Assembly (NCBI RefSeq): GCF_000507245.1
Contig: NC_023035.1
Coordinates: 3,577,570-3,641,569, forward strand
Direction of reading: 5' to 3'
Source: Salinispira pacifica
Lineage (GTDB): Bacteria > Spirochaetota > Spirochaetia > DSM-27196 > Salinispiraceae
DNA: 64,000 bases
The notes under the pieces were generated by a model that worked only from the letters and a program-made list of their open reading frames with translations, was not told the origin of the DNA and made no database searches. The translations under genes and the position numbers were made by a program. Positions 1 through 64,000 of the stretch are shown here, one piece after another (position 1 is the stretch's first letter; every line of letters starts with the position of its first letter).

Positions 1-894
1 AATCAGCATGGCTGATTTTTTCTTATCTGCCATTTGGGTAATCGCTTTCCTAGTCACGACTCTGGAGTTTCTCGCTCTGAGTTTGGTATCCAGATGCCAG
101 GATAGAATTTTGCGCGAGTAATTATCTATCAGAAGATGAAGGTAATGAACTATTCCTTCTGTGGACTTTATCTGGGTCACATCCATATGCCACACCTCAT
201 CCACATCCTCCGCTTCTATGCTGCCGCGTTTCTGCTTCTTATTTTTGACTTTCCGCTTATGCAGCCCAAGATCACGGGCATAGCTCAGGATAGTAGGGAT
301 GCTGGATATGACGATTCGTTCCCGCACCAGAGTTGCGGCTATCGCGAATGCGGACCATGCGGATTTAATCGGATCACGGAATGCCTTGATCAACTTAGCA
401 ATTTCATTATTAGTCAGCTGAGTCGGGTATGATGCAACACACTCAAAGCGGGGTGCTCTGGTGCAGCCTATTGGATTTGCTTTCCAGAGATTGAAACGCC
501 TTGGCGTCATATCAAAGAACTTGAGGATCTGCTTGTCCGGAATAAATTGCTTTGTTCTTTCTACCAGATATATGAAAGATTCCCGAATTTGGGGTGATTT
601 TATCTTATTCAGCCGGTGAGCATTCTTACCAAGCCGCTTCAAAAAGAATGCAACTCTGGCGATAGAATGCGCTACTGCTGTCGCTGTTCGAGAATCAAGA
701 ATGTCTTTAATTTCCTCCAGGCGATTTGTGAGGCCTTCATATTTTTTGCCTACGATATCGGTGAAATCGGCATTTCGGAAGTTATGGCGAGTTGATGTCG
801 GAAGCGACGATATATCAGCCTGATCAGCAATACCAAGATTTACTGCGAGTTTGAAGCTTGTTGAGTAGCGGGAATAGGATGCGTTTTTTGACAT
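1..894 (-). CDS. DDE integrase-core transposase, 3' end outside window
   Basis: An open frame runs from an ATG at 894 to the window edge without a stop (298 codons visible). The first ~200 residues are helical and basic, ending with a Lys/Arg-rich stretch. At about residue 229 the motif VWHMDVTQIK appears, followed by YLHLLIDNYSRKILSW at about 246. This matches the first catalytic Asp and surrounding strand of the retroviral-type integrase (rve) core found in IS3/IS481-like transposases. The second Asp and the Glu lie outside the window, so integrity cannot be judged. No terminal inverted repeat was identified on the 5' side. It sits directly upstream of a toxin-antitoxin pair in the opposite direction. 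The family (IS3 versus IS481 or ISNCY) is uncertain; the transposase call itself is fairly secure. Confidence 0.8.
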   Translation of the reverse strand, partial: MSKNASYSRYSTSFKLAVNLGIADQADISSLPTSTRHNFRNADFTDIVGKKYEGLTNRLEEIKDILDSRTATAVAHSIARVAFFLKRLGKNAHRLNKIKSPQIRESFIYLVERTKQFIPDKQILKFFDMTPRRFNLWKANPIGCTRAPRFECVASYPTQLTNNEIAKLIKAFRDPIKSAWSAFAIAATLVRERIVISSIPTILSYARDLGLHKRKVKNKKQKRGSIEAEDVDEVWHMDVTQIKSTEGIVHYLHLLIDNYSRKILSWHLDTKLRARNSRVVTRKAITQMADKKKSAMLI

Positions 895-938
895 GGAACC
901 GGGACTATAGCAGAAATATTTCTATTTTGACTAGCGTA

Positions 939-967
939 TTGAATTTTGCAACCCCACACGTTACAAT
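939..967 (+). promoter_or_regulatory. Sigma-70-like promoter of higBA, probably leaderless
   Basis: TTGAAT (939-944), a 17-bp spacer and TACAAT (962-967) form a good promoter. Only six bases separate the -10 from the ATG at 974, so the expected start of transcription falls on or next to the start codon. No Shine-Dalgarno sequence precedes the ATG. This is a prediction from spacing only. Confidence 0.55.
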
Positions 968-973
968 CATAGT

Positions 974-1252
974 ATGATCAAATCATTCAGGCACAAAGGT
1001 CTTGAAGAGTTCTTCTTTACAGGAAAGAAAAAGGGGATCAATCCTGATCATGCCGGAAAGCTTTCGCGAATCCTTGACCGACTCGATGCATCTATTACCG
1101 TTCAGGATATGGCGCTGCCAGGTTATAAATTGCATAAACTTTCCGGAAATGAAAAAGACATTTGGTCTGTCTGGGTTAATGGAAACTGGCGCATCACTTT
1201 TTTCTTCGAGGAAGGCAATGCCTATATCGTAGATTACCGGGATTATCATTGA
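974..1252 (+). CDS. higB: HigB/RelE-type toxin
   Basis: This 92-residue protein has the hallmarks of the HigB branch of the RelE/ParE fold: a conserved LHKLSG segment, a WRITFFFE strand and a C-terminal IVDYRDYH. These toxins are ribosome-dependent mRNA interferases kept inactive by the partner antitoxin. The toxin comes before the antitoxin, the usual gene order for higBA and the reverse of most toxin-antitoxin loci. Full length is typical (about 92 aa). higA follows after 52 bp. The start codon sits six bases after a -10 box with no ribosome binding site, suggesting a leaderless message. The locus lies between a transposase and the RNR island, consistent with acquisition by transfer. Confidence 0.92.
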   Translation: MIKSFRHKGLEEFFFTGKKKGINPDHAGKLSRILDRLDASITVQDMALPGYKLHKLSGNEKDIWSVWVNGNWRITFFFEEGNAYIVDYRDYH

Positions 1253-1304
1253 GGCTGGTCGGCAACTTTGTTACCTGCTCGCCCATGCGACCGGAGGGGA
1301 TTAT

Positions 1305-1616
1305 ATGAATACGCGAAAACCTACACACCCTGGAATTGTGTTAAAAGAGGATGTTCTTGTTCCTCTAAATCTCACTGTCACCGAAGCAGCTGAGGATCTT
1401 GGCGTTTCACGCAAAGCATTATCTGAGCTGATAAATGAACGAGCTGCGCTCAGCCCCGACATGGCAGTAAGAATTGCGAAGGCAACTAATACATCCGCTC
1501 AGAGTTGGCTAAATATGCAATCAAAGCTTGATTTGTGGAATGCCGAGCAAAAAGAATATAAGATTATTCCCTTTCCAAGCACAAAGCCTGATGATGATGT
1601 TCAGGTCCAAATGTGA
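1305..1616 (+). CDS. higA: HigA antitoxin, XRE-type helix-turn-helix
   Basis: This 103-residue antitoxin has the family signature at its N-terminus (THPGIVLKEDVLVPL, about residues 7-21). A helix-turn-helix with VTEAAEDLGVSRKALSELIN follows at about 25-44, then the MAVRIAKATNTSAQSWLNMQ segment typical of HigA. HigA neutralises HigB by direct binding and represses the higBA promoter. The ATG is preceded by GGAGGGGATTAT (a strong ribosome binding site), unlike higB, so antitoxin translation should be efficient and partly independent. The C-terminal ~15 residues are polar and probably disordered. Confidence 0.93.
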   Translation: MNTRKPTHPGIVLKEDVLVPLNLTVTEAAEDLGVSRKALSELINERAALSPDMAVRIAKATNTSAQSWLNMQSKLDLWNAEQKEYKIIPFPSTKPDDDVQVQM

Positions 1617-2060
1617 ATAATTTACGGAAATATTTTGACGCCGTTATCGACGCCTTTATTATGCGAGCATAGAAGCATTATATGGATAACTGACGACATA
1701 AGCTCCTGTTATGCGGCTCTATACAGCTGTATATGGACCAAGGCAACATTCACAACGATAATCGCCCGTTCGTCCCAAATTTGGGACACTCCCCGTCTCC
1801 ATACCTGCAGTATAAGTTCGGAGCAGTAATAGGGTAAAGAGCAGATCCTTTCGTCTCTTGGTTGCAAGAAACACAAGTCCCTGGAAGAGATTTATCAGGA
1901 AGTGAAACATATATTCAGTATCGTTGATTCAGAATATGGAAACATTTGCAGAATATGCGGCTGCAGTTCAAAAAACTATAGTACGGGCAGCTGTTCATCG
2001 GTGCATTTGCAAACATGCATGCCCCCCCCCATATAAAGAGTGGTTTTTTTCTTTTTTAAA
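1617..2060 (+). other. Gene-free stretch with palindromic repeat and a C9 run
   Basis: No convincing gene is present. The stretch holds copy 1 of a dispersed repeat with a 16-bp palindrome (1772-1787), a motif AAAAAACTATAGTACGGG (1970-1987) that recurs inverted at 9919-9936, and an uninterrupted run of nine C (2022-2030) before AT-rich DNA and the RNR promoter. Short frames here have no coding character. Confidence 0.6.
1750..1816 (+). repeat. Dispersed repeat, copy 1, with 16-bp palindrome
   Basis: The core GTCCCAAATTTGGGAC (1772-1787) is a perfect palindrome. About 67 bp around it align with 9806-9872 at roughly 80% identity, judged by eye: ACGATAATC before the palindrome and ACTGCA(A/G)TATAA after it are shared. 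It could be the end of a mobile element or a small non-autonomous element. Confidence 0.6.
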
Positions 2061-2065
2061 TATCA

Positions 2066-2081
2066 ACACTATATATGCTTG
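2066..2081 (+). promoter_or_regulatory. Candidate NrdR box
   Basis: ACACTATATATGCTTG matches the published NrdR-box consensus (acaCwAtATaTwGtgt) perfectly in the left half and core and poorly in the right half, about 12 of 16 positions. It overlaps the -35 hexamer of the RNR promoter, as expected for a repressor of ribonucleotide reductase. A weaker partner (about 10 of 16) is at 2028-2043. NrdR normally binds paired boxes; the start-to-start spacing of 38 bp is not the commonest, so the second site is doubtful. Confidence 0.45.
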
Positions 2082-2107
2082 ACATATGTCGATCATTAAA
2101 TCATACT
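2079..2107 (+). promoter_or_regulatory. Promoter of the RNR island
   Basis: TTGACA (2079-2084), 17-bp spacer, CATACT (2102-2107). The predicted transcription start at about 2113-2115 coincides with the first strand of the cobalamin riboswitch P1 stem, which supports both calls. The perfect dyad GACATATGTC (2081-2090) overlaps the -35. Confidence 0.65.
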
Positions 2108-2112
2108 TTTGA

Positions 2113-2270
2113 CATCAGGTAATGCCGCAGAGAATAACCCTGCAGCGGAAGTCCGGTGAAAATCCGGCGCAGCCCCCGCTACTGTAATGCAGACGAAATC
2201 CGAACATGCCACTGGGAAACCGGGAAGGCCGGAGAGTAGGACGAAGCAAAGCCAGGAGACCTGCCTGAAA
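2113..2270 (+). ncRNA. Cobalamin (B12) riboswitch
   Basis: The B12 box GCCACTGGGAAACCGGGAAG starts at 2208. Upstream are the other conserved blocks: AAGTCCGGTGAAAATCCGG (2149-2167), then GCAGCCCCCGCTACTGTAA to about 2188. TCAGGT at 2115-2120 can pair with the CCTGA near 2264-2268 to close P1. It lies in the leader of nrdA. A large stem-loop follows (TTCTCCG near 2330 with CGGAGAA near 2378), and the nrdA ribosome binding site AAGGAGG lies further down, so the expression platform may act by attenuation or by access to translation. Cobalamin riboswitches upstream of class I RNR operons are known (Streptomyces); there B12 turns the oxygen-dependent enzyme off when a B12-dependent class II enzyme can work. 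Confidence 0.93.
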
Positions 2271-2447
2271 ACACAGAACGGGAGGTTCATCCGTGATCCG
2301 CATCTTAAATTCCCGAAACATATAATTTTTCTCCGTTCCAGCGCGCATTTTATGCGTGCGTTTGTGCATGAAATTTCGGAGAAGTACCCGTCCCCGGTCT
2401 TGGTAAGAGAGCATGGTGGAAGGGGCGAAAATCGCAAGGAGGACAAT

Positions 2448-5411
2448 ATGAGAGTAAGCCATGTTCGCAAGCGCGACGGCAGACAGGGGGAATTTGACTT
2501 CTCCCGGATACGCTCGGCCCTGAGCAGAGCGTTTGAAGCCGGCGGGGAAGGCAGAGAAGAAACGGGCGAAAACGAGCACCACGACAAGGTGGAAGCAACC
2601 GCTGCTGAGATTGAAAAGATGATTCGGTCATGGGAGGACGCTCAACTGGCGGCTATTGGCCCCGGAGCGGAGCTGCCCGCCATCCCCGTAGAGGAAATAC
2701 AGGAAATGGCCGAGACGGCTTTGATGAAGTGCGGGTACTTCGAAACAGCCAAACGCTACATCCGTTACAGGTATCACCACGGATTGGAGCGAAGAGAAAC
2801 CGGTCGCCAACGAAAAGAAGACGCCGAGAGCGGGAAAATGGCGGTGGCCACCGGCAGCGGCCAGAGGGTCAGCTTTTCCCGAGAAAATCTGGAAGCGTAT
2901 TTGAACCAGCAGCGCCAACTCCTCGGCAAAGTAAAGGCCGCCGAAATTGACAGCAGCCGCATAAGCCGCATGGTTCTGGAAGGGCTTGGCGAAACGGTGA
3001 GCACCGCAGAACTCAGGCTCCTCAGCGTTCAAGCCGCAGCCGGGCTCATAGAAGAGGACCCGGTGTACGATGAATACGCAGCCCTGCTCCTGCGCCAGGC
3101 ACATGCGCGGGAACTGCTGGCCTCCGAGGCTGGAGAAAGCGGGTATTTTACCGCATACCGTCAAGGCTTTATCCGGGAAATCAACCGGGGCATCGAACTC
3201 TCATACTTCGATCCCCGCCTCGCCGAATTTAATGTAGAGGCAATGTCTCAGGCCATAAAACCCGAACGGGATATGGAATTACGCTACATCGGCAGCGAGA
3301 CCCTGCGCGAGCGCTATCTCCTGCAGATTGAAGGCAAGCCCTCGGAAACCTATCAGGGTTTCTGGATGCGGGTCGCAATGGGCCTTGCTCTGAATGAGGC
3401 TAATAAAGAAGAAAAGGCCCTGGAGTTCTACGAGCTTATGAGCAGCCTTCGATTTATTCCATCTACCCCCACGCTTTTCCACGCAGGATTGGAACATCCC
3501 CAGCTTTCAAGCTGCTATCTTTCCACGGTGAACGACGATCTCTCGCATATTTTCAAGGTGATGGGCGACAATGCGGCCCTTTCCAAGTGGTCGGGCGGAA
3601 TAGGAAACGACTGGACACGCGTTCGGGGCACCGGCGCTTGGATTGCCAGCACCAAGGTGCACTCCCAGGGAGTCATCCCCTTTCTGAAAATCGCCAACGA
3701 CGTCACCGTCGCCATTAACCGCTCGGGCAAGAGGCGGGGAGCGACCTGCGCCTACCTCGAAACATGGCATTACGACATTGAAGATTTCCTCGATCTGCGC
3801 CGCAACACAGGCGACGACAGACGCCGCACCCCGGACATGAACACCGCCAACTGGATACCCGACCTGTTTATGAAGCGGGTTGAGGCCCAAGGCGAATGGA
3901 CCCTGTTCTCCCCGGATGAGACCCCCGACCTGCATGACCTATACGGTTCGGACTTCGAGAAACGATACGAGGAGTACGAAGCGGCTGCGGCAAGGGGCGA
4001 GATCAATCTCTTCAAAAACGTTGAAGCCGAAAAGCTTTGGCGAAAGATGCTCTCCAGGCTCTTCGAAACCGGTCACCCCTGGATAACCTTCAAGGATCCC
4101 AGCAATATCCGCAGTCCGCAGGATCACGCGGGGGTGGTGCACAATTCCAACCTTTGCACCGAAATAACCCTCAACAATTCGTCTGACGAAACTGCAGTGT
4201 GCAACCTGGGCTCGATAAACCTTCCCCGGCATCTGCGCGCTATTTCTGATGAAAGCGGCGGGGATAATAATACCGGTGCAGCATTCGTTGAACTCGACGA
4301 AGAGCTTATCGCCGGGACAGTTTCCACCGCCATCCGCATGCTGGACAACGTCATCGACATCAATTACTACCCCACCGAAGAAGCCCGGCGCAGCAATATG
4401 CGACACCGGCCCATCGGCCTGGGCATACTTGGATTCCAGGACGCCCTGTTCATGCAGGGTCTCGGCTTCCATCACGAAGAGGCTCTGGCCTTTGCCGACA
4501 GATCCATGGAGGTTATTTCCTGGAACGCCATAATGGCCAGCTCCCAGCTCGCAGCCGAAAAAGGTGCTTATGACAGCTTCAAGGGCAGCAAGTGGGACAG
4601 GGGCATTCTTCCCCAGGACAGTCTGGACATCCTTGAAGCCCAGCGGGGCATTGACATTGACGTTCCCCGTGGCGGAGCTCTGGATTGGGAGCCGGTTCGG
4701 CAATCGGTTAAGAAACACGGCATGCGAAACTCGAACACCATGGCAATCGCCCCCACGGCGACCATCTCTAACATCGCAGGTGTCTACCCCTGCATAGAGC
4801 CGGCGTACAAGAACCTCTATGTAAAGAGCAATATGTCCGGCGAATTCACTGTTGTGAACCGCTACCTGGTCCAGGAGCTCAAGGCCATGGACCTGTGGAA
4901 CGACCAGATCCGCGAACTGCTCAAATTCAGGGACGGCTCGGTTCAGGAAATAACCCAGATCCCCGCCGAACTACGGGAGCGCTATCTTGAAGCCTTCGAG
5001 ATTGATCCGGTTACCCTGCTTCGCTTCACCGCCAGGAGAAGCAAATGGATAGACCAGAGCCAAAGCCACAACGTCTTTATGAAGGGAAGCTCAGGCAAAA
5101 TGCTGGATACCATCTACCGCAGCGCTTGGCGTATGGGATTAAAAACCACCTATTATCTGAGAACTCTGGCCGCGAGCCAGATTGAAAAATCAACCCTGGA
5201 TGCAAAGGTCTACGGCTACACCCAGAAACGGGGTGCAGGGGCAAGTGCAGGCGGGGATGAAAGTTCGCCGGCTACAGGCAGCACTCCCGAGAACCAGCCG
5301 GTTGCAAAAGTCGCAGGTGTTGGTCTGGCTCTTGCCGCTGCTCCCATGACGGCGGTTCAGGGAGCTGAAATTTGCAACCTTCTGGATCCCGACTGCGAGG
5401 CTTGCCAGTAA
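2448..5411 (+). CDS. nrdA: Ribonucleoside-diphosphate reductase, catalytic subunit
   Basis: The catalytic alpha subunit (987 aa) reduces ribonucleotides using a thiyl radical. I start it at the ATG at 2448 behind AAGGAGG; the frame is open further upstream but that runs through the riboswitch. An N-terminal ATP-cone (about 1-110, VRKRDGRQGEFDFSRI) provides allosteric activity control. Visible active-site features are Cys356 and Cys585 (redox pair), the NLCTE segment with thiyl Cys570 and Glu572, CNLGSINLP after Cys585, the tyrosine pair Tyr902-Tyr903 for radical transfer, and the C-terminal shuttle pair Cys983/Cys986 (CEACQ). The Tyr dyad and the adjacent small subunit indicate class I rather than class II. 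Expression is expected to depend on B12 through the riboswitch and perhaps on NrdR. A stem-loop separates it from nrdB. Confidence 0.95.
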   Translation: MRVSHVRKRDGRQGEFDFSRIRSALSRAFEAGGEGREETGENEHHDKVEATAAEIEKMIRSWEDAQLAAIGPGAELPAIPVEEIQEMAETALMKCGYFETAKRYIRYRYHHGLERRETGRQRKEDAESGKMAVATGSGQRVSFSRENLEAYLNQQRQLLGKVKAAEIDSSRISRMVLEGLGETVSTAELRLLSVQAAAGLIEEDPVYDEYAALLLRQAHARELLASEAGESGYFTAYRQGFIREINRGIELSYFDPRLAEFNVEAMSQAIKPERDMELRYIGSETLRERYLLQIEGKPSETYQGFWMRVAMGLALNEANKEEKALEFYELMSSLRFIPSTPTLFHAGLEHPQLSSCYLSTVNDDLSHIFKVMGDNAALSKWSGGIGNDWTRVRGTGAWIASTKVHSQGVIPFLKIANDVTVAINRSGKRRGATCAYLETWHYDIEDFLDLRRNTGDDRRRTPDMNTANWIPDLFMKRVEAQGEWTLFSPDETPDLHDLYGSDFEKRYEEYEAAAARGEINLFKNVEAEKLWRKMLSRLFETGHPWITFKDPSNIRSPQDHAGVVHNSNLCTEITLNNSSDETAVCNLGSINLPRHLRAISDESGGDNNTGAAFVELDEELIAGTVSTAIRMLDNVIDINYYPTEEARRSNMRHRPIGLGILGFQDALFMQGLGFHHEEALAFADRSMEVISWNAIMASSQLAAEKGAYDSFKGSKWDRGILPQDSLDILEAQRGIDIDVPRGGALDWEPVRQSVKKHGMRNSNTMAIAPTATISNIAGVYPCIEPAYKNLYVKSNMSGEFTVVNRYLVQELKAMDLWNDQIRELLKFRDGSVQEITQIPAELRERYLEAFEIDPVTLLRFTARRSKWIDQSQSHNVFMKGSSGKMLDTIYRSAWRMGLKTTYYLRTLAASQIEKSTLDAKVYGYTQKRGAGASAGGDESSPATGSTPENQPVAKVAGVGLALAAAPMTAVQGAEICNLLDPDCEACQ

Positions 5412-5421
5412 GAGGAAAAAT

Positions 5422-5452
5422 CCGGCGCAGGATTCACAGGAATCCACGCCGG
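5422..5452 (+). promoter_or_regulatory. Intercistronic stem-loop between nrdA and nrdB
   Basis: CCGGCG-CA-GGATTC-ACAG-GAATCC-A-CGCCGG folds into a nearly perfect hairpin with two stacked stems of six pairs each. No U-run follows, so it is unlikely to be an intrinsic terminator. Processing or differential mRNA stability of nrdA versus nrdB is a possible role (inference). Confidence 0.6.
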
Positions 5453-5482
5453 TACGCCAGCATTAATCAATGAGGAGAAAAC

Positions 5483-6475
5483 ATGGCAATCATCAACAAC
5501 AGTAAGACCGACCCGAATAAAATCCTGCCCATGACGTACTCATGGGCCAGGCAGCATTACAAGGACGGGGTAGCGAACAACTGGGTTCCCGAGGAAATCC
5601 CCATGCAGGACGACATAGAGCTCTGGAAATCCGGACGCCTGAGCGACGCGGAGCGGCACCTGATTATGTGGAACCTTGGATTTTTCAGCACTGCCGAAAG
5701 CCTGACCGCAAACAACATTGTTCTGAGCGTGTACAACCACGTCACCAATCCCGAGTGTCGGCAGTACCTGCTGCGCCAGGCCTACGAGGAGGCGGTGCAC
5801 ACCGACACATTTATCTACTGCTGTGATTCCCTGGGTCTGGACCCCGACCAGCTCTACGGCATGTATGAGACTATCCCCTCCATCAAGGAGAAGGACGACT
5901 TTGTCATCAACCTCACCGAAGGAATCCTGGATCCACATTTCTCAACCGTCGGCAGCGACAACATCAGACGGTTCATCCACGACCTCATCGGCTATTACGT
6001 TATAATGGAAGGAATATTCTTCTACGCCGGCTTCGCCATGATGCTGGCCCTCAAGCGCCAGAAAAAAATGGTTGGCATTGGCGAGCAGTTCGAGTACATC
6101 ATGCGGGACGAGAGCCTGCACCTTGCCTTCGGCGCTGACCTCATTAACACCATCGTCGCCGAAAATCCCGATATCTGGACCGATGAATTCAAGGCTGAGG
6201 TCACAAAGCTCATCGCCGAGGCGGTGGAACTGGAAAAGGTTTATGCCAGAGACGCATGCCCCAACGGCATACTGGGTTTCTCCTCGCAGCAGTTCTGCGA
6301 CTACGTCGAGCACATCGCAGACCGCCGCCTTGAGCGGATAAATCTCAAAGCAATCTACGGGAAACCAAATCCCTTCCCCTGGATGAGCCAGTCCACCGAC
6401 CTTTCCAAGGAGAAAAACTTCTTCGAAACCAGGGTAACCGAGTACCAAATAGCCGGCAACCTGGACTGGGATTAG
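5483..6475 (+). CDS. nrdB: Ribonucleotide reductase small subunit, class Ic type (Phe replaces radical Tyr)
   Basis: This 330-residue ferritin-like radical-generating subunit has the metal ligands Glu72 (TAES), Glu103 and His106 (EAVH), a later Glu in VIMEGIFF, and Glu-x-x-His in RDESLH. The position four residues after His106, where class Ia/Ib enzymes carry the radical tyrosine, is Phe110 (HTDTF). The first ligand is Glu rather than Asp. Both features match the Chlamydia class Ic R2 subunit, which uses a Mn(IV)/Fe(III) cofactor in place of a tyrosyl radical. The ATG follows GAGGAGAAAAC. It lies 71 bp after nrdA and should share its transcript. The class assignment is read from residues; the cofactor is inferred from the family. 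Confidence 0.93.
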   Translation: MAIINNSKTDPNKILPMTYSWARQHYKDGVANNWVPEEIPMQDDIELWKSGRLSDAERHLIMWNLGFFSTAESLTANNIVLSVYNHVTNPECRQYLLRQAYEEAVHTDTFIYCCDSLGLDPDQLYGMYETIPSIKEKDDFVINLTEGILDPHFSTVGSDNIRRFIHDLIGYYVIMEGIFFYAGFAMMLALKRQKKMVGIGEQFEYIMRDESLHLAFGADLINTIVAENPDIWTDEFKAEVTKLIAEAVELEKVYARDACPNGILGFSSQQFCDYVEHIADRRLERINLKAIYGKPNPFPWMSQSTDLSKEKNFFETRVTEYQIAGNLDWD

Positions 6476-6549
6476 AGGGCGAACAAAAAACACACGGCTA
6501 CCCGTACCATTAACCACGAAGCATTGATAAACATAAAAGGAGACAGACA

Positions 6550-8979
6550 ATGGAAACCACGCAGATATCAGTAATAAGCAGAGACGGTGAAATTCGCAAC
6601 TTCGATATCTCCCGTATAGAAAATGCCGTTTCGAAGGCATACGCCGCTGTAGCCCACTTGGACAGCCAGGCAGGATGGCCATCTGTAACGCCACACAACA
6701 TTGCAGTTAAGGTTAGAGAAAAAATAATTTCATCAATAGCCGAGCTGAATACAGAGCATGGAATTGAGCCCATCAGCGTAGAGATCGAAAGAATTCAGGA
6801 TGCTGTGGAACAGACGCTCATGGAAATGGAACTCTTCAAGCAGGCCAAGGCCTACATGCTTTATCGTTCCAAGCATGGGGAGCTTCGCAGCTTCGATGCC
6901 GCCATGCTGGACATCAGCAATACAATGGACGGCTACCTTGGGAAATCCGATTGGCGGGTAAACGAAAACGCAAACGTGAACTACAGCCTCGGCGGCCTCA
7001 TTCTCCATAATTCCGGGGCGATAACCGCTAATTATTGGCTCAACAGCATCTATTCTCCGGAGGTTGCCAAGGCTCACAAGAGCGCAGCCTTTCATATACA
7101 CGATTTATCGATGTTTTCGGGTTACTGCGCAGGCTGGTCCCTTCGCCAGCTCATTGCCGAAGGCCTGGGCGGGGTGAGGGGTAAAATATCCTCCACCCCG
7201 GCAAAACATCTGGTAACCCTGGTCCAGCAAATGGTGAATTTCCTCGGCATTATGCAGAATGAATGGGCAGGCGCCCAGGCATTTTCCAGTTTCGACACGT
7301 ATCTGGCACCCTTCGTGCGCGAAGACGGGCTGGATCAGGCAGGGGTGAAGCAGGCTCTGCAAAGTTTTATCTACGGGGTGAACACCCCCAGCCGCTGGGG
7401 AAGCCAGGCTCCGTTTACTAACATCACCCTGGACTGGATGGTCCCTGGGGATCTGGCCGACAAGGCCGCAGTGGTCGGCGGCATTGAGCTTGACTATAGC
7501 TATGGTGACCTCCAAGCGGAGATGGACATGATCAACCGGGCGTTTCTGGAATTGATGATTGAAGGCGACGCGTCGGGACGGGGTTTTCAATATCCCATCC
7601 CCACCTACAATATCACCAAGGACTTCGCCTGGAATAGTGAAAATGCCGAGCTCTTATTCAGAATGACAGGTAAATACGGCACTCCGTATTTCCAGAATTT
7701 CGTAAACTCCGACCTCAATCCCGGTGATGTCCGCTCAATGTGCTGCAGGCTCCAGCTGGACAAGCGCGAGCTGCGCAAACGGGGGGGAGGGTTGTTCGGC
7801 AGCGATGAGTTCACCGGCTCAATAGGTGTTGTAACTATTAATCTTCCCCAAATTGCCCACCTTGCCGCCGACCGCCACGATTTCCTTGCCCGCCTTGACG
7901 AGCTTATGAATCTTGCAAGTGAAAGCCTGGAGACCAAGCGCGTGGTTGTGCAAAAGCTCCTGGACCAGGGACTGTTCCCCTATACAAAACGATACCTCAG
8001 CCATTTGAACAACCATTTCTCCACCATCGGGATTGTCGGCATGAATGAGGCCACGGAGAATTTCATGGGCAAAAACCTTCTGGACAACGAAGCTCGGGCT
8101 TTCGCCTTGGAAATACTGGACCACATGCGCAGCCGTATGGCCGATCTTCAGGAGAGCACCGGCAGCTTGTACAACCTGGAAGCCAGCCCGGCGGAGGGAA
8201 CAAGCTACCGCCTGGCTCTGCACGATACAAAAAATCACCCTGGCATAATAACCGCGGGCACCGAAGAACAGCCCTTCTACACAAACTCGACCCAGCTGCC
8301 CGTGGATGCAACAGCAGATATTTTGGACGCCTTGGATCTGCAAGATGACATGCAGTCCAGGTACACCGGTGGAACGGTGTTCCACGGATTTCTGGGAGAA
8401 AGCATAAAGGACTGGAGGGCCTGCGCGGATCTGGTCAGAATTATCGCCCACAACTACCGCCTACCCTATTTCACCATATCGCCAACATTCTCCATTTGCC
8501 CGGTCCACGGATATTTGGACGGCGAGGTGCACGAATGCCCCCATTGCAGCGGCGAAACCGAAGTCTACAGCCGCATAGTCGGATATTACCGCGCCCTGAA
8601 AAACTGGAACCAGGGCAAGAGTCGAGAATTCGTCGAGAGGAAGACCTATGTTCATACCATAGACAGCGCGGGGATGGTTCGCCCCGATACTCCAACCATC
8701 GCAAACACCTTGATCGCAAAAGCCGAGGCTGCGCATAGCGCTCCCAGCCTGGAGTACTACTTTACCCCAAGCTGTCCCAAATGTCCCTCGGTGAAATCGA
8801 CACTGGAGAATGTGGCTGCGAATTTTACCCCGGTAGATGCGGCATCTGAGGGTGGTGCGATTCTGGCTGCGGAAAACGGCATATCATCGGTTCCAACGGT
8901 TATTGCTAGGGATCGCAATGGCAGAGAGGTGTTCAGGAGCAGCGATCTGAATCGCATCGCCGAGTACATCCGCAAATGA
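6550..8979 (+). CDS. nrdD: Anaerobic ribonucleoside-triphosphate reductase with C-terminal glutaredoxin-like domain
   Basis: This 809-residue glycyl-radical enzyme is class III RNR. An ATP-cone lies at about 5-105 (ISRDGEIRNFDISRIENAV). The catalytic barrel follows, then a zinc site of two Cys pairs (CPVHGYL and CPHC), and the glycyl radical loop RIVGYYRA with Gly678. Most NrdD proteins end about 25-50 residues after this glycine. Here about 130 more residues follow, including a thioredoxin-fold segment with CPKC (Cys742/Cys745) and a cis-Pro motif SSVPTV (Pro782), resembling glutaredoxin/NrdH. It may supply electrons in cis, replacing or assisting formate (inference). The ATG is preceded by AAAGGAGA. 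The nrdG start overlaps its stop (ATGA), implying translational coupling. Confidence 0.95.
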   Translation: METTQISVISRDGEIRNFDISRIENAVSKAYAAVAHLDSQAGWPSVTPHNIAVKVREKIISSIAELNTEHGIEPISVEIERIQDAVEQTLMEMELFKQAKAYMLYRSKHGELRSFDAAMLDISNTMDGYLGKSDWRVNENANVNYSLGGLILHNSGAITANYWLNSIYSPEVAKAHKSAAFHIHDLSMFSGYCAGWSLRQLIAEGLGGVRGKISSTPAKHLVTLVQQMVNFLGIMQNEWAGAQAFSSFDTYLAPFVREDGLDQAGVKQALQSFIYGVNTPSRWGSQAPFTNITLDWMVPGDLADKAAVVGGIELDYSYGDLQAEMDMINRAFLELMIEGDASGRGFQYPIPTYNITKDFAWNSENAELLFRMTGKYGTPYFQNFVNSDLNPGDVRSMCCRLQLDKRELRKRGGGLFGSDEFTGSIGVVTINLPQIAHLAADRHDFLARLDELMNLASESLETKRVVVQKLLDQGLFPYTKRYLSHLNNHFSTIGIVGMNEATENFMGKNLLDNEARAFALEILDHMRSRMADLQESTGSLYNLEASPAEGTSYRLALHDTKNHPGIITAGTEEQPFYTNSTQLPVDATADILDALDLQDDMQSRYTGGTVFHGFLGESIKDWRACADLVRIIAHNYRLPYFTISPTFSICPVHGYLDGEVHECPHCSGETEVYSRIVGYYRALKNWNQGKSREFVERKTYVHTIDSAGMVRPDTPTIANTLIAKAEAAHSAPSLEYYFTPSCPKCPSVKSTLENVAANFTPVDAASEGGAILAAENGISSVPTVIARDRNGREVFRSSDLNRIAEYIRK

Positions 8980-9794
8980 AAGAGCCCGTAGCCAAAATGA
9001 TGAAAACAGAGACCTTCTGTGATCAAAAAGCCGGAAAGCTTCCCGGCATATCTCCTCATTCCCCGCACCAGCGTAGTGACGGTCTCTCCCGCCTGGGGTT
9101 CTACCCCACGAGCCTTGTGGATTTTCCCGGGCGGGTTGCCTCAGTTCTATTTACCGCCGGCTGCCCTTTGGCCTGCCCCTACTGCCACAATGCAGAGCTC
9201 ATACATGGCAGGCACCCGGAGTCATTTCTTTCCATGGCAGAGGTACTTACAGCTTTAGCAGCCCGGCGAAACCGAGTCAGCCACGTAGTGATCAGCGGTG
9301 GCGAGCCGCTGGTGCATCCCGGACTTTACGATTTCATAGACGAACTTGCAGACATCGGTATGAGCATAAAGCTGGATACATCGGGAGTTCTGCCCTCCGC
9401 TCTCGAAAAGGTTCTCAACCATCCTGCGCTGGTGTATGTAGCCATGGATGTAAAAACCACACCCTCGAACTACGCCCTCGTCGGCGGAAAATCGGGCATG
9501 GGAAAAAGAGTTCTTGAAAGCCTCAGAATTCTGAGGGCTTGGAAGGATAGCGAAGAATTTTCATTGCATAGCACCAGGGAATATGAATTGCGGACCGTAT
9601 GCGCTCCGGGAATTATTAATGAAATAGCTCTCAAGGAGATATCCGAGCTGCTAAATCCTGGGGAGAAATGGACGCTCAGCAGATACAAGGGCGAAAAGGT
9701 CCTCGATCCAGAAATAAATGAGCTGCCAATGTTGAGTGAAGAGCAAATAGTACAGCTTGAAAGCTGTTGGGAAAGACATGGATGTATATGCTGA
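8976..9794 (+). CDS. nrdG: Anaerobic RNR activating enzyme, radical SAM
   Basis: This 272-residue radical SAM protein generates the glycyl radical on NrdD. The [4Fe-4S] motif CxxxCxxC is CPLACPYC with Cys63, Cys67 and Cys70. The SAM-binding ISGGEPL follows at about 106-112. It belongs to the longer activase type that starts with a GFYPTSLVDFPG segment. The first ATG overlaps the nrdD stop codon by four bases; an in-frame ATG-ATG pair at 8997-9002 is an alternative start that would remove seven residues. It is the last gene of the island. Confidence 0.94.
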   Translation: MKEPVAKMMKTETFCDQKAGKLPGISPHSPHQRSDGLSRLGFYPTSLVDFPGRVASVLFTAGCPLACPYCHNAELIHGRHPESFLSMAEVLTALAARRNRVSHVVISGGEPLVHPGLYDFIDELADIGMSIKLDTSGVLPSALEKVLNHPALVYVAMDVKTTPSNYALVGGKSGMGKRVLESLRILRAWKDSEEFSLHSTREYELRTVCAPGIINEIALKEISELLNPGEKWTLSRYKGEKVLDPEINELPMLSEEQIVQLESCWERHGCIC

Positions 9795-10143
9795 CTGACC
9801 CGCAAAATTCACGACGATAATCTCCCTTTCGTCCCAATTTTGGGACACTTCCCGTATCCATAACTGCAATATAAATTTTCTGTGAATTTCCAGCTACCCT
9901 GCTCATTCTGCACATGAACCCGTGCTATAGTTTTTTGCCTGCCACGCACTACTCAGATAATAATGATGATGTAATCCAGACAGAACAGGCATTTTCCTGA
10001 TTACACCATCCTCAACTTCAACAGCAACATTTTAACCGGCAAGTCCATATAACTGATAGTTGATGGAAAATTGCGGAACATTATCATGACTCAACATGGC
10101 TCCAGAATTATCTACTGAAAAATCGATCAACTGTTGTTTTACA
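9795..10143 (+). other. Gene-free stretch between nrdG and the first IS copy
   Basis: This stretch holds copy 2 of the palindromic repeat and the motif CCCGTGCTATAGTTTTTT (9919-9936), the reverse complement of a motif at 1970-1987 with one mismatch. The remainder is AT-rich and shows no coding pattern. No clear terminator for the RNR island was found other than the palindrome at 9831-9846, which is not followed by a T-run. Confidence 0.5.
9806..9872 (+). repeat. Dispersed repeat, copy 2
   Basis: It aligns with 1750-1816; the core is GTCCCAATTTTGGGAC (9831-9846), a palindrome with one mismatched pair. The following TATAAATTTTCTGTGAA continues into a block shared with 13943-13980 (copy 3), so the three copies overlap partially. 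Confidence 0.6.
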
Positions 10144-11552
10144 TAGGGCCTCCTGAAAAAACCTTAACCCTATACATATAAATGAAATACTGCTAGAATT
10201 TGTGCATGAAGTGCACGGTTTTTGCGAAAACCAGGCAAAAACCCTTGCACCTGTTTTCTTGGCGGGAGGGATTATGTATAGAACTGAGGACAAAACGCAG
10301 CTTTCATTTGAAGGTTTCTATCTCCCATTTGGAGGCAAACTGAACCCCAATAACCGCTGGGTACAGCTTGCTGATTTAATTCCCTGGGAAGATTTAGAAG
10401 CAGAATACGCCTCACAGTTTGCTATCGAAAGCGGGCAAGGCGCTCCGGCAATACAGTTTCGGACAGCTCTGGGTGCCCTGATTATAAAGGAAAAATTAGG
10501 AATTACAGATGAGGAAACCGTGGAGCAGATTCGTGAGACGCCTTACCTGCAATATCTCATCGGAATGCAGGGGTACCAGGATGAGGCTCCCTTTGATCCA
10601 TCAATGATGGTCCATTTCAGAAAGCGAATCAGCATGGACATGATCACTCACGCAAATGAATTGATTATTGCCGAAGAACGTAAAAAAAAACTGAAGATGA
10701 TACGGAAGCTGAAAAAGAAGAAAATCCTGAGGTAGAGAATAGCGGGAAGCTGCTGATTGATGCCACCTGCGTACCCGGTGATATTCGATATCCCACCGAT
10801 CTTTCGCTTTTAAATGAGAGCCGGGAAAAACTGGAAACCATCATAGACGTTCTTCACGCAGAACGGGCCAAGGGGGCGACAAAACCCCGAACCTACCGGC
10901 AGAAAGCGCGAAAGGATTTTTTAGTGGTCATCAAAAAGCGCAGAGCAAGCAAGAACAAGATTCGCAAAGCAATACGCAAGCAGCTGGGGTACATACGCCG
11001 TAATCTCCGGCATATAGAGCAATTAGCGACGGTAGTCGGCTTGAATAGCCTGTCTCGGCAGCAGTACCGGAATCTGTTGGTTATCTCGGAAGTCTTTCGC
11101 CAGCAGGCACTGATGTATGAATCCAAAGATCATCGAATATCGGGCCGGATTGTGAGTATCTCCCAACCCCATATTCGACCCATCGTCAGGGGAAAAGCCG
11201 GTACCCCGGTTGAGTTCGGCATGAAGATTTCATCCGCCAATATTGACGGGTACATGTTTATCGATCGCTGTTCATGGGATCCATACAACGAGTCTGGTGA
11301 TTTAGTCATGCAGGCTGAAAAGTACAGGCACAGATATGGTGTGTATCCGGAATCAATACACGCCGATCAGATTTACCGCACCAGGGGCAACCGGAATTGG
11401 TGCAAGGAACGGGGAATCAGATTATCCGGTCCGCCGCTTGGTCGTCCACCGAAAGATCGTGGAGAAAATCGAGAACGAAAGAAGCTGGCCCGTCAGGATG
11501 AGCTGGATAGAATAGCTGTCGAAGGGACATTTGGCAGAGCAAAACGACGGTA
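10144..11552 (+). mobile_element. IS1182/IS5-like element, copy A, right end missing
   Basis: The left inverted repeat TAGGGCCTCCTGAAAAAA starts at 10144 and is identical to that of copy B. Copies A and B agree almost base for base until GACGGTA, where A stops at 11552. A then continues into an unrelated IS3-family fragment. The last ~118 bp, including the right inverted repeat, are absent. Confidence 0.85.
10274..11552 (+). pseudogene. IS1182/IS5-like transposase, frameshift at A9 and truncated
   Basis: The first frame (10274-10735, behind GGGAGGG) encodes a DUF772-like N-terminal domain (FRTALGALIIKEKLG; DPSMMVHFRKRIS). At an A9 run (10682-10690) a -1 slip opens the catalytic frame: the first catalytic Asp lies in LLIDATCVPGD, the second in IHADQIYRTRG, and the Glu in VEGTFGRAKRRY. 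The C-terminal ~35 residues present in copy B are missing here because the element is cut at 11552. It is probably inactive. The same A9 arrangement occurs in copy B. Confidence 0.85.
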
Positions 11553-12048
11553 TGGAAATGTCAACATCGGTGCAGTCCCTAAATACCCAACATATTTTTA
11601 AGCAGCCTTTTCTTGAGTAACAAATTTTTCCCTGTAAATGGCAGGAGGCAATCCACCCTCATTCACGGTACTGATCCGCTTGCGATTATAGTAAACCATG
11701 ACATAGCGCCAGATTACAGTCTTCACCTGTTCCCTGGACATTTTCCTTGTATTCATTTTGTACAACTTTTCTTTTTTCAGTGTTGCGAAGAAGCTTTCCA
11801 TCCGGGCATTATCGTAGCACTTCCCGACGTCACTCATGCTCTGAATAGCCCGATAACTACCAAGCAACTCTTTAAATTGATCACTCGTATACTGGCTCCC
11901 AGCATCACTGTGTACGAGCACACCGCTTCCGGGAGTTCTGCTTTGATATGCATCAGCAATGGCCTGAATGCACAATTCCTTTTTCATATGCTCATCCATT
12001 GCCAAGCTAACAATCTCTCCTCCGAAACAGTCGAGAACAGGCGCTACA
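11553..12048 (-). mobile_element. IS3-family fragment between the two IS1182-like copies
   Basis: About 496 bp of an IS3-like element, minus orientation, is joined to truncated copy A at one side and cut by the left inverted repeat of copy B at the other. Neither the 5' half of the IS3 element nor the missing end of copy A occurs elsewhere in the window. Confidence 0.75.
11598..12048 (-). pseudogene. IS3-family OrfB transposase, C-terminal fragment
   Basis: The visible ~150 residues are the C-terminal half of the integrase core. GSGVLVHSDAGSQYTS carries the second catalytic Asp, and CYDNARMESFFATLKKE carries the catalytic Glu. The tail has RYVMVYYNRKRIS, typical of the IS150/IS3 groups. Reading continues upstream of the first Met (APVLDCFGGEIVSLA) until copy B interrupts it at 12048, so the N-terminus with the first Asp is lost. 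Confidence 0.88.
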
Positions 12049-13670
12049 TAGGGCCTCCTGAAAAAACCTTAACCCTATACATATAAATGAAATACTGCTA
12101 GAATTTGTGCATGAAGTGCACGGTTTTTGCGAAAACCAGGCAAAAACCCTTGCACCTGTTTTCTTGGCGGGAGGGATTATGTATAGAACTGAGGACAAAA
12201 CGCAGCTTTCATTTGAAGATTTCTATCTCCCATTTGGAGGCAAACTGAACCCCAATAACCGCTGGGTACAGCTTGCTGATTTAATTCCCTGGGAGGATTT
12301 AGAAGCAGAATATGCCTCACAGTTTGCTATCGAAAGCGGGCAAGGCGCTCCGGCGATCCGTTTCCGTACAGCATTGGGTGCCCTGATTATAAAGGAAAAA
12401 TTAGGAATTACAGATGAGGAAACCGTGGAGCAGATTCGTGAGACGCCTTACCTGCAATATCTCATCGGAATGCAGGGGTACCAGGATGAGGCTCCCTTTG
12501 ATCCATCAATGATGGTCCATTTCAGAAAGCGAATCAGCATGGACATGATCACTCACGCAAATGAATTGATTATTGCCGAAGAACGTAAAAAAAAACTGAA
12601 GATGATACGGAAGCTGAAAAAGAAGAAAATTCTGAGGTAGAAAACAGCGGAAAGCTGCTGATTGATGCCACCTGCGTACCCGGTGATATTCGATATCCCA
12701 CCGATCTTTCGATTTTAAACGAGAGCCGGGAAAAACTGGAAACCATCATAGACGTTCTTCACGCAGAACGGGCCAAGGGGGCGACAAAACCCCGAACCTA
12801 CCGGCAGAAAGCGCGAAAGGATTTTTTAGTGGTCATCAAAAAGCGCAGAGCAAGCAAGAACAAGATTCGCAAAGCAATACGCAAGCAGCTGGGGTACATA
12901 CGCCGTAATCTCCGGCATATAGAGCAATTAGCGACGGTAGTCGGCTTGAATAGCCTGTCTCGGCAGCAGTACCGGAATCTGTTGGTTATCTCGGAAGTCT
13001 TTCGCCAGCAGGCACTGATGTATGAATCCAAAGATCATCGAATATCGGGCCGGATTGTGAGTATCTCCCAACCCCATATTCGACCCATCGTCAGGGGAAA
13101 AGCCGGTACCCCGGTTGAGTTCGGCATGAAGATTTCATCCGCCAATATTGACGGGTACATGTTCATCGATCGCTGTTCATGGGATCCATACAACGAGTCT
13201 GGTGATTTAGTCATGCAGGCTGAAAAGTACAGGCACAGATATGGCGTGTATCCGGAATCAATACACGCCGATCAGATTTACCGCACCAGGGGCAACCGGA
13301 ATTGGTGCAAGGAACGGGGAATCAGATTATCCGGTCCGCCGCTTGGTCGTCCACCGAAAGATCGTGGAGAAAATCGAGAACGAAAGAAGCTGGCCCGTCA
13401 GGATGAGCTGGATAGAATAGCTGTCGAAGGGACATTTGGCAGAGCAAAACGACGGTACTCAATGGGTCGATTAATGACAAAGCTTGCTGAGACCAGTGAA
13501 TCGCAGGTGGCCATGATCATGCTGGTGATGAACCTGGAAAAGATTCGGAAGGATCTTTTTTACGTCTTTATCATAGCTATGCTACGCAGCCGAAAAATTA
13601 CGAAGTCTCATTTCCCCGTGGTATTGGGGTATGGTAATATGGCAGCATAGGGTTTTTTCAGGAGGCCCTA
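12049..13670 (+). mobile_element. IS1182/IS5-like element, copy B, complete
   Basis: Perfect terminal inverted repeats (TAGGGCCTCCTGAAAAAA at 12049; its complement ending at 13670) bound a 1622-bp element. The flanking TA/TAAT allows a very short target duplication, but none can be proven because the left flank is another IS fragment. The right end lies inside a receiver-domain gene. Near identity with copy A suggests recent duplication. Confidence 0.88.
12179..13650 (+). CDS. IS1182/IS5-like transposase, two frames joined by -1 shift at A9
   Basis: Start ATG 12179 follows GGGAGGG. Frame 1 ends with TAG at 12640. A -1 slip on the A9 run at 12587-12595 would join it to the second frame, giving about 490 residues, a normal length for IS1182-type transposases. 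Catalytic residues are as in copy A, and the C-terminal YSMGRLMTKLAETSE segment is intact here. Two explanations fit: programmed -1 frameshifting, common in IS elements, or an ancestral or sequencing-derived one-base loss from an A10 run. Both copies share it, so it is not a random mutation of one copy. Confidence 0.82.
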
Positions 13671-13930
13671 ATTGGGATTGCAGAAAAAAAGGAACTAGAG
13701 AATAAAGGTTATATTGTATATCTTGTGACTACTGGAAAAAAAGCAATTGAAACAATTACGCAAGAGAATTTGCCAGTAGATTTAATACTCATGGATATAG
13801 ATTTAGGCTCTGGCATTGACGGGACACAGGCTGCCCAAATAATCCTAAAGGAAAAAGACATTCCTATCGTTTTCTTATCCTCACATACTGAACCTGAGAT
13901 TGTTGAGAAAACCGAAAAAATCTCTGCCAG
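13671..13930 (+). pseudogene. Response-regulator receiver domain remnant
   Basis: The reading frame starts directly at the IS copy B boundary and encodes receiver residues: GIAEKKELENKGY, the phospho-Asp strand LILMDIDLGSGIDGT, and IPIVFLSSHTEPEIVEKTE. It is a close paralogue of the N-terminus of the hybrid kinase at 16838. The first ~20 residues (acidic pocket) were removed by the IS. Coding identity ends at about 13930, where sequence of the dispersed repeat begins, so the kinase part is also lost. Confidence 0.85.
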
Positions 13931-13940
13931 CCCCCGGCTA

Positions 13941-13985
13941 CATATCTACAGTATAAATTTTCTGTGAAATTCCCGCTACGCTTCT
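13941..13985 (+). repeat. Dispersed repeat, copy 3 (partial)
   Basis: ACAGTATAAATTTTCTGTG and the following TTCCCGCTAC align with 9866-9905. The palindromic core is absent here. The repeat abuts the truncated receiver gene, suggesting that it marks a deletion or insertion end. Confidence 0.5.
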
Positions 13986-14046
13986 CGTTAGATGAAAATG
14001 ACCTGAGACCTTTCCTGATAGTTTCCCTGGATGGTACAGGCAATGC

Positions 14047-14075
14047 TTGTCCGCTTCTCATCGCTGAATTACAAT
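14047..14075 (+). promoter_or_regulatory. Promoter of the PH-like hypothetical gene
   Basis: TTGTCC (14047-14052), 17-bp spacer, TACAAT (14070-14075). The ATG at 14085 lies nine bases past the -10, so the predicted 5' leader is only two to four bases. Confidence 0.5.
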
Positions 14076-14084
14076 ACGTCATGT

Positions 14085-14516
14085 ATGAGAGATGACGAAA
14101 ATTCCGGAATTCAGCCGGCGGGGTCCCGTGAAAACGGGATTGATCGACGCTCGGAAAAGTTTCAATATATGCTGCCCTTTTATATGGAGCCGGGTATGAA
14201 TGAGCTTCACGGCACTCTGGGGCTGGGTGACAACAGTTTATGTATTGAGTGGCGATTGTATGATCTCTTTGAATCTCCCAAAGGAGAGCTTGAATCCCTG
14301 ATCTTCGATGTGAACAAGCTCGTTTCCGCCAATTTCCGAAAGGGGCTGTTCGGCGGAACCCTCCGACTGGTTTTTACCTCTTCCTCAGTAATCAGTAGAA
14401 TCCCGCTGCCAACAGGGCAGCTAAATGAGATGCGTTGTATTATACGCCGAAAGCACCGTAGAGAAGCGGAGCTCTGGACTGCTGAATTGAACCTGAGGAT
14501 AGCTGAAAATCTATAG
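14085..14516 (+). CDS. Conserved-looking hypothetical protein
   Basis: I do not recognise this 143-residue protein with certainty. After a short polar N-terminus comes YMLPFYMEPGMNELHG, then alternating strands (SLCIEWRLYDLF, GELESLIFDV, GGTLRLVFTS) and a C-terminal amphipathic helix, an arrangement reminiscent of a small PH-like beta-barrel. No signal peptide or membrane segment is present. The start at 14085 fits a promoter immediately upstream; ATG 14169 is an alternative. It is followed after 42 bp by a truncated LuxR/MalT-type regulator, so the two may once have formed a unit. Confidence 0.6.
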   Translation: MRDDENSGIQPAGSRENGIDRRSEKFQYMLPFYMEPGMNELHGTLGLGDNSLCIEWRLYDLFESPKGELESLIFDVNKLVSANFRKGLFGGTLRLVFTSSSVISRIPLPTGQLNEMRCIIRRKHRREAELWTAELNLRIAENL

Positions 14517-14558
14517 GAGGGAATTCGATTATGCTGCCGTTGTGCTACAATAAGTCTG

Positions 14559-14711
14559 ATGCAGATTCTGTCAACGAAACTACATGTTCCACCACCTCCG
14601 GAAAATATAGTCCGACGCCCCGAGCTTCTGGAACTGATGAATATCGGCGCAAAGCGCCAGCTTACCCTGATTTCAGCCCCTGCGGGATTCGGCAAAGCTC
14701 TAATTTCCTGA
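14559..14711 (+). pseudogene. N-terminal remnant of a MalT-like LuxR-family regulator
   Basis: Fifty codons encode the characteristic start of STAND-type MalT/LuxR regulators: LSTKLHVPPPPENIVRRPEL, then LTLISAPAGFGK, the Walker A loop normally followed by T(T/S)L. The frame stops two residues after a substituted position (GKALIS, then TGA at 14709-14711). The rest of the ~850-residue protein is not found downstream. It is a clear degraded remnant. Confidence 0.8.
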
Positions 14712-14832
14712 ATTGCCAGCAAAATACTTTCACTTTTTGCACCGGGTCTTTTATTCATAATCCGCGGCATTCTTGGAAAAATATCGTTCTCGATAAACTC
14801 TGAGATGATCTTTCTGATCTGCTTTTCCCTAA

Positions 14833-15900
14833 TCAGAAGAACCGCAACGCGATTAATACGATGGTCGCCACAAGGCCGACAGCGTACCAACCCCGGCTCC
14901 ATTTGAACACCCGGTACCCGTCCATACCTTCGAAGGGAATAAAGGGCAAGGCCTGATATATCAGCACCGGTGTGAACAGCTCCCGCAGTCCTTGGGCGAT
15001 GCCCGGCCAGGGGACCAGATAGGTGGCCGCGTAGACAGTCAGGGTTGCCATCCAGGCGGCTAAGGCCGCCCGCCCCTCAAAACCCTTAAATCGGGAGAAA
15101 TGCCATATCTTCTGCCGGGGAACCCACATACCAAAATGGGGCCACCAAGCACCGAGAAGGCCGAGGCCCACGGACCAGGGGCCGCCCCCGTGGGCGTTCT
15201 GAAAGCGCAGTTTGCCGTAAGCTCTGGCAAAGGGGAAGCTGAAAACAATCCTCAGCAGTACCGTTCCGATAATCAAGCCAGCCGCCGATATGAACCATTC
15301 CCATCCTGCCTGACCAAATCGCCCCACTCCCACAGCTGCAATCATTGCGATAAGAAGGCTGAGCAGAATTCCTCCCAGCGGGCCGCTGCCATGTTCCGTC
15401 TGTTCGTCAATCGCATCGGAGGACACATTCACCATATCGCTTCGAAGCCACAGGCTGTAGCCCGTATTGGCAAAGGTTAAGAAAAACAAATACACAAACC
15501 CGAACAACGAATACGGATACACCCCGCGGAACCATGAGGGAATGGTAAAGCCCTGCCTGGCGAACATATTCCAGGATGGGGTATTATCATCGCGGATCAG
15601 AGCCAACTGATCTTCGCAACCCGCCGATACAAGCTCATCAAGCCCCCGCCGCAGCAGCTCGGGCCCCAGGCCCTGCCCCCGGCCGGCGGCATCAACGAAG
15701 ATAAAATCGATCATCCCGGCTTTCTTACCGATGCGTTTGAGAATTACTCCCCCGACCATTTTACCTGCATCATTCCGAGCGTAAATTCCCCACTTCGGTT
15801 TTGATGGGACGATCAGGCCGCTGCCCGGTCCGAATACGTTCCGGGCGAGGGCAGCCACAGCCTTAGATTCGTCCATTGTCGAGATCATTATAAAATCCAT
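14833..15900 (-). CDS. GNAT acetyltransferase fused to a multi-pass membrane domain
   Basis: This 355-residue fusion starts at the ATG at 15900, preceded by AGAGGAACTGAT. Residues ~1-135 form a GNAT domain: MVGGVILKRIGKKAG, then IDFIFVDAAGRGQGLGPELL with the acetyl-CoA pyrophosphate loop (about 85-95) and a C-terminal NMFARQGF. The remainder (about 145-355) holds roughly seven hydrophobic segments with charged loops, including PFIPFEGMDGYRVFKW near the end, which recalls the NPxPxxPLDGG loop of site-2-protease-like (M50) membrane proteins but lacks a HExxH. Topology suggests a cytosolic acetyltransferase tethered to the inner membrane. The substrate is unknown. An in-frame upstream ATG (15951) is less likely. 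Confidence 0.8.
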   Translation of the reverse strand: MDFIMISTMDESKAVAALARNVFGPGSGLIVPSKPKWGIYARNDAGKMVGGVILKRIGKKAGMIDFIFVDAAGRGQGLGPELLRRGLDELVSAGCEDQLALIRDDNTPSWNMFARQGFTIPSWFRGVYPYSLFGFVYLFFLTFANTGYSLWLRSDMVNVSSDAIDEQTEHGSGPLGGILLSLLIAMIAAVGVGRFGQAGWEWFISAAGLIIGTVLLRIVFSFPFARAYGKLRFQNAHGGGPWSVGLGLLGAWWPHFGMWVPRQKIWHFSRFKGFEGRAALAAWMATLTVYAATYLVPWPGIAQGLRELFTPVLIYQALPFIPFEGMDGYRVFKWSRGWYAVGLVATIVLIALRFF

Positions 15901-16041
15901 ATCAGTTCCTCTGTCTGAAATATAATATGGATCACCAGCTGCGGGCAGCATATCAGAAATATATCAATTTAAATAATGCCTCTCCTTCATTCAAAACGGA
16001 CTATAATAGAACAGAGGGCTTTTTTTTTGAAGATTCAGGAA

Positions 16042-16602
16042 ATGAAATACCCAGGGCAGGCAATTATTGCAATCGATATACAAATTGATTTTCTCAATCA
16101 CATACCTGAACAGAAGAGCTTTACAGAACGAGTAAGCTTGTTATTCGAATATGCGCGCAGCAATCAACTACCCATTATCCATGTCACAAGCAGTTTTGAG
16201 CCGGACGGAACAGATTGGATGATGTTCGCCAAACAACGGGGATCGAGCCCCTGCATACGGGGAACCGACGGAGTACGAACACCCGATTTTGCCTCAGCAG
16301 CAGCCGGCGAAATGTGTTTTACAAAAAACTGTTTTGATGCGTTTCTCGGAACACAGTTGCAGGAATATCTGGTGGACCATGAAATTCAGCGAATTTACAT
16401 ATGCGGTCTTGTGACGAGCATTTGTGTCAACATTACGGCACTCTCGGCAATGCAGCGGGGTTTCGACACATATGTGATATCCGATTGTGTTGCAGATGAT
16501 GATCCGGAAGTCCACGACAAGACACTGAAATATTACGGAACCCTCTATCATACCAGCCGGTCAGAAGAATTATTTTCACAGTCCGATAGCCTGGCGCAAT
16601 AA
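16042..16602 (+). CDS. Isochorismatase-family cysteine hydrolase
   Basis: This 186-residue protein has the triad of the family (Asp12 in IAIDIQ, Lys95 in FTKNCFD, Cys128 in GLVTSICVN) plus the SSFEPDGTD loop. Family members hydrolyse amides or vinyl ethers (nicotinamide, ureidoacrylate, N-carbamoyl compounds, isochorismate); the exact substrate cannot be read. A TATAAT at 16002-16007 lies downstream of the first in-frame ATG (15976), so I prefer the ATG at 16042. It stands alone between a divergent GNAT gene and a sensor kinase. Confidence 0.85.
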   Translation: MKYPGQAIIAIDIQIDFLNHIPEQKSFTERVSLLFEYARSNQLPIIHVTSSFEPDGTDWMMFAKQRGSSPCIRGTDGVRTPDFASAAAGEMCFTKNCFDAFLGTQLQEYLVDHEIQRIYICGLVTSICVNITALSAMQRGFDTYVISDCVADDDPEVHDKTLKYYGTLYHTSRSEELFSQSDSLAQ

Positions 16603-16837
16603 TCAAACAGGAGAGAATCAGAAGGTTGTGCGACAACTTTCTATTCAGGACATATTCGAGGTACAAAAATGCCCGGAGCCAGTTCCGGTCACATGAGCTA
16701 ACCTGTCATATCTTTATCAAAGAACTTGCGGCATGCTGTAGCTTTTCTATCATTTAGTACGTGCACTCGCCGCTGCTCCGTCCACATGACCCATTCTCAA
16801 TAAAACTCGACTATACTATGGTAAGAGGTAACGCGCC

Positions 16838-18660
16838 ATGATTGGAGAGGATGCAAAAACGCTGCTGCTTGTTGAAGATGATCCAATCATAGCAATTGCT
16901 GAAAAAAAGGCCCTGAAAACATATGGCTACAATGTCATAACCGCGGGAAGCGGAGAAAAAGCAGTCAACGCGGTGAATTCAGATCCGGAAATATCTTTGA
17001 TTCTCATGGATATTGATCTAGGCTCAGGTATTGATGGTACGGAAGCTACCGCCAGAATCCTCACGTATCATGAGATCCCAATCGTTTTCTTGTCGAGCCA
17101 TAGTGAACGTGAGATCGTTGAAAAAACAGAACATATTACCTCATATGGGTATGTGGTGAAAAACTCCTCAATTACCGTGTTGGATGCTTCGATCAAGATG
17201 GCTTTCAAATTATTTAATGCATTTGTAAAGGAACGGGAAAAAGAAGCTGCATTGCGGAAGAATGAAGAGATGATGCGCAACTCTGAATCTTTTGCACATA
17301 TCTGTTCCTATTCAACGAACCTGGTTGAGACAGACATAGACAAAAGTGCATGGGTCTGCTCACCAAACTTTTATAATGTATTTGGAATAGATGAAACATA
17401 TCCTCATACAATTGCCGGATGGTCGGCGTTTTTACATCCGGATTTTCGTGAGTCCACATTTGCATATCATGAACGGGTGATACGGGAAAGATCTAGCTTC
17501 GACCTTGAGTATAATATCATCCGTATAAACGATGGAGCTGAACGATGGGTACACGGCACTGGTAAACTTGAGTTCGATGCACAGGGTAATCCAATCCGTA
17601 TGCATGGTGCCATCCAGGATATCACTGAGAGAAAAGAGGTCGAAGAAGCGCTGATGCGAACCAAGCGTTTACTTTCTGAATCTGAACAGATCGGGAAAGT
17701 TGGCGGTTGGGAGTTGAATATTGATACCGGCGAACAAACCTGGACCGAAGAGACATATCGGATTCATGAAGTCGAACTTGACTTTAATCTCTCCCTGGAA
17801 AAATCGGGAAGTTTCTACACCGAAAAATCAAGGCCCATCCTGGAAAACGTTTTGAACCGGGCAATTGAATATAAAGAACCCTTTGATGAAGAGTTGGAAA
17901 TAATCACTGCCAAAGGCAATCACCGACATGTTCATGCCATCGGGAAAACCGATCTGGAAAATCGAAGGATACTCGGCTTTATACAGGATATCACATACCG
18001 TAAATCAGTTGAAAAAGAAATCAAGCGTCAACTCTCGGAAAAAGAAACCCTTCTCAAGGAAGTGCATCATCGGATGAAGAACAATATTACTTCGATTGAA
18101 GGACTGCTGTTGATGCAGGCTGACAATATTATGAACCCTGAAGCGAAAAATTCCCTGAAGATTGCCATTTCCCGGGTTCAGGGAGTCCGAGTTCTTTATG
18201 AAAAATTGCTTGTGGATCAGCAATATGAGCAAGTTTCAATAAAGAGTTACATTGAAGAACTGCTCAGTTCCATACTTTCAGTTTTTCCTGAATACCAATC
18301 TCTATGCATTGAAAAAGATATTGCCGATGTAAACCTGAATTCGAATAAAGCGGTGTTTATCGGAATCATTATCAATGAACTGATTACCAATATTTTCAAG
18401 CATGCGTTTCACGGCGAAACAGACAAACATATTCACATAACCTTTGCTCACGCTGACGAAAAAACAATACTCATCATACGAGATGACGGCATTGGCTTTT
18501 CCAGGAGATACTTTCGAAGAAGGTGTCCGGTTTCGGCCTGACTATAGTACGGATGCTCGCGGACCAGCTTTCCGGGAACCTGAGTATTACAAACGACAAC
18601 GGCACCACCTTCACAATCGTCTTTGAGAAGCTTGATACGCCCACACAGATTCCGGGATAG
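16838..18660 (+). pseudogene. Hybrid receiver-PAS-PAS-HisKA_2 sensor kinase, frameshifted in the ATP-binding domain
   Basis: An N-terminal receiver (about 5-120; acidic pair in LVEDDP, phospho-Asp58 in LILMDIDLG) is followed by a coiled linker, two PAS folds (about 150-270 and 280-395, each ending DIT.RK), and a HisKA_2 H-box EVHHRMKNN (His410/His411). The N-box NELITNIFKHAF is present. After DDGIGF the frame breaks: dropping one T near 18498 and one C near 18525 restores FGLTIVRMLADQLSGNLSI and a tail to TAG at 18658, i.e. the G2 box and last strand. As written the protein ends at 18541 without G2, so it would not bind ATP properly. Both indels sit in short homopolymers, so sequencing error is a real alternative to decay. 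Confidence 0.85.
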
Positions 18661-18743
18661 TAAGTGTTGTAGCGGCCATCAATAATCTCATCTATCAAAG
18701 ATGGGTTCTCTTCCAGAACATTGCTTCTGAGTTTGTGATGATA

Positions 18744-19721
18744 TCAATACTGTTGTGCTGAAAAAGCCCGAATTGCTTCTGCCAATGAGCTGTACCCCGG
18801 CTCTTCAATGGGCAAATGACCGCATCCCGGCAGATCAACCCATTGCCTGACTCCTCCGTAACGATGGAAAAACGGCCGGGAAAGTTCGGGTCCGGTCCAG
18901 GGATCCAGTGAGGGATGCGCCACCAACAGAGGTATATCTCCATCCTCCGGCTCTGTGGAGATATCATAGCTCACCAGACTCAGCAGAAAACCCAGCTGAG
19001 CCCAGGTACCGCCGGAGATAGGGTCCGAAGCAATAAGCCCGCTGATCAGGGGATCATTGGTTATTTTTTCCATGGGTGCAATACACCGCATAGGTATACG
19101 CAGCCGACCTGCAAAAAGGTCAAGAAGGCCTCGCATGGCATAACTGATATAACCCAGTGCAGGAATCCTTGCTGCCTTGGCGAACAACGACGGGCGGCGG
19201 GTATCCAGCAGGGTTGTGGCAATGATTCCCCCGGCGATTTCCCCACCGCAGCGCATGGCTGCGCCGTACGCCAGCAGACCACCCAGGCTCAAACCCATAA
19301 AATGAAGCGGTCCGGATCCGGCTTGGAATTCCCCCCGGGCAATGTCTGCAACAATGTCTGCCCAGAGATTATAGCTGATCTTTTTTCCCCGCCGGCGGAC
19401 CGTCAGGCCGTATCCCGGCAGATCAGGACAGATGACCCGGTACCCCGCTTTCATCAGTGTAGGGGCGAGAAATCCCACCAGACGGCCGTTTCCTCCGCCG
19501 CCATGACACAGTATCAGCGTTCTCACCGCAGAAGGATTTTCCCAGATATCCAGATGGATATCCCAGCCGCGATACTGCCTGAAACACTCATCCGGCTCAA
19601 TCTTCCCGCTGAAGCGGAATGGAGCGGGCAGCCGACGTTCAAGATTACGCCATTCTATCCTGTCCCGATAATAGCTTTTTTCACCGATTGCAGGCACGCC
19701 CTGCCAGCTTTTGAGTCTCAT
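18744..19721 (-). CDS. Alpha/beta-hydrolase
   Basis: This ~325-residue hydrolase has the oxyanion region LILCHGGGGNGR, the strand ICPDLPGYGLT, the nucleophile elbow MGLSLGGLLAYG (Ser of GxSxG) and a late catalytic His in LPGCGHLPIEEPG. An acidic residue in LDPWTGPE may complete the triad. No signal peptide is seen. The substrate is unknown; the fold resembles serine aminopeptidase/monoacylglycerol-lipase-type proteins. It is divergent from the TetR gene at 19813, which may regulate it. Start at MRLKSW (19721); an ATG five codons upstream is possible. Confidence 0.85.
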   Translation of the reverse strand: MRLKSWQGVPAIGEKSYYRDRIEWRNLERRLPAPFRFSGKIEPDECFRQYRGWDIHLDIWENPSAVRTLILCHGGGGNGRLVGFLAPTLMKAGYRVICPDLPGYGLTVRRRGKKISYNLWADIVADIARGEFQAGSGPLHFMGLSLGGLLAYGAAMRCGGEIAGGIIATTLLDTRRPSLFAKAARIPALGYISYAMRGLLDLFAGRLRIPMRCIAPMEKITNDPLISGLIASDPISGGTWAQLGFLLSLVSYDISTEPEDGDIPLLVAHPSLDPWTGPELSRPFFHRYGGVRQWVDLPGCGHLPIEEPGYSSLAEAIRAFSAQQY

Positions 19722-19812
19722 CAGACCCTCCTTCAAAACACGTATGGGAAAAGCATAGCTCGGAAGTGAAAATGTTTTGCGGACAACTGTAGTCTAGATG
19801 TAAACTGACCGT

Positions 19813-20402
19813 ATGGATCCCCGATCAAAACGTATCCGCCGGGATATTTTACTGGCGGTGAAAACTTTGTTTATGGACAACGGCTTTGACGGACTTTCTG
19901 TCGCAGAGATCTGTCAGAAGGCTGATGTGAGTCGAAGCGCTTTTTATGCCCATTATCATTCCCCGGATGAATGCATCGCACAGCTGTTGAAGGAGGAGTT
20001 CGCCCCATGGAAAGGTCTCTTTTGGAATCCGGCCTGGATCCGGACAGTCTACTCCTGAATAAACGACCCCTCAGCTATTACTTCTTTGCTCACATTGAAG
20101 AAAATCTTCCGTTGTATCGACCGCTTTTTACCGATCCCCGGGGAGCGGTGGTTCTCGAAGCAGTACGAGCTGCCACCGAATCCATGTCGTATCAGCTCCA
20201 TCAGCCCCTGAGAAAAAGGGCCGGCTCCCCGTGGGATGAGGACAGAGCAGGGCTGACTGCGGCCTATCTTTCAGGAGCCCTGCTGGCATCAGCACGAAAC
20301 TGGGTACTCCGGGGCTGTCCGGAAAACAGCCGGGTTATAGCCTACTGGTTTTCCGCAATGGCTGCTCCGGGGCTGCTTGAGCTTATGGGAATTTCGCAAT
20401 GA
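19813..20402 (+). pseudogene. TetR-family regulator, single frameshift
   Basis: Residues 1-60 form a TetR DNA-binding domain: RRDILLAVKTLFMDNGFDGLS (as two helices), VAEICQKADVSRSAFYAHY. After LLKEEFAP the frame runs out at 20058, while the ligand-binding half continues in another frame (MERSLLESGLDPDSLLLNK through 20402). Adding one C to the CCCC run near 20003-20006 would rejoin them into a ~196-residue regulator of normal length. It lies divergently next to an alpha/beta-hydrolase, the usual position for a local repressor. Confidence 0.82.
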
Positions 20403-20869
20403 TCACAGCTCCGCAGGAAAAACATCGTATCAGCCTCAACATGCCGGCGATACCTTTTCAGCAAACGCTCTGCAGGAGGAGAGTCCGACCGGGGTGAAGC
20501 ATACATGCTGTGGTCGATATCTTTGTTCTTCTGTAATCAGTTCTCTTGATATATAATTCAACGTAATGAATAGGCAGTGCACCAAAGCTTGTAAAACAGC
20601 CCGGATCGGCAAGGGCCGATGAAAAACGCCGCCAGCGATGGTGCCGGGACTAATAGTGAAGCGCTACATATGAACCCGGAATGTTCCGAAAACGTTTTTT
20701 TACAAGCTTCAGTGCACTAAACTCAGGTCATCAATAGCCTTTCAACAAACTTATAATACACCCTGGTTCTCCCTGGGGCACACGGCTTCAATGTCCGGCA
20801 TGTACAGGGACATGTATCTCAACAACGTGCACAACTGCTGTGAATAAAACTTTCACCCGAGGATATAAC
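20403..20869 (+). other. Gene-free stretch holding an inverted-repeat element
   Basis: No open frame with coding character is present. The centre is the 144-bp inverted-repeat element at 20575-20718. A -10-like TATAAT (20553) lies just before it. The last ~150 bp lead to the thioesterase gene with GAGGATATAAC as ribosome binding site. Confidence 0.5.
20575..20718. repeat. Inverted-repeat-bounded element, MITE-like or structured RNA
   Basis: The arms AGTGCACCAAAGCTTGTAAA (20576-20595) and its near-complement ending CAAGCTTCAGTGCACT (20703-20718) pair over about 19 of 21 positions. Inside are further hairpins: ATCGGC-AAGG-GCCGAT (from about 20605), CCCGG with CCGGG enclosing it, and GGAATGTTCC (20677-20686). 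No frame spans it. The whole can fold into one long branched structure. Confidence 0.6.
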
Positions 20870-21394
20870 ATGAATTTATACTTCAGACTGATTCGAATCT
20901 GGCTGAAATTCAGTTTTGCCAAAAAGCAGGGGATTTACACCCCCTGCGTGACCCGGTTCCGCGCATATTTGCGGGACATTGATTTTAATCTCCACGTGAA
21001 TAACGCCCGTTACCTCTCATTTATGGATCTTTCCCGTCTGGATTTCCTGGGAAAAGTTGGCTTGTTGAAGCTGGTGTTCAAACACCGGCTCAATCCCATT
21101 GTCGCCGCCATCGATATCAAATTTATCAAGGAGATAAAACCGTTTGAGGCCATAGAAATCGTTACCCAGCTGGACCATTTTGACCATAAATATTTTTATT
21201 TAACCCAGACGTTCCAGGGGAAGCATGACAGACCTTTTGCGGTGGCCAAGGTTCGCGGCATTTTTGTGACAGCAAAGGGGAAAGTTCCTCCCGAGGAAGT
21301 AATCCGGTTATCAGGTCATGAAATCCGCAAAGATCTGTATGTGGATAAGGATGATTCCTCAGCCATCGAAAACTGGCGAACCATCAGCAAATAA
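20870..21394 (+). CDS. Hotdog-fold thioesterase-like protein
   Basis: This 174-residue single hotdog domain has DIDFNLHVNNARYLSFMDLSR (as DIDFNLHVNNARYL then SFMDLSR), the 4HBT/THEM6-type signature with the Asn-Asn-Ala-Arg-Tyr motif, and a strand FVAKVRGIF-like region toward the end. Such proteins hydrolyse acyl-CoA or acyl-ACP esters. The ATG at 20870 follows GAGGATATAAC; an upstream ATG (20840) is less well placed. The N-terminal helix is amphipathic and basic, possibly membrane-associated. It is monocistronic. Confidence 0.8.
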   Translation: MNLYFRLIRIWLKFSFAKKQGIYTPCVTRFRAYLRDIDFNLHVNNARYLSFMDLSRLDFLGKVGLLKLVFKHRLNPIVAAIDIKFIKEIKPFEAIEIVTQLDHFDHKYFYLTQTFQGKHDRPFAVAKVRGIFVTAKGKVPPEEVIRLSGHEIRKDLYVDKDDSSAIENWRTISK

Positions 21395-21961
21395 ACTGCA
21401 GAAATACAGGCAATAGACATGACACGGTTTAAATCTCGGAAAACGATATCAAAAGAAATTCTGCTGTTCTTATACGAAGCATCATCATTCAGGCAGATGT
21501 ACGACAGGTCTTCCATATTCTCTTCGAAGCCGAGATCCTGAAGCCCCCTCTCACACCTTTGCAAATTTCATCAGCTTTGGCCATCAATTAACGGGAATGG
21601 TTCAATCCCCAGCCTATCGGCGGTTTTGTGAATGCACCGGAGATCGCCTCTTCTGAAACACCGGGATATATCCTCAGAACGCAGCATCAAATATTGACAT
21701 AATTCGATCTGTTACAGATAATTTCACTATTATGACTGCATGGAACCTGCGAGACATCCGTATCCAGGATACTGATTCTGACTTTTCTCACTTTTCGCGT
21801 CCGTATGGGGCAAGCGGCATGTCATAAGTTTCGACTGAGCCGATTGAGAGGGACGCGATATTGATCGCGTCCCTTTTTTTATGCTCATTCGAAATCACCA
21901 TATTCATTGCAATCACAGCTTCCGGCCGGAGCTTTGAAAACTATTTCGCGAAGGAGCGATT
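21395..21961 (-). other. Intergenic stretch with a possible decayed minus-strand fragment
   Basis: On the minus strand, 21403-21590 reads MAKADEICKGVR in one frame and then GLQDLGFEENMEDLSYIC and SRISFDIVFRDLNRV in another, which looks like coding DNA with a frame break. No start signal or known family supports it, so it is listed only as a weak remnant. A strong terminator follows at 21849-21880. The remainder shows nothing. Confidence 0.3.
21849..21880 (+). terminator. Rho-independent terminator
   Basis: AGGGACGCGAT-ATTG-ATCGCGTCCCT is a perfect 11-bp stem with a tetraloop, followed by a run of seven T. The nearest plus-strand gene ends 455 bp upstream (21394), so it may terminate an unannotated small RNA or a decayed gene. 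Confidence 0.85.
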
Positions 21962-22282
21962 ATGAAAACGCCAATCAAAGGAGTCAGTTTGGCAAGGGAA
22001 TTATCCCAACGGGCGAAACAGGGCAGCGCCAAGGATGTGGATAGAATAATGGAACATCTGCATACAGATCACAGTCTGGCGGAAATCAAGGCTGCTGATT
22101 TCGCACTGGATTTTATCCGGTCTGAAGAGGGTACTGATTGCATACGCCGATATCTTTTTTCCGGGACCGGAATGCAGAGAAACTATAGCGCCAACTATTT
22201 CCGGCGCCGGGGTATGCGAAGTCTTTTACTGCAAGCCTGGGAACAGGGCGCTATCGATGAGATACAGGCATTCTGCCGGTAG
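21962..22282 (+). CDS. Small helical hypothetical protein upstream of the AspRS gene
   Basis: This 106-residue protein has GAAGGAGCGATT before its ATG. It is almost entirely predicted helix, with repeated xxAxxxxxxxx helical pairs (AKDVDRIMEHLHTD, LAEIKAADFALDFIRSE, GTDCIRRYLFSG), reminiscent of a HEAT-like repeat. Basic residues cluster at NYFRRRGMRS. No signal peptide is seen. It ends 28 bp before the synthetase gene, so co-transcription is likely. Function unknown. Confidence 0.7.
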   Translation: MKTPIKGVSLARELSQRAKQGSAKDVDRIMEHLHTDHSLAEIKAADFALDFIRSEEGTDCIRRYLFSGTGMQRNYSANYFRRRGMRSLLLQAWEQGAIDEIQAFCR

Positions 22283-22310
22283 AATTTCTTAAACTCAAGG
22301 GAGATACAAC

Positions 22311-23612
22311 ATGAAACGTATACGTACAACAGATATTGAATACTATGCCGGCGAACAGATTATTATCCCATGCTGGATCCATGGGGTCAGGGAACTGAAA
22401 AACCTCACGTTCGTGATCATGCGTGACGGGTGGGGAACCGCCCAGGCTCTCAGTGACAACTCAAGAATTTGTGAGAGAATCAAAAGCATTCCCGTGGGCA
22501 GCGCCGTGGAAATGCTTGGAACGGTGCAGAAAAACTCCCATGCCCATGGCGGATTCGAGCTGATGCTGGAAGGGATCCGATACCAGGGAGAACCCGACGG
22601 CGAATTGATCAGCGGCATCGATATCAGCAAAAAAGAGCTCAATATGTCTCCAGCCACAATGCTGGATCATGCAGCCCGGGTTCTCAGGCGGCCGGAAATC
22701 CGTTTCAGGCACCGCCTTGCGTCCCTCAGCCAGAGACTGTTCCGGGAGTTCCTGGATGCCGAAGGTTTCACAGAAATCCGCACCCCGAAAATCACCTCCA
22801 CGGGGATGGAGGGCGGAAGTACTGTTTTCCAGCTTGATTACTTCGGCAAAAAGGCATTTCTGGCGCAGAGTCCACAGCTGTATAAGCAGCAGATGGTGGG
22901 CGTGTTTCAGAAAGTGTATGAAATCGGCCCGGTATTCAGAGCAGAAAAGCATACCACCGTCAGACATCTGAATGAATATACATCCATGGATGTGGAAATG
23001 GGTTTCATCAGGAACCACCGGGATCTGATGGATCTTCTGGAACGATTAATTGCCTTTCTCAGCGGCAGATCCGCAGAACTGGTTATGGAATGGGCCGAAC
23101 GATTCCCGGTCCACTGGCCGACGGTACCCCGCCGCATACCCGTGGTGGATTTCGAAAAAGCTCTGGAGATCGCCTCCCGCCAGGGTGTTGCGAATTCCGG
23201 CCTGGATCTGTCCCCGGAGGCGGAAAGGGTGCTCGGGGAGTGGTGCCTCACCGAATTTTCCAGCGACTTCCTGTTCGTTTCGGGATACCCGATGGAGGTT
23301 CGTCCCTTTTACACGGCCCCGGACCCGGATCGACCGGGGTACAGCATGAGTTTCGACCTGTTGTTTCGCGGACAGGAACTTGTCACCGGCGGACAGCGGC
23401 TCCACAGGGGTGGCGATTATCGTGAAGCCATGAAACGGAGCGGTATGGATACACAGGCATTCTCATCGTATCTGGAATCCTTTGATGCCGGAATGCCGCC
23501 CCACGGCGGCTTCGGACTGGGACTGGAACGCTGGATTCAAATGCTTCTGAATCTGCCCAATATCCGCCAGGCAAGCCTGTTTCCCCGGGATATGGGCCGT
23601 CTTATTCCATAA
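22311..23612 (+). CDS. aspS: Aspartyl/asparaginyl-tRNA synthetase, archaeal-type
   Basis: This 433-residue class II synthetase has an N-terminal OB-fold (about 15-100). The catalytic core holds motif 1 around [15 protein letters not shown], the flipping-loop [11 protein letters not shown], motif 2 [15 protein letters not shown] (about 215-229) and motif 3 [10 protein letters not shown]. The length and the motif 2 text are those of the archaeal/eukaryotic-type AspRS, shorter than bacterial AspRS (about 590 aa) because the GAD insertion is missing. The OB-fold is divergent ([14 protein letters not shown]). Archaeal-type AspRS are often non-discriminating and charge tRNA-Asn too. Whether this one charges tRNA or is a paralogue cannot be decided. 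Its co-transcribed upstream partner is unknown. Confidence 0.88.
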
Positions 23613-23695
23613 ACTGACACCATAACTGAGAGGAGAGCGGATGAATACCGGGGCAATCAATAGCACACCTCACAGCTATCCTGATAGAATTATCC

Positions 23696-24301
23696 ATGAG
23701 CACAGAAATCATCAGACCGTTCCATCCCGCTGACGCACCCCATCTTTTGGATATCTGTCTGAAAACCGGAGATAACGGAAAAGACGGGACCCGACTTTAC
23801 AGTGACCCATGGTTTATCGGTCAGTTGTATGTAATGCCGTATATCACATACGACCCGGATTTATGCCTGGTGATTGTGGATCAGGAAGTTCCGAAAGGGT
23901 ATGTCCTGGGGGCATCCCATACCGGGAATTTTTACAGATGGATGGAGGATTTCTATTTGCCGCCATTACGGATGCACTATCCCCAGACTATGCGATGCTC
24001 ATCGGATACCGAACAGTTTTTTCTGGCCCGGCTCCATAGTGATAAATCCGCAGTCCCGGTCACCAGGGAACACCCGGCCCATCTTCATATCAATCTTCTA
24101 CCCGAAATCCAGGGCCGGGGTTACGGTTCTGAACTGATCAATCAATTCATCAAACAGCTCAGACATATGGACGTCCCCGGTGTGTATCTCCATACGGGAA
24201 CGAACAATTCCGCAGCAGTCCGCTTTTATCGAAAACAGGGGTTTTCCATCCTTGAAGAGAACCGGAGCTCTGTCAAAATGGGAAAACGCTTGGATTCATG
24301 A
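23696..24301 (+). CDS. GNAT N-acetyltransferase
   Basis: This 201-residue GNAT domain has PKGYVLGASHTG (strand 4), LHINLLPEIQGRGYGSELI (acetyl-CoA loop Q/RxxGxG), then GVYLHTGTNNSAAVRFYRKQGF, the standard C-terminal helix-strand. Length and features resemble OGA-like or ribosomal-type acetyltransferases; the substrate is unknown. A TAGAAT hexamer ends five bases before the ATG and no ribosome binding site is seen, so the start may be leaderless. It is convergent with the aconitase gene. Confidence 0.85.
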   Translation: MSTEIIRPFHPADAPHLLDICLKTGDNGKDGTRLYSDPWFIGQLYVMPYITYDPDLCLVIVDQEVPKGYVLGASHTGNFYRWMEDFYLPPLRMHYPQTMRCSSDTEQFFLARLHSDKSAVPVTREHPAHLHINLLPEIQGRGYGSELINQFIKQLRHMDVPGVYLHTGTNNSAAVRFYRKQGFSILEENRSSVKMGKRLDS

Positions 24302-24311
24302 ACCGAAAGAC

Positions 24312-26243
24312 TCAGGCCGACCTGCGAACCAGGGAGATGAGGCTTCCCGCAAGAACCATTTCAATCTGCCGCTCACTCAACTGCTGATGAAGGATTATTT
24401 CATCATCGGTTCCGTTGATTCGGGCCCGTATACTCCCACCCTGCAACAACTGCGCTCTCAGGTCACGGAAAGATAAGGTATCGCCCTGAGAAACCCGGTC
24501 ATAGTCTCCTTCCCGGGAGAAGGTGAGAGCAAGAATTCCGAAATTAGCCAGGTTCTGCCAATGAATCCGGGCAAAACTTTTTGCAATAACTATTCTCACT
24601 CCCAGATACCGGGGGGCAAGAGCCGCATGTTCCCTGCTGGAGCCCTGGCCGTAATTGGCCCCGCCCACGATAATGGAACCCTGCTCTTTTGTATCCAGGG
24701 CACGGCGGTAAAACTGCTCATCCAGCTGGGAAAAGGTGAACTCACTGATCTTGGGAATATTGCTTCGAAAGGGAAGCACCCTGGCTCCCGCAGGAAGAAT
24801 TTCATCGGTGGAAATATCGTCACCGGTCTTCAGAATTACCGGAGCGGTAATCTCGTCCGGAAGCGGGTCCAGGTCCGGAAGGGATTGAATATTCTGTCCC
24901 TTCTCCAGTTCTGTTTGTTCTATCTGCCGGGGAGCCAGGAGCAGATCGGTGTTCCGGCTCCACTGCTCAGGTTCTTTGTATGGGGGATACTCAAATCCTG
25001 CGTTCCGGGGATCGCAGATTTTTCCCTGTATTGCAGAAACTGCTGCTGTTTCGGGGCTGCAGAGATGCACCTGATCTTCTTTGGTACCAGATCTGCCCGG
25101 GAAATTCCGTGGAACAGTTCGCAGGCTGATCTTTCCGCTGGCCGGTGCCTGCCCCATGCCGATACAGCCGTTGCAGCCGGTCTGGTGAATCCGCGCCCCC
25201 GCCTTGATGAGAAGGTTCAAATAGCCTTCCCGACTCAGATTTTCCAGAACATCCCGTGAACTGGGATTGATATCCAAAGACACATGGGCTGCTGCACTTC
25301 TGCCCTGAAGAATCAGCGCAGCTATGGCGAAATCCCTGAATCCTGGATTTGCCGAAGAACCGATGTATGCCTGATGGATCTCCTTGCCGGCAACCTGGCT
25401 CACCGGGACCACATTTCCCGGACTTACCGGGAGGGCGATGAGGGGCTCAAGGGCAGACAGATCTATTTCATCCTGTTCATCGTAGGCGGCATCCTTGTCA
25501 GCCTCCAGGGGACGCCAGTCATTCACTCTATCCTGCTGAGCGAGAAATTCCCTGGTACGGTCGTCCGACGGGAATACGGTGGCGGTAGCGCCCAGTTCCG
25601 CACCCATATTCGCAATAACATGCCGGTCCATGGCTGATAAATGCTCCAGCCCCGGACCGTAGTATTCAATAATTTTCCCTGTACCGCCCTTAACCCCATG
25701 CCGGCGGAGCATCTCAAGAATTACATCCTTGGCGCTGACCCATGGAGGCAGACTGCCAGCCAGGCGCACTCCCATAACACGGGGCATGGTAACGTAAAAG
25801 GGTTTCCCGGCCATGGCCATAGCCACTTCCAGTCCGCCGGCTCCCATGGCAAGCATACCCAGCGATCCTGCGGCGCAGGAATGGCTGTCTGAGCCCAGAA
25901 GAGTCTTTCCGGGTATGCCGAAGCGCTCCATATGCACGGGATGACTCACCCCGTTGCCCGGTCTGCTGAACCAGATCCCGAATTTCTCACACGCACTTTT
26001 CAGAAAAATATGATCTTCCTGGTTCTTGTTATCCAGCTGCATGAGGTTATGATCCACATACTGCACCGATACCTCGGTCTCAACCCGGGGTATCCCCATG
26101 GCTTCGAATTCCAGCATCACCAGCGTACCTGTGGCATCCTGGGTCAGTGTCTGATCGATTTTCAGTCCGATCTCCTGCCCTTCCGTCACGCTACCTTCCA
26201 CCAGATGTTCTGATATCAGTTTCTGCGCCAAATTCAAAGCCAT
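24312..26243 (-). CDS. acn: Aconitate hydratase
   Basis: This ~643-residue aconitase interconverts citrate and isocitrate through a [4Fe-4S] cluster. Cluster Cys residues appear in TLLGSDSHSCAAGS and TGCNGCIGMGQ. The swivel domain carries DDISTDEILPAGARVLPF and the active-site Ser segment GGANYGQGSSREHAALAPRYLG. The length corresponds to the short mitochondrial-like type found in anaerobic bacteria rather than the ~890-residue AcnA/AcnB. The start at MALNLAQKL (26243) follows GGGAGTCAGGT; the frame is open 14 codons upstream. It is monocistronic, convergent with a GNAT gene. Homoaconitase/isopropylmalate isomerase is less likely given the single-chain form. Confidence 0.93.
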   Translation of the reverse strand: MALNLAQKLISEHLVEGSVTEGQEIGLKIDQTLTQDATGTLVMLEFEAMGIPRVETEVSVQYVDHNLMQLDNKNQEDHIFLKSACEKFGIWFSRPGNGVSHPVHMERFGIPGKTLLGSDSHSCAAGSLGMLAMGAGGLEVAMAMAGKPFYVTMPRVMGVRLAGSLPPWVSAKDVILEMLRRHGVKGGTGKIIEYYGPGLEHLSAMDRHVIANMGAELGATATVFPSDDRTREFLAQQDRVNDWRPLEADKDAAYDEQDEIDLSALEPLIALPVSPGNVVPVSQVAGKEIHQAYIGSSANPGFRDFAIAALILQGRSAAAHVSLDINPSSRDVLENLSREGYLNLLIKAGARIHQTGCNGCIGMGQAPASGKISLRTVPRNFPGRSGTKEDQVHLCSPETAAVSAIQGKICDPRNAGFEYPPYKEPEQWSRNTDLLLAPRQIEQTELEKGQNIQSLPDLDPLPDEITAPVILKTGDDISTDEILPAGARVLPFRSNIPKISEFTFSQLDEQFYRRALDTKEQGSIIVGGANYGQGSSREHAALAPRYLGVRIVIAKSFARIHWQNLANFGILALTFSREGDYDRVSQGDTLSFRDLRAQLLQGGSIRARINGTDDEIILHQQLSERQIEMVLAGSLISLVRRSA

Positions 26244-26395
26244 ACCTGACTCCCGGAAAATCATTTCCTTACCGTCCGATCCCAACTCTGCACATGTCTG
26301 TGTTATATAACATACGGGTGCGAGGCGGCTTCCGGCAACTTAGCTCAGAGAATAAAACTGGCAGGATTCGCCATGTTCAGGTAGAATCATCTCTG

Positions 26396-27397
26396 ATGAA
26401 CAGCATAACCAAACGCCCCATAGACGAGGCTGCCATCCGAAATCTTGCAGAAGTCCTGCAGGAACCCGTGGACACAATTTCCAATCTGGATGACGGGTTT
26501 TACAACGCATCCTATTCAATCAACTGCAGCAGCGGGTCGCGCTATGTATTGAAGGTGGCCCCGCCGGAAGATGTGGAGATACTCACATACGAAAAAAACA
26601 TTATGCGAACCGAAGTGGCGTTTATGGAGGCTGTTGCGGAGGCAATACCGGTACCGGCGGTGATCCACAAGGATTTCAGCCGTTCTGTTATCAACAGGGA
26701 TTGGTACCTGATGGATTTCCTTGACGGCCGGCCGCTGAACAGCCACGAACCGGTGAGCCGAACTGCAAGACGCAGGATTTACACCGCCCTGGCGGCTCAC
26801 TACGCTGCAATGCACCGGATAGAAGGAACCCACTTCGGATATCCGGGTCATGAGGATCGGTTCACAGGGCTTGATTATCCCCGGGCATTTATGACGATGA
26901 TCGATATGGTTCTGGAGGACGGAAAAAGAAAGAACGCCCGCCTGCCCGTATCCGAGCCGGAACTCCGTTCAGCAATCAATCGGCATCTGCATTCCTTTTC
27001 CACAGTCAAGTCTCCGGTAATGGTCCACTTCGATCTTTGGGACGGTAACCTCTTCGTCAACGGTATGAAAGAACCGGAATCCGGTGCCGGAATATGCGGT
27101 ATCGTCGATTTCGAACGGGGATTTTGGGGCGATCCCTGCGCAGATCTATGTCACGTTTCCCTCTATCTGGACCTCAATGCAGACGGCTGGTTTCTTGATG
27201 CCTACAACGCTCATGCGGAGCATCCAATCCGGTATGAAAAGGATGAAAAAGCCAGAACGATCCTATACCGGACCTACCTGTTTCTGATCATGGTTGTGGA
27301 ATCATATTATCGAGATGTGGACGGAAGCTTTAATGGACAGCTGGAATGGGCAGGGAATGAACTCTGCTCCCTTGTGGAGCAGCTCAACGGAATGTGA
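26396..27397 (+). CDS. APH/ChoK-family phosphotransferase
   Basis: This 333-residue kinase fold of the aminoglycoside/homoserine/choline kinase type has a glycine-poor N-lobe with YVLKVAPP (Lys), the catalytic loop VMVHFDLWDGNLFV (HxDxxxxN) and the metal-binding IVDFERGFWGDP. Such enzymes phosphorylate small hydroxyl metabolites or antibiotics; the substrate is unknown. I use the ATG at 26396. The frame is open much further upstream but overlaps the aconitase gene, so that part is not coding. Monocistronic. Confidence 0.85.
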   Translation: MNSITKRPIDEAAIRNLAEVLQEPVDTISNLDDGFYNASYSINCSSGSRYVLKVAPPEDVEILTYEKNIMRTEVAFMEAVAEAIPVPAVIHKDFSRSVINRDWYLMDFLDGRPLNSHEPVSRTARRRIYTALAAHYAAMHRIEGTHFGYPGHEDRFTGLDYPRAFMTMIDMVLEDGKRKNARLPVSEPELRSAINRHLHSFSTVKSPVMVHFDLWDGNLFVNGMKEPESGAGICGIVDFERGFWGDPCADLCHVSLYLDLNADGWFLDAYNAHAEHPIRYEKDEKARTILYRTYLFLIMVVESYYRDVDGSFNGQLEWAGNELCSLVEQLNGM

Positions 27398-27434
27398 GCC
27401 CTCCATGTTGTCTTTATCTTTACGCACCCGCTCA

Positions 27435-29123
27435 TTAGTACAGTTGATGGAAACCAGGTTTTGCAGCTGGTCCTTCTCCGTTCAGGCTGTGACGAATATC
27501 ACCATAACCTTTTGAAAAAGTGGTGATGTGAGATATGTGAATCCCCGGACCGCCGGGGGTTTCCACCGCATTTTCCAGATGCACGTTTTTGTCGGTATTT
27601 TCCTTAATGCCCAGAAATGCATAAATCCCCAGACCATATGCGGCATGTTCCTTCACCGAATCGGCAACTTTGTATGAAGCATACCCGTCCCGGCCGTCAG
27701 CCTGCCACCGGTCCTGACTGGGAGGATCATACGGGAGTTCAGACTGGTAGAAGAAGGTTTCTCCCCGTTCCCCGTACCAGAGCGTCTGGTATTCCTGAAA
27801 ATGCTCATTAAACAACCCGAATGCGGAGACCTTATCTCCATACACCACCAGGCCTTTCCGGCAGGTATTCCCTTCCCATTCGGCGGCGGCACCATGGTCC
27901 GCCCGCCAGAGCCAAAGGTGATCAAGTAACACGTCGTTGCTGTACACCGCCATGCACACATCGGCCCTTCCCGGCCGATGGCCGCCGATCCGGCAAAACA
28001 CGTCATGCAGCGAACTTGGATTGTCTGAATGCCTGAGTGAACTTTTTTCCCTCCCCACACGAACCAGCTCCGGAGACTCCAGGGGACCGGCGTCTATTAT
28101 GAGGCCGGAAATTATAATTCCGTCTTCATCCGCAAGTTCCAGGGCCGGCTTCCCGGTCACGGGCACCAGTGTGGCAAAGCCCAGACCGAAAACCAGGGAG
28201 TCCGGCCGTTCCACACGCAGAGGTTCACTCAGCTCATATATTCCGGGAGTCAGAATGAGATGCTTCCCCTCTGCCAGCGCACGGTTCATCCCTTCAGCAT
28301 CATCCCGTTCCGGGTTCGCTGCGTAGCATTCGTCCATTGTAATTCGCCTCCCGGTCTCCGGCCCGTCCTGCCAGGTAACGCCCCGTTGGTTCCTGACGAG
28401 TCGGGGTACAAAGATTTCCGGTTCGCCGTTGTCTCCTGCGATCAGAAATGGTTTATCCCGGAAGCGCCGGCAGCGGTCGATAACTGTCACCGGTTCTTCA
28501 GGCCAGGTTTCAGCAGGGGCCCCTTCCACTCCCAGGAAGCTCCGGTTCCACTGGCCGCCGTACCATCCGCCGATCCGGGAGTTCATGGTGAACCATTGCT
28601 GCCCGGTTCGTGTCCCCGCTTTTCCGTGAATAACCGAGTTAGCGAGAAATCCTCCGCTGGCCCAGCCATTCTGATCAAAGACCATATCGCCATGGTGATG
28701 AATCCTGCGCAGAGGTGCCGCCTGGGAAACCGCCCAGGTGAGGAGTTGCTCGGGATCCCTGGGGAAAATGGAAAAGTTCTCGGCAGACCTCCAGAACATT
28801 AATGTGACATTGTTGTCCCGGGTTGTTGCAATGGATTGGATTCCTCCGCGAATTTGCACGTCATCGGGAACCCGCCCCAGCCCCATAGCCTGAACATAAT
28901 AATCCACAGTAATATCCAGCTCGTAGCTGCCGGGCATGAACAGCAGGGCGAACCTTTGACTGCTGAATTCGTCATTTTTCTGCTGAAGGTGGATTGCATC
29001 AACAGTCGCCTGTATTTCCTGCTGATCCATCCCTTCATCAAAAACAAGCACCCGGGAACCGAAAATCCTTGATTCATACGGGGAACAGATCTGTTCTAAT
29101 GTCTTATGTACTGTATTTTTCAT
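27435..29123 (-). CDS. Right-handed beta-helix (GH55/pectate-lyase-like) protein
   Basis: This ~562-residue protein has two beta-helix-like regions. The first includes RFALLFMPGSYELDITVDYY and GLGRVPDDVQIRGG. The second includes HLILTPGIYELSEPLRVERP, VFGLGFATLVP, GIIISGLIIDAG and DVLLDHLWLWRADHG. This pattern (PGxY, then GLGF, then asparagine/serine ladders) is that of GH55-like and pectate-lyase-superfamily proteins, often annotated as coagulation factor 5/8-like. No signal peptide is visible, which is odd for a polysaccharide-active enzyme. I prefer the ATG at 29123, which lies nine bases after a TACAAT box; a TTG at 29159 is the other choice. Activity unknown. Confidence 0.75.
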   Translation of the reverse strand: MKNTVHKTLEQICSPYESRIFGSRVLVFDEGMDQQEIQATVDAIHLQQKNDEFSSQRFALLFMPGSYELDITVDYYVQAMGLGRVPDDVQIRGGIQSIATTRDNNVTLMFWRSAENFSIFPRDPEQLLTWAVSQAAPLRRIHHHGDMVFDQNGWASGGFLANSVIHGKAGTRTGQQWFTMNSRIGGWYGGQWNRSFLGVEGAPAETWPEEPVTVIDRCRRFRDKPFLIAGDNGEPEIFVPRLVRNQRGVTWQDGPETGRRITMDECYAANPERDDAEGMNRALAEGKHLILTPGIYELSEPLRVERPDSLVFGLGFATLVPVTGKPALELADEDGIIISGLIIDAGPLESPELVRVGREKSSLRHSDNPSSLHDVFCRIGGHRPGRADVCMAVYSNDVLLDHLWLWRADHGAAAEWEGNTCRKGLVVYGDKVSAFGLFNEHFQEYQTLWYGERGETFFYQSELPYDPPSQDRWQADGRDGYASYKVADSVKEHAAYGLGIYAFLGIKENTDKNVHLENAVETPGGPGIHISHITTFSKGYGDIRHSLNGEGPAAKPGFHQLY

Positions 29124-29373
29124 TACCGGCGTATTGTACGCTATTTCTTCATTTTTCAATTCGGAGGTTTCTCCATTTTTTTGTGGTTATTCTGCGCCTG
29201 AAGCAAGGCTTCTGTACGACATCTGTCCACCGCATGTGAAGCCATCAGCGACTGTATCTGAGATGTTTTTCAACCTTTCCGGTTTTACCAATTCACATAC
29301 AGGAGAATACAACTGGTATTCCTGTTTCTCCAAGCGTTTACCCGAATTTTCAGTATATCAGTAATTCCGGCAC

Positions 29374-29379
29374 TATAAT
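29374..29379 (+). promoter_or_regulatory. TATAAT box six bases before an ATG
   Basis: A perfect consensus -10 hexamer is separated by six bases (TAAACT) from the ATG at 29386. No Shine-Dalgarno is present, so the transcript is predicted to be leaderless. The -35 is weak. Confidence 0.5.
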
Positions 29380-29385
29380 TAAACT

Positions 29386-29805
29386 ATGATACATATTCGG
29401 GAAAACAGTAAGGAGCGGCTGGTGATTGAATCGCCTCCCACTCTGAATCGGATCATCGGGAGTGCATTTCTCATCATAGGTACACTCATCACAATCAGTA
29501 TGGTCACCGACTCAAATATGGTGAATCCGGCCATGAAGATCATTGCAATTGTGCCTGGACTTGTCGCAGTAACCGGACTTCTGTTTCTCACCCGGGGGAA
29601 TAATCCGGACCGGATGGTGCTTAATAAATCGAAGAATCTGATAACCATCAGTATCCAGAACAAAACCTTTTCAAAAGCCGAACCGGTGACCATTGACGTG
29701 AATGACATTGAAGAGACGGTTCTGGGGGACGGTCTTGTAGGCGGAGATCATTCAACGGGCAGCTCCAGAACGGGAAGCAGACGATTACCGCTTTTCAGCT
29801 CCTGA
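29386..29805 (+). CDS. Small two-helix membrane protein
   Basis: This 139-residue protein has a cytosolic N-terminus (MIHIRENSKERLVIESPP), two hydrophobic segments at about 24-45 (RIIGSAFLIIGTLITISMV) and 52-67 (MKIIAIVPGLVAVTGLLF), then a soluble beta-rich tail (MVLNKSKNLITISIQN). I do not recognise it. The last ~20 residues (GSSRTGSRRLPLFSS) overlap the convergent gene and are rich in Ser/Arg, so a frame break near the end is possible. The start is supported by the TATAAT box. Confidence 0.6.
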   Translation: MIHIRENSKERLVIESPPTLNRIIGSAFLIIGTLITISMVTDSNMVNPAMKIIAIVPGLVAVTGLLFLTRGNNPDRMVLNKSKNLITISIQNKTFSKAEPVTIDVNDIEETVLGDGLVGGDHSTGSSRTGSRRLPLFSS

Positions 29806-30074
29806 ATGAGACCGAGAAAAACTGCTTCGGCACGTCCTTTATCCCGGTATTTTCCCAGGGTGACTCCCATGGGATGCTGGGTTGAAACCCCGGTAATTTT
29901 ACTGTTTTTCAACTGGATGTCATCCACACGGATAACCGCATCCCGTGACTGATTGATTATTAGCATCTGATACTCCTGAGATGATTCTGACTGGGACATA
30001 TAAATTGCTGCATCTGCCATCTTTTGAGTATACCCGGTTTCCCGTTTCAGGGAAATGCACCCCCCAAATACCAA
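29748..30074 (-). CDS. Hypothetical protein, possible lipoprotein fragment
   Basis: This 108-codon frame begins with TTG. Near the N-terminus LVFGGC resembles a lipobox, but a basic n-region and long hydrophobic stretch are missing, so the true start may be further upstream or damaged. The body (QEYQMLIINQSRDAVIRVDD; GVTLGKYRDKGRAEAVF) looks like a genuine beta-rich soluble domain. It overlaps the convergent gene at its 3' end by 58 bp. Function unknown. Confidence 0.5.
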   Translation of the reverse strand: MVFGGCISLKRETGYTQKMADAAIYMSQSESSQEYQMLIINQSRDAVIRVDDIQLKNSKITGVSTQHPMGVTLGKYRDKGRAEAVFLGLIQELKSGNRLLPVLELPVE

Positions 30075-30221
30075 GCCCGGGACATCAGACGAAAGCCCAG
30101 CCCTATATCTTGTAAATACCTCTAATATTTTACATAATGCTGGACACTGATCGCGAGGGGCAAGGGGTTTGGATATCCTTTTCCGGCAGGGTGAACATCA
30201 GAATTACGGGGTGGTATAACT

Positions 30222-31562
30222 GTGTACAGGAATCTGAAGGATCTATTGCGGCTTACCTGGCCGCTGCTTGCGGCGATGATGGCCGGCCGGCTGTTCGGTA
30301 TTGTGGATGTAGCGATGGTGGGGTCCCTGGGAACTGAGGGAATAGCCGGGCTCAGCCTTGGGCTCACCTATTACAATCTGTTTTATTACATAGTCGTTTT
30401 CGCATTTCTTCAAAGCAACCTGATTCACTTTGCGAAGTATTCCTCTCCCGAAAAAGGTGCGTCGCTCAGAAATTACATCAGTCACGAAATCATTCTGGGA
30501 ATTCTTCTATCTCTTCTGGGATTACTGCTGCTTGGCCCTACCCTCTGGGGGCTGCGGTTTCTCACAGACTCTCCTCAGGTACTGTACCATTCCAGACGCT
30601 ACCTTCTCATCAGAACCATAGGAGTACTGCCAATGTTTCTCATGGCAATGTACAGTAAGCTTCTCATTGCCGTGGAGCGAAACCAGCTTTTACCGGTTTT
30701 TACCGTTATCAGTTTAGCCTTCAACGTGTTTTTCAACTGGATATTTATTTACGGAAACCTGGGTTTTCGATCCCTGGGAGTTCTGGGAGCCGGGTTGGCA
30801 TCGGTACTTTCCATGATTATTCACTCTGCCATCCTGATCTGGTACTTCAAATATGTTACCAGGAATTTTCAGGCCGGAACCAAACCGTTTACCTTCTCCC
30901 CGGCCATTCTCAAAGAGCGGTTTGAATTGAGTTTTACCATCATGCAGAGCCGGCTTTTTGAACAGGGATCCTGGACGGTATTCGTAAGTATCATCTCCGG
31001 CATCAGTCCGCTGGCTTTGAGCATCCATGAAATATGCATGCGGGTAAAGGACTTCATCCTCATGCTTTCCGGACCGGTTCGGGATGTGACAATGTCCCAG
31101 GTCAGCAAGAAAATCGAGAAAAAACAGGAAGGAGCGGCAAAGCAATCCTGTATTACCGGTGCTGTTTTTCTCACCGTCGTCATGGGTACTCTCGGAATGG
31201 TAATGATATTTTTCCCCGAACCTTTTCTCAGACTATTCACAGACACAGCTGAAGTAATCGAAATGGGCAAAGGGTTATTCCTGATCATGGGGCTGTATCA
31301 GATCGCCGATGCCCTGTTTATCAGCTTTCAGGGCGGCTTGCTGGGGATGGCGGATGTGAAATTCGTTCGGGATATCAACATTCTCAGCGGTTGGCTGTTT
31401 ATGGTTCCCCTGGTTTTACTGTTTATTCATGTTTTCGGATGGGGCGTCTATGGAGCATGGGCGGCCTTCGCACTGACCATTGTTATCCGGGCGGTCATAT
31501 TTGCCGTCCGCTTTCTCCAGCGGAGCTGGATTCCCGAAGCGCCCCCGGCAGCAGAGGCTTAA
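30222..31562 (+). CDS. MATE-family multidrug/cation antiporter
   Basis: This 446-residue inner-membrane protein has about twelve hydrophobic segments and two homologous halves. Family cues are LLAAMMAGRLFGIVDVAMVG in TM1 (typical MATE P-x-x-x-x-x-x-x-x-x-D start), NVFFNWIFIYGNLGF in TM5-6 and GVYGAWAAFALT near the end. It exports organic cations or xenobiotics with Na+ or H+. The GTG start at 30222 follows GGGGTGGTATAACT. A hairpin downstream (ACCGGGT...ACCCGGT, 31592-31617) may serve as terminator for this gene and the convergent acyl-CoA synthetase. Confidence 0.9.
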   Translation: MYRNLKDLLRLTWPLLAAMMAGRLFGIVDVAMVGSLGTEGIAGLSLGLTYYNLFYYIVVFAFLQSNLIHFAKYSSPEKGASLRNYISHEIILGILLSLLGLLLLGPTLWGLRFLTDSPQVLYHSRRYLLIRTIGVLPMFLMAMYSKLLIAVERNQLLPVFTVISLAFNVFFNWIFIYGNLGFRSLGVLGAGLASVLSMIIHSAILIWYFKYVTRNFQAGTKPFTFSPAILKERFELSFTIMQSRLFEQGSWTVFVSIISGISPLALSIHEICMRVKDFILMLSGPVRDVTMSQVSKKIEKKQEGAAKQSCITGAVFLTVVMGTLGMVMIFFPEPFLRLFTDTAEVIEMGKGLFLIMGLYQIADALFISFQGGLLGMADVKFVRDINILSGWLFMVPLVLLFIHVFGWGVYGAWAAFALTIVIRAVIFAVRFLQRSWIPEAPPAAEA

Positions 31563-31617
31563 CTGTATTTACAGCTGAGATATCGGGTAAAAACCGGGTA
31601 GCCTGGGGATAACCCGG

Positions 31618-33339
31618 TCATTCCTCGCTGAGTTTTATATATTCATGAAAATCTTCGTTCACCTTCTGACGCTTTATTTTTTTCGTGGTAGTCATGGGCA
31701 TTGGCTCCCCAAGTACATGGATAGCTTCTATTCTTTTGAAGGGAGGCAGAGTCTTATTCACTTCCCGGGTAATATCATCATAACGCATCATTATTTGGGA
31801 GTAATTCTTCTCGGCAAGCAGCTCTTCTCCCGGATAAAACACCACCTCTATACCCTCCGTCCTGGTGGCTGCATTTTTTTCAAAACCTTTAACAAGGATT
31901 TGTTCATACCCATCATACAGTTGAAAAGCATCTTCCAACTCTTCGGGATACACATTCTTGCCGCCCTCGGTAACTATTAGCGAAGACTTGCGTCCGGTAA
32001 GATATAGGTAATTTTCCTTATCAAGGTATCCTGCATCACCTGTAATAAGAAAACCGTCCTCCGTGAAGGCCTCAGATGTTGCCTCTTTCTGCTTAAAATA
32101 GCCCTCCATGATGTTAGGACCTTTTGCAACGATATCCCCGATCCCATCGCTGTTCGCATTTATAATTCGCAGATCCACTCCCTGAAGCACCTTGCCCACC
32201 GAATTTTCCTTATACTTCTCTTTGGGGTTCAGTGCCAGCATCGGGGAAGCCTCGGTAAGTCCGTACCCCTGAACAAAGTCGATTCCGAGCTGGTTGAATT
32301 TTCTGAACGTGGATGGAGCAAGGGGCCCGCCGCCGGAAATACAAATTCTGATGTTCTCAAGCGAGGCCTGCTTAAGCAGGAAACGAAACATCCGCTTGCC
32401 CGGATTAATTCGAAATATTTTTTTCATAAAACCGCTTATAGTCATAAGCGTACGGATCGCTCCATAGGCAATTATCCCCTTTTTTCTTACGCCGTCGAGA
32501 ATACCGTTTATGAGCTTATTAAACAGAAGGGGTACTCCAAGAAACATGGTCACTCCGCCCTGAGCAAAATCTTTCATGATTCTTGAAAACACCAGCTGCT
32601 TGCCAAACACAATTTCCGCACCCACAAAAATTGCTTCCAAAAATACCGCCGTCATGGTGTAGGAATGATGTATTGGCAAAAGGGCATAAAACACATCAGT
32701 CGGGTATATCTGTAAATTCCCCTGGGCAAGCCACACATTACTCGAGAGGTTGCGGTGTGAAAGCATCACCCCTTTAGGACTGCCGGTGGTGCCTGAAGTG
32801 TAGAGAATTGCAGCCAAATCATTCTCAGAGGGAGTATCCGGTTCAACTGTATGCTCCTTCTGCTCCAAATCCAAAATATAATTTTCCGAGCCGCTGCTCA
32901 AAGAAATAACGTCGATATTCTCGCAGGAATTTCGCAGTCCATGGATTTTCTCCATATCACTGAAAACTATTCGGGACCCGGAGTGTTTAATAAGACCCGC
33001 TGCCTGTTCAACTGAAAGCCCCTGATCAACCGGCACAACCACTGCACCAGCTTGAAGAACCGAAAGATAGGCAATTGCCCACTCAGGTGAATTCTTTCCG
33101 GTCACGGCAACCCGATCACCTTTTTGAACTCCCATAGATCTGATATGTTCGGCAGTACTTTTAATTAATTGATCTGCCTCAGCGTATGTAAACCGAATTT
33201 CTTCTGGATAGAAGGAGGTGAATGCGTAATTTTCGGGAAAGCGATTAACAGTAATAGCGAACATTTCCGGAATAGAAGGCCATTCGCCATCAAAGTATTG
33301 CCCCCGATACCCGTCCAGTAATTTCCATGGTGTATTCAT
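31618..33339 (-). CDS. AMP-forming long-chain acyl-CoA synthetase
   Basis: This 573-residue ANL-superfamily ligase has the P-loop LYTSGTTGSPKGVMLSHR (about 187-204), the A5 motif QGYGLTEASP, A7 around LITGDAGYLDKENYLYLTG, the hinge Arg/Lys in GRKSS and the C-terminal Lys region TTTKKIKRQ. It activates carboxylic acids, most likely fatty acids, to acyl-CoA via acyl-AMP; AMP-dependent acyl-ACP use is possible. The ATG follows AAAGGAAAACAAT. Convergent with the MATE gene. Confidence 0.9.
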   Translation of the reverse strand: MNTPWKLLDGYRGQYFDGEWPSIPEMFAITVNRFPENYAFTSFYPEEIRFTYAEADQLIKSTAEHIRSMGVQKGDRVAVTGKNSPEWAIAYLSVLQAGAVVVPVDQGLSVEQAAGLIKHSGSRIVFSDMEKIHGLRNSCENIDVISLSSGSENYILDLEQKEHTVEPDTPSENDLAAILYTSGTTGSPKGVMLSHRNLSSNVWLAQGNLQIYPTDVFYALLPIHHSYTMTAVFLEAIFVGAEIVFGKQLVFSRIMKDFAQGGVTMFLGVPLLFNKLINGILDGVRKKGIIAYGAIRTLMTISGFMKKIFRINPGKRMFRFLLKQASLENIRICISGGGPLAPSTFRKFNQLGIDFVQGYGLTEASPMLALNPKEKYKENSVGKVLQGVDLRIINANSDGIGDIVAKGPNIMEGYFKQKEATSEAFTEDGFLITGDAGYLDKENYLYLTGRKSSLIVTEGGKNVYPEELEDAFQLYDGYEQILVKGFEKNAATRTEGIEVVFYPGEELLAEKNYSQIMMRYDDITREVNKTLPPFKRIEAIHVLGEPMPMTTTKKIKRQKVNEDFHEYIKLSEE

Positions 33340-33475
33340 ATTGTTTTCCTTTGCTAATGAGCTTGTCGTCTTTTTTCAATCTTTCCAGCATTTTAACCGG
33401 TGTAAACCTACCGAAACTTTTTCCCTGATGCAAATACATTTAGCTCTTCACCTGTTGTTCAAGGTAGAAATATTC

Positions 33476-33504
33476 TTGTCTTCCCGCTACACATTATCTA
33501 TACT
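33476..33504 (+). promoter_or_regulatory. Promoter of the chemoreceptor gene
   Basis: TTGTCT (33476-33481), 17-bp spacer, TATACT (33499-33504). Six T separate the -10 from ATG 33511, so the transcription start would fall at that ATG. Confidence 0.55.
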
Positions 33505-33510
33505 TTTTTT

Positions 33511-35676
33511 ATGTAACTGCGTTCAAAATTTACCTTATTATTGCTGCCGATTTTTCTGGTTCTTGCAGGGGGTGTTACCCTTTTTACAGTTCGTTCATGG
33601 AATCAGGAGATACAGAACAATCTGAGTGAAACTATCAGCTCTACTTCCCAGACTATACAGAAAATGGTGGCATCGCGAAGCAGATTGGCCGTTCAATTTG
33701 CATCGATTTTTGCGGACCTGGAATCCGTTAAAACCGCTTACAGCATGGAAAATGAAATTGAAGCTCGAAATCTGCTCGAGGAGACAGTCGGCAATCTCAC
33801 CCAAACTGTTCAGGCCAACAGTGGAGCTGCATCTTTCCGCATACATTTTCACAAAGAACCTGCCCGAAGCTTTTACCGTTCATGGACCGATACATGGGAT
33901 GATGACCTCACAGGCTTTCGTTCCACCATTCGTAAAGTGTATGAGACTGGTGAGGCAGTTCGGGCGGTGGAGATCGGACGGGGAGGGCCGGTTATTCGGG
34001 GGATTGTTCCCGTACGGATCGATGGGAACCTGGTCGGTTCAGTAGAACGCTATTACTCTCCAATAAATCTTCTCCAGTATTTGGAAAGTGAAGGGATTAA
34101 ACGAGCAGCGGCATTATTAGTAGACGCCGAAAAAGCCCGTCAGATTTTCTTCACAGAAGATCTTGAATCGAATTTCGTCGGTGAGATTGGTCCCATGCTC
34201 ATCAGTGAAGTGAGCGAAGAATGGCTGGATCCACAATCTGTTTTGAATCCTGAAGATATCCAACAGGCCCGGGATGAAAAGCGTGTTGTAATTAAAACTG
34301 AGGGCAACTACGGTGTTGGATACATTCCCCTGATCGATTTCAACAATGAGGTGGTTGCTCTTTTCTCCATTGTTCAGGATGAAACTCGAGGACTTGAACA
34401 GAGCCGAATTATTGCACTTATTATCGGCATCGGCATCTTTTTATCCGGAATAGTCTTAGTCCTGATGGCACGGTTCTTTCTGCGCATACTGGTAGTACGG
34501 CCTATAGAATCTGCCCGCCGCGTATTGGATGACATGGCTAAAGGCAATGCAAATTTGTCATCACAACTATCAATATATACCAATGATGAGATTGGAAGAT
34601 TGAGTGAAGCTTTCAACCTGGTGCTTGGAAACCTGGCTGAAGCTGTTCAAACTGTAAAATCCACAGCCCATCAGGCAACAGAAATCAGCAATACTCTTTC
34701 AATAAATACCGATTCCACAATCAGTTCTCTTGAAGATGCTGCAATCGAGACTAACGGCATGAATGTTCAAAGTGCCAATCTAATGGAAACCGTGGAGAAG
34801 ACTAAAACGATTACCGGAAACGTGCTACAGGAATTGAAGAAAGTTGAATCAGCGGTTAAAAACCAAAATGAAAGTGTTGAAATAAGCTCAAGCTCGGTTG
34901 AAGAAATGGCTGCAACTGTAGACAACCTGGCGGAGAGTACGAAGAGCAGGGTTGAGCTTGCGAAACAGGTGAGCGATGCATCAATTGAAGGCCGTCAGGA
35001 GATGGAAGAAACCCTGAAACGAATTCAGGAGGCTGATAGTTCCACAAACAGCATTCAAAACCTGCTTGGGGTGATCAATAAAGTCTCCAGCCAAACAAAC
35101 CTGTTGGCCATGAATGCTGCCATTGAGGCGGCGCATGCCGGTGAATCCGGCAGAGGGTTCGCCGTAGTTGCAGAGGAAATCCGAAAGCTGGCCGAAGGTA
35201 CTGCAGGGAATGCCCGTCAGATAGGTGACGAAATGAAGGGAATTGTGGGCATTATCAGTTCCTCCGCAGAAAGCGCGGAGCATTCCCAGCAACGCTTTGA
35301 AAAAATTGTCAGTGGTGTGGAAGATCTTTCGACTGCACTAAATGAAATGAGTGCAAGCCTGGACGAGATGACGGTTGGAAATCAGGAAATACGCAGCGCC
35401 CTGGTACAGCTGAAAGACTCCTCTCAAATTGTTCTTCAGCTTGCAAATGATCTAGGGGATTTCATTCGTCAGGTCGACCAGCAAATGGATGATGTTGCCG
35501 TTGGATCTTCAAGCACCGCCGAAGCCATAGACCGGGTAAACACAGTTCTTTCAGAAATAAAAAAAGGCACCGAGTCAGTAAAAGAGCTGGGAGAAAAAAA
35601 CCAGCACATTATCCAAAGTCTTGAAGAGACAATTACGAAGCTTGGACAGAGCGAGAGTGTAGATAGTCCAAGCTAA
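33511..35676 (+). CDS. Methyl-accepting chemotaxis protein; ATG directly followed by TAA
   Basis: This ~715-residue chemoreceptor has TM1 with [19 protein letters not shown] near the N-terminus, a periplasmic dCache-like sensor (about 35-290), TM2 ([19 protein letters not shown]), a HAMP linker and a long coiled-coil signalling domain with the conserved hairpin tip [33 protein letters not shown]. It would bind ligands outside and control CheA via CheW. The natural N-terminus appears to be M-x-LRSKF: an ATG at 33511 is in frame, but codon 2 is TAA (33514-33516). The next usable starts are CTG 33517 and TTG 33541, neither with a ribosome binding site. Either the gene uses a non-ATG start or carries a nonsense mutation (AAA to TAA). 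Confidence 0.88.
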
Positions 35677-35867
35677 ATTTTCAGATGCTTAGTTGGAAGT
35701 GTATTTGTTTTCGGTTGATATAAAGTTCCTCCGGTTTTCCAACACGTCGGGTCTATAAAACAGGGATCTGAACACAAAACATTGCTTGACAGTATGCTGA
35801 ACCGGGAGGATGATAAAAATGAGAGCTAATTCGGCCAATCTTTCATCACGCTTCAAGGAGGATATTC

Positions 35868-36656
35868 ATGAGTCATAACAACCTGAAAACCATATCGGCA
35901 GATGGAAATGCGATTGCCTACCTTGAGAAGGGCAGCGGACCGACGGTACTCTATATTCACGGCAATACTGCATCCCACATCTGGTGGACCGAGGTTATGG
36001 ACTTACCCGGCTACCGGGTGATCGCAGTTGATCTGCCCAATTGCGGTGCTTCCGAGCAAATTGATACCTGCTCTCCACCTGCGTACGGCACAATTCTGCT
36101 GAGCTTTCTTTCAGAACTGAATATATCCGAGGCGGTAGTGGTTGCCCATTCCCTGGGTGGGGCAGCAGCATATGAAATGGCAATCACCGCGCCGGAAAAA
36201 ATCAAAGGTCTTTTCCTCCTGGATGCCTGCCCGGTAAACGGACTGAAGACACCGAAAATTTTTCACCCGATGATCAAGAAGTATTTAACCGACAGAGAAT
36301 TGTTTAAAAAAGCCATGAAGTCGGTTATGGGATCACGGGGAAGCGATGAAGATCTTCTGAACCTTTTGGTGGACGAAGCCTACAGGATGAACCATAAATG
36401 CTTTATCGGCCATGCGGAACAGCTGGGCAAGGTGGACTATCGGAAAACTGCAGGAAAATTCACCGGTCCCGTCCGCTTTTTTGTGGGGGCCAACGATCCT
36501 ATCATCAAAGAAAAACATGCTAAAAAGACCATGAAATATTTCAACGGCGACTATGAAATAATTCCCGATATCGGCCACAGCCTCCAACTTGAAAAGCCTG
36601 AGCTTTTCATTGAGAAGCTGTCATCCTTTCTCCGGGATATCTACGCACGCAGCTGA
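35868..36656 (+). CDS. Alpha/beta-hydrolase
   Basis: This 262-residue canonical alpha/beta-hydrolase has the oxyanion motif YIHGNTAS (HGN), the nucleophile elbow VVAHSLGGAA with Ser95, an acidic residue in FVGANDPII and the catalytic His in DIGHSLQLEKP. A small cap domain lies between (about 125-200). No signal peptide. The reaction is not predictable; esterases, lactonases and haloalkane-type enzymes share the pattern. AAGGAGGATATTC precedes the ATG. A TTGACA sits at 35791. Confidence 0.87.
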   Translation: MSHNNLKTISADGNAIAYLEKGSGPTVLYIHGNTASHIWWTEVMDLPGYRVIAVDLPNCGASEQIDTCSPPAYGTILLSFLSELNISEAVVVAHSLGGAAAYEMAITAPEKIKGLFLLDACPVNGLKTPKIFHPMIKKYLTDRELFKKAMKSVMGSRGSDEDLLNLLVDEAYRMNHKCFIGHAEQLGKVDYRKTAGKFTGPVRFFVGANDPIIKEKHAKKTMKYFNGDYEIIPDIGHSLQLEKPELFIEKLSSFLRDIYARS

Positions 36657-36783
36657 GACCGGAGGTTTCTGTCGGAACTCTTTTCGGGGAGGAACAGCAT
36701 CGGGATCCGCTGCGTTCAGGCCGCAGACGTAAAATATTGCATGCAGCCATAGCACGTCCGGCTGGAAGTCTTCCTTGAAGCCT

Positions 36784-37530
36784 TCAAAATTGTGAGGTGA
36801 TCTCTGCCAATACCGGAGTTATCAGCTCCCGCCAAATATCATATCCGGCCTCATTCATATGCAGCCGGTCCTCTTGAAAATAGGCATCACTGACCATGCC
36901 GTCTTCGTTGAGAAATTCATCCCAGCTGTCGATCACACGGGCATGCGGATCGCTTTCTGCCATGGAAATAATTGCCCCGGCCAGCTCCCTGTATGCATCC
37001 CGGTACTCCCAACGGCTTCCGCTGGGTTTGGGAAGAACAAAAATCACCGGAATATCCCCCAGATCCCTGCGGGTACGAACCAGGAATCGGGTAAAATCAT
37101 CCGCAACCTCGTTCACGGTTCTTCCGTCATAGATATCGTTGTCCCCCTCGTACACAAATACGGCCCGGGGACTGTAGTGGAGTATCAGCTCATCATAGTT
37201 TTCCAGAACATCCGACATTCTTGATCCGCCGAAACCCCGGTTGATCACTCCATATTCTGCATACTCATCTTCCAGCCCCTCCCAGAGCCGGAACGATGAA
37301 CTGCCTGCAAACACAATTGAATTTTCCGGTGGATGACGGTGAACCTCAGTTTCACGAAACGCCTGAATCTCTTCATGAAAAAGCCCGGGCTTCTGTGTCA
37401 CTTCGCCTTCGGGAGGCTGAGGAAGCGCATCTGCAGTACTGGTACATGCGCTCACCATCAGACTGAACCAGCTGATAATCAGGAAAACTGCGGCCAATAA
37501 TCTGTTACCGTTATATTGATGTTTCATCAT
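36784..37530 (-). CDS. SGNH/GDSL-family hydrolase lipoprotein
   Basis: The 248-residue precursor has an N-terminal signal and lipobox MVSAC (Cys29), so it is probably an outer- or inner-membrane-anchored periplasmic esterase. The nucleophile Ser is in FAGSSSFRLW, the oxyanion Gly in GFGGSRMSD, the Asn in YEGDNDIYDG, and the catalytic Asp/His in EDRLHMNEAGY. This matches the GDSL-like (SGNH) fold acting on acylated glycans or lipids. Upstream on the same strand lies another lipoprotein gene, 83 bp away. Confidence 0.87.
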   Translation of the reverse strand: MMKHQYNGNRLLAAVFLIISWFSLMVSACTSTADALPQPPEGEVTQKPGLFHEEIQAFRETEVHRHPPENSIVFAGSSSFRLWEGLEDEYAEYGVINRGFGGSRMSDVLENYDELILHYSPRAVFVYEGDNDIYDGRTVNEVADDFTRFLVRTRRDLGDIPVIFVLPKPSGSRWEYRDAYRELAGAIISMAESDPHARVIDSWDEFLNEDGMVSDAYFQEDRLHMNEAGYDIWRELITPVLAEITSQF

Positions 37531-37612
37531 TCAACTGCATCCTTTGGGATAAGCGCTTCCGGGCACCGTCATGTTGGCGGCACCCGGATTATGGAACGAA
37601 CAGACCCGATAT

Positions 37613-38428
37613 TTACGGAGCAACAATAAAGCTTCTCACATCAGGAAATGCCGGGGAGTATTGGGGAATAATGCTGGGCGAAGCCCCCTCTCCTGCAGGA
37701 AGATTTGTGAAGATTTGCCCCTCTGCGCCATCGATGTACATCCAGGTACTGGCTTCGCCCTCCCTGGAAGTCACACTCCTGGACACATAATGGGAGTACA
37801 CTTCAACATATGGAAAATGGTTGCCGTCCCAATCTCTCAAGCTTTCGAAAGTGTAATCTGTGGCATCCCCTTCAAGCCTGGTTCTTCCGAATTCAAACTC
37901 ATAATTGTCGGTAAATCCCCGGTATCCGTAGGCTATGCTGTATTCTGATGGAACATCGGAATTAAGAGAAACGGTGTAGCTGAGCTGGGTATCGCTTTCG
38001 GTGAGCTGGGTTCCACGGGAAGGCAGGGAGGGGCTCAGAGAATATTCGGGAAACCCTTCCGGTATTTCGCCGGAGAGTTCATAGCTTCCGGCCAATGCAT
38101 GCTTGGCACTTACCTGAATGCTGTCCCCGGCTGATGCGTTGATACTCCCAATATAATAGAACTGTTTTGAGCCGTCAGAATACTCAATATCCTGCTGGTC
38201 CAGCTTGGTGCCGTTTACCGTGAAGGTCGCATTTTTCAGGGATTTGTAGTCGTCATTATTATTCCAGTAGTACATATCGGCATAGACCCGATAGATACCT
38301 TCACTTCCGCTGGGGTACATGGAAACATACACGTTCAAATCTTCTCTGGGTACACCAAGAAAAATATTTGAGCATGAACTGAATAACAGAACCGCTGCAA
38401 CGAGAAGAAAACCAAGTTTTTTCGTCAT
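37613..38428 (-). CDS. Hypothetical lipoprotein
   Basis: The signal and lipobox LLFSSC (Cys19) are clear; the start at MTKKLGFLL (38428) follows GGAGTCAAT. The ~250-residue mature part is acidic and rich in Tyr, Ser and Asp, with beta-strand-like segments (NVYVSMYPSG, IYRVYADMYYW, QLSYTVSLNSD). No family was recognised. It probably lies in a two-gene unit with the SGNH lipoprotein downstream. Confidence 0.75.
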   Translation of the reverse strand: MTKKLGFLLVAAVLLFSSCSNIFLGVPREDLNVYVSMYPSGSEGIYRVYADMYYWNNNDDYKSLKNATFTVNGTKLDQQDIEYSDGSKQFYYIGSINASAGDSIQVSAKHALAGSYELSGEIPEGFPEYSLSPSLPSRGTQLTESDTQLSYTVSLNSDVPSEYSIAYGYRGFTDNYEFEFGRTRLEGDATDYTFESLRDWDGNHFPYVEVYSHYVSRSVTSREGEASTWMYIDGAEGQIFTNLPAGEGASPSIIPQYSPAFPDVRSFIVAP

Positions 38429-38532
38429 ATTGACTCCAATAAATCTAAATTTGTGCATCAACTCATTATACCCGTATATGTTATGGCGTCAAATCAATTT
38501 CCAACCTTTTCGCCAGCCTGAATCCTGCCTTA

Positions 38533-39399
38533 TCAGCCCGAAAGCCTCATGAGCCCCTCCTGGCTGGTGGAAGCAAGCAAATCTCCGTCCCGGGAAAAAA
38601 TCTGTCCCCGGACGAAGCCTCTGGAATTGCCGCCTGAAGGACTTTCCATTACATACAGAAGCCATTCATTCACATTCACCGGTCGGTGGAACCACATGGC
38701 ATGATCGATGGTGGCGATTTTCAGACGGGGATCGGACATGGAAATACTGTGGGGCTGCAGGGCAGTTGTAAGAAAGCGGTAATCCGAAGCGTAGGCCAGC
38801 ACTGCCTGGTGAAGCTTGAGGTTATCTCCCAGGTCATCTTTCGCCCTTATCCATATACGCCTGCTGGCCTGAATGTCAGTAGTGTCAGATGCGCTGTCAG
38901 AAGCACCGGGATGTACCGTCCTGGTATCTATGGGCTTATGATATATCAATGCCTCACGCAGTGATGCGGGAATATGTTCATAGTTTTTCTCGTAAAATCG
39001 GATATCCGGTTCAAGGGTTTCGGGATCCGGTGCCTGGGGGAACTTCCCATGTTGGTGAGACAGTTCTCCTTCCACAGTTTGAAACGAAGCGGTCATGTAA
39101 AAAATTACTTTCCCGTTCTGAATTGCCTCGACCCGACGGGTGGAAAAACTCTTTCCATCCCGCACCCTCTCCACATCGTACACCACAGGGGTTTTCGCAT
39201 CACCGGGCAGCAAAAAATATGTGTGAAGGGAATGGGCAAACCGCTCGCCGTCAACCGTTGCATAGGCCGCAGAAAGCGCCTGCCCGAGAACCTGCCCCCC
39301 GAACAGCGCGGGAAGTCCGAGATCCCAGCTTTGTCCCCGAAAAATACCCCGCTCGATTTTTTCCAGATCCATGAGTGTTGAAAGCCTGATATCATCCAT
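38533..39399 (-). CDS. tesB: Acyl-CoA thioesterase II
   Basis: This 288-residue double-hotdog thioesterase has the TesB start LEKIERGIFRGQSWDLG, LFGGQVLGQALSAAYATV, the strand FSTRRVEAIQNGKVIF, and the second hotdog with LASTSQEGLMRL. The catalytic Asp is in the SIDHAMWFHRP-like segment (TIDHAMWFHRP) and Gln near QEG. It hydrolyses medium- and long-chain acyl-CoA. I start it at MDDIRLS (39399) behind GAGGGGCACAC; the frame is open 25 codons upstream. Cytoplasmic, monocistronic. Confidence 0.92.
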   Translation of the reverse strand: MDDIRLSTLMDLEKIERGIFRGQSWDLGLPALFGGQVLGQALSAAYATVDGERFAHSLHTYFLLPGDAKTPVVYDVERVRDGKSFSTRRVEAIQNGKVIFYMTASFQTVEGELSHQHGKFPQAPDPETLEPDIRFYEKNYEHIPASLREALIYHKPIDTRTVHPGASDSASDTTDIQASRRIWIRAKDDLGDNLKLHQAVLAYASDYRFLTTALQPHSISMSDPRLKIATIDHAMWFHRPVNVNEWLLYVMESPSGGNSRGFVRGQIFSRDGDLLASTSQEGLMRLSG

Positions 39400-39543
39400 A
39401 CTGTGTGCCCCTCTTTCTCTAAACCTGTCTGCGGCGCCAAAAATAAACCGCTGCAATTTCTGCATATGTAGCATTCACAGAATTTCAATGAGGTTCAAGA
39501 TTTTCTGACCGTTTTTCTATAAAATAAAGTATGGAGGAAAAAT

Positions 39544-40002
39544 ATGACATCCAATGCCAACAGTGTAGAAGAATATCTGGCAGAACTTCCGGAAGAGCGC
39601 CGGGATGTGGTGAAGAACATCCTTGATACCTGGACGGCGAACATGCCCGACGGCTTTGAGGTGGGGATCCATTACGGAATGATTGCTGTGGTTGTTCCGT
39701 TGAGCATGTATCCTCCGGGGTATCACTGCAAAAAGGATGAACCGCTCCCCTTCTTTTCCCTGGGATCTCAGAAAAATTCCGTGAACCTGTATCATTCAGG
39801 GATCTACAGCAAACCTGAACTGGAAGAATGGTTCAGAAATGAGTGGCCCAAACACATGAGTACCAAGCTGGATATGGGTAAAAGCTGTATCAGACTGAAA
39901 AACATGAAAAAGATCCCATATGAACTCATCGCGGAGCTGGCCCAAAAAATGGGACCGCAGGAGTGGGTATCAATTTATGAAAAAGGCCGTGAAGAGAACT
40001 GA
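39544..40002 (+). CDS. DUF1801-family protein
   Basis: This 152-residue protein has the DUF1801 pattern: VEEYLAELPEERRDVVKNIL, FEVGIHYGMIAVVVP, PLPFFSLGSQKNSVNLYHSG and GKSCIRLKNMKKIP. The fold is YdhG/DUF1801-like with unknown biochemical role. The start follows GGAGGAAAAAT. A hairpin 37 bp after the stop (40039-40067) likely ends transcription from both sides. Confidence 0.85.
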   Translation: MTSNANSVEEYLAELPEERRDVVKNILDTWTANMPDGFEVGIHYGMIAVVVPLSMYPPGYHCKKDEPLPFFSLGSQKNSVNLYHSGIYSKPELEEWFRNEWPKHMSTKLDMGKSCIRLKNMKKIPYELIAELAQKMGPQEWVSIYEKGREEN

Positions 40003-40038
40003 CCGCTGCTCAATGCATGAATAGTCCCCAAACCCAAA

Positions 40039-40067
40039 AAGAGGCGGCCCATCATAGGCCGCCTCTT
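40039..40067. terminator. Bidirectional terminator-like hairpin
   Basis: AAGAGGCGGCC-CATCATA-GGCCGCCTCTT has an 11-bp perfect stem between two convergent genes. An A-run precedes it (40035-40040), giving a T-run for the minus-strand gene; the plus side has only short T-runs. Confidence 0.75.
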
Positions 40068-40161
40068 GCTTCAGATACTTTTTATTGCTCTTCTATGGCA
40101 TTTTCCAGACCCCGCTCCTTTTCTGCCACTGACTCTGCTACTGACTCTACCACTGACTCTA

Positions 40162-41352
40162 CTACTGGGCCTGGATTTTATCGTAGGTGAGCGTGGTGCT
40201 CCCGGTGATAATCGTCAGGGTATCGCCGGAAATACTGTAGGTCCAGGTGAACGTATTCAGGGTCCAATCTGAAGATGATGTGGCGGGAGATGTATTGCTC
40301 AACTGATTCAAAATCATTTCCCCGTCCGGAGCATTATATCCCACATCCAGACCTCCGGCATCAAGCAGCTTATCACCGCTGGAAGGTCCTGCAGTGGAGT
40401 CCGATTCAGAATATGACCACAATATTATGTTCCCCGCCAAGGGGCCGGTTACCACCGACTGTCCGGAGTCAATGAGCCCGAAAGAAGATGCAATATCCAT
40501 TGGTGAAATGTGGATGTAGTCCGCCATACCCGATTCCTTCCCGGTGTATTCCCACCAGCCGAGAACACCGCCGAAATCCGGTGCACCCGGTGCTTCACGG
40601 GTGAAGTGCTCCTCAACGGTATATTCCACTCCGTCGATAGTCTGCGTCTTGCTGAGAATCAGATCACCGTTTTCGGTTATTTCATAATTTTTCGGCCAGT
40701 TTGAAAAACCCGAGTTGCGTGAACCGCTGCGGGGAGAGGTAAACACCTGATTTTGTCCGGCTGTCTGGAGCATACCGTCTTCGGTAACACTGATGCTGGT
40801 CTCGATTGTCGGCTCAGAGCTTATCTGTCCCGGTTCGCCCAGAGATCCGTCAAAACCATGGGTATCCCACATAATATCTGCGGCCACAACCACCGAGCCG
40901 TCTTCTGAAACGGTCATCCGTGTGGGGAAATGCTGAAAGACAGAATCGGGAAAAAACACGGAATCTGGAAAGAAGAATGAATCGGGGAAAAACGAAGAGT
41001 CAGGGAAGAATACACTGTCGGGAAAATAAAACACTGAGTCAGGATAATAGGCATCGTTGGGATAATAGGCATCGGAAGGGTACCAGCCCTTATCTGTAAT
41101 AAACACCGAATCCGGGTACTCCAACCCTTCAGCGGCAAATACCGAGTCGGGCCAGTAGAGGGTATCCGGAAGTGAGTTTGTCACCTCCTGCCCATCCGCA
41201 TACACGTCAACATCCGTCAGCCACCAGTCTCCGGCCAGTTCCTCAAGTACCGCAGAGTTGTCGATCCCGGTGAAGTCACAGGAGGCCAGGAGAAAAGCTG
41301 CCGGAATAAGCAAAAGAATAAAAATTTTTTCATGAATTTGATACTGTTTCAC
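40162..41352 (-). CDS. Lipoprotein with tandem (F/Y)PDSVF repeats
   Basis: The GTG start at 41352 is set by AAAGGAGAGACCT; signal and lipobox FLLASC give Cys25. The 396-residue precursor then carries, at about residues 66-139, some ten copies of the motif aromatic-PDSVF or close variants (WPDSVF, YPDSVF, FPDSSF, FPDSFF), with a dense run of hexapeptides at the end. The remainder is beta-rich (TMTVSEDGSVVVAADI-like, WTYSISGDTLTIITGSTTL at the C-terminus). No family was recognised. A surface or periplasmic structural role is plausible. The repeats encode an 18-bp unit that could vary in copy number. Confidence 0.78.
   Translation of the reverse strand: MKQYQIHEKIFILLLIPAAFLLASCDFTGIDNSAVLEELAGDWWLTDVDVYADGQEVTNSLPDTLYWPDSVFAAEGLEYPDSVFITDKGWYPSDAYYPNDAYYPDSVFYFPDSVFFPDSSFFPDSFFFPDSVFFPDSVFQHFPTRMTVSEDGSVVVAADIMWDTHGFDGSLGEPGQISSEPTIETSISVTEDGMLQTAGQNQVFTSPRSGSRNSGFSNWPKNYEITENGDLILSKTQTIDGVEYTVEEHFTREAPGAPDFGGVLGWWEYTGKESGMADYIHISPMDIASSFGLIDSGQSVVTGPLAGNIILWSYSESDSTAGPSSGDKLLDAGGLDVGYNAPDGEMILNQLSNTSPATSSSDWTLNTFTWTYSISGDTLTIITGSTTLTYDKIQAQ
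40936..41157 (-). repeat. 18-bp tandem repeat region inside a lipoprotein gene
   Basis: About ten imperfect units read TTC-CCC/CCG-GAT/GAC-TCC-GTG/TTT-TTC on the coding strand, encoding FPDSVF. The run from 41040 to 40936 is uninterrupted; units further 5' are spaced by 10-20 residues. Confidence 0.75.
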
Positions 41353-41473
41353 AGGTCTCTCCTTTATCTGTTGAAGAATGTATCCCTCCCGGAAATCCAA
41401 TACCATAGGCGATTTGTCAGGTTTTTTGGCCATAGCGTGTTATATTTTATGTGACGTGCAGACAGGGAAGCTT

Positions 41474-41779
41474 ATGCCAGGGTATGTTCAGAAATTCAGA
41501 ATCGAAGACCGGACGGTATTAATCATTCCCATGGACACTGATGTCCGGAGTCCGGCTGCCGGTTTCCACACCCGATTTACCGACATCGAGCGCCAGCTTG
41601 TGGCCTGCCTCAGTAAAGGTTTACATGATCGGGAGATCGCACGGAATCGAAGAACCTCGGTAAGCACCATACAGAACCAATTGCACGCACTCTATAAAAA
41701 GGCCGATGTGTCGGGCCGTGAAGAGCTTCTGGCAAAGATTCTTTCACAACACAAAAATACCCGGGAGCAGAAGCCGTGA
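41474..41779 (+). CDS. Small LuxR-type helix-turn-helix protein
   Basis: From the ATG at 41474 this is a 101-residue protein with a short N-terminal strand region and a C-terminal LuxR/GerE-type domain: TDIERQLVACLSKGLHDREIAR, then TSVSTIQNQLHALYKKADV. It has no receiver or other sensor. Its stop overlaps the GTG of the next LuxR gene by four bases (GTGA), so the two are translationally coupled and may act together. An earlier frame start (41378) is less likely. Confidence 0.75.
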   Translation: MPGYVQKFRIEDRTVLIIPMDTDVRSPAAGFHTRFTDIERQLVACLSKGLHDREIARNRRTSVSTIQNQLHALYKKADVSGREELLAKILSQHKNTREQKP

Positions 41780-42801
41780 GCCGTTCTCCGTTCGCTCTCA
41801 TGGACAGCATCTACCGCCTGGACCTCAATCAGGAACAGTGGACAACAAATCTCGCATCAGAAATACAGAGACAGCTAGGTCTGGGCCCGGGCCTGCTGAA
41901 ATATGACTTCGCCCTTCATGAGCGTCGCATTCGTGTGGGCAGCGTGGCTGCTTTCGGAGATATAGATGAATACAGAAAATTGACTATCCCCTTTCACCGT
42001 GAGGTCTCTCCGGAAATATACTGGCCGGTATTCCGGAAAGGCACCCACTGCAGCACATCCAGGACGATGCTTGCCGCAGATGATGTATCGGAACAAAATC
42101 AGGAAATCTTGGATCTGACGCTTCAACACCTTGGATACTCGGATATTTGGGCCCTGTGCGCAGTGGAGCCGGATTTTTCAGGATCCGTTTTTGCCGTTCC
42201 CGTTCTGCCGGGTGAGAAAAATCGCTATCCCGTAGAGGATGAAGATTGGACCAAAATTGCAGTACATATCGCCGCTGCAACCCGGCTGCGGCGGCACTTT
42301 CCACACATGGATTTTTCGAATCATGAGACATATTCAAAAAGGGATATGATAATGTCTTCCGTGGGGTCCAACGCAGATCCCGGGGCCGATTCCCGGCAGG
42401 CTGATCTCGGAGAAGAGATGTACGAAGCGTTGGTACGAACAGTACAAACCGTTTCAAAACACCGAAAACTCAAGACTTCCAGCCAACTGATGGATGTCTG
42501 GCCGGGACTGGTCCAGGGCAGATGGAGCCTCATTCCCGTGGAAGGAAACCGGGGCGAACGCTACATGGCAGCCGTCGAAAACCCTCCCAGGATCGCAAAG
42601 GACCATCGCCTTACAACCCGGGAAAACCAGGTGGTCCAGTACGCAGCCCAGGGACAGAGCAACAAGCAAATTGCCTATACCCTTGGTCTCTCGGTCAGTT
42701 CTGTGGGCACATATCTTTCACAGGCATTGAAAAAGCTGGGTATTTCCCGGACCGATCTGATAGTATTCATCAAGAAATTGCTTGAGAACCACAGGATGTG
42801 A
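41776..42801 (+). CDS. LuxR-family regulator with unknown N-terminal sensor
   Basis: This 341-residue protein has a C-terminal LuxR helix-turn-helix (TTRENQVVQYAAQGQSNKQI, then AYTLGLSVSSVGTYLSQALKKLG at about 275-320). The first ~260 residues form a mixed fold of unknown family, possibly GAF/PAS-like (SDIWALCAVEPDFSGSVFAV). GTG start overlapping the previous stop. It is probably a one-component regulator partnered with the small LuxR protein; target and signal unknown. The YwbE-like gene follows 43 bp downstream. Confidence 0.8.
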   Translation: MSRSPFALMDSIYRLDLNQEQWTTNLASEIQRQLGLGPGLLKYDFALHERRIRVGSVAAFGDIDEYRKLTIPFHREVSPEIYWPVFRKGTHCSTSRTMLAADDVSEQNQEILDLTLQHLGYSDIWALCAVEPDFSGSVFAVPVLPGEKNRYPVEDEDWTKIAVHIAAATRLRRHFPHMDFSNHETYSKRDMIMSSVGSNADPGADSRQADLGEEMYEALVRTVQTVSKHRKLKTSSQLMDVWPGLVQGRWSLIPVEGNRGERYMAAVENPPRIAKDHRLTTRENQVVQYAAQGQSNKQIAYTLGLSVSSVGTYLSQALKKLGISRTDLIVFIKKLLENHRM

Positions 42802-42844
42802 GTTCTCCGATGGATGCAGTCCGATAAAGTAATGAGGAAAACGA

Positions 42845-43039
42845 ATGGACGGAAAATACAGGTCAAACATTTATCCCGGAGCCAAAGTCTCAATTGTATT
42901 AAAGGAAGATCAGCGAAGCGGAAAACTCACGGAAGGTGTGGTTCGGGACATTCTCACCAAGTCCCCCCGCCACCCCCACGGCATCAAGGTGCGACTTGAA
43001 GACGGGCAGGTGGGAAGAGTCAAAGAAATTCATAGCTGA
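42845..43039 (+). CDS. ywbE: YwbE-like small protein
   Basis: The 64 residues match the YwbE (DUF2196) family from end to end: IYPGAKVSIVLKEDQRSGKL, TEGVVRDILTKSPRHPHGI, KVRLEDGQVGRVKEI. It is a small KOW/SH3-like beta-barrel of unknown function, widespread in Firmicutes and some other bacteria. Start ATG 42845 follows GAGGAAAACGA. Confidence 0.9.
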   Translation: MDGKYRSNIYPGAKVSIVLKEDQRSGKLTEGVVRDILTKSPRHPHGIKVRLEDGQVGRVKEIHS

Positions 43040-43056
43040 CATACCCGGTGGGTCCG

Positions 43057-44460
43057 TCATGCCGCACCGGAAAAGATATACACCGCCGCAAACACGAGAA
43101 AGAACATCCCCGCAAGAATCATGGAAACGGAACTGAACCAGCCCGGTCGGTGTTCCAGGGGCAGCTGTATTCTGATAGCTGCGAATGCAGTAAACACAAT
43201 GAAGGGAGTATGAACTGCAGCGATTATTCCTGAGGCAGACATTATTGCCACCGGATCCTTGAATATCAAAAGTATCACCACAGGCACAACCCCGGTGATC
43301 AGCCCGATATACCAGCGCTTCAGCACATTTCTGTTCCAGATCGCCCTGCTGCTCTTCTGCTCCAGGATTTTCACCAATTTGGGGCTGGCAGGAAGCTCAT
43401 CCGCAGAAGATTTGGAGAGCAGCATGCTGATATCCGCAAAACTCCGCCCCCATCCATCCTGATTTGCGAGAATGCTTCCCCCGAGAGCCACAACCAGGGA
43501 TGCAATAATGAGAACTTTACCCGCATCCCCCCAGATTTCAGAAAACAGCCGGCTCAGGTCCAGCGCCACATCCTTTCCCTGGGGAAGAATCCCTGCGGGA
43601 CCAAGAAGCTCCGCACCCAGAACAAGAAAGGAAAAGATCACCAGAAGCCCGGCAAGAACCGCCAGAGCGGCGGTTTTGGAAGCAAGGTTTACCCATGCCC
43701 GGATGCGATATGTTTTATCTCTGTTCCGGAGCTTTCTGTTTGGATCCGGAGGACCCGGGCTTACCTGATCACTCAGACCGCCGCCGAACCCCTTGGAAGC
43801 TGTCCAGTAGCTGAACCAGAGAATGCCCATGGAACCAGCCAGAATGGTTCCCACCCAGGGAAGAATTATATAGATGTCGGGGTCTTCGGGGACAGACGGC
43901 ACAATATTGGGTAAAACTTTAGGCAGGGCGGGAAACACAACTGCCGCGGAAACCACCGCCATGAGCATCAATGCTATGGCCATCACCTGGCTGATCCGCT
44001 CCAATGCATTGTAGCTTCCGCTGACCGTAATAATGCTGCTGAATATTACGAAGGCAATTCCGTAAAGACTTCCGCTTCCGGGCAGAAAACTCTGAAGCGC
44101 GCTTCCGATAATCGCCGATAGTCCCGCAATACCCACGGCAGCAGCAAAAAGCTGGGGTATGAAAATTACCCACACCGCCCAGTTACCCGGTCCCGGCAAG
44201 CGCTGAAGCCCCTCGAGAATGCTTTTTCCGGTTACGATGGGATACCTGGCCACTTCCTTGATCATGATCCACATGAAGAAAACCACCAGAAGGAGTATCC
44301 ACAACAGCTGGAAGCCATATGCGGAACCCACCCGGGGAGTAAACAGAACCGATCCGGTACCCACGGCAGAGAGCATCCAGAGAAGTCCCGGTCCGTACCA
44401 GGAAATCCGCTTTCTTCCCCGGGGTTCTTCAGGTGCTCTGTTTCTCACAAGATACTGCAT
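43057..44460 (-). CDS. Nramp-superfamily carrier lacking the canonical DPGN/MPH metal motifs
   Basis: This 467-residue membrane protein has eleven to twelve segments and the Nramp scaffold: GPGLLWMLSAVGTGSVLFTP at TM1, GSAYGFQLLW after it, and PGPGNWAVWVI. In metal-transporting Nramp proteins TM1 carries DPGN and TM6 carries MPH; here TM1 reads AVGTGS and TM6 (TILAGSMGILWFSYWTASKGF) has no such pair. It therefore probably does not carry Mn/Fe in the usual way. Mg-type (NrmT) or other Nramp-related carriers are alternatives. The ATG follows GGAGGAGGAAGC, an unusually long ribosome binding site. Confidence 0.82.
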   Translation of the reverse strand: MQYLVRNRAPEEPRGRKRISWYGPGLLWMLSAVGTGSVLFTPRVGSAYGFQLLWILLLVVFFMWIMIKEVARYPIVTGKSILEGLQRLPGPGNWAVWVIFIPQLFAAAVGIAGLSAIIGSALQSFLPGSGSLYGIAFVIFSSIITVSGSYNALERISQVMAIALMLMAVVSAAVVFPALPKVLPNIVPSVPEDPDIYIILPWVGTILAGSMGILWFSYWTASKGFGGGLSDQVSPGPPDPNRKLRNRDKTYRIRAWVNLASKTAALAVLAGLLVIFSFLVLGAELLGPAGILPQGKDVALDLSRLFSEIWGDAGKVLIIASLVVALGGSILANQDGWGRSFADISMLLSKSSADELPASPKLVKILEQKSSRAIWNRNVLKRWYIGLITGVVPVVILLIFKDPVAIMSASGIIAAVHTPFIVFTAFAAIRIQLPLEHRPGWFSSVSMILAGMFFLVFAAVYIFSGAA

Positions 44461-44643
44461 GCTTCCTCCTCCGGCGCAGGGTGTTTTTGTTCACTCTGCA
44501 ATGGGCAGGAAGCTAATGAAATCTTTGGAAAATGACAAATCAGCGGACAGGACCCGTACGGGGTGGGTCGGGTCTTTAAAAAGATCAATGCGAATTGTAC
44601 CGTTGCCCGTTGATAGTTCTTTTGAGGCTCCTCTATTGCTCTT
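44461..44643 (-). other. Leader region of the Nramp-like gene
   Basis: It contains a hairpin-forming ACCCGACCC...GGGTCCTGTC segment on the minus strand but no riboswitch class I recognise. No gene is seen. Confidence 0.3.
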
Positions 44644-44838
44644 CTATTTCTCTTCTGATGCACTTTTGGGAGACGTTTTCCCGTGTTTTTCAGGTGATAT
44701 CTGCGCCGGGCGGATTTTCTTCGGCTTGCACAGTTTCTTCTTCTTTTTCGCACTTCGCTTGCATTTTTTACAGATATACCGGTCATTTTCATGATTTTTC
44801 ATCAGATAATCGCGTTTTTTCATTTCACAGCGCTTCAT
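44644..44838 (-). CDS. Small basic Cys-containing protein
   Basis: This 64-codon frame begins MKRCEMKKRDYLMKNHEND and contains RYICKKCKRSAKKKKKLCKPKKI, i.e. Cys-x2-Cys plus a later Cys, like a minimal zinc ribbon. About one third of the residues are Lys/Arg. No ribosome binding site is visible, and the Lys codons sit in A-rich DNA, so it may be fortuitous. Similar short Lys-rich CxxC proteins occur in other bacteria from memory, which favours a real gene. Confidence 0.5.
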   Translation of the reverse strand: MKRCEMKKRDYLMKNHENDRYICKKCKRSAKKKKKLCKPKKIRPAQISPEKHGKTSPKSASEEK

Positions 44839-45013
44839 ATATACGATTATACTTCATCCAAAAGGCGAAGCGCATATTTCTGTACTCGGGGCCGACATTC
44901 TCTTGTCCTTATTGTTCAGTCAGCATCAGCATCCAGAAAAATCTGCGCTCAGTGATGACTTTTTCTGCTCATTTTTTATATTTAAAGATATGAATCAATT
45001 TATCAGTACTTAA
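44839..45013. other. Intergenic, no recognisable feature
   Basis: AT-rich stretch with a few short frames lacking start signals. Nothing supportable was seen. Confidence 0.4.
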
Positions 45014-45154
45014 TTGCTTATAAAGATCCTGGTGTCCACAGGCATCCTGATTCTGAATCTGATTATTCAAAAGATCACCCATATCCCCAACAACATGATC
45101 TACCAGAAAGTAGTGCGGACCTACGCCAGGAAATCCGGTACCCGGGAGGGCTAA
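45014..45154 (+). pseudogene. C-terminal scrap of a membrane protein
   Basis: After an in-frame stop, a short frame reads ILVSTGILILNLIIQKITHI, PNNMIYQKVVRTYARKSGT and ends at 45154. The amphipathic/hydrophobic pattern looks like a genuine protein end, but only 46 codons remain and no family was identified. It overlaps the stop of the convergent gene. Confidence 0.3.
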
Positions 45155-46092
45155 TCCCCGGCTGAAAAAACATAACGTCTTCGCCAGTCCCGGGATTCAC
45201 CGGGTTTCAGTTCAATCTGAAAAAATAATTCCGGACTAATAACGTGCTTCCACCCCCAGAGGTTTACCTTGCTGACGGTAAAATCCCCCTCCTCTCTGAT
45301 ACTGATTTTTTCCTTACTGCAGCGCAGTGTCCAGCCCGCGGGCATTCCTTCGGACGGGCATAGGTTGGTGAAAAAGAAGGGTACAGTGTTGCCTGGATCG
45401 AAGGTGACAACGTTTTCTCCGAAGCGCACAATTCCGTCGGGATCAACATATTCAATGAACTGACCTGTGTTCAGGGGAAAATCAAACTCAAGTCTGTAGC
45501 CGGGTCCCACGGAGCGGCCGTTACAGGCGGCAAAGTTATGATTGTACTCTGAGGTTGTCAGCTCCTTCTCCCCGGTGTTGGAAAGGCTTGTGAGAATTTC
45601 AAACCCGTCCCCGTGCAGTGAAAGGCGCTTTTCCAGGCGGTGCGCATAGCCGTTCAATACGCTGCTTTCATACGAACTGCGGATACTTTGTCCGTCATGC
45701 TGCCATGTGAACGGATAAAATTGAGTTTCAGCATTCCGAAACGGGCTGTACTCTGAAAACTCTTTTTTTACCGTACCCACACCGATTTTATGAAACCAGC
45801 CCCCCAAAGGAGTTTCTGAAAATCCCGGAGGTTTATCGATACTGAACTCACTGAAAAACCCCCGGCCGGCGGTTTTCAGATCGCCTCCGTCGGGGTATTC
45901 GCTGCTGCTCATACGAATATTTCGAAAGAACAGCCGGGTAATCTTCATGGTCTGATCAAAACGGGGAGAAAGGTATCCTGTACCGGGTTTTTCGATTTCC
46001 ATGCGGATGTTTTCATTCGTCAGTGTAACAGTCACAAGGCAAGCATATCCCTCAGTGGGGTTCACCGCAAGCAAATATACAGCTTCCAGCAA
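45151..46092 (-). CDS. Aldose-1-epimerase/mutarotase-like protein
   Basis: This ~313-residue protein has the galactose-mutarotase fold pattern: strands with GGDLKTAGRGFFSEFSIDK, the HDGQSIRSSYESSV region, RLSLHGDGFEILTSLSNTG, a SEYNHNFAACNG segment resembling the active-site His region, and a C-terminal IELKPGESRDWRRRYVF. Closest in style to large unassigned mutarotase-like proteins acting on carbohydrates. The start is uncertain: TTG at 46092 touches a GGGAG; a GTG nine codons in is possible. Divergent from uraA. Confidence 0.7.
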   Translation of the reverse strand: MLEAVYLLAVNPTEGYACLVTVTLTNENIRMEIEKPGTGYLSPRFDQTMKITRLFFRNIRMSSSEYPDGGDLKTAGRGFFSEFSIDKPPGFSETPLGGWFHKIGVGTVKKEFSEYSPFRNAETQFYPFTWQHDGQSIRSSYESSVLNGYAHRLEKRLSLHGDGFEILTSLSNTGEKELTTSEYNHNFAACNGRSVGPGYRLEFDFPLNTGQFIEYVDPDGIVRFGENVVTFDPGNTVPFFFTNLCPSEGMPAGWTLRCSKEKISIREEGDFTVSKVNLWGWKHVISPELFFQIELKPGESRDWRRRYVFSAGD

Positions 46093-46137
46093 CTCCCGGC
46101 TTTCGCTATACTGTGGAAAACCATAGGAGTCAAACTG

Positions 46138-47484
46138 ATGTCAAAAGATTTTCTTGATGTCGGCGAGAAGCCAGCCATCGGCCGATGGATACCACTGAGC
46201 TTTCAGCACGTGTTCGCCATGTTCGGCGCAACTGTCCTTGTACCCCTTCTTACCGGACTGTCACCCTCAACCGCCCTGTTCACTTCAGGAACAGGTACGC
46301 TGCTCTACATCCTGCTTACCGGCGCAAAGGTTCCGGCATACCTGGGATCCTCGTTTGCATTCATCCCGCCTCTCATCGCAATCAGCGGTGCATACGGAGT
46401 TGCGTACGCCATGGGCGGCGCATTCGCCGTGGGCATCTTCTATCTGCTGATCGGACAGATCATCCGGGTTGCAGGTACGCACTGGCTGGACAGACTTCTG
46501 CCCCCGGTGGTAATTGGTGCAGTCATCATCGTTATCGGCCTGAAGCTTGCGCCTACTGCAATGGACATGTCGCTGTACCGCACTGCCGCTGACGGTTCGC
46601 AACTGTATTCCCTGAGCAATCTTGCAATTGCGGCGGTGACCATGGCAATTGTGATCGTTTCCTCGGTTGTCCTGAAAGGATTCTTCACGGTAATTCCCAT
46701 CCTCATCGGGATTGTGGGCGGATACCTATTCACCCTGGTTATGGGTTCGTTTCTGCCCTCCTTCAACATCATTGATTTTCAGGCAATCAGAGATGCGTCA
46801 TGGTTCGGACTGCCCGCACTGGTAATGCCGAAATTTTCCTTTGTACCGGTGGTCACATTTTTACTGGTGTCTCTTGCCACAGTTGCGGAACATCTGGGAG
46901 ATACCCTTGTTCTCAGCAAGGTCGCCGGAAAGGACTTTTACCGGGATCCCGGTTTACACAGGACGCTCAGCGGCGACGGGCTTGCTACAGCCCTGGCATC
47001 CCTGTTCGGCGGTCCGCCCAACACGACATACGGGGAAAATATCGGGGTAATGGCCATGACACGGGTGTACTCGGTCTGGGTGATCGGCGGGGCGGCAGTG
47101 TTTGCCGTAATTCTGTCGTTTATACAGAAGTTCGGCGCAATCATCTCCACCATTCCCACTCCGGTAATGGGAGGGGTCTCAACCATCCTGTTTGGTATTA
47201 TCGCATCCGCAGGTATCAGGACCGTGGTGGAAAGCGGTGTGGATTACAGCTGCAAGAAAAACCTGACCATCACATCGGTAATTCTCGTGCTGGGAATCGG
47301 CGGCGGAAAAATCTTCTTCCCCATGGCTGAGGGCCTGAATTTCGAGCTCAGCGGTTTGGCTCTGGCCACTTTGGTGGGAATTATCCTCAATCTGATACTC
47401 CCCAAAACACTCAACGTCGGAGCAAACGAGGAAACAGCCGAAGAGATGATCGAAGAGGATCTTCATAAGCATCCCCGGACCTGA
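46138..47484 (+). CDS. uraA: Uracil/xanthine permease (NCS2)
   Basis: This 448-residue NCS2 permease has about 14 segments. Signature stretches are FQHVFAMFGATVLVPLLTGL at TM1, GSSFAFIPPLIAI in TM3, VATVAEHLGDTLVLSKVAGK-like (TVAEHLGDTLVLSKVAGKDF, TM8 with substrate-binding Glu), and FGGPPNTTYGENIGVMA in TM10. These are the UraA hallmarks, and His/Glu positions fit uracil. A TATACT box at 46108 and AGGAG before the ATG are present. A hairpin terminator follows at 47517-47561. Confidence 0.93.
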   Translation: MSKDFLDVGEKPAIGRWIPLSFQHVFAMFGATVLVPLLTGLSPSTALFTSGTGTLLYILLTGAKVPAYLGSSFAFIPPLIAISGAYGVAYAMGGAFAVGIFYLLIGQIIRVAGTHWLDRLLPPVVIGAVIIVIGLKLAPTAMDMSLYRTAADGSQLYSLSNLAIAAVTMAIVIVSSVVLKGFFTVIPILIGIVGGYLFTLVMGSFLPSFNIIDFQAIRDASWFGLPALVMPKFSFVPVVTFLLVSLATVAEHLGDTLVLSKVAGKDFYRDPGLHRTLSGDGLATALASLFGGPPNTTYGENIGVMAMTRVYSVWVIGGAAVFAVILSFIQKFGAIISTIPTPVMGGVSTILFGIIASAGIRTVVESGVDYSCKKNLTITSVILVLGIGGGKIFFPMAEGLNFELSGLALATLVGIILNLILPKTLNVGANEETAEEMIEEDLHKHPRT

Positions 47485-47516
47485 TTTGAAACAAATCGGA
47501 TCCTGAACAATAGCGA

Positions 47517-47561
47517 CGGAGTGCATGCCTGCAGGGAGAACCTCCCGGGACATGCACTCCG
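47517..47561 (+). terminator. Hairpin terminator after uraA
   Basis: CGGAGTGCATG ... CATGCACTCCG: 11-bp perfect stem with an internal CCTGCAGGGAG/CTCCCGGGA part, followed by scattered T. It probably serves uraA and possibly the convergent oxidoreductase gene. Confidence 0.7.
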
Positions 47562-47640
47562 TACCGTACCGCCCTTCTTTTTCCACAGCTACATTACCGG
47601 CGGAAATTCAATATGCTCGCCCGGTAATATCCTGCCGTCT

Positions 47641-48633
47641 TCAATTTTGTGCGGTCAATACAATATTGCCTTGTTTTACACCCGATTCTGCAAACCTATG
47701 AGCCTCCGCAGCCTCAGAGAGGGGAAAGCACTTGTGGATCACCGGTGAAATGCAGGCCGTCCCGGTAAAATGGATAAGTCTCTGCAGCTCTTCCTGCGAC
47801 TGGGACGATGAGGTAATGTTCAGCTTCTTTCCCAGTAGAAGCCTGATAAACGGTGCAAGGAGCAGATGTCTGATGTACGCAAATGCGAGAAAGTAACTGC
47901 CTCCCGGTCTTACATACCCCAGCCTTTTCAGTACGCCCCGGCCGCCCACCATGTCGATTGCAGAATCAAACTCACCCGTCGAACCCGGAGATTCGTCCGA
48001 AGCATAATCAATCACCCGTTCTGCCCCCAGATCGGACAGCATCTGAAGCTTGTCCCCCGAGTCCACTGCAGTAACACGGATCCCCATGTGGCGGGCAGCC
48101 TGGAGTGCGAAGCTCCCGATGCTGCCCCCTGCGCCGATGATCAGCAGCTTATGACCCTTTTCCAGCTTTGATTCCTTCAGATAGTGAAGGGCTTCCATGC
48201 CGGCGGTGGGCAATGCGGAGGCTTCTACCATGCTCAGGTTTTCAGGTTTACCCGCCATCACTCCCGACATTTCATCAGGTGATTCAGATACGCAGATATA
48301 CTCGGCATATGCACCGAACCTGAACCCCGTTGTTCCGCACAGCATATCCCCAACACTGAACTTCGAGACAGGAGATCCGGTTTTCACCACTTCCCCGGAA
48401 AATTCCTGCCCAGGAATCTTTATGCGCCGGGGTTTTCTCCAGCCTGCATAGAGCCGAACCGGCAAAGATAGTCCCAGCGGCAGTTCCAGTCTTCGCATTT
48501 CACAATCCCCTGCAGTCACTGAAGCTGAGTGAATCTTAAGCAGTATTTCGTTCTCCCGGGGTACCGGTGTTTCAATTTCCGACGGGACCAGGACCTGGGG
48601 CCCGCCATAGCCGGTCCAGATGACAGCCTTCAT
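47641..48633 (-). CDS. NAD(P)H-dependent alcohol dehydrogenase/quinone oxidoreductase
   Basis: This 330-residue zinc-free MDR protein has the start MKAVIWTGYGGPQVL (ATG 48633, behind GGTGAAA), IPGQEFSGEVV, and the nucleotide-binding LLIIGAGGSIGSFALQAARH (about 150-168). The catalytic-zinc Cys/His set is absent, as in quinone oxidoreductase-like members. Substrate unknown. A TGA-interrupted GyrI-like remnant lies upstream on the other strand. Confidence 0.87.
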   Translation of the reverse strand: MKAVIWTGYGGPQVLVPSEIETPVPRENEILLKIHSASVTAGDCEMRRLELPLGLSLPVRLYAGWRKPRRIKIPGQEFSGEVVKTGSPVSKFSVGDMLCGTTGFRFGAYAEYICVSESPDEMSGVMAGKPENLSMVEASALPTAGMEALHYLKESKLEKGHKLLIIGAGGSIGSFALQAARHMGIRVTAVDSGDKLQMLSDLGAERVIDYASDESPGSTGEFDSAIDMVGGRGVLKRLGYVRPGGSYFLAFAYIRHLLLAPFIRLLLGKKLNITSSSQSQEELQRLIHFTGTACISPVIHKCFPLSEAAEAHRFAESGVKQGNIVLTAQN

Positions 48634-48726
48634 TTTCACCATCCTTTCTTCAGGCGGCCGAAGGAACAGTTCACCGGTCACCTCTTCGTGCATTATACAT
48701 GCGATGGAGTAGAATATGAGTCATGA

Positions 48727-48978
48727 AATCTTTTCCTTGACCCTCCCCGGCTTGAAAAAGACCGGCTGGAAACGATTGAAGACTGAATATCTGTACAGGC
48801 TCTCCATCCGGGACCATATTCCCAGGAGGCTTCAACAATAGCCGCAATGCATCATTTTGCAGAACAACAAGGCTATACCCTCCATGGAAGGCACAGGGAA
48901 ATATACCTCAGTGATCCCAGGCGTACATCTCCTGAAAAGCTGAAAACAATGATCCGGCTGCCTCTAAAAAGAAACTGA
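48727..48978 (+). pseudogene. GyrI-like domain remnant with in-frame TGA
   Basis: The plus-strand frame reads PPRLEKDRLETIED, then TGA (48784-48786), then ISVQALHPGPYSQEASTIA and AMHHFAEQQGYTLHGRHREI, ending YLSDPRRTSPEKLKTMI. The block after the stop is the C-terminal part of the GyrI-like small-molecule-binding domain (HxGPY, GKHREIYLSDPRR). Replacing TGA by GGA would restore a contiguous sequence. The N-terminal half is missing, so it is a decayed fragment. Confidence 0.8.
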
Positions 48979-49065
48979 TAGCGGCGCCCTTTCCATCCGA
49001 TGGAATATCTCATAGGATAACATCAGGAAACTTCAGGCAAGGCGGATCCCGCAGGAGGCAGCCGG

Positions 49066-49944
49066 ATGATCACATTAATCGACGGAGGGATGGGACGCGC
49101 ACTTCATGAAAGGGGAGTTTCGCTGGATGCTCCGTTATGGTCGGCCAGGGCATTTCTTGGAGATCCGGATCTGATAAAACAGGCGCATCTGGATTATATC
49201 CAGGCCGGAGCAACGGTTATTACCACCAACAGCTATGCACTGACCGATTACTATCTGGGCCGGGCGGGGTTGCTGGGCAGAAAACAGCAGATGCTGGAGC
49301 AGGCCTACCAAATTGCAGATCAGGCAAGAACTGAATCCGGCCTCAACAATATCCGGATAGCAGGCAGCATTCCCCCTCTTAACGAATCCTACCGGCCGGA
49401 TCTGGTACAGCCGGACCAACTGGAGCGGGAATATCCTCTTTTAATACAGGCTGCGGCTAGCAACGGAGCAGATTTGCTCCTTGCGGAAACTCTATCCAGC
49501 ATAACCGAAGCGGAATCCGTTCTCACACACGCACACCCTGTGGAAATTCCGCTGTGGGTAAGTTTTACCGTTTCCGCAGACGGGACCCTGCGAAGCGGGG
49601 AATCCATACGCGATGCCGCCCGGCTGTGCATTAATTGCGGGGCAGATGCAGTGCTTCTCAACTGCTCAACACCGGCAGCCATAACCAAAGCAATGAAAGA
49701 ACTCGCCGGTGAACTGCGGGACACAGACCTGAAATTCGGGGGCTATGCCAACAGATTCCGGGAGGTTTCCAGCGAATTTACCCTGGAAGGCGGGTTGAAT
49801 GAACTGAACACCGGCCTGAGCTGTGCTTCCTATACCGATACCGTCTCGGCATGGATTGATTTGGGCGCAACAATCGTGGGAGGCTGCTGCGGTATGGGAC
49901 CCGATTATATCCGGACCATTTCGAACAATTTCATCGAATCCTGA
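49066..49944 (+). CDS. Homocysteine S-methyltransferase-family protein
   Basis: This 292-residue TIM-barrel protein has the family start LIDGGMGRALHERG, ITTNSYALTDYYLGR, AETLSSITEAE and the zinc ligands Cys200 (LLNCS), Cys274 and Cys275 (GGCCGMGPDYI). These bind homocysteine thiolate. The methyl donor is S-methylmethionine or SAM in characterised relatives (MmuM). AGGAGGCAGCCGG precedes the ATG. Monocistronic; no SAM riboswitch is seen in the short leader. Confidence 0.9.
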   Translation: MITLIDGGMGRALHERGVSLDAPLWSARAFLGDPDLIKQAHLDYIQAGATVITTNSYALTDYYLGRAGLLGRKQQMLEQAYQIADQARTESGLNNIRIAGSIPPLNESYRPDLVQPDQLEREYPLLIQAAASNGADLLLAETLSSITEAESVLTHAHPVEIPLWVSFTVSADGTLRSGESIRDAARLCINCGADAVLLNCSTPAAITKAMKELAGELRDTDLKFGGYANRFREVSSEFTLEGGLNELNTGLSCASYTDTVSAWIDLGATIVGGCCGMGPDYIRTISNNFIES

Positions 49945-50048
49945 GTGCTCCAGCTCCGCCCCGTTTCCAGCTTTTTATGAGAATTCTGTTAAAAACACGC
50001 TGCCTCCTGATTTCAGCCAGAATATGCCTTCCGGAAGGATTGAAATTA

Positions 50049-50078
50049 TTGTCATTTAGCTATATGTCTAATTGTAAT
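50049..50078 (+). promoter_or_regulatory. Promoter of the arsenic genes
   Basis: TTGTCA (50049-50054), 18-bp spacer, TGTAAT (50073-50078), 23 bp before the ATG. An imperfect dyad ATTGTCATTTAG/CTAATTGTAAT spans it and could be an operator, but no ArsR gene is adjacent. Confidence 0.45.
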
Positions 50079-50100
50079 ATCACTGACAACCGGAGAACAT

Positions 50101-51153
50101 ATGTCTGAATCAACAAGCGGAATTTCCTTCTTCGAAAAATACCTGAGCGTCTGGGTGTTTCTCTGCATAGTTGCAGGGGTGAGCATCGGGATATTTATTC
50201 CGGCAATTCCCCAAACCCTCAGCAAATTCGAGTATGCCAATGTTTCCATCCCCATCGCAATTCTCATATGGCTGATGATTTACCCCATGATGATGAAAGT
50301 GGATTTCTCCACCATCGGCAGCCACCTCAGAGTTCCGAAAGGGTTAACCATTACTCTGATCACCAACTGGCTCATCAAACCGTTCAGCATGTTCGCCATA
50401 GCACTGCTGTTCTTCAAGCTGATATTTTCCAGTCTGCTCACCGATGCCCAGGCGAGTCAGTATATTGCCGGAGCGGTGCTCCTGGGTGCAGCCCCATGTA
50501 CTGCCATGGTATTCGTCTGGAGCCACCTCACAAAAGGGAACCCGTCCTTTACCGTCCTGCAGGTGGCAGTGAACGACCTGGTGATCCTTGTTGCCTTTGC
50601 TCCCATTGTGGCCCTTCTCCTGGGAATCGGAGACATTTCCGTCCCCATGGATACCCTTCTCCTCTCGGTGCTCCTGTTCGTGGTAATCCCCCTCACCCTG
50701 GGAGCCGCAACCCGGAATCTGGTGATTCGGAAACGGGGAAAAGAGCATTTTGAGAACAACTTCCTTCCCAGATTCAACGGAGTGACAACCGCAGGCCTTC
50801 TGCTGACCTTAATCATTATTTTCTCGTTCCAGGGAAGCACTATAGTTGAGAACCCGGGCAATATTGTTCTCATTGCAATTCCCCTGATTATTCAGACGGG
50901 CTTCATCTTTGCCTTCGCCTATCTCTGGGCGTATCTTTGGCGTACCAGCCATGAAATTGCCGCTCCTGCCGCCCTCATCGGCGCAAGCAACTTCTTTGAA
51001 CTGGCGGTAGCAGTTGCCATTGCGGTTTTCGGACTCGAATCCGGCGCAACTCTGGTGGCAGTGGTTGGCGTACTTGTTGAAGTCCCGGTAATGTTATTTC
51101 TGGTAAAAGTTGCCAACAGAACCAAAAAACAATTCAGCCTCAGGGCACAATAA
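50101..51153 (+). CDS. acr3: Arsenite efflux carrier, ACR3 family
   Basis: This 350-residue ten-TM carrier of the BART superfamily has ACR3 signatures: IWLMIYPMMMKVDFS, GLTITLITNWLIKPFSM, the conserved Cys133 in GAAPCTAMVFVW needed for arsenite transport, and a late GASNFFELAVAVAIAVFG with the Glu required for function. It extrudes As(III) or Sb(III). It precedes arsC by 44 bp. Start ATG 50101 follows CCGGAGAACAT. Confidence 0.93.
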   Translation: MSESTSGISFFEKYLSVWVFLCIVAGVSIGIFIPAIPQTLSKFEYANVSIPIAILIWLMIYPMMMKVDFSTIGSHLRVPKGLTITLITNWLIKPFSMFAIALLFFKLIFSSLLTDAQASQYIAGAVLLGAAPCTAMVFVWSHLTKGNPSFTVLQVAVNDLVILVAFAPIVALLLGIGDISVPMDTLLLSVLLFVVIPLTLGAATRNLVIRKRGKEHFENNFLPRFNGVTTAGLLLTLIIIFSFQGSTIVENPGNIVLIAIPLIIQTGFIFAFAYLWAYLWRTSHEIAAPAALIGASNFFELAVAVAIAVFGLESGATLVAVVGVLVEVPVMLFLVKVANRTKKQFSLRAQ

Positions 51154-51197
51154 ACGGATCCGGAATCGGATACACCAACGTACACACGGGAGAAAAG

Positions 51198-51653
51198 ATG
51201 AAAAAATCCATACTTATCGTCTGCATTCACAACAGCGCACGCAGTCAGATGGCGGAAGAGTTCTTTCGGAAATTTGCCGGGGATATTTTCGAGGTGGAGA
51301 GCGCAGGAATCGAACCGGGGAAATTGAACCCCATGGTGGTGAAAGCGTTGAAAGATGAAGATATCCACATAGACGGGAAATCGACCCAGAGCGCTTTCGA
51401 TCTTCACCAGGCCGGCAGGAGCTACGATTATGTGATCACCGTCTGTGATCCTGAAGCCGCCGAGCGCTGTCCCATCTACCCAGGTACAGTTAAGCGGATG
51501 CACTGGCCGTTCAAAGATCCGTCATCCTTCACCGGAAGTGAGAGCGAGCGGCTGGAAGGAACCAGGATTGTCATGAATGAAATCAAGGATCGGGTCCAGG
51601 GCTTCATCCAAGAATACCGGGCAGATCCGGACAAGGCGATTCAGAACAATTAG
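51198..51653 (+). CDS. arsC: Arsenate reductase, thioredoxin-coupled type
   Basis: This 151-residue low-molecular-weight phosphatase fold has the nucleophile Cys9 in VCIHNSARSQ, the resolving Cys83 (ITVCDPEAAE) and Cys91 (CPIYPG). The triad resembles that of Staphylococcus aureus ArsC (Cys10/82/89), which relies on thioredoxin. It reduces arsenate to arsenite for export by the upstream ACR3. CGGGAGAAAAG precedes the ATG. Confidence 0.93.
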   Translation: MKKSILIVCIHNSARSQMAEEFFRKFAGDIFEVESAGIEPGKLNPMVVKALKDEDIHIDGKSTQSAFDLHQAGRSYDYVITVCDPEAAERCPIYPGTVKRMHWPFKDPSSFTGSESERLEGTRIVMNEIKDRVQGFIQEYRADPDKAIQNN

Positions 51654-51662
51654 AAACTTCAC

Positions 51663-52094
51663 CTATGCATCCGGCCCGGCGCCGGGTGCATTGGACGCTC
51701 TGCGTTTTTTTCTATCCAGTGAATCCCGAATATTCAGCCAGACAGTCAGCAATATCAGAAGAATAAAGATCACCAGAGTAACATCTGCTGTGACGCGGTA
51801 CGGAGGATCAATCCCCGTCAATTCACGAACCAGAAACTGGATGTACGAGCGGTGCACCGGAGGATTGCCGAGGAGCCTTCGCACATCCCAGTGCCAATCC
51901 GTGCAGAAACAATATCCGAAGCCGTACCAGAAGCCCAGAATACCCCAGGAAAAAAGCGTAAGACCAATCGTGATTAAATGGATTTTACGTGTCTTTTTCC
52001 ACATCCAGCCCAAAAGATTAAACAGCACAAACACTGTATGAAATATGAGGAAAAAGCGGTCCAGGAAATGGAGCAGGCTCTGACTCATACACAT
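51663..52094 (-). CDS. DUF2784-like small membrane protein
   Basis: This ~143-residue protein has about three to four hydrophobic segments (FFLIFHTVFVLFNLLGWMW; IHLITIGLTLFSWGILGFW; ADVTLVIFILLILLTVWLNI) and a conserved FGYCFCTDWHWDVRRLLG loop. It resembles the DUF2784 family. Role unknown. Convergent with arsC; the Cys-Phe-Cys in the loop is conspicuous. Start at 52094 or 52088 (second Met). Confidence 0.75.
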   Translation of the reverse strand: MCMSQSLLHFLDRFFLIFHTVFVLFNLLGWMWKKTRKIHLITIGLTLFSWGILGFWYGFGYCFCTDWHWDVRRLLGNPPVHRSYIQFLVRELTGIDPPYRVTADVTLVIFILLILLTVWLNIRDSLDRKKRRASNAPGAGPDA

Positions 52095-52219
52095 ATACTA
52101 TAGGTTTGCAGAATAATTTGCCATTCAATTTACGATGTACTATCCTGTAATTATATCTTGTAAGATATATCTTGCAGAATATACATGCAGCAATATTTCA
52201 CGGCTGTCAGGAGCGTAAT

Positions 52220-53611
52220 ATGAAAACAGACTTTCTGGTGATTGGTGCCGGTTCAGGCGGAATTACGGCAGCTGTAACCGCAGCAGGGTTCGGCAAGAAG
52301 GTGCTGCTGGTGGACAAGAACCTCCCCGGCGGGGAATGCACCTGGTCCGGCTGCGTACCCAGCAAAGCCCTGATTCATCAGGCTCATGTAAGTCATATTG
52401 CCTCGCAACAGGTACCGGGGTTTAAACCTGATACCCGTAAAGCCATGGCCCATGTTCATGACGTGCGGAATACCGTCTACTCCCATGAAAGCCCCGAGGC
52501 CCTGGCGGACATGAACATTGAGTTTTTGCAGGGCCATGCACGGTTTATCGATCCCCATACCGTAGAAGTGGGAGAGAACCGGATCCAGGCCTCCAGGATC
52601 ATTGTAGCAAGCGGGTCTTCGGCGTTCATCCCTCCGGTAAAAGGTCTCACCGGGCTTCCGTATCTTACAAATGAGAACATGTTTGAACTGGAAGATCTTC
52701 CCGATTCCATGATTGTTCTGGGGGGAGGCCCCATAGGAATAGAACTTGCTCAGGCTCTCAACCGCCTGGGCGTACGGGTGGAACTGGTGGAGATGGCCGA
52801 ACGCATTCTTCCCAGAGAGGAAGCTGAGTTCGCCCTGCCCCTCAGCGGCAAACTGGAAACTGAAGGGGTGAAGATCCATGCCGGAACCCGTGCAGTGAGC
52901 GCAGAACAAACCTCTTCAGGGGTAAGGTTAACCTGCCAAAACGCTGCAAATGAGGAGCTGAGCCTGGAAGCAGAACACATACTGGTTGCGGTAGGCAGGA
53001 CCGCAAATGCAGAGCACCTCAACCTTGAGGCAGCCCGGGTGGAGTACACGCCCAAGGGAATTTCGGTAAACCGGAAAATGCAGACCAGTCAGAAACACAT
53101 TTATGCCATAGGCGATGTTGTCGGCCCCTGGCTGTTTTCACATATGGCGAACACCCAGGGAATTCAGGCTGTTCAGAACGCCATCCTCCCGTGGAAACGC
53201 AACGTGAGCAGCGAGACTCCGGTGTGGGTCACGTATACCGAACCCGAGCTGGCCAGGGCGGGGATGAGCGAAGACGAAGCCCGGAAAGCCCACGGAAATT
53301 CCATCAGGATGTACCATTTCGATATGAATGATCTTGATCGGACCAGAACCGGAGGACCAAGCATCGAACGGGTGAAGCTGATCCTGGACAGGCGCGGACG
53401 GATTCTGGGAGCAAGCATCCTGGCGGACAGAGCAGGAGAGATGATAGGTGAAATTCAGGTAATCAGAAAACTGAAAGCAAATTTCGGAAAGCTTGCGGGA
53501 ATTGTGCACCCCTACCCCAGCTATTCGGAAGTATTCCAGAAAATTGGAAAGCGGGTGGTTGTGGACAACCTTCTCAATCACCCTCTCGTTAAGTTGTTCA
53601 GGAAAAAATAG
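52220..53611 (+). CDS. Pyridine nucleotide-disulfide oxidoreductase (mercuric-reductase-like)
   Basis: This 463-residue class I flavoprotein disulfide reductase has FAD binding LVIGAGSGGITAAV, the redox-active pair Cys40/Cys45 (GECTWSGCVPSK), NAD binding IVLGGGPIGIELAQAL, IYAIGDVVG and a C-terminal HPYPSYSEVF in place of the usual HP-T-xSE. No N-terminal HMA domain or terminal Cys pair is present, so true mercuric reductase activity is unlikely. ATG 52220 is preceded by AGGAGCGTAAT. It precedes the MarR gene by two bases, so it is likely co-transcribed with it. Confidence 0.88.
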   Translation: MKTDFLVIGAGSGGITAAVTAAGFGKKVLLVDKNLPGGECTWSGCVPSKALIHQAHVSHIASQQVPGFKPDTRKAMAHVHDVRNTVYSHESPEALADMNIEFLQGHARFIDPHTVEVGENRIQASRIIVASGSSAFIPPVKGLTGLPYLTNENMFELEDLPDSMIVLGGGPIGIELAQALNRLGVRVELVEMAERILPREEAEFALPLSGKLETEGVKIHAGTRAVSAEQTSSGVRLTCQNAANEELSLEAEHILVAVGRTANAEHLNLEAARVEYTPKGISVNRKMQTSQKHIYAIGDVVGPWLFSHMANTQGIQAVQNAILPWKRNVSSETPVWVTYTEPELARAGMSEDEARKAHGNSIRMYHFDMNDLDRTRTGGPSIERVKLILDRRGRILGASILADRAGEMIGEIQVIRKLKANFGKLAGIVHPYPSYSEVFQKIGKRVVVDNLLNHPLVKLFRKK

Positions 53612-53613
53612 GA

Positions 53614-54090
53614 ATGATACGGGAAGAGTATAAATTGGAGAATCAGCTTTGCTTCAGGGTACACCGCCTATCCCGTCTTTTTATTAAGATGTATCAACCT
53701 CTGTTGAATCGGCTTGGAATTACCTACCCTCAATATCTGGTGCTTCTGGTGCTTTGGGAACGGGGAAGCATTGATTATCAGGAGCTGGCCGACCGTCTGG
53801 AGCTGAAAACCGGTACCCTGACACCGATCATTCAGCGTCTGGAGAAAATGGATCTGGTCCGGCGAAGCAAAAACCCCGTCGATATGCGAAAAACTGCCGT
53901 GTCTCTCCGGGACGGGGGAATCGCTATGAAAGAGAAACTGGAGGATCATGCCGAGGAGCTGAGCAAACTCCTGGACAACCTGGATACAGGCAGATATGAA
54001 AACTTTGCAAAAATGGTTGATCAGGTTACAGATGATTTTTTCCGGCTGGGGTCCTATATCTCAGAGTATGAAAGCCAATATGAAAAATAG
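53614..54090 (+). CDS. MarR/OhrR-type regulator
   Basis: This 158-residue winged-helix protein has the OhrR-like N-terminus LENQLCFRVHRLSRLF with Cys13 at the position of the redox-sensing Cys15 of B. subtilis OhrR, then TYPQYLVLLVLWERG, and the wing KTGTLTPIIQRLEKMDLVRR. Such regulators sense organic peroxides. It follows the disulfide oxidoreductase at two bases, and no ohr gene is present nearby; DUF1499 and a CGCAxxGCC protein follow. Confidence 0.87.
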   Translation: MIREEYKLENQLCFRVHRLSRLFIKMYQPLLNRLGITYPQYLVLLVLWERGSIDYQELADRLELKTGTLTPIIQRLEKMDLVRRSKNPVDMRKTAVSLRDGGIAMKEKLEDHAEELSKLLDNLDTGRYENFAKMVDQVTDDFFRLGSYISEYESQYEK

Positions 54091-54151
54091 GGAAATAAAA
54101 GATAATCCTAAGACCGGGCAGCAAAGCCCCACATTACACAGGAGAATACGT

Positions 54152-54616
54152 ATGATCGTACTTTATGTCATCGGAGCCCTCATTGCAGCGGGGGCAATTC
54201 ACATGATCGTTCAGAACAACCGAATTCCCCGGAACATCGGAGGGCAGGACGGACAGCTTTCACCAATGCCCGCATCACCCAACGCCGTAGCCAGCTATGC
54301 ACAAAGTGAGGATAAAAAAGTAGATCCCCTGCCGCTTTTTGAATCTGCACCCCGTACCCTCGATTTGCTGAAGCAAATCCTGTCCGAACACGGCGCTGAA
54401 ATTATCAGCTCCGATGAGCGGTATATTCATGCCGTCTATACCACCCCGGGTATGAAATTTAAGGATGATGTGGAGTTTCTCATACTAGAGGATAAGAACA
54501 TTGTGGATTTTCGCAGCGCTTCCAGAGTCGGTCAGTCGGATATGGGTGTTAACCGCAAGAGATACGCCCGAATCCGAAGCCGCTATCTGGAGCTGTCCGG
54601 GAATCAGCAGCAGTGA
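54152..54616 (+). CDS. DUF1499-family membrane-anchored protein
   Basis: The ATG at 54152 follows ACAGGAGAATACGT. Residues ~2-20 form one membrane anchor (IVLYVIGALIAAGAIHMIV); the rest (PLPLFESAPRTLDLLKQIL, FKDDVEFLILEDKNIVDFRS, VNRKRYARIRSRYLEL) is the DUF1499 domain, usually periplasmic or lipid-exposed. An earlier start (53996) overlaps the MarR gene and is not preferred. Function unknown; its stop overlaps the next gene's GTG. Confidence 0.82.
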   Translation: MIVLYVIGALIAAGAIHMIVQNNRIPRNIGGQDGQLSPMPASPNAVASYAQSEDKKVDPLPLFESAPRTLDLLKQILSEHGAEIISSDERYIHAVYTTPGMKFKDDVEFLILEDKNIVDFRSASRVGQSDMGVNRKRYARIRSRYLELSGNQQQ

Positions 54617-55056
54617 ACCCTGAAAAAGAGCAGCCCCGGATCGGCGGGCCATTTTCTGCCGAACTCTCAACAGGAAGCGCCGCCCGGAGGCGGGCGGAAG
54701 AGCTGTTTTTTACCCGCAAAAGTCTCGACTCAGGCAGGATCAGAAAACCCAGAGTTAATTGTGCCGAGGCGTTGCTGAGAGCATATCTTGGGGATAATGC
54801 GGAGCTTCCCGCACAAGCCGAGGATTTTCATGAACTGGGATATGGAAATGCCGATGGCGGCCGCTGCGGCGCCATGGTGGCCGGTGAACATATTCTGAAG
54901 CTCCGCTCTCCCGGGGAGAGGGAGCGGTTCATGGAAAACTTTTCAGCTGAGGCAGGAGAAATTCACTGCAGAAGCATCAAAAGGCATACCGGGACCAGCT
55001 GCGCACAGTGTGTCTCCATCGCCGCCTCCCTGCTGGACAGCATGTTGTCCCCCTGA
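54613..55056 (+). CDS. C-GCAxxG-C-C family redox protein
   Basis: This 147-residue protein carries the Cys pattern that names the family: NCAEALL, then GGRCGAMVAG, then IHC and CAQC, i.e. five cysteines positioned as in putative redox-active metal-binding proteins (C-GCAxxG-C-C). The GTG start overlaps the DUF1499 stop (GTGA). It ends ten bases before the convergent oxyR end. Cofactor unknown. Confidence 0.83.
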   Translation: MNPEKEQPRIGGPFSAELSTGSAARRRAEELFFTRKSLDSGRIRKPRVNCAEALLRAYLGDNAELPAQAEDFHELGYGNADGGRCGAMVAGEHILKLRSPGERERFMENFSAEAGEIHCRSIKRHTGTSCAQCVSIAASLLDSMLSP

Positions 55057-55065
55057 AGAATCTCA

Positions 55066-55989
55066 TCACTCTATACATCCGTTTTCCAGAGGCCTCAACG
55101 ACATGCTTCCCAGGCAGTAGCTGCTGATTAACTCCGCCAACTCATTCAAGAGATTCAGGCGGGGGTGTGTGCGCCGGTACAATAGGGCGATATCCCTGCC
55201 GAAATCCGCATCGGCAACAGGAATATAGGAAATTCCCTCCTCAGGTTTGGAAGGCACCGCAAGCTGGGGTATCAGAGTGATACCCGTCCCCATCCGTACC
55301 ATCTGCCTCAGGGTTTCGATGCCTGTAGCCCGGTACTTCTCCCTCTCCCGGGCCCCATAGCGAAGACACAGATCCAGAGCCTGATCCCTGAAGCAGTGTC
55401 CGTCGCTGAGCAGCAGCATCTCCTGACCGTCCAGGTCTTTCACCGCAATTTCCTCCCGTTGCCCCCATGGATGCCGGGATGGAACCGCAACCACAAAACT
55501 TTCCCGGAATATGGGCACCACGCAGTTCTGGGCTTCCTCCTGGGGCAGTGCCAGGAACGCACAGTCCAGTTCGCCGTTTGCAAGCTTTGCCTGGAGCTCT
55601 GCGCTTTGCTCTTCCAGCAGATAAATTTCCAGATCCGGATATGTTTCGCTGATTTTTCGGGCTATCCGGGGGAACAGCCATGGTCCCAGAGTGGGAAAGA
55701 TACCCACCCGCAGGGTACCCGAGTAAGGATCCCTTGCAGCGTTGGCTTTCTGTTCCAGCTCCTGGACTCCCCGAAGGATTTTTTCCGCCACCTGCAAAGC
55801 TTCGCTGCCGAAATCGGTGAGAAGCACCGACCGGGTGTGCCGTTCAAAAAGAGGATGCCCCAGTTCCTCCTCCAGCTTTTTGATCTGTCCGCTCAATGTC
55901 GGCTGACTTACATTGCAGCGCAGGGCAGCGGCCCGGAACTGACCCAGCTGGGCAACCGCCTGAAAGTATTCTATATCACGTATATTCAA
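55066..55989 (-). CDS. oxyR: OxyR, hydrogen-peroxide-sensing LysR regulator
   Basis: This 307-residue LysR protein has an N-terminal HTH (IEYFQAVAQLGQFRAAA, CNVSQPTLSGQIKKLEEELG) and a regulatory domain with Cys199 (SDGHCFRDQ) and Cys208 (ALDLCLR), exactly the numbering of the E. coli OxyR disulfide pair. It is divergent from ahpC, with 111 bp between the starts, as in many OxyR regulons. It activates peroxide defence on oxidation. Confidence 0.95.
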   Translation of the reverse strand: MNIRDIEYFQAVAQLGQFRAAALRCNVSQPTLSGQIKKLEEELGHPLFERHTRSVLLTDFGSEALQVAEKILRGVQELEQKANAARDPYSGTLRVGIFPTLGPWLFPRIARKISETYPDLEIYLLEEQSAELQAKLANGELDCAFLALPQEEAQNCVVPIFRESFVVAVPSRHPWGQREEIAVKDLDGQEMLLLSDGHCFRDQALDLCLRYGAREREKYRATGIETLRQMVRMGTGITLIPQLAVPSKPEEGISYIPVADADFGRDIALLYRRTHPRLNLLNELAELISSYCLGSMSLRPLENGCIE

Positions 55990-56100
55990 TCTATCCCCCG
56001 GATAATTCGCTATTACCTATCAATCATATAAAAACAAACGATTTTACACGAACATATCATCTATGAGATAAGGTATCAACAAACAATCAAGGAGCATCAT
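55990..56100. promoter_or_regulatory. Divergent oxyR-ahpC control region
   Basis: It contains repeated GATA/CTAT half-sites (GATAATTCGCTATTACCTAT around 56000-56019 and ATCATCTATGAGATAAGG around 56058) resembling the ATAG-N7-CTAT spacing of OxyR operators. Exact register is uncertain. AAGGAGCATCAT is the ahpC ribosome binding site. Confidence 0.5.
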
Positions 56101-56667
56101 ATGACGAGCATCATCAATAGCAAGCTGCCTGAATTTGAAGTACAGGCTTTCCATCAGGGCGAAGTAAAAACCGTTTCACACAATGATCTGAAAGGTAAAT
56201 GGTCTGTATTCTTCTTTTACCCGGCAGACTTTTCCTTTGTTTGCCCTACTGAACTGGGAGACATGGCGGATATGTATCCTGAATTCCAGGAGATGGGAGT
56301 GGAAATTTACTCTGTAAGCACAGACACCCATTTTGTACACAAGGCATGGCACGACACCTCAGACACCATTGCAAAGATCACATACCCCATGCTGGCCGAT
56401 CCCACCGGCGCACTTTCCCGGGCGTTCGGCGTGTATATTGAAGAGGAAGGCATGGCATATCGGGGTACGTTCCTTGTGAACCCCGAAGGGGAAATCAAGA
56501 TTGCGGAAATTAACGACAACGGAATCGGACGGAACGCCGATGAGCTGAAACGGAAGGTTCAGGCCGCACAGTTTATTGCCGCACATCCCGATGAAGTATG
56601 TCCCTCCAAATGGGAACCGGGCGGTGAAACACTGGAACCCGGCCTGGAACTGGTAGGTAAAATTTAA
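56101..56667 (+). CDS. ahpC: Alkyl hydroperoxide reductase, peroxiredoxin subunit
   Basis: This 188-residue typical 2-Cys peroxiredoxin has peroxidatic Cys48 in FVCPTELGD, resolving Cys167 in EVCPSKWEPG, and the YF-type C-terminal GG(E)TLEPGLELVGKI. It reduces H2O2, organic peroxides and peroxynitrite using AhpF. Expected to be OxyR-activated. A terminator-like hairpin separates it from ahpF. Confidence 0.97.
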   Translation: MTSIINSKLPEFEVQAFHQGEVKTVSHNDLKGKWSVFFFYPADFSFVCPTELGDMADMYPEFQEMGVEIYSVSTDTHFVHKAWHDTSDTIAKITYPMLADPTGALSRAFGVYIEEEGMAYRGTFLVNPEGEIKIAEINDNGIGRNADELKRKVQAAQFIAAHPDEVCPSKWEPGGETLEPGLELVGKI

Positions 56668-56684
56668 TATCTCCGGCCGCTCCC

Positions 56685-56721
56685 GATCCTCCCGGCACAG
56701 CGCCGGAGAGGATCTTCTTTT
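56685..56721 (+). terminator. Hairpin with T-run between ahpC and ahpF
   Basis: GATCCTCCCGGC-ACAGC-GCCGG-A-GAGGATC: a 12-bp stem with one bulge, followed by TTCTTTT. It lies 17 bp after the ahpC stop and 18 bp before the ahpF start. It could attenuate transcription so that AhpC is made in excess over AhpF. Confidence 0.75.
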
Positions 56722-56738
56722 AAAATAGGAACCTTATT

Positions 56739-58307
56739 ATGCTTAACTCAAAAATACAGGAACAGTTGAAAGATGTTTTCTCCGAGCTTGAAGGCCGGGT
56801 TGCTCTGGAGTACGCCTCCTCGGAACATTCCAAAGAGGATGAACTGGTAACCATGCTGGAAGATGTTGCCTCTCTCTCGGATCAGATTGAAGCCGTCCAG
56901 GGTGATTTCAGCCACGACGCACCATGGTTCCGCATTGTACATAATGATACGGATACGGGAATTCGGTTTACCGGAGTCCCCGGAGGTCATGAGTTCACCT
57001 CCCTCATTCTGGCCATCCTTCACAGCGACGGGAAAGGTAAACTGCCGGATTCCCCATCCATTCGGAGAATCGGGGCAATACAGGGTCCTGTGAGCATCAG
57101 AACCTTTGTTTCCCTGTCTTGCACCAACTGTCCGGATGTGGTGCAGGCATTGAACCTTGCGGCGGTGTATAACCCTGATATCGAGCATCACACCATCGTC
57201 GGGGACTTTGCTCAGGATGAAATAGAACGGCTGGGAGTTCAGGGAGTACCGGCGGTATTCCATGGTGACACCCTGATCCATTCCGGCCGATCCAGTCTGG
57301 CTGAACTGCTTCCGGTGCTGGAAAACACATTCGGCCGGAAGGAAAGCGGTCCGATGGAAGCTGTTGAAATACCGGCGGTGGAAGTTGCCGTCATCGGCGG
57401 CGGACCTGCAGGATGCGCCGCAGCCATCTATTCCGGCCGAAAAGGACTGAAAACCGCCATCATTGCCTCCCGCATCGGCGGACAGGTGAACGACACCGCA
57501 GATATTTCCAATTTCATTTCGGTATCGGAAACCACCGGCAGCAAACTCAGTGCCGATCTACGGAAGCACAGCGGGGAGTATGACATTCAGATTTTCGAAG
57601 GACGGAATGTACATTCCGTGGAAACCGCCGGAACCAACGGCTCTGAGTTCCACCGCATCTTCAGCGACAGCGGGGAAGTGTTCAGCGCCGAACAGCTCAT
57701 TATTACAAGCGGAGCATCCTGGAGAAAACTGGGGGTTCCCGGTGAAGATGAATACATCGGTCGTGGCGTTGCCTTCTGCCCCCACTGCGACGGTCCGTTT
57801 TTTGCAGGAAAGGATGTGGCGGTTATCGGCGGAGGAAACTCAGGGGTTGAGGCGGCTATTGATCTGGCGGGAACCTGCAAGAGCATCACCCTCATAGAAT
57901 TCCTGGATGAATTAAAGGCGGATTCGGTGCTTACTGCAAAACTGAAGAGTCTGGATAATGTTGAAATTATCACCTCCGCACGGACCACTGAAATTCTGGG
58001 GGACGGAAAAGCGGTGACCGGAATCAAACTTGAAGACCGAAGCAGCGGGGAAGTCCGGTCCTTGAATCTTCATGGGGCTTTCGTCCAAATCGGACTTCTT
58101 CCCAACAGCAGTGAATACCATGATCACGTGAAGGTGAACCGGTACGGCGAAATTGAAGTGGACACCCACGGACGCACCAGCGTCCCCGGCATGTATGCAG
58201 CCGGAGATGTCACCACCAGCCCCTATAAACAAATTGTCATTGCAATGGGGGACGGAGCCAAAGCGGCTCTTACCGCATTCGATGACCGGATCAGAGGCAG
58301 GGTGTAG
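56739..58307 (+). CDS. ahpF: Alkyl hydroperoxide reductase, flavoprotein subunit
   Basis: This 522-residue AhpF has two tandem thioredoxin folds at the N-terminus with the redox pair Cys128/Cys131 (SLSCTNCPDVV), then a thioredoxin-reductase-like part with FAD and NAD sites (VIGGGPAGCAAAIY; VIGGGNSGVEAAI) and Cys347/Cys350 (FCPHCDGP). It transfers electrons from NADH to AhpC. Start ATG 56739 follows AATAGGAACC. Confidence 0.97.
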   Translation: MLNSKIQEQLKDVFSELEGRVALEYASSEHSKEDELVTMLEDVASLSDQIEAVQGDFSHDAPWFRIVHNDTDTGIRFTGVPGGHEFTSLILAILHSDGKGKLPDSPSIRRIGAIQGPVSIRTFVSLSCTNCPDVVQALNLAAVYNPDIEHHTIVGDFAQDEIERLGVQGVPAVFHGDTLIHSGRSSLAELLPVLENTFGRKESGPMEAVEIPAVEVAVIGGGPAGCAAAIYSGRKGLKTAIIASRIGGQVNDTADISNFISVSETTGSKLSADLRKHSGEYDIQIFEGRNVHSVETAGTNGSEFHRIFSDSGEVFSAEQLIITSGASWRKLGVPGEDEYIGRGVAFCPHCDGPFFAGKDVAVIGGGNSGVEAAIDLAGTCKSITLIEFLDELKADSVLTAKLKSLDNVEIITSARTTEILGDGKAVTGIKLEDRSSGEVRSLNLHGAFVQIGLLPNSSEYHDHVKVNRYGEIEVDTHGRTSVPGMYAAGDVTTSPYKQIVIAMGDGAKAALTAFDDRIRGRV

Positions 58308-58392
58308 TTCGATACAAAACCTCATACATATGAAATTTTGACGCGGCATATACAGGGTATATAATTAGATGCTAAGCAATTAAGGAGGTTTT

Positions 58393-60417
58393 ATGAAAAT
58401 GGTGAAGAGTCTGAGTGCTCTGGTTCTGGCAGTAATGCTGATTGCAGCATGTCAGACCCCGGACGGAACGGTTGAGACTCCGGCAAACACATCCGGAGAA
58501 ACCGTATTTACTATGCAGCTGCTGCATTTTGCGGATATTGACGGGAACGAAGAAAGAGCCTTACAGGCAGTGGAAAATTTCTCCGCTCTTATACACGCCT
58601 TCCGCAACGACAATATGTACGGCGATTCCACACTGATCGTCAGTTCCGGGGACAACATCATTCCCGGACCCAGATTTTATGCGGCGGAGCAGTCTGCGGT
58701 TCGAAGCGTAACAGGATCCAATGAGCCCGGCCATGCAGATGTTGCGTTCCTGAATGCCATGGGAGTCCAGGCTTCGGCAATGGGCAACCACGACCTGGAT
58801 GCAGGTCCCGGAGAATTGGCAGACGCCCTCTCTGCGGAATCCGGCGGCGGAGCGGAATTTTCCGGCGCCTCCTTCCCCTATCTTTCGGTGAACCTGGATT
58901 TCAGCACCGAAGGTGACTTTGAAGGAATGCTGGGAACCGACGGAAACACTGTGGAAGAACTTGCCGCCAAAGTGGCGGGCTACGCTGTGGCACGGGTAAA
59001 TGGTGAAACCGTTGGGATAATCGGTGCATCCACCCCGCTTCTGGATACCATTACCAGTACCGGGGGAATCACGGTGAAGCCGTCCTCCGGTGATGTATCG
59101 GAGCTTGCTGAAATCATTCAGTCAGCTGCAGATTCACTGAAGGGTATGGGTGTGAACAAGATCATTCTTCTTGCTCATATGCAGCAGATATCAGTTGAAA
59201 AGGAACTTGCCGGCATGCTGGAAGGGGTGGATGTCATTGTGGCCGGGGGATCCAACACCCGACTGGGCGACAACACCGATACGCTCTTTCCTGGGGATGA
59301 CGGCTTTGACGACACATACCCTCTTCTCACCAAGGATGCAGGCGGCGATCCCGTGGCCATTGTGAACGTTGACGGTGACTATAAATATCTGGGTCGTCTG
59401 GTTGTGGGTTTTGATGACATGGGTGTTATAAACACCGACAGTCTTGATCCCCAACTGAACGGTGCATGGGCCAGCAGCGATGACAATGTGAGCATGCTGG
59501 GAGGCGATCCCATCCCGGAACTTCTGGCAGTACGTGATGCGGTTCAATCAGTTATCACTTCCCAATTCGGCAATGTGCTGGGTTACACCGATGTATATCT
59601 GGATGGACGGCGAAGCCAGGTGCGAACTCAGGAAACAAACCTTGGAAACCTCAGCGCGGATGCCAACCTCTGGTACGCCAACCAGCTGTCTGAAGACAGA
59701 GTTCATGTCAGCCTGAAAAACGGCGGCGGTATCAGAACCGAAATCGGCGCCGCAGTGGTGCCCCCGGGTACAGTGGACTATTCTCAGGCAACCCTTACCG
59801 CACCTCCGGCGAATGAAACCACCGGTACTGCTGAAGGTGCCGTGACTGAAGGGCATCTGCGCGCTACTCTCAGATTCGATAACGGTCTCGTTACTCTGAA
59901 AGTAACAGCCGCCGAACTGAAAATGCTCCTGGAGCATGGCGTATCCGCAACAGGCCCCGGTGCAACTCCCGGACAATTCCCCCAGATCGGCGGCATGACC
60001 ATGGCCTTCGATCCCGAACTGGAACCCGGCAGCCGTATTACAGAAGTGAGCGTACTCAATGAAGACGGCGGCGTCCTTGACAATGTTGTTCAGAACGGCG
60101 AAATCCAGGGTGATGAAAGCCGGACCTTCCGTCTGGTGACCCTGAATTTTCTGGCTAACGGGGGCGACAGCTATCCCTTTGATGGGCTCAGCGATCCCCA
60201 GCGGATAAACCTGTATGAAGGGATGGGTTTCGGTGAAGAAACCGATTATCCTGACGCAGAATTGGGAAATGATCCCGGCAGCAATAGCAGCTTCAGCTAC
60301 ACAGGCGGAGAGCAGGATGCCCTGGCGGAATATCTGCTGGCCTTCCATTCACGGCCATCCGATGCATACAGCCAGGCTGAAACTGACCGGGCTGATGATA
60401 TGCGGATGATCTACTGA
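58393..60417 (+). CDS. 5'-nucleotidase/2',3'-cyclic phosphodiesterase-like lipoprotein
   Basis: This 674-residue precursor has a lipobox LIAAC (Cys20). The metallophosphatase part follows: QLLHFADIDGNEERA (with Asp-Ile-Asp where most relatives have D-x-H), VSSGDNIIPGP, MGNHDLDAGPGE and LAHMQQ, then the C-terminal 5'-nucleotidase domain (LKNGGGIRTEIG, GVSATGPGATPGQFPQIGG, RLVTLNFLANGGDSYPFD). Such enzymes salvage nucleotides or phosphate in the periplasm. The altered first motif suggests a subgroup with different metal geometry. TAAGGAGGTTTT precedes the ATG. Confidence 0.88.
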   Translation: MKMVKSLSALVLAVMLIAACQTPDGTVETPANTSGETVFTMQLLHFADIDGNEERALQAVENFSALIHAFRNDNMYGDSTLIVSSGDNIIPGPRFYAAEQSAVRSVTGSNEPGHADVAFLNAMGVQASAMGNHDLDAGPGELADALSAESGGGAEFSGASFPYLSVNLDFSTEGDFEGMLGTDGNTVEELAAKVAGYAVARVNGETVGIIGASTPLLDTITSTGGITVKPSSGDVSELAEIIQSAADSLKGMGVNKIILLAHMQQISVEKELAGMLEGVDVIVAGGSNTRLGDNTDTLFPGDDGFDDTYPLLTKDAGGDPVAIVNVDGDYKYLGRLVVGFDDMGVINTDSLDPQLNGAWASSDDNVSMLGGDPIPELLAVRDAVQSVITSQFGNVLGYTDVYLDGRRSQVRTQETNLGNLSADANLWYANQLSEDRVHVSLKNGGGIRTEIGAAVVPPGTVDYSQATLTAPPANETTGTAEGAVTEGHLRATLRFDNGLVTLKVTAAELKMLLEHGVSATGPGATPGQFPQIGGMTMAFDPELEPGSRITEVSVLNEDGGVLDNVVQNGEIQGDESRTFRLVTLNFLANGGDSYPFDGLSDPQRINLYEGMGFGEETDYPDAELGNDPGSNSSFSYTGGEQDALAEYLLAFHSRPSDAYSQAETDRADDMRMIY

Positions 60418-60448
60418 TCCCTCTCTTCATTGAGAGTCCTGACATTCC

Positions 60449-60475
60449 GGGCCGCTCCCTTTACCGGGGCGGCCC
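60449..60475 (+). terminator. GC hairpin after the phosphoesterase gene
   Basis: GGGCCGC-TCCCTTTACCGGG-GCGGCCC: 7-bp stem continued by a partial CCC/GGG inner pairing, no T-run. It lies between convergent genes. Terminator role is tentative. Confidence 0.5.
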
Positions 60476-60548
60476 TGATCAGGCTCCTCTTCCCTGGTGA
60501 ATTACCCGGCCTCGGCGGAATTCCCTGGCTGTCGTTTTCCGGTATCTC

Positions 60549-61793
60549 TCAACAGAATTCCTCAAAGTTGATCTCCAGCTTTTCCGGATTACTTTTGAAG
60601 GTTTCAAAATGCTCATCGCTGATGCGCCTGTAGAAACTGCTGAATTTTTGTCTGCAGCCTGACGCTTCATACTGTTGAAGCAGGGGCTTGTAAAATAACC
60701 GATACCAGTCCAGGGTAATTTCCTGAATATACGGCGCTCTCCCCAGCGTGCTTTTCAGGTGTTTTGCATAATCAATAAACATCTGATGATGAATGTACCG
60801 CATGAGCCCTCTGGAAATATCGGGAATTATGAACTCCGGAACAAGTTCATCAATCTGGGAGAATCGGCGAAACCTGCTGTAGCTGCACTCCGCAGGCTCG
60901 AACATACGGTTCAATGAAGATGATAGGGTCCGCAAAGCATCCTTCAGTCTGCGGTTCTTTCCGGCCTCAAGACTGAAGCGCCGGTAGGCTTCCTTCAGCC
61001 AGATGGAATCTGGATCAGGAAAGGAATTCCAGAACCCTACGAATTCCACAAAAATGTCCGTAATTCCGGATTCGGGAAACAGATACGATAATGAATGGGA
61101 GCGAATGTAATTTTCCGCATCCTCATACAGGTTTCGGGTCCAGCTTTGTATCAGTTCTTTATTACTTTCAGGGAGCCGGGCATGTTTCCTTTCAAACCAG
61201 GCCCGGTTATGCTCAAAAATCTCTTTTTCCAGAAGCCGCCATGTGGACGTCTTCCGTACATCGAAATAGTCTTCCGGGAGAACTTCAAATATCCCCGTCC
61301 GCTCATGCAGATCCAGCTTCTCCAGGAACAGCTCGGACTGGCTGCTCCGATAATCATCCGGAAGGTTAAGCGCAACCGGAATCTCCCGGATTTCTGCAGT
61401 GATAAAGTTTTGTCCCATTGCCCTGGCGACAGAAACCCGATGATGACCGTCCCGGACAAAATATTTCCCGCCGAAACGTATCAACGAAACAGGCGGAGGA
61501 GCTTCACTTTGCATCATAAACATATACACAGCTTTCCAGCGGCTGTGCATCCACAGCTGCCTGGGAGAAAAATCAAAAAGAAAATCTGCGCTTCTGTCCT
61601 CGCTGCCGATGATATCCTCAATTTTCACATCCAGAATTCCCCGGTACAACTCTCCGCCGGTGAGGCGGGATCGGAATAAAGGGCCTAAGCCCGGGAGAAA
61701 CCGGTCCTTGCGGATACTCCGCATGATGGCCCGTCTTTTTCCCTGCCGGTAGGTTTTTCGAAATACCTCATCAGCTTCCAGGTTAAGATTCAT
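60549..61793 (-). CDS. ParB-like domain protein of unknown function
   Basis: This 414-residue protein has a central RFGGKYFVRDGHHRVSVARA at about 106-125, the ParB/Srx-type motif (G-G-x-x-F-x-x-D-G-x-H-R). An N-terminal Arg/Lys-rich region precedes it. The C-terminal two thirds are helical with no known family. It is unlike chromosomal ParB in length and lacks an obvious HTH. Start at 61793 (GGGAGATACA upstream). It is divergent from the methyltransferase gene by ~100 bp; a shared function is possible but unproven. Confidence 0.75.
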   Translation of the reverse strand: MNLNLEADEVFRKTYRQGKRRAIMRSIRKDRFLPGLGPLFRSRLTGGELYRGILDVKIEDIIGSEDRSADFLFDFSPRQLWMHSRWKAVYMFMMQSEAPPPVSLIRFGGKYFVRDGHHRVSVARAMGQNFITAEIREIPVALNLPDDYRSSQSELFLEKLDLHERTGIFEVLPEDYFDVRKTSTWRLLEKEIFEHNRAWFERKHARLPESNKELIQSWTRNLYEDAENYIRSHSLSYLFPESGITDIFVEFVGFWNSFPDPDSIWLKEAYRRFSLEAGKNRRLKDALRTLSSSLNRMFEPAECSYSRFRRFSQIDELVPEFIIPDISRGLMRYIHHQMFIDYAKHLKSTLGRAPYIQEITLDWYRLFYKPLLQQYEASGCRQKFSSFYRRISDEHFETFKSNPEKLEINFEEFC

Positions 61794-61891
61794 TGTATCT
61801 CCCATGGTTCAGCGCTGCTGTTTTTTCACAGCATGAACTCATTGTAACAGATGTTACAGCAGGATTTTTTCCAATGGCGTATCTTACGTGC

Positions 61892-62641
61892 ATGGCATTA
61901 TATCAAAAGATTTCTGAATCATATGAGGAGTTGTTTCCCTCATCCCAGGAAAAGCTGGAGTTCGTTATGGGTTTCCTTCCGGAAATTAATTCATCCAGGG
62001 TAATCGACATCGGCTGTGCCACGGGACAAATGCTGTTTCAGCTGAGGAAAGCGGGAATATCCAGTGGAGTCGGCATTGATCTCGATGAACATATGATCCG
62101 AGAGGGTGAAAGACGGCTCCGCAGGGAGAACATCAGCGGAATAGAGTTTCATGTGGGCGATATGCGCCATTTCAGTGAAATTCCGGGACTGAACAATGCG
62201 GATCTCATCAGCTGTATGGGCAATACTCTGGCGTACCTGCCTGATTCCCAGGGGCCGGATTCGGACAGCCTGGACCGTTTCCTGGAGCAATGCAAAAGCC
62301 TGCTTGCAGCGGAGGGGATACTGGTTATTCAAATTCTGAACTATCAAAACCCCCGCATTGCACCGGGATTTTCGTTCCCGGAAATATCAGCGAACGGAAT
62401 ACAACTCCTCAGAACATATGAACAGAGTGAAGGAAATCAATATAGATTCATTTCCCGCATGAAAAACCTTCAAACCGGAGAAACATCACATGACATCCAT
62501 TACCACACTGCATTTCTCAGTAAAGATATCGCCGCTGCAGCCGTTCGTCAGGGCTTCGGGGAAACCGAGATCACAGGATCCTATGCAGGCAAGGCTCCTC
62601 AAAGGGATGATTTTTTTCATCTGGTGATCTGCAGACGGTGA
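61892..62641 (+). CDS. SAM-dependent methyltransferase
   Basis: This 249-residue class I methyltransferase has motif I VIDIGCATGQMLFQLRK, motif II GVGIDLDEHMIREGERRL, and ISCMGNTLAYLP after motif III. The substrate is unknown; the pattern resembles small-molecule or ubiquinone/biotin-type methylases. I use ATG 61892; a frame open from 61793 overlaps the divergent gene start. Convergent with a GNAT gene. Confidence 0.87.
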   Translation: MALYQKISESYEELFPSSQEKLEFVMGFLPEINSSRVIDIGCATGQMLFQLRKAGISSGVGIDLDEHMIREGERRLRRENISGIEFHVGDMRHFSEIPGLNNADLISCMGNTLAYLPDSQGPDSDSLDRFLEQCKSLLAAEGILVIQILNYQNPRIAPGFSFPEISANGIQLLRTYEQSEGNQYRFISRMKNLQTGETSHDIHYHTAFLSKDIAAAAVRQGFGETEITGSYAGKAPQRDDFFHLVICRR

Positions 62642-62680
62642 TTTACAGATCCTGACCTGACGCCCGATGTATCCATCCAG

Positions 62681-63157
62681 TCACAGTTTCTTGCTGTAGC
62701 GCAGTTCATGGGCGTCCAGAACTTCCCGGTAGGTTCGTACGCCGTCGGAGCTGTAGCCGTGCTTTTCATAGAACCTGCGGGCTGCTGAGTTTCCCTCCAG
62801 CACCCAAAGAAACATCTGAGAAATGCCCTGCTTTTCAGCGTATTCCTCTGCAAAACTCATAAGGGCCGCTCCGCAGCCTTCCCGGTAAAACGCAGGATCG
62901 ATGTAGATCGCCTTGATCTCAAGGAAATCACCTTCTTCCACCGCAGCCATGAATCCTTTAATAATACCGTCATCATACACCCAGAGAGTCTGTTCCTCGG
63001 TTGATAAGTTTTCTCGGTGTCTATTCAGGCTTGTCTGCACGTTCAGCTTGTTAAACAGAATTTCATCAGAAAGCATGTGTCGATAAGAAGTGCGCCAGCT
63101 GAATACATGGATTTCAGCAATCCGTTCAGCATCTGAAATCTTCGCTTTCCGTACCAT
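62681..63157 (-). CDS. GNAT N-acetyltransferase
   Basis: This 158-residue single GNAT domain has LEIKAIYIDPAFYREGCGAALM (acetyl-CoA loop), FLWVLEGNSAARRFYEKHGY and a C-terminal strand. Members with FSWRTSYRHMLSDEIL at the start often acetylate small molecules or ribosomal/protein N-termini. Substrate unknown. Start codon 63157 is preceded by a weak GGAGGATG. Confidence 0.88.
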   Translation of the reverse strand: MVRKAKISDAERIAEIHVFSWRTSYRHMLSDEILFNKLNVQTSLNRHRENLSTEEQTLWVYDDGIIKGFMAAVEEGDFLEIKAIYIDPAFYREGCGAALMSFAEEYAEKQGISQMFLWVLEGNSAARRFYEKHGYSSDGVRTYREVLDAHELRYSKKL

Positions 63158-63335
63158 TCATCCTCCATGTTGAAAGGATTGCCCGCAGCTCGGCGTTTCA
63201 GTGCAGGCATTCCTTTCTGAGTATTCTTCGGCAGATATCGATAGTAAAAACCGGTATTCCCGACTTATTGTATCATAATTTTTACCCGCCGTGATTATGG
63301 ATTGAAAACAAATTTCCACACTCCGGGAAACCCCG
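63158..63335. other. Intergenic, no gene
   Basis: Short spacer between the GNAT gene and the metallopeptidase gene. No promoter, repeat or ORF I could support. Confidence 0.4.
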
Positions 63336-64000
63336 TCAGCCTTTCAACTGCCGGAGTTTCCACCGCTTCATATCGTCCAGAATTTCCGTCCTGTCCTTTC
63401 CCAGGACGGAGCGGAAATCACTTCCCGGTTCAAGAAACCGAAGTACGGTATCCCAACCGTATTCATTTTCCAGATATTCAGTAAGCACATAGGCAAGGGT
63501 GTAGCCCCCACCTCAGCAAATCGCAGAGCATTGTTTGTGGAAAATTCTTCGGCACTGATGTTCATCCTGCTTTGTACCGCCTGATCCGATGGAGTCTGTT
63601 CTGCAAGGTACAGGGCAAACCCCTCTTTCAACCAATAATCCAGCCTTTTATTATGCCGGTCGGTAAGTACATGCACATACTCGTGCACGGCCGCTTTTTC
63701 CACCGAAGCTCGGGAATGTGCAGGTCCGGGGTTATCGGATGATGTGATAAGCACACTTTGCCGTGTGTTGTTTCCGATGTACCAATTGGGAAGGAAAACC
63801 CCTGCAAGTCCAATGGTATTGATATGAAGACTCTTGATCCCCGGATACACAATAAGAGAAATGTCATCCTGTACTGCAGTTCCCAGTCTGACAGTCACCG
63901 GTTCTGCGTGTGCGGCGATGTTGGCGGCAATCCTTCGGGCGGAATCCAGATCTGCAGGCCGGACTTGGGTGGTTATGCCGGACAGTTCAAACTGCTCCAT
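63336..64000 (-). pseudogene. HExxH metallopeptidase-like protein, frameshifted and cut by window edge
   Basis: From the edge the frame encodes a peptidase_MA-like core: VEKAAVHEYVHVLTDRHNKR (HExxH) and YWLKEGFALYLAEQT with the third ligand Glu. After ALRFAEVG the frame runs into an unrelated tail, stopping at 63368. Adding one G to the GGGGG run near 63507-63511 restores GGYTLAYVLTEYLENEYGWD, TVLRFLEPGSDFRSVLG and a stop at 63336, which is the normal end of this family. The true N-terminus is outside the window; the Met at 64000 may be internal. Confidence 0.82.

Follow-up and report, generated by a model that had tools for sequence, protein, structure and literature searches.

The leader of the nrdA-nrdB-nrdD-nrdG operon of Salinispira pacifica is, judging from its sequence, most likely a two-input OFF switch acting on the complete B12-independent RNR set of the cell. 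S. pacifica L21-RPul-D2 comes from a hypersaline mat; it is an aerotolerant spirochaete that lives strictly by fermentation (PMC4511686). The DNA analysed here (the window) comprises 64,000 nucleotides, corresponding to bases 3577570-3641569 of its complete single-contig genome (G000; 3,782,798 bp). Within the window, a pair of NrdR-type boxes, a promoter and a cobalamin riboswitch aptamer precede the genes for class I and class III RNRs, and the same genome encodes NrdR and a B12-dependent class II RNR. The features are as follows.

2026-2041, + strand: NrdR-like box 1 (CCCCCATATAAAGAGT), with a 24-bp spacer to box 2
2066-2081, + strand: NrdR-like box 2 (ACACTATATATGCTTG), overlapping the -35
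2079-2107, + strand: predicted sigma-70-type promoter TTGACA-17-CATACT, expected start about 2113-2115
2100-2282, + strand: cobalamin riboswitch aptamer (RF00174), core P1 formed by 2115-2120 and 2263-2268
2276-2288, + strand: GAACGGGAGGTTC, invariant in three nrd leaders and holding the Shine-Dalgarno-like GGGAGG at 2280-2285
2293-2325, + strand: candidate uORF GTG...TAA (VIRILNSRNI, then stop), start codon 7 nt after GGGAGG
2448-5411, + strand: nrdA, class I RNR large subunit with ATP-cone; Shine-Dalgarno AAGGAGG
5483-6475, + strand: nrdB, class I RNR small subunit
6550-8979, + strand: nrdD, class III anaerobic RNR with ATP-cone
8976-9794, + strand: nrdG, class III activase (TIGR02495 NrdG2), overlapping nrdD by 4 nt

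Class I RNR needs oxygen and class III RNR its absence, and class II RNR works with or without it. In the proposed mechanism, transcription would begin at helix P1, so that the aptamer is made first, and binding of adenosylcobalamin would hold down nrdA-nrdB-nrdD-nrdG; we infer the ligand, the sign of the response and the co-transcription of nrdDG. When B12 is present, the B12-dependent and oxygen-indifferent class II enzyme would provide dNTPs. When B12 is short, the class I and class III enzymes would be released together, and oxygen would decide which protein works. As the second input, NrdR, which responds to dATP, would sense dATP and ATP, bind the box pair over the promoter and repress initiation, adding dATP feedback on both RNR operons.

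Regarding the aptamer, the earlier note had placed a B12 riboswitch in this leader, and the Cobalamin covariance model (RF00174) matches it at full length (all 189 model positions, 1-189) with 96.0 bits against a gathering score of 31.5 (E 1.2e-22), giving the only Rfam match within the 64-kb window. The promoter consists of TTGACA (2079-2084) and CATACT (2102-2107) with 17-nt spacing, matching the consensus at 10 of 12 positions. As the 5' strand of core P1, UCAGGU (2115-2120), begins 7 nt 3' of the -10, the start is expected at or beside P1, as had been supposed before. Promoter-like patterns are barely commoner than in shuffles (9 observed, 5.9 +/- 2.3 in shuffles), and the call therefore takes its weight from a geometry conserved in two relatives, a member of the same family (G002) and a complete genome of the same order (G007), in both of which the -10 is followed after 7-8 nt by UCAGGY. 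In each of the three leaders, L5 of the aptamer forms a GAAA tetraloop that, by inspection, cannot make Watson-Crick pairs with the GGGAG loop, so that the usual L5-L13 kissing would not be available in this form. Such kissing is common in cobalamin riboswitches and is not required by the Rfam model. Its apparent loss counts against the scheme, and other tertiary contacts are conceivable. Two further B12 switches in the S. pacifica genome precede corrinoid uptake genes, and one adjoins B12-synthesis genes.

The step from ligand binding to gene expression is the weakest of the scheme. Since no intrinsic terminator was seen between the aptamer and nrdA, this step probably proceeds via translation of a conserved short ORF and/or Rho-dependent termination; a rho gene is present in S. 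pacifica. The three leaders share GGGAGG, a gap of 6-7 nt, an ATG or GTG start codon and an ORF of 10, 8 and 8 codons, respectively, the counterparts in the relatives reading MTASSFHF (G002) and MTAYLFNP (G007), each followed by a stop, and the next approximately 100 nt diverge. GAACGGGAGGTTC is absent from the other B12 riboswitch loci readable in the three genomes. In the B12 riboswitches of Mycobacterium tuberculosis metE and ppe2, leader uORFs take part in control, possibly with Rho (PMC11260477). S. pacifica resembles these in combining a B12 switch with a short (here candidate) leader ORF; it differs in phylum and in the targets, and its ORF follows the aptamer immediately, a good distance 5' of nrdA. 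By analogy, our best guess for the downstream step is a riboswitch-controlled uORF, with or without Rho. The strongest competitor, which has somewhat less than an even chance, is that the platform acts only at the ribosome-binding site of nrdA or nrdD or at an unrecognised terminator, the uORF being accidental and GAACGGGAGGTTC forming a P13-like hairpin. GAAC and GUUC are able to pair, the leaders number only three, and their peptides are dissimilar past the first codons; the conservation of GGGAGG, spacing, start codon and near stop in all three, followed by divergent sequence, speaks against this alternative. In folding of the platform, the growing RNA frequently sequesters GGGAGG in a hairpin that extends across the ORF, with partners that differ per species, and a single shared structure was not obtained from the three leaders.

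As for the reach of the preferred two-input switch, nrdA, nrdB, nrdD and nrdG likely constitute one operon, as the gaps 5' of nrdB and nrdD are short (71 and 74 nt) and contain no terminator-like site on the coding strand, and the sole coding-strand promoter candidate near nrdD (6524-6551; 9 of 12 matches) overlaps the nrdD start codon. The earlier note had seen no obvious promoter belonging to nrdD and nrdG, and the search for a strong one 5' of nrdD agrees with it. It is improbable, in view of this, that the riboswitch governs class I only and that nrdDG escapes B12 by an unrecognised promoter of its own, for example FNR- or Rex-like. The gap before nrdD, 74 nt here and 135 nt in G002, could house such an element, and promoters of other types would escape a consensus scan, so a weak internal promoter is conceivable; against this, no good promoter was found 5' of nrdD, nrdD and nrdG overlap, and in G007 the leader sits directly 5' of nrdD-nrdG, which argues that class III is a genuine target. 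A weak Pfam match at NrdD residues 735-788 corresponds to a C-terminal glutaredoxin-like CxxC domain, and a CPxCP tail similar to the end of this NrdD is also found in NrdD of G002 and G007, which suggests a fused electron donor. Just 5' of the nrd leader (974-1616) are genes for a HigB-like toxin and a HigA-like antitoxin, and directly 3' of the operon (10202-13650) there are two near-identical transposase-type ORF sets, approximately 1.9 kb apart.

The leader motif, defined as the aptamer end plus GGGAGGTTC, was found only in G000, G002 and G007 among 46 genomes of the order and 393 of the phylum. G002 carries a matching leader 5' of nrdA-nrdB-nrdD-nrdG, and in G007 a distance of 1.7 Mb separates the class I genes from the leader and its nrdD-nrdG. 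NrdD of S. pacifica is 63% identical to that of G007, and NrdB 79% to that of G002. The three genomes are most simply explained by a switch that originally controlled nrdDG and by a later insertion of nrdAB between the leader and nrdD. The full picture, in which NrdR boxes, an aptamer at +1 and a mini-ORF switch the oxic and anoxic B12-free RNRs as a unit that arose by insertion of nrdAB into a riboswitch-nrdDG unit, is tentative and has less than an even chance of holding in every part. Among twelve nrdA relatives from elsewhere, an Rfam scan placed a B12 riboswitch nearby only in Pyrinomonas, which was again the sole match in a regular-expression scan of all 80 relatives. In Pyrinomonas methylaliphatogenes (L067:5124-5336), the riboswitch is followed by a terminator-like hairpin with a T-run, a thioesterase-like gene and then nrdA. 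The class I locus of G007 (L124, G007:C1:863500-870500) has an ATP-cone ORF of approximately 437 aa, probably the small subunit, 5' of a short large subunit, and a separate B12 riboswitch starts just 3' of these class I genes.

B12 repression of these isozymes calls for a B12-dependent isozyme in the same genome, and the earlier note had predicted a class II nrdJ elsewhere. A search with PF17975 located an RTPR-like class II RNR gene at genome positions 1369555-1371849 (764 aa), 2.2 Mb from the nrd operon. The protein comprises an N-terminal ATP-cone, RNR_Alpha (PF17975) and the class II insertion domain (PF21995), the latter two above their own cut-offs. TIGR02505 (monomeric RTPR) scores 275 bits, below its curated cut-off of 340, so the equivalog name is not earned. 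The nearest solved structure is Lactobacillus RTPR 1l1l, with which the active-site NPCGEI, the FCNL-type second cysteine and the C-terminal CxxxxC align. The passing Pfam domains and the aligned RTPR cysteines make a class II enzyme likely despite the TIGR02505 score. G002 and G007 each encode a class II enzyme (79% identical), and 15 other genomes among the 61 searched contain relatives that are 70-79% identical. A search of the S. pacifica genome with PF02867 matched only nrdA and missed this gene; the resulting reading that the genome has no class II enzyme was dropped once PF17975 found it. A standard Pfam search that misses an RTPR-type class II gene would wrongly imply a lethal circuit, and annotation pipelines may overlook ATP-cone RTPR-type class II RNRs. 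That the leader is instead an ON switch activating the operon when B12 is present is very improbable: the sequence does not prove the sign and folding gave no single platform structure, whereas the operon encodes B12-independent isozymes of a B12-dependent enzyme and the published nrd examples are repressive.

The second input of the proposed OFF switch would be the box pair. Pairs were scored against ACACWATATATWGTGT, taken here as the NrdR box consensus, with C and G given double weight and a maximum of 36. The pair 5' of nrdA reaches 26 with a spacer of 24 bp and is the second-best in 116 kb of the S. pacifica genome, the best being that of the class II RNR gene (29 of 36, spacer 27). In a random-window control, 1.35% of 250-nt windows reach 26, which is an upper bound as the source loci contain true sites. 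The leader pairs in the relatives score 28 (G002, spacer 25) and 25 (G007, spacer 26), and box 2 keeps its position in G002 (ACACCATATATGGTTG) and approximately so in G007. In the literature, NrdR sites consist of two boxes separated by 14-17 or 24-27 bp (PMC12051234), each box having a conserved C and G (PMC12051234, PMC9110341). These two bases are nine apart in box 1 and in both class II boxes, and the G of box 2 lies one base early, a weakness of that assignment. The candidate box over the -35 had been pointed out earlier, and box 1 is added here as its partner. Clear NrdR boxes are also found at several class II orthologues, for example ACGCTATATATGGTGT. The nrdR gene predicted in the earlier note was found by genome search at G000:C1:1779462-1779905 (184 bits, cut-off 124.65), and all three genomes with the leader encode nrdR. 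Features of a group II intron were noticed near nrdR (L091:2343-4399).

Several parts of this system have known counterparts. In Streptomyces coelicolor, a B12 riboswitch controls the class Ia operon nrdABS (Borovok 2006, via PMC4991794), and NrdR boxes are known at both the class Ia and class II operons (PMC9110341). S. pacifica likewise has a B12 riboswitch 5' of a class I RNR operon in a genome with a class II enzyme (NrdJ in S. coelicolor). The S. coelicolor operon, as cited there, is without class III genes, whereas in S. pacifica nrdDG follows nrdAB; unlike that of S. coelicolor, the S. pacifica class II enzyme appears to be of the monomeric RTPR type with an ATP-cone. B12-elements 5' of nrdDG in Desulfovibrio vulgaris and Desulfuromonas have been predicted to mediate B12 repression where NrdJ exists (PMC545781), and the arrangement in G007 is the same; class I genes are not described with those elements, unlike in the S. 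pacifica operon, and Desulfovibrio is without nrdR (PMC4009431), whereas S. pacifica has it. In Streptococcus, NrdR box pairs have a long spacer of 24-27 bp and box 2 at the -35 (PMC12051234), which the predicted spirochaete sites resemble on both points. B12 control of nrdDG is thus not a new idea (PMC545781). Separate B12 switches on nrdAB and on nrdDG are already published, and the joined operon seems to be new: a search of the literature, mainly of non-subscription journals, found no account of class I and class III genes joined in an operon under a single B12 switch.

The operon offers a concise example of how a cofactor may drive the choice between isozymes of an essential enzyme, in which both B12-free RNRs would be placed under one sensor. 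Its leader also extends the candidates for riboswitch-uORF control beyond mycobacteria. For S. pacifica itself, the arrangement allows a simple test of B12 supply versus oxygen as the setter of RNR expression in an aerotolerant anaerobe.

Follow-up and report, generated by a model that had tools for sequence, protein, structure and literature searches.

A tandem aromatic hexapeptide array in a Salinispira pacifica lipoprotein, alike as peptide and diverged as DNA, with counterparts in Saccharospirillum and haloarchaeal lipoproteins

The nearest known counterparts of the lipoprotein described here are the DUF6517 (PF20127) lipoproteins of haloarchaea, which are likewise exported lipoproteins (lipobox read by eye) with arrays of hexapeptides of the same formula, their units including FPDSTF, FPDGYF, FPDTLF, WPDSVF, IPGSTW, FPGDTW and FPGETY. 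They differ in that several have arrays at two or more sites, whereas the Salinispira pacifica protein has one array and gave no match over the cut-off with the DUF6517 profile. A lipoprotein of Saccharospirillum salsuginis is similar in having YPDSVF units (six there) with scrambled codons, but BLASTP between the two proteins gives a strong match only over the array (68.9 bits) and nothing above 20 bits away from it; neither has a Pfam family. Among described repeats, the left-handed beta-helix of the Hexapep family (PF00132) has the same six-residue period, a hydrophobic position 1 and an often small position 5, whereas the S. pacifica array has Pro where Hexapep has Gly (position 2), contains aromatic positions, and gave neither a profile match nor predicted strands. 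Elastin-type APGVGV repeats can be likened to it by description, as hexads with a Pro-Gly or Pro-Asp turn, although they are aliphatic while the S. pacifica hexads are aromatic and acidic. Lastly, the putative lipid binding protein PDB 3h3i, presumably from Bacteroides, shares Cys-Asp, GDWW and DGxEV with residues 25-59 of the lipoprotein, and is the best lead from the sequence searches, though a weak one (E 0.12, not significant). In open-licence PMC full text, we found neither a published description of these hexad arrays nor a paper on DUF6517.

S. pacifica L21-RPul-D2 is described as a spirochaete isolated from a hypersaline mat on Kiritimati (PMC4511686). Its genome, with family placement in the Spirochaetaceae, is a single contig of 3,782,798 bases, of which we analysed a stretch of 64,000 nucleotides (positions 3577570-3641569; hereafter the window). 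The ORF bearing the array begins at 41433 as listed, but the GTG at 41352 fits better and is preferred as the start, since AGGAG stands ahead of it and the product opens with a lipoprotein signal (Table 1). The N-terminus reads VKQYQIHEKIFILLLIPAAFLLASC, in which we recognised by eye a signal with a lipobox ending in Cys, the rule used for calling lipoproteins, and the lipoprotein call of the sequence-only reading therefore stands.

Table 1. Features of the lipoprotein gene and units of its hexapeptide array (positions in the window; units are listed by first residue)
Feature	Residues	Position	Strand	Basis
Lipoprotein gene, 396 aa, GTG start		40162..41352	-	translation
Likely ribosome-binding site AGGAG, 6 bases ahead of GTG		41359..41363	-	read from sequence
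Lipoprotein signal peptide, lipobox LASC, cysteine C25 last		41278..41352	-	read by eye from translation
Hexapeptide array, 11 units Phi-P-[D/N/S]-[S/T/D]-x-[F/Y]	61-139	40936..41172	-	
Array-free C-terminal part	140-396	40165..40935	-	without Pfam family at E<=10
Terminator-like hairpin, 13 pairs, downstream of lipoprotein gene		40039..40067	-	consensus scan
Unit LPDTLY	61	41172-41155	-	
Unit WPDSVF	67	41154-41137	-	
Unit YPDSVF	79	41118-41101	-	
Unit YPSDAY	91		-	
Unit YPNDAY	97		-	
Unit YPDSVF	103		-	
Unit FPDSVF	110		-	
Unit FPDSSF	116		-	
Unit FPDSFF	122		-	
Unit FPDSVF	128		-	
Unit FPDSVF	134	40953-40936	-	

The hairpin downstream of the gene is weak, since the consensus scan found one there and a mean of 1.6 in shuffles. 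At 40082-40167, just past two stop codons, lies a 12-bp repeat (Tandem Repeats Finder, 40122-40167), which in another minus-strand frame encodes VESVVESVAESVAEKERGLENAIEEQ followed by a stop; this frame is perhaps a C-terminal tail lost by frameshift, or else chance. Divergent from the lipoprotein gene are two ORFs with a 4-base overlap (41378-42801), the first with a weak HTH match (18.1 bits; cut-off 23.5) and the second with a LuxR-type HTH (GerE, E 6e-14), and these could be controllers of the lipoprotein gene. The window also holds another lipoprotein-like ORF without Pfam or NCBIfam match (37613-38461) and a cobalamin riboswitch (2100-2282, 96 bits).

Nine of the 11 array units fit [FYWL]PD[ST]x[FYL] and six are [FYW]PDSVF, while YPSDAY and YPNDAY are decayed units that are off pattern at positions 3 and 4. 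The array is interrupted by AAEGLE, ITDKGW and one additional Y, and its contiguous stretch consists of five units (residues 110-139). When the residues were shuffled 20,000 times, 19,678 shuffles had no unit of the nine-unit pattern, 320 had one and 2 had two. The minus-strand array reported by the sequence-only reading is thus real, though it extends to 41172 instead of ending at 41157 as stated there (the 40936 end was correct). The same reading spoke of at least ten near-identical units; near-identity does not hold for the DNA, where identity between units averages 0.68 (8 strict units) or 0.58 (all 11).

All eight core units are distinct as DNA. Over the eight strict units, pS is 0.94 and pN 0.16, and deviations from the consensus occur at 23 of 48 third codon positions against 8 of 96 first and second positions, a comparison in which the choice of units by peptide pattern biases positions 1 and 2. 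The five contiguous units therefore provide a fairer test, and here the deviations number 13 of 30 and 5 of 60, respectively. Tandem Repeats Finder reported 2.8 copies (72% matches) and nothing more for the array, in which the longest exact DNA repeat is 15 nt, between YPSDAY and YPNDAY. Since the peptide is alike while the third codon positions are scrambled, the units are probably old and kept by selection on the peptide. Selection was judged from units within the array because the lipoprotein lacks an orthologue: none for the whole protein was found among 100 relatives, genome contigs and plasmids (10 pattern stretches in the genome contigs, 0 confirmed). The S. pacifica lipoprotein falls within the hexad class as we defined it, that is, at least three tandem units, distinct as DNA and alike as peptide, in an exported protein. 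Across its own genome, the one-unit pattern matches 32 times, 7 in the array and 25 as scattered singles (reversed-pattern control, 3); the excess of single matches probably reflects codon usage, which the reversed control does not model.

The sequence-only reading also held that such aromatic-PDS ladders are unusual and proposed to search for the motif in other proteins. When 84,980 species were scanned for exact matches to three (F/Y)PD(S/T)x(F/Y) units in tandem, the outcome agreed with it: five loci were returned, of which three are real arrays, in S. salsuginis, Haloarcula amylovorans and Haloglomus halophilum; the other two are spurious frames of 41 residues with identical DNA units (L008) and of 107 residues (L009). 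The gammaproteobacterium S. salsuginis comes from subterranean brine, and its lipoprotein (L011:3926-5458) has six identical YPDSVF peptides encoded by six different DNA units (pS 0.98, pN 0). In the class of its genome (G103), the three-unit pattern matched 1 of 369 genomes, namely G103 (control, 1), and the array protein is absent from 21 other members of the family. Among Spirochaetota, the two-unit pattern was found in 36 of 296 genomes at 45 places (control, about 18 places), and translation of all 45 revealed more than one pair only in S. pacifica.

The arrays of H. amylovorans and H. halophilum (class Halobacteria) are in DUF6517 lipoproteins, at several places in each. The two-unit F/Y pattern was found in 8 of the 391 haloarchaeal genomes, and its reversed control in none. 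Four of these have real arrays, in DUF6517 proteins (G104, G441 and G403) and in a protein that matches DUF1102 marginally (G190; 23.6 bits, cut-off 22.2), while the frames from G182, G195, G318 and G368 have a single pair only and were dropped. A wider four-unit pattern matched 9 of 361 genomes (control, 3). Five of these matches are in DUF6517 proteins by Pfam (G104, G134, G149, G264 and G441); the G150 protein is that of Natronosalvus amylolyticus, which was Pfam-scanned as DUF6517, and the G358 protein was assigned by its 92% identity (629/686) to it. The remaining matches are G190 and G212, the latter with four VPDAEF units, near-identical as DNA, after a CitG-type enzyme domain, which was not counted. 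Most sampled haloarchaea therefore lack such arrays, given the 8 of 391 and 9 of 361 genomes matched.

Haloarchaeal units are of the FPDSTF, FPDGYF, FPGETY, FPGDTW and IPGS[TS]W types. Four DUF6517 members have a big array of exactly six units (looser ones in one member), and runs of 4, 5 and 10 occur too. In an alignment of five DUF6517 proteins, ten IPGS[TS]W units of Natronosalvus stand at the place of six FPD units elsewhere, between shared flanks; MAFFT may force repeats into register, but the flanks nonetheless agree. The codons of the IPGS[TS]W array are scrambled between units, and the G150 and G358 orthologues both have ten units, nearly codon for codon, with 175 of 180 bases identical in the array against 1872 of 2058 over the whole frame; G358 has one ILGSTW and one MPGSTW unit. 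Two DUF6517 proteins have mixed repeats, namely FPGDTW units with a WSDWYPAG-type repeat (L282:99-2471), and FPGDSF/IPGDSF and FPGGMW/FPGDTW arrays with several VGRL stretches (L149:610-2874). Two PDB matches to these arrays were rejected: that of 8zxl to the IPGSTW array is an artefact of composition (bias 270, without an aligned stretch), and that of 6agf to the array region of the G264 protein (E 1.1e-5) was ascribed to composition as well. BLASTP of the S. pacifica lipoprotein against the G403 DUF6517 protein gave a 37.7-bit piece at 24% identity that extends past the array. Because the array is inside this piece, we attribute the match to the array and not to kinship of the remaining protein, with distant homology a possibility.

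Pfam, NCBIfam and PDB sequence searches with the S. pacifica lipoprotein gave no reliable match, in accord with its earlier description as otherwise unrecognised (no Pfam match above cut-off, no NCBIfam match). PF12888, which we take to be the family of PDB 3h3i, has no match in the S. pacifica genome. Of 297 Spirochaetia genomes searched with the array-free 257 aa, 295 lack a match at E<=0.01, and the other two are the S. pacifica genome itself and, marginally, G048 (E 0.0098 over 63 aa). Six other candidates, five from the search among relatives and one from the S. pacifica genome, were rejected, among them matches antisense to longer ORFs (L002, L003), a short stretch within a presumably LptD-like protein (L005), an SVPDSD linker (L006) and a 126-aa lipoprotein matching residues 7-58 (L007). 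A 66-residue frame in spirochaete G093 (L004) fits the hexad with FPDSGF and three IPDSGF, but its units are identical as DNA except for the first codon, and we therefore treated it as a DNA repeat and did not count it.

In its loosest form, Phi-P-[D/G]-x-x-aromatic, the hexad is not limited to exported proteins: it occurs in the enzyme-linked G212 frame and in frames from viral contigs, which counts against the reading favored below. Nine viral-contig loci were rejected as YPE-type or short frames, and a loose scan of such contigs gave at least 120 matches, of the VPEVPF/VPDVPF, LPEPSF, LPELPW, FPEFLW and FPDCLW types. Among the 120 matches listed, none has P-D or P-G followed by S/T (position 4) and F/W (position 6). 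The G212, VPDVPF-type and FPDCLW-type frames were set aside on the sole criterion that they lack S/T at position 4. Two viral contigs (L102, L104) encode a long protein that combines YYPEPT repeats with numerous AQAEAQR units.

The sequence-only reading had suggested a beta-solenoid. In such a fold the hexads would stack as a triangular coil resembling a left-handed helix, with 18 residues per turn and an aromatic ladder. The six-residue period, the turn-forming P-D/G, the often small position 5 and the aliphatic position 1 of IPGS[TS]W all fit such a coil, and exactly six units, or two coils, are found in the four DUF6517 members mentioned (including the looser one) and in the S. salsuginis protein. 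However, arrays of 4, 5 and 10 units exist as well, the left-handed beta-helix does not typically have Pro at position 2 or a bulky Phe at position 1, and a Pfam search with only the array yielded no family, Hexapep included, at E up to 10. AlphaFold (AF2) returned a pLDDT of 36.6 for the whole lipoprotein as a single sequence, with strands at 83-92 that fall between units (pLDDT about 30), and 55.1 (pTM 0.14) without strands for the array with seven further rows, a shallow set of eight. With so shallow a set, low pLDDT and no secondary structure in the array, we claim no solenoid from these predictions; on all the points above, one is possible but unlikely.

The same predictions, with low confidence and an array devoid of secondary structure, would suit a flexible, disordered spacer that has no binding role of its own and depends on composition over sequence, and short tandem repeats are often spacers. 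We regard this as equally doubtful, since the hexad is kept although its codons are scrambled, for example as six of six identical peptides in S. salsuginis, which exceeds a constraint on composition.

It is very improbable that the array is a mobile or selfish DNA element inserted in frame into unrelated genes, as Rickettsia palindromic elements are. Unrelated proteins do bear arrays, and a single protein can have them at several sites, but between organisms the units agree as peptide and not as DNA, and in the S. pacifica genome the one-unit matches outside the array are all scattered singles. Least probable of all is a contingency locus varying a surface protein by slippage, as the sequence-only reading implied in calling the 18-bp unit slippage-prone: the units are tandem and in frame with one exact 15-nt repeat, and the related FPGETY array of G134 does have near-identical DNA units, but the near-identical units expected of a phase-variable locus are not seen in S. 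pacifica, as the eight core units, their mean identity and the 2.8 copies attest, and the related IPGS[TS]W array stays at ten units in two orthologues although the rest of their sequence differs.

What is observed, then, is an array whose units are alike as peptide despite scrambled codons and which recurs in otherwise unrelated exported proteins. We favor, with slightly less than even confidence and on the basis of sequence patterns, an exposed, turn-rich hexad arm in an exported, lipid-anchored protein that makes contacts at high salt and is held by selection on the peptide. The protein would bear an N-terminal arm of about 80 residues built of Phi-P-[D/G]-[S/T]-x-aromatic hexads. Pro-Asp-Ser and Pro-Gly-Ser favor tight turns, and each hexad would place one such turn between aromatic residues. 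Turns flanked in this way suggest that the arm is extended and rich in turns, with an aromatic and acidic surface, and it may project from the protein body and serve in interaction or contact with a matrix outside the high-salt cell. Changes in unit number would come from occasional duplications spread over long periods and not from phase-variable slippage.

The hexad may be a module reused across protein families of halophiles, by convergence or ancient transfer; its hosts are DUF6517, DUF1102 (marginal) and two lipoproteins without a Pfam family. The link to salt is a lead and not a count over all life, since it comes from few genomes in the groups and classes sampled. More tentatively, and with clearly less confidence than the arm itself, we propose that Phi-P-[D/G]-[S/T]-x-aromatic is an undescribed module, reused in salty habitats by exported proteins that are unrelated to one another and belong to both Bacteria and Archaea. 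As related proteins can have one unit in place of another (IPGSTW for FPDSTF) under an unchanged formula, the module might specify a definite structure, or a surface chemistry, adapted to brine.

It is common to interpret short tandem repeats of surface proteins as slippage loci. In this array the peptide is kept while codons differ from unit to unit, and unrelated proteins from a spirochaete, a gammaproteobacterium and haloarchaea share one formula. Should the association with high salt be true, the hexad would represent a simple structural element for surfaces in brine, and would offer a handle on DUF6517.
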